Below, in pieces: positions 1 through 6,540 of a stretch of DNA of 6,540 nucleotides. Both the position numbers and the translations under genes were made by a program. Under the pieces are notes generated by a model, which did not search any database, was not told where the DNA came from, and was given only the letters and a program-made list of their open reading frames with translations. This DNA is from Betaproteobacteria bacterium (GTDB lineage: Bacteria > Pseudomonadota > Gammaproteobacteria > Burkholderiales > SG8-39), in assembly GCA_029865405.1 (NCBI GenBank), contig JAOUGZ010000156.1:1-6540 (forward strand). The letters are read 5' to 3'. Position 1 is the first letter of the stretch. Every line of letters begins with the position of its first letter.

Positions 1-1
1 C

Positions 2-610
2 CCGCGCTCGAAGTCGGTGGTCTTCACCACCGACTTGCCGCTGGAGGTCGACCGGCCGATCGACTTCGGCCTGCAGGCGGTGTGCAACATGTGCCAGAAA
101 TGCGCACGCGAGTGCCCGTGCAACGCAATTCCCTTCGGCCCGAAGGTGATGTTCAACGGCTACGAGATCTGGAAGCCCGACGTCGAGAAGTGCGGCCGCT
201 ACCGGCTCACCAACGCCAAGGGCTCGGCCTGCGGGCGCTGCATGAAGACCTGCCCGTACAACCGCGAGGACCTGGTGGAGTCGGAAAGACTCCTGTGGCT
301 CTCGATCGAGGTGCCGGCCGCGCGGCGCGCCCTCATCGATTACGACGACGCCACCGGCGGCGGCGAGCGCAACCCGGTCAAGCGCTGGTGGTTCGACCTT
401 GAGATCGTCGACGGCGCCGCAGTGAAGCCCGCGGCAGCGAACGAGCGCAATCTCGACTTCGGGCGTGGGGAAAAGCTGGCGAAGACGCAGAAGCTGGCGT
501 TCTTTCCGCCGGAACTGCAACCCAAAGGCGGTACCACGCTCAAAGAGGTGGTGCCCATCGACCGCGAGGCCGGACTCGCGGCCTACGCGGCAGCGAAGAG
601 GTGCAAATGA
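2..610 (+). CDS. Reductive dehalogenase-like (RdhA-type) protein, C-terminal part with two 4Fe-4S clusters
   Basis: The frame is open to the left edge, so the gene starts outside the window; the GTG at 17 is internal. 202 residues are visible. Numbered from the first full codon, there are two cluster motifs: C28-x2-C31-x2-C34-x3-C38-P, and C64-x12-C77-x2-C80-x3-C84-P. The 12-residue gap, the segment IDFGLQ before the first motif, NGYEIW between the motifs, and GSACGRC and CPYN in the second are hallmarks of corrinoid-dependent reductive dehalogenases (PceA/RdhA), where the two clusters feed electrons to cobalamin. The catalytic cobalamin-binding part would lie upstream and cannot be seen. About 118 residues follow the last cysteine, longer than I expect for classical respiratory RdhA, and this tail has no further cysteine cluster. 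The distantly related QueG also has two such clusters, but the motif details fit RdhA better. Whether it dehalogenates anything is unknown. Its stop overlaps the next gene. Confidence 0.8.
   Translation, partial: PRSKSVVFTTDLPLEVDRPIDFGLQAVCNMCQKCARECPCNAIPFGPKVMFNGYEIWKPDVEKCGRYRLTNAKGSACGRCMKTCPYNREDLVESERLLWLSIEVPAARRALIDYDDATGGGERNPVKRWWFDLEIVDGAAVKPAAANERNLDFGRGEKLAKTQKLAFFPPELQPKGGTTLKEVVPIDREAGLAAYAAAKRCK
595..603 (+). promoter_or_regulatory. Shine-Dalgarno site for the small secreted protein gene
   Basis: The purine-rich GAAGAGGTG lies inside the end of the upstream gene. Its GAGG core is 5 bases before the ATG at 607 and 8 before the ATG at 610. It therefore supports a start at one of these two codons rather than the in-frame GTG at 601, which lies inside the site. 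Confidence 0.6.
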
Positions 611-966
611 TGAGAGCGTTACTTCTTGTATTCCTGCTTGTGGCCCAATCCGCCCTCGCCGGCGAGGCGGACGTGGTGGACGTCAAGGTGCGTCGGAACT
701 CCTCGGGCACCTTCGATTTCGACGTCACCGTGAAGAGCGTGGACAAGGGCTGGAATCACTACGCAGACGCTTTCGAGGTGTTGGGGCCCGATGGCACGGT
801 GCTCGGCCGGAGGATCCTGTACCACCCGCACGAGACCGAGCAGCCGTTCACGCGCGACCTCTACGGGGTGAGGATCCCGGCGGGCGTCACGCTCGTGACG
901 GTGCGCGCGCGGCACAAGCCGAAGGGGTACGACGGCGCGACGATGAGCGTGCCGCTACCGCGCTGA
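607..966 (+). CDS. Small Sec-exported protein of unknown function
   Basis: The product is 119 residues. The N-terminus is a clear Sec signal peptide: a short basic start (MMR), a leucine-rich core and an Ala-Leu-Ala cleavage site near residue 19. The mature part of about 100 residues has no cysteine and alternates short hydrophobic and polar stretches, which suggests a small beta-sandwich. Notable segments are KGWNHYADAFEV, the His-rich YHPHETEQPF, and a C-terminal stretch with RARHKPKGYDG. I recall similar unnamed secreted proteins in proteobacteria but know no function. The ATG at 607 forms an ATGA overlap with the stop of the RdhA-like gene, so the two are probably co-translated. The ATG at 610 is an equally possible start. 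The gene ends one base from the stop of the convergent DUF3179 gene, leaving no room for a separate terminator. Confidence 0.75.
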   Translation: MMRALLLVFLLVAQSALAGEADVVDVKVRRNSSGTFDFDVTVKSVDKGWNHYADAFEVLGPDGTVLGRRILYHPHETEQPFTRDLYGVRIPAGVTLVTVRARHKPKGYDGATMSVPLPR

Positions 967-967
967 A

Positions 968-2074
968 TTACGGCAGCGCGCGCACGATCTCGCTGTCGGG
1001 ATTGAACGCCAGCCAGGCGAACGCGAAGTGCACGCCGCCCTCCAGCGCCGCGAGGCGCTCGCCCTTGAGCGGTCCCGCCACCGCTTCGCCCAGGACGTTC
1101 CAGCGCGAGCCGGTCGCCCGGTCGACGAACTCGCCGTCGCGCTGCGCGAACTCGAGCACGCCCTCCGCGACGCGCCGGTCGAAAACCGTCGCCGCCGGAA
1201 TGCGGCGGCCTTCGGCAATGTCCTGGCTGTCGAGCGGGGACGCCATGTCGGCCTTGGCGAAGACCACGTACGGCACGTCGCCCAGCTTGCGGTTGGACAC
1301 CGGGTGGCGCTCGAGTAGCGACAGCGGATACAGGCGATGCTTGCCCGCCACGCTCACCGACAGCACGCGCTCCATGGGTGGCAGCCGTCCATCCGGCGCC
1401 TGCGAAAGCAGGAACGGGCTCTGCCGGATATCGTCGTAACCGACATAGGGATTGCGCCCGTAGGGGCGCGCATGGCCGGTCTCGCGCGACAGCACCAGGC
1501 CGGCCGGGTACGCGGCGGCGAAATCGGCGAACGACACGATCTCCGCGGGCAGGCGCTCGAGGCGGGTGCCGGCGTAGTGGCCGACGATGCCGGTGCCGGT
1601 GAACTGCTGCCACCACGACTCGGTCTGCCGGTCGTACATCACCAGGTCGGAAAGGCGCAGCCGCCCGGTGGTGCCGAAATCGAGCGTGCGCCCGCCGACG
1701 TTGCGGTCGAACACCATCGAAGCGTTGCACAGCGGGCAGAAGGTCACCGCCACCGGCCGTCCGGCGGGGGTGTCGTTGACGATCTCGTGGAACATGAGGA
1801 TCTGCAGGGGATAGGCGCGCGCTTCCTTGCCGACGCGCAGGACGATGACCGGCTCGGCGGGCTTCAGCCAGGCGCGGGCCGCGCGCGCGCCGACGAAGCG
1901 CGGCCGGTCGATGGCGGGGATGCCGTCCTTTGGCGGACCGCCCGACTGGATCTCGGCGAGATCCACGGTGCGGCGGGAGAAATCGGTCTTCGGCCATTCC
2001 GCCCGATCATTGGCGCCCTGGCCGAGCGCCAGGGCGGGCGCGAGCAGCAGCGCGGCGAGCGCGGCGCGACTCAT
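968..2074 (-). CDS. DUF3179 domain-containing exported protein
   Basis: The product is 368 residues. The first 18 or so are a Sec signal peptide (MSRAALAALLL, then an Ala/Leu core ending ALALG). The rest matches the DUF3179 family as I know it: an FHEIVND segment with H96, then VTFCPLCNASMVFDR with Cys113 and Cys116, then FGTTGRLRLSDLVMYDRQT and ESWWQQFTGTGIVG. The biochemical function of DUF3179 is not known to me. The C-P-L-C pair in an exported protein could bind metal or act in redox chemistry, but that is inference. The ATG overlaps the TGA of the DoxX gene (ATGA) and has no good ribosome site of its own, so translation is probably coupled. This is the last gene of the minus-strand operon. 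The reading frame stays open upstream inside the DoxX gene, but the signal peptide and the overlap fix the start here. Confidence 0.85.
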   Translation of the reverse strand: MSRAALAALLLAPALALGQGANDRAEWPKTDFSRRTVDLAEIQSGGPPKDGIPAIDRPRFVGARAARAWLKPAEPVIVLRVGKEARAYPLQILMFHEIVNDTPAGRPVAVTFCPLCNASMVFDRNVGGRTLDFGTTGRLRLSDLVMYDRQTESWWQQFTGTGIVGHYAGTRLERLPAEIVSFADFAAAYPAGLVLSRETGHARPYGRNPYVGYDDIRQSPFLLSQAPDGRLPPMERVLSVSVAGKHRLYPLSLLERHPVSNRKLGDVPYVVFAKADMASPLDSQDIAEGRRIPAATVFDRRVAEGVLEFAQRDGEFVDRATGSRWNVLGEAVAGPLKGERLAALEGGVHFAFAWLAFNPDSEIVRALP

Positions 2075-2532
2075 GCCGGCGCCGATACGTAGCGCCGGCG
2101 GATCCAGTGATCGATCGAGAGCATCCCCGGCCCGTGGCACAGCGTGACAAGCAGCAGCACGCCCCAGTAGAAATGCGACATCAGGGCGGCCTCGTTGCCG
2201 CCCAGCACGTGCCAGAAGGAGATCACCGCCATCACGTTTACCACGGACAGCGACAGCGCGGCAAAGCGCGCCGCCAGGCCGAGCGCGAGCAGCGGCGGGA
2301 AGGCGAGCTCGCCGAAGGTGCCGAGCCACGCCGCTGCCTCGGGCGGCAGGAGCGGCACGCGGTACTCGTTCTTGAACAGGTACAGCGTGCCGTCCCAGTT
2401 GCCGATCTTGAGCAGGCCCGAGCGGAAGAAGATCTCGGCCACGTACACGCGGATGCCGAGATCGACGAGGTGCGCGGCGGCGTTCAGCCAGCCGCGCACG
2501 CGGTGGCTCCAGGCGATGAGCTGTGGGTTCAT
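2071..2532 (-). CDS. DoxX-family membrane protein of the bufferin operon
   Basis: The product is 153 residues with about four membrane helices, near residues 20-38, 66-86, 88-108 and 115-137. This matches the length and topology of DoxX proteins. Family-like features are the segment AEIFFRSGLLKI at the end of helix 1, followed by a Trp/Asp turn (GNWDGT), and a His in FWHV. DoxX genes are frequent partners of DUF2282/DUF692/DUF2063 clusters; as I recall, the gold-induced gig cluster of Cupriavidus metallidurans has one too. A role in electron supply or in handling the copper-loaded peptide at the membrane is possible but unproven. The ATG overlaps the stop of the DUF2063 gene (ATGA), with a GGAG 10 bases upstream. 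The gene overlaps the next start in the same way. Confidence 0.85.
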   Translation of the reverse strand: MNPQLIAWSHRVRGWLNAAAHLVDLGIRVYVAEIFFRSGLLKIGNWDGTLYLFKNEYRVPLLPPEAAAWLGTFGELAFPPLLALGLAARFAALSLSVVNVMAVISFWHVLGGNEAALMSHFYWGVLLLVTLCHGPGMLSIDHWIRRRYVSAPA

Positions 2533-3218
2533 TGTGCGATCACTCCGGCTTGGACCCAGGCGGCGAAGGCCATCCGGGCAACGAACGCGGCATCGGCGGC
2601 AGTCGCGGCCTCGAGCGCGGGGCCGAGTGCGTCGCCGGCCCGCAGCCGCTCGAGGAAGCGGTAGTCGCCGGCGCCGAGCGAACATACCTCTACGCGCCAT
2701 CCGGCGCGGTGCACGAGGATACGATCGGGGCCCGCGTCCAGGTTCACCGACGCGGGGTCGCCGCCCTCCTGGTGCGCCTCCCAGATGCGCTGCAGCGGCC
2801 AGGCGGAACCGAGCAGCGCACAGGGCGGCGCGAGGCGCACCTCGGTCGGGCGCGACAGGTCGAACGGCGGCGGGTCGGCGGCATAGAAGGCGAGGTGCGC
2901 GAGCCACTCCATGCGCGCGACGTCGGGCAGGTAGGGCAGGTCGGCGGCCTGCGGATAGCCGTCGAGGAAGGCGGCGAGCTGCGCCCCGTACTCGTGCAGG
3001 TCGCCGCTCGCCGAAGGCGATACCTGCGAATAGTCGCGCGCCATGACCTCGAAGCACGCCGCGCCGACGATGGCGCGCACGATCGGATAGGCGCCTGCAA
3101 GCGCGGCGCTCCAGTTGCCGAACACGTTGGCGCGGTAGACGCGCATGCGTGCCGGACCGGCCGCGGCATCGAGCAGCGCGGCCGCGAACGCGCGCTGCTG
3201 CTCAAGCAGCGACAGCAT
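2529..3218 (-). CDS. bufC: DUF2063 (BufC/HvfC) partner protein of the MNIO enzyme
   Basis: The product is 229 residues, a normal length for the family. The N-terminal DUF2063 domain spans about residues 5-105. It has the typical [11 protein letters not shown] and [14 protein letters not shown] segments, an EYG motif with AAFLDGYP, and [15 protein letters not shown]. The second half contains the usual [11 protein letters not shown] followed by a beta-rich end. Proteins of this family were once annotated as DNA-binding. In MNIO systems they act as the partner that presents the precursor peptide to the DUF692 enzyme. The ATG lies inside the last 17 bases of bufB, with GGAAG 6 bases before it, so the genes are coupled. 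The neighbours make the assignment strong. Confidence 0.9.
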
Positions 3219-4029
3219 GCATCGCTTCCAGGCGCGCCTGCGCCTTGCGCGCCTCGTCGAGCAGCACCTCGAGCGGCGGCACGTCCGTGTCCCACTCGAT
3301 CAGCGTCGCCACCGGCCCGAACAGGCCGAGCGCGGCCTCGTAGAGGCGCCACACGTCGTCGGCGACGCGTGCGCCATGGGTGTCGATGAGGCAATCCTCG
3401 CCGGCGGAATGGCCCGCGAGGTGGATCTCGCACACGCTCTCGGGAGCGAGCGCGCGCATTTGCGCCAGCGCGTCGCGCCCGAGGTTGACCTGGTTCACGT
3501 ACAGGTTGTTCACGTCGAGCAGCACGCCGCAGCCCGAGCGCCGCGCCAGCGCAGCGAGGAACTCGCCTTCGTTCATCTCGTGCGGACCCGGCTCGAGATA
3601 GCAGGACACGTTCTCCACCAGAAGGCGCCGCCCGAGCCGGTCCTGCAGCCGCGACACGCGGCTGGCGACCAGATCGAGGGCCTCGCGGGTGTAAGGCAGC
3701 GGCAGAAGGTCGTTGAAATGGCGGCCCGCCGCCGCGCCCCAGCACAGGTGCTCGGAGACGAACGCCGGCTCGACGCGGTGCACGAGCTCGAACAGCCGGT
3801 TCTCGTGCCGCACCGAGTAGCCCTCGGCCGAGCCTAGGCCGAGCCCCACCCCGTGCAGGCTGAGCGGGTAGTCGCGGCGCAGCGACTCCAGTACGGCGCG
3901 CTCGCGCCCGCCGGCGCCGAAGTAGTTCTCGCTGTGCACCTCGAGCCAGCCGGCCGCGGGCCGCGCGCCGCCGACGAAGTCGGCGTAGTGCCGCGCGCGC
4001 AGCCCGATGCCGGCGCCGAGCTGCGTCAA
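3202..4029 (-). CDS. bufB: DUF692 multinuclear non-heme iron oxidase (BufB, MNIO)
   Basis: The product is 275 residues from the proposed TTG start. It is a TIM-barrel enzyme of the DUF692 family, which uses two or three iron ions and oxygen to modify cysteines in a precursor peptide; in bufferins these become 5-thiooxazoles. Conserved segments are visible in order: GAGIGLR (5-11), EVHSENYF (30-37), LSLHGVGL (56-63), SEHLCW (92-97), LVENVSCYL (137-145), [10 protein letters not shown] (170-179), EIHLAGH (201-207), DTHG (216-219) and IEWDTDVP (244-251). These supply the His, Glu, Asp and Asn residues expected around the metals, so the enzyme looks intact. No ATG or GTG fits before the conserved GIGLR. 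The TTG, two bases after the bufA stop and with GAAGG upstream, gives the expected N-terminus. Longer versions would run inside bufA and are unlikely. Confidence 0.93.
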
Positions 4030-4031
4030 GC

Positions 4032-4319
4032 TCAGCCCTTCTTCATCTTGGCCAGACGGCCGGCCTCGCCCTGCTTCATGCTGCCGCCCATCTGCACGCA
4101 GGTTCCGGCCTTCACCACCTTGAAGTCGTTCGGGTCGTAGTCCATCTTGGATTGCCCGGCGCAGGAATGCGCGGTCTTGTTGCTGCCGCAGTCGTTCTTG
4201 CCGGCCTTGGCCACGCCCCAGCACTTTTCCTGGTCCTTGTCCTGCGCGAACGCGCCACCGTGCGCGCCGAGCGCGAACAGTCCGGCCACGGCTGCTGCAA
4301 CGAGGGTCTTCTGATCCAT
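4032..4319 (-). CDS. bufA: DUF2282 bufferin precursor peptide (BufA), Sec-exported, four cysteines
   Basis: The product is 95 residues. Residues 1-25 are a Sec signal (K4, an Ala/Leu/Gly core, cleavage after AFA). The mature part has exactly four cysteines: C33, C44, C53 and C74. They sit in the typical DUF2282 pattern [14 protein letters not shown], then HSCAGQSK, then a DPNDFK segment and AGTC. In known bufferins some cysteines are converted to thiooxazoles and the mature peptide binds copper in the periplasm. Which cysteines are modified here cannot be read from sequence. The tail after C74 is rich in Met, Gly and Lys (GGSMKQG to MKKG). A strong ribosome site precedes the ATG. This is the first gene of the operon, two bases from bufB, and the long upstream frame is not part of it. 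Confidence 0.93.
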
Positions 4320-4324
4320 GGTTG

Positions 4325-4332
4325 TCTCCTTT
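4325..4332 (-). promoter_or_regulatory. Strong Shine-Dalgarno site of bufA
   Basis: On the minus strand this reads AAAGGAGA, with GGAG 6 bases before the ATG at 4319. It is the best ribosome site in the window, as expected for a peptide needed in excess over its modifying enzyme. It fixes the bufA start. Confidence 0.8.
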
Positions 4333-4340
4333 GAGGTTGA

Positions 4341-4358
4341 GGGCCCTGCACCAGGCCC
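4341..4358 (-). promoter_or_regulatory. Possible leader hairpin upstream of the bufA ribosome site
   Basis: The 18 bases form an inverted repeat: GGGCC pairs with GGCCC, and the stem extends through CTG/CAG with one bulged C, leaving a loop of about three bases. It would sit in the 5' leader of bufA, 8 bases before the Shine-Dalgarno site. It has no U-run, so it is not a classic terminator. It could affect mRNA stability or translation, or be chance in GC-rich DNA. Confidence 0.3.
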
Positions 4359-4400
4359 GTCCGTGTAGGTCGCCTGCGCGCCGTGCGTATTACGGGTCCC

Positions 4401-4428
4401 GGAATATCTTTTTGCGGGTGTAAGGTTT
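4401..4428 (+). promoter_or_regulatory. Candidate ECF-type promoter for the sigma/anti-sigma genes
   Basis: In the divergent gap, plus strand, CCGGAATA resembles the GGAA-type -35 element of ECF sigma factors. A short T-run follows, and TGTAAGG about 14 bases later is a possible -10 region. This is also one of the few AT-rich patches nearby. Transcription would start near 4433, giving a short leader before the ATG at 4455. The exact -10 is uncertain. The match is by eye and no promoter for this sigma group was compared. Confidence 0.35.
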
Positions 4429-4454
4429 GCCCGCCAGCCCGGGTCTTGTGCAGG

Positions 4455-4967
4455 ATGGCAACTGCAAGAACCGAGGAGCTGGCGCGCCTGCGTCCGAAGC
4501 TCATGGCATTCGCGCTGCAGCGCACGCGCAGCCGCGATCAGGCGGAAGACGCGGTGCAGGAGGCGCTGGTGGCAGCGCTCGAGGGGCTGCATCGCTACGC
4601 CGGGGGCTCCTCGCTCAGCACCTGGCTATTCGGTATCCTGAAGCACAAGATCGTCGATGGCCTGCGCCGCGGGCCGCGCGAGGAAGCCCTGGACATGGAA
4701 CTGGATGATCTGCAGCACGAGGGGCCCGGTCCCGAGCAGACCTGCGCGAGCCGCAACGCGCTCGCGGCGATCGACCGCAGCCTGGACAGCCTGCCGGTGC
4801 GCTCGGCCCAGGCGTTCGTGCTGCGTGAGGTCCTGGGCATGGAGACGGATGAAGTGTGCCGCACGCTGCAGGTGACGCCGACGCATTGCTGGGTGCTGGT
4901 GCACCGGGCGCGCATGCGGCTGCGCGCGTGCCCCGAGGTCGGGCGCATCGTGGCCGAGGCCGGCTAG
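4455..4967 (+). CDS. ECF sigma-70 family sigma factor (first of two)
   Basis: The product is 170 residues. The sigma-2 domain spans about 9-75, with region 2.2 DQAEDAVQEALVAAL (28-42) and region 2.4 STWLFGILKHKIVDGLRR (55-72), which reads the -10 element. After a linker, the sigma-4 domain spans about 104-160, with VLREVLGMETDEVCRTL and a recognition helix around TPTHCWVLVHRARMRLR. There is no sigma-1.1 or sigma-3, which defines the ECF type. The LGMETDEVC and CWVLVHRARMRLR segments resemble a proteobacterial ECF subgroup that, as I recall, is usually followed by a short zinc-finger anti-sigma; none follows here. The ATG at 4455 gives the normal N-terminus but has only AGG directly before it. 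A TTG at 4446 is an alternative. It is divergent from bufA, so control of the bufferin operon is a reasonable inference. Confidence 0.88.
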   Translation: MATARTEELARLRPKLMAFALQRTRSRDQAEDAVQEALVAALEGLHRYAGGSSLSTWLFGILKHKIVDGLRRGPREEALDMELDDLQHEGPGPEQTCASRNALAAIDRSLDSLPVRSAQAFVLREVLGMETDEVCRTLQVTPTHCWVLVHRARMRLRACPEVGRIVAEAG

Positions 4968-5446
4968 TGGGATTCGAGGAAACCGTCCGCACCCATGCCG
5001 CTGATCTGTACCGCTACGCCTATTGGCTCGCGCGCGACCCCGCGCAGGCCGAGGACATCGTGCAGGAAGCGCTGCTGCGCGGCTGGCGCGCGTTTCCGCG
5101 CCTGCGCGAGCGCGCCGCGGCCAAGGCGTGGCTGTTCTCCATCGTGCGCAACGAATACCTGCGCGCCCTCGGCAGTGCGCCGCCCGCCGCGGAGAGCCTG
5201 GACGGCCTGGACCTTCCGGACGAGCGCCCGGAGCTGTTCGGCCTGGAGATGCGCGACGCGCTCGCCGCGCTGCCCGTGTCCTACGCCGAACCGCTCGCGT
5301 TGCAGGTGCTGGGCGGGTTCAGCTGCGCGGAGATCGCCGACATGATCGGCGCGACCGAAGGCGCCACCATGACCCGCCTGACGCGGGCGCGCCAGGCGCT
5401 CAGGCGGCTGGTGACGCCGAAGGATCGCAAGGCGGGGCCCGCATGA
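4967..5446 (+). CDS. ECF sigma-70 family sigma factor (second of two)
   Basis: The product is 159 residues from a GTG start. The sigma-2 domain spans about 3-70, with region 2.2 DPAQAEDIVQEALLRGW (24-40) and region 2.4 KAWLFSIVRNEYLRAL (53-68). The sigma-4 domain spans about 90-150, with ALPVSYAEPLALQVLGGFS, then a helix-turn-helix CAEIADMIGATEG and LTRARQALRRL. The GTG shares its G with the TAG stop of the first sigma gene, and GAGG lies 7 bases upstream, so coupling is likely. Its sequence differs clearly from the first sigma (RNEYLRAL against LKHKIVDGLRR in region 2.4), so this is not a recent duplication and promoter specificity may differ. Its stop overlaps the anti-sigma start, marking it as the direct partner of that protein. 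Confidence 0.9.
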   Translation: MGFEETVRTHAADLYRYAYWLARDPAQAEDIVQEALLRGWRAFPRLRERAAAKAWLFSIVRNEYLRALGSAPPAAESLDGLDLPDERPELFGLEMRDALAALPVSYAEPLALQVLGGFSCAEIADMIGATEGATMTRLTRARQALRRLVTPKDRKAGPA

Positions 5447-6099
5447 TCTGCCTCGACTACCGCCGTCAGCTCCTCGCCGGCACTGGCGAGACGGACGCCA
5501 TGCGCGTGCACCGCCTGCAGTGCGCGTCCTGCGCCGCCGAATGGACGGAGCAGGGTGCGTTCGAGGACACCCTGCGCGAGGCTCTGCAGGTGCCGGTGCC
5601 CGCAGGCTTCGCCGAGCGCATGGCGCAGGCGCAGGTCGCGCGCCGGCGCACGTTCCTCGCCGTCGCCGCGACCGCGCTGGTGGCGGCCGGCGCGGGCGGA
5701 TATGCCTGGCTCGCGCGGCAGGATCCGCTCGCGCTCGCCTGCATCGACTTTGTCATGAAGGAAGAGGCGAAGTCGATCATGCTCGGTGCCATGCCGCGCG
5801 CGGAGGCGCAGGCCGCGCTGGCGCCGACCTTGGCCCTGGAGCGGCTCGAGCGCGTCGGCGAGGTGAAGCACGTGCGGCCGTGCCCGTTCAACGGCCAGAC
5901 CGCATACCACGTGGTGCTGGCCGTGCCGCAGGGCATGGTGACCCTCCTGGTGATGCCGGCGACGCGCATGACGGGCAGGCGCCACGCGACGAAGGAAGGT
6001 CTGCACGCCGATGTCGTCGCGCTCGAGCGTGGCAGCGTCGGCATCGTCGGCACGGACCTCGCCGTGGTGATGAGCGTGGCGGGCGCGCTGCGCGCCTAG
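5443..6099 (+). CDS. Membrane anti-sigma factor with zinc-binding motif (DUF3379-like)
   Basis: The product is 218 residues. The cytosolic N-terminus has Cys3 and H23-x3-C27-x2-C30, the signature of zinc-binding anti-sigma (ZAS) domains that hold an ECF sigma. A single membrane helix runs about residues 70-90 (FLAVAATALVAAGAGGYAWL), preceded by three arginines, which suits an N-in, C-out topology. The periplasmic part of about 125 residues has Cys100 and Cys147 (in RPCPFNG), plus His143 and His156, which could sense redox state or metal; that is inference. The C-terminal half resembles the DUF3379 family found beside ECF sigma genes, but I judge this from memory. The ATG overlaps the TGA of the second sigma (ATGA), the usual sign of a sigma/anti-sigma pair. 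A second anti-sigma for the first sigma is not visible. Confidence 0.82.
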   Translation: MICLDYRRQLLAGTGETDAMRVHRLQCASCAAEWTEQGAFEDTLREALQVPVPAGFAERMAQAQVARRRTFLAVAATALVAAGAGGYAWLARQDPLALACIDFVMKEEAKSIMLGAMPRAEAQAALAPTLALERLERVGEVKHVRPCPFNGQTAYHVVLAVPQGMVTLLVMPATRMTGRRHATKEGLHADVVALERGSVGIVGTDLAVVMSVAGALRA

Positions 6100-6254
6100 G
6101 CGGCGCGCTCGAACGCGGCACCGCTGCGCAGGCGCTCGAAGTAGGAGCGGTGTGCGTCGCAACCCGCCGGCCAGAGCTCGGGGAAGCGCTGCGCCCACGC
6201 GGCCGCGTCGTAGCGGTAGGGACGCGGGCAACGGCGGCCGGGCGTCGTGTCCAT
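6096..6254 (-). CDS. Possible small protein of 52 residues, unknown
   Basis: This short minus-strand frame would encode 52 residues. It begins MDTTPGRRCPRPYRYDAAAW, and segments such as AQRFPELWPAGCDAHRSYFE give a natural amino-acid mix rich in aromatic residues. Third codon positions are mostly G or C, as in real genes here. It fills the space between the anti-sigma and the next gene. Against it: no ribosome site is visible before the ATG, and no family is recognised. Its TAG stop and that of the anti-sigma gene lie in the same CTAG palindrome. An in-frame stop at 6309-6311 and the lack of another start leave the ATG at 6254 as the only good start. Confidence 0.45.
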   Translation of the reverse strand: MDTTPGRRCPRPYRYDAAAWAQRFPELWPAGCDAHRSYFERLRSGAAFERAA

Positions 6255-6318
6255 GATGGCGTTGGCCGTGGCGCCGGGGTGATGGCTTACAGCGCACGCA
6301 TCGCGATACTATCCACGC

Positions 6319-6540
6319 ATGAAGAACTTCGGCGAGTCGTTCACCCACGCCGCCGGGGCGCTGCTCGAACGCCTCGCCGCGCACCTGCCGAGCCTGATCG
6401 GCGCCATCGTGCTGCTCGCGGTGGGCTGGGTGCTCGCGCGCCTGCTGCGCATCCTGACCGTGCGCGGCATGCACCTCGCCGAGACCTTGATCGAGCGCCT
6501 GGCGGGCCCGTCGCGACTGCGCGTGGGCCGCTCGGCGAAC
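6319..6540 (+). CDS. Probable mechanosensitive ion channel (MscS family), N-terminal part
   Basis: The frame runs from the ATG at 6319 off the right edge; 74 residues are visible. An amphipathic start (MKNFGESFTHAAGALLERLA) precedes a membrane helix at about 24-44 (LPSLIGAIVLLAVGWVLARL) with Arg at its cytosolic end. The pattern of LP, a Gly-containing hydrophobic run, GW, then AR/LLR is typical of the first helix of small MscS-type channels, which release solutes during osmotic downshift. The pore helix and beta domain lie outside the window, so the call rests on one helix. No clear Shine-Dalgarno site precedes the ATG. GATACTAT at 6305-6312 could be a -10 element, which would make the transcript nearly leaderless. 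It is read in the same direction as the anti-sigma gene but is separated by about 220 bases, so it is probably its own unit. Confidence 0.6.
   Translation, partial: MKNFGESFTHAAGALLERLAAHLPSLIGAIVLLAVGWVLARLLRILTVRGMHLAETLIERLAGPSRLRVGRSAN

Follow-up and report, generated by a model that had tools for sequence, protein, structure and literature searches.

A Buf1 bufferin cluster with a divergent ECF sigma/DUF3379 operon and an unusual DUF3179 gene

Is the bufferin-type operon in this 6,540-nt window (the whole stretch of DNA analysed) a familiar cluster, and how do the genes divergent from it and the DUF3179 gene at its far end relate to it? Five minus-strand genes, bufA, bufB, bufC, doxX and DUF3179, fill positions 968-4319 according to ORFs, DNA, Pfam and NCBIfam (Table 1), with 2 nt separating the bufA stop codon from the first base of bufB, a 17-nt overlap of bufB and bufC, and ATGA overlaps at both the bufC/doxX and the doxX/DUF3179 junctions. 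A first-pass annotation had described 968..4319 as a complete, tightly coupled bufABC-doxX-duf3179 operon of the already known bufferin or gig-type class, with a four-cysteine DUF2282 precursor. Our analysis bears this out: all named parts were found by ORF, Pfam and NCBIfam, the gap and overlaps run throughout, the PF10048 match and the cysteine count of the precursor agree, and the four profiles proposed as a check (PF10048, PF05114, PF09836 and PF07681) all score above cut-off, chance matches being excluded because the scores are so large. The sequence thus supports assignment to the known Buf1 class. The genes lie within 968-4319 as described, but the unit extends beyond 4319, as the divergent sigma-sigma-DUF3379 operon (4455-6099) belongs to it too; this ECF/DUF3379 switch had been overlooked. 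Likewise, duf3179 was correctly named in the earlier title but was absent from the reasoning, and its unusual status passed unremarked.

Table 1. Features of the bufferin locus and its divergent operon
Feature	Position	Strand	Basis
DUF3179 protein, signal-peptide-like start, C112-P-L-C115	968..2074	-	PF11376 338.7 bits vs 27
doxX-type membrane protein	2071..2532	-	PF07681 54.7 bits vs 23.6
bufC, DUF2063 partner protein	2529..3218	-	PF09836 79.7 bits vs 27.2
bufB, MNIO enzyme (formerly DUF692), TTG start	3202..4029	-	PF05114 333.6 vs 25; NF050167 350.8 vs 310
bufA, Buf1 bufferin precursor, DUF2282, 95 aa	4032..4319	-	PF10048 80.1 bits vs cut-off 22.4
Putative degenerate ECF-type promoter for bufA, CGTAATA-N15-CGACCT	4367..4394	-	inferred
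ECF-type promoter of sigma operon, TGTAAGG-N16-GGTCTT	4419..4447	+	motif in relatives
sig1, ECF sigma factor	4455..4967	+	PF04542, PF08281 above cut-off; TIGR02943-like
sig2, ECF sigma factor	4967..5446	+	PF04542, PF08281 above cut-off
DUF3379, predicted one-helix membrane anti-sigma factor	5443..6099	+	PF11859 69.9 bits

The precursor and maturation genes resemble those of Buf1 clusters in general, which are described as sharing the core of precursor, MNIO, DUF2063 partner and DoxX and the four cysteines found here (PMC12452194). All four BufA cysteines (contexts KC, DC, SC and TC) are invariant in 11 of 11 aligned BufA proteins, and the N-terminus, with K, a hydrophobic core and AFA-Q, resembles a signal peptide as judged by eye. 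BufB exceeds the cut-off of NF050167, 'MNIO family bufferin maturase', it has a solved homolog (3bww, E 6e-33), and its TTG start is in register with the ATG starts of loci L001 and L002. The DUF2063 partner of Buf1 clusters is expected to carry an RRE-type domain, and BufC has the DUF2063 match. BufC and the DoxX protein fall under the NCBIfam HvfC and HvfX equivalog cut-offs (55.7 vs 142 and 52.4 vs 80, respectively) and are therefore relatives of those equivalogs rather than members. Buf1 precursors are reported to have four conserved cysteines, of which the central ones are modified and the first and last are disulfide-bonded, and their thiooxazoles to hold copper in the periplasm (PMC12452194); by analogy within the family, BufA modification, copper binding and copper induction would be expected here. 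The loss of 4 Da per modified cysteine predicted earlier does not carry over, as the Buf1 expectation is two modified cysteines plus one disulfide (PMC12452194) and not four losses of 4 Da; that figure relates to a different precursor, FonA (PMC13097082).

The sig1-sig2-DUF3379 operon (4455-6099) runs divergent from bufA. Sig1 scores under the TIGR02943 cut-off (146.6 vs 162.2), and the sig2 and DUF3379 genes overlap and adjoin, an adjacency also found in the 23 loci of the promoter count below. In DUF3379, residues C3, H23, C27 and C30 form H-x3-C-x2-C with an upstream cysteine, which we take to be the zinc-binding anti-sigma (ZAS) motif, and these four together with C147 and H156, both predicted to be periplasmic, are invariant in 21 of 21 aligned proteins. 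The structure model has a helix at 56-90 (pLDDT 51-57) followed by an alpha/beta domain with values near 90. Going by this gene overlap and adjacency, DUF3379 would be expected to bind its ECF sigma factor and keep it inactive. An NrsF-type anti-sigma factor (PF06532) was considered and rejected, as a Pfam scan of the window protein at E 0.1 returned DUF3379 plus a sub-cut-off DUF2537 and no NrsF. Of 80 bufferin loci, only 4 carry DUF3379. Its neighbourhood with MNIO genes is recurrent: of 16 cases, 8 have the two within 5 kb of each other, against an expected 0.01.

In related genomes the promoter motif stands before the sigma operon, bufA and some DUF3179 units. Across the 23 loci carrying the module, 18 sites match TGTAAGG-N16-GGTCTA with one mismatch or none, compared with one for 12 other spacings, and 11 of the 18 come from loci outside those used for reading the motif. 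Twelve precede a sigma gene and three precede bufA (L003, L061 and L187, perfect or with one mismatch); single sites stand before a C92-DUF3179 unit, before a lipoprotein/six-Cys-precursor/bufB unit and before something else. On the bufA side of the window the motif occurs in degenerate form only, with GTAA and GCGAC invariant in all four loci compared (the window, L202, L001 and L002). Five of the 23 loci have no spacing-16 site with two mismatches allowed. Among 98 genomes there are eight exact sites, seven of them ahead of sigma-DUF3379 or bufA, and the exact motif is no commoner than a reversed control (8 vs 6). The only three exact TGTAAGG-N16-GGTCT sites of genome G003 precede bufA, sig2-DUF3379 and a DUF3179 gene unlinked to them. 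We consider it probable that the Buf1 cluster works as a divergent stress regulon under ECF control.

DUF3179 is not a usual bufferin gene and is the unusual part of the operon: phmmer (E 1e-4) found it in none of 80 bufferin loci, some of which are short contigs, it is missing at the corresponding place in the three closest loci (L202, L002 and L001), and 12 of the 399 genomes from the order have it, mostly away from bufferin genes. This distribution would suit an ordinary Buf1 operon in which DUF3179 is a passenger behind doxX, unrelated to bufferin. We regard such an arrangement as somewhat unlikely, given the ATGA overlap with doxX, the same promoter before the unlinked copy in G003, and the recurrent proximity to DUF3379, with 8 of 23 DUF3179 rows among 98 genomes lying within 10 kb of it (0.02 expected). 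In L187, moreover, sig2-DUF3379-DUF3179 form one operon opposite bufABC with two perfect promoters between them. Related genomes appear to tie DUF3179 to the same sigma/DUF3379 switch. On the other side, sig2-DUF3379 adjoins DUF3179 also on the bufB-less contigs L184, L185, L186 and L188. The CPLC motif is invariant in 22 of 22 DUF3179 proteins, and in the window protein it holds the only two cysteines, C112 and C115. The CxH ... CxxH ligands of a Rieske-type [2Fe-2S] cluster are missing from it. Two review tables list DUF3179 as a selenoprotein family with a UxxC/T motif, which suggests a thiol-redox role. We propose that DUF3179 is a periplasmic dithiol (CPLC) member of the regulon. Its target, at less than even odds, would be the redox or disulfide status of bufferin or of metal-hit thiols.

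Several observations speak against the regulon reading as a whole, namely the degenerate bufA promoter of the window, the loci that have no site and the result of the reversed control, the scarcity of DUF3379 and absence of DUF3179 among the 80 bufferin loci, the closest genomes without DUF3179 at this place, and DUF3179-sig2-DUF3379 arrangements without bufB.

ECF control of bufferin operons is reported elsewhere (PMC3511200, PMC10304878, PMC6180224). The Caulobacter sigma-F/NrsF system is similar in that an ECF sigma factor and a membrane anti-sigma factor control DUF2282-DUF692-DUF2063(-DoxX) operons; its regulon holds the bufferin operons CC3254-CC3257 and CC2905-CC2907, NrsF has essential conserved Cys, and the promoter GTAACC-N16-CGAA shares the GTAA core and N16 spacing but differs in the -10 element (PMC3511200). 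Six membrane spans are predicted for NrsF, against one helix for DUF3379, and the available text mentions no zinc motif in it (PMC3511200). The locus studied here differs further in its two sigma genes and in DUF3179. In Cupriavidus metallidurans, the bufferin-type operon gigPABT is transcribed, as here, away from a gene for an ECF sigma factor and one for a putative anti-sigma factor (rpoQ-rsqA), although DUF3179 is not named in the available part of the account (PMC10304878). The DUF692-DUF2063 operon SMb20530-SMb20527 of Sinorhizobium meliloti is controlled by RpoE7/EcfR7 through a similar TGTAAC-type -35 element, but it has CGAA at -10 and, as far as the available text describes it, no DUF3179 (PMC6180224). 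Sigma genes are known in Buf1 clusters, the anti-sigma factor named being NrsF, and the main text of that account, supplements aside, contains neither DUF3179 nor DUF3379 (PMC12452194).

In the regulon that we propose, membrane-bound DUF3379 would hold Sig2 through its zinc domain until it was freed by a thiophilic metal or by altered redox conditions at C147/H156, with copper as the first candidate metal by analogy with known bufferins. Sig2 would then transcribe its own operon and, directly or via Sig1, bufABC-doxX-DUF3179. BufBC would convert the two central BufA cysteines to thiooxazoles, and BufA, exported by Sec, would form a disulfide between its outer cysteines and bind Cu(I) in the periplasm. 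The bufferin could instead answer a non-copper stress, either other metals or sulfur/thiol stress, in line with the Caulobacter sigma-F regulon, which is responsive to chromate and cadmium and whose members comprise a sulfite-oxidase subunit besides its two bufferin operons (PMC3511200), and with the genes found close to sig2-DUF3379 and DUF3179, for a sulfur transporter and a SoxA/TsdA cytochrome in L186 and for the cytochrome in L188. We think this unlikely, as published work presents bufferins as copper chelators (PMC12452194) and copper and gold are reported to induce gig (PMC10304878). That the sigma-DUF3379 operon is a neighbour serving other genes, with bufA using a sigma-70 or metal-regulator promoter, would agree with the poor bufA-side motif of the window and with nine DUF3379-sigma contigs without bufB (L115, L117, L118, L127, L184, L185, L186, L188 and L203), but is improbable in view of the copies with one mismatch or none ahead of bufA in three loci, the conserved GTAA and GCGAC, and the frequent proximity of DUF3379 to MNIO genes.

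The bufferin cluster is of a known kind, and its regulatory and accessory variant looks new, with an unusual sigma/anti-sigma switch and the extra redox-type gene DUF3179. A broader claim, which we hold doubtful as a whole, is that DUF3379 anti-sigma factors form a new class, sensing metals or thiols in the periplasm and governing a regulon of interchangeable secreted cysteine-rich sponges (Buf1, Buf2-like, NPCA-repeat cytochromes), that DUF3179, Rieske-like with a dithiol where the cluster ligands would be, is a new redox partner of bufferins in the periplasm, encoded inside the biosynthetic operon in this lineage, and that Sig1 and Sig2 act as a relay connecting two types of promoter. The proposal lends itself to direct tests: the promoter is named, DUF3379 is a candidate sensor with one helix and two conserved residues as candidate ligands, and DUF3179 goes with the promoter also where the gene is unlinked. 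Bufferins make up large families of modified peptides that handle copper, and the locus bears on how they are induced outside the NrsF type and on the partners of the exported product; if true, our reading would for the first time assign roles to two uncharacterised domains, DUF3179 and DUF3379.

On the minus strand of the window, from 968 to 4319, ORF, DNA and profile searches place five genes in one tight row (table), which we identify from its sequence as a bufferin cluster of the four-Cys Buf1 class. In this class, as far as the available text of one report describes it, modification falls on the central Cys and a disulfide joins the first and last Cys, while bufferins are exported via Sec and their thiooxazoles hold copper (PMC12452194). 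The first-pass annotation had described a complete bufABC-doxX-DUF3179 operon, its bufABC and doxX genes tightly coupled, with a DUF2282 precursor carrying four Cys, and this description holds: all five genes are present, BufB scores above the bufferin-maturase cut-off, and neighbours from bufA to DUF3179 are in near contact or overlap, with an ATGA common to bufC and doxX and likewise at the doxX/DUF3179 junction. What it overlooked is the plus-strand row at 4455-6099, where two genes for ECF sigma factors are followed by a DUF3379 gene, each overlapping its successor.

Features of the window and of loci from relatives
Locus	Feature	Coordinates	Strand	Remarks
Window	4Fe-4S protein gene, end	1-610	+	reductive-dehalogenase-related (78.9 bits; cut-off of 160.35 not reached)
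Window	P2	607-966	+	119 aa, secreted-looking; conserved HPH and other His; no Pfam match
Window	DUF3179 gene	2074..968	-
Window	doxX	2532..2071	-
Window	bufC	3218..2529	-	DUF2063
Window	bufB	4029..3202	-	MNIO; 350.8 bits vs NCBI bufferin-maturase cut-off 310
Window	bufA	4319..4032	-	DUF2282, 95 aa, four Cys
Window	sig1	4455..4967	+	ECF sigma
Window	sig2	4967..5446	+	ECF sigma
Window	DUF3379 gene	5443..6099	+	predicted anti-sigma
Window	52-aa frame	6096-6254	-	start resembles, by eye, first part of the ~311-aa L002 gene
Window	gene start	6319-6540	+	candidate MscS, by appearance only; position beyond DUF3379 kept in L001, L002, L202
L002	~311-aa gene	5504-6439		between DUF3379 and next gene
L071	Sig1-like ECF and short anti-sigma-like genes	3706-4514		near bufferin gene, no DUF3379
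L062	as L071	4979-5861
L039	as L071	2982-3802
L186	C92 amidase gene	6551-7327
L116	six-Cys Buf2-like precursor, then bufB	7152-7560	+
L190	six-Cys Buf2-like precursor, then bufB	13031-12500	-

An alignment of 21 DUF3379 proteins shows six residues without exception: C3, H23, C27 and C30, which we take to be a zinc-type anti-sigma motif, and the C-terminal pair C147 and H156. A set of 31 closer homologs has C147 throughout and H156 in at least 90% of its members. The predicted structure (mean pLDDT 78, pTM 0.56) runs from N-terminal helices through one long helix at residues 56-90, where pLDDT is just 51-57, into an alpha/beta domain whose adjacent strands 140-149 and 152-161 carry C147 and H156. 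The highest-ranked Foldseek rows include RseB and MucB, which are sensors in other anti-sigma systems, every E being at least 0.04. Across 98 genomes of the family, half of the 16 DUF3379 rows above cut-off (one sub-cut-off row was dropped) have an MNIO row no more than 5 kb away, against 0.01 expected, and nine have one within 10 kb. The window protein matched 15 of 399 genomes in an order sample; bufB adjoins DUF3379 in seven (G001, G020, G027, G069, G074, G386, G390) and none was seen beside it in eight (G043, G052, G063, G096, G130, G136, G206, G247), the G130 match lying on a 4.6-kb contig and those of G206 and G247 being weak and partial. With DUF3379 present in just 4 of 80 bufferin loci, it would represent a minority mode of bufferin control. 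Secreted-looking NPCA(AK) Cys-repeat proteins adjoin sig2-DUF3379 on contigs without bufB (L184, L186, L188, L118, L127 and, as an antisense trace only, L185), those of L186 and L188 ending in a SoxA/TsdA-type cytochrome c domain; possibly they replace bufferins within the same regulon.

Upstream sequences of bufA and of the sigma genes from ten loci yielded a motif, TGTAAGG-N16-GGTCTA, for which the 23 sig2-DUF3379 loci (372,429 bases, both strands) were scanned; a site had to keep the GTAA core and could carry no more than one mismatch. Spacing 16 gave 18 sites, seven in motif-defining and 11 in later-added loci, spacing 10 gave one, and spacings 11-15 and 17-22 gave none. Twelve of the 18 lie upstream of a sigma gene, three upstream of bufA (L003, L061, L187), and one each upstream of a C92-DUF3179 unit (L186), a lipoprotein/six-Cys precursor/bufB unit (L190) and another gene (L188 at 2152). 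Ten loci lack such a spacing-16 site, five of which have one only at two mismatches (L129, L130, L131, L185, L205) and five not even then (L117, L118, L127, L128, L203). The exact 13-base motif occurs eight times in the 98 genomes, seven times before a sigma-DUF3379 operon or bufA (G003, G063, G386, G459, G439, two in G465) and once elsewhere (G432); since a reversed control pattern gives six matches, the number of sites is unremarkable, and their locations alone are informative. We infer that the motif belongs to Sig2, because it is retained in L002, L003 and L187, which have sig2 without sig1 at the locus.

On the bufA side the window reads CGTAATA-N15-CGACCT, and GTAA and GCGAC are invariant there across the window and its closest loci (L202, L001, L002). 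TGTAAGG-N15/16-CGACTA lies upstream of bufA in nine of the other 76 bufferin loci (L017, L026, L032, L036, L050, L052, L055, L071, L078), and in L071 also upstream of a short anti-sigma-like gene, 3' of a Sig1-like gene. Sig2 may act on bufA by way of Sig1, in a relay; the Sig1-like/short anti-sigma pairs near bufferin genes are perhaps the older home of Sig1.

Genomic linkage and motif placement suggest that DUF3179 is tied more closely to this ECF regulon than to bufferin clusters in general. DUF3179 was found in none of 80 bufferin loci fetched via BufB (phmmer, E 1e-4); in the 98 genomes, DUF3379 is no more than 10 kb away for eight of 23 DUF3179 rows, where uniform placement on 3.6 Mb per genome would give 0.02, and MNIO is as near for four. 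Seven DUF3179 genes are at least 64% identical to the window's, and five share a contig with sig2-DUF3379 (L184, L185, L186, L187, L188). That of G003 is unlinked, yet has TGTAAGG-N16-GGTCT immediately upstream, one of three exact sites in that genome, the others preceding bufA and sig2-DUF3379; that of G471 has neither linked sig2-DUF3379 nor upstream motif. The motif precedes a C92-peptidase-like gene and then DUF3179 in L186 and, at two mismatches, in L185 (gene by eye), is absent before DUF3179 in L184 and L188, and in L187 two perfect promoters lie between bufABC and the opposing sig2-DUF3379-DUF3179. The C92 (YaeF/YiiX-type) papain-like amidase gene recurs beside DUF3179 and sig2-DUF3379 (L186; L185, L117 and L118 similar by eye). 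Homologs of P2 are likewise neighbours of DUF3179 in L185, L186, L188 and L193; in the window P2 and the 4Fe-4S gene are convergent with DUF3179.

The doxX-to-P2 gap is 5 bp in L202 and L002 versus 1,127 bp in the window, and L001 has a longer gap containing a 65-codon frame that opens with a signal-peptide-like stretch and at its end resembles DUF3179 C-termini (best E 0.052). Because of this frame, loss of DUF3179 in relatives seems as likely as gain in the window. Elsewhere in their genomes (completeness not stated), G439 and G002 gave no DUF3179 match, and G001 gave one, at 40% identity. Indirect evidence makes an assembly accident unlikely: compared by eye among the best 120 matches listed for each protein, those of DUF3179 agree in length and source of the longest contig with those of P2 in six cases and with those of DUF3379 in six, a contig of 178,713 bases recurring in both comparisons; one additional equal length per comparison, from different sources, was dropped.

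ECF control of bufferin operons is already known elsewhere (PMC3511200, PMC6180224, PMC10304878): Caulobacter has sigma-F/NrsF with promoter GTAACC-N16-CGAA (PMC3511200), Sinorhizobium has RpoE7/EcfR7 (PMC6180224), and in Cupriavidus rpoQ-rsqA adjoins gigPABT (PMC10304878). The window would share ECF-type bufferin control with these systems, but differs from them, as the accessible parts of these reports describe them, in not being of NrsF type and in its two sigma genes, different -10 element and DUF3179. A copy of the TGTAAGG-N16-GGTCTA motif also precedes the Buf2-like genes of L116 (two mismatches) and L190 (one mismatch, with a small Met/Lys-rich lipoprotein-like frame before the precursor), whereas the available text of PMC12452194 places sigma and NrsF genes in Buf1, not Buf2, clusters. 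The literature searched contained no mention of DUF3379, and the three papers in it that mention DUF3179 do not concern bufferins. The bufferin class and its ECF control are known, and the combination of DUF3379, two sigma genes, this -10 element and DUF3179 appears to be new.
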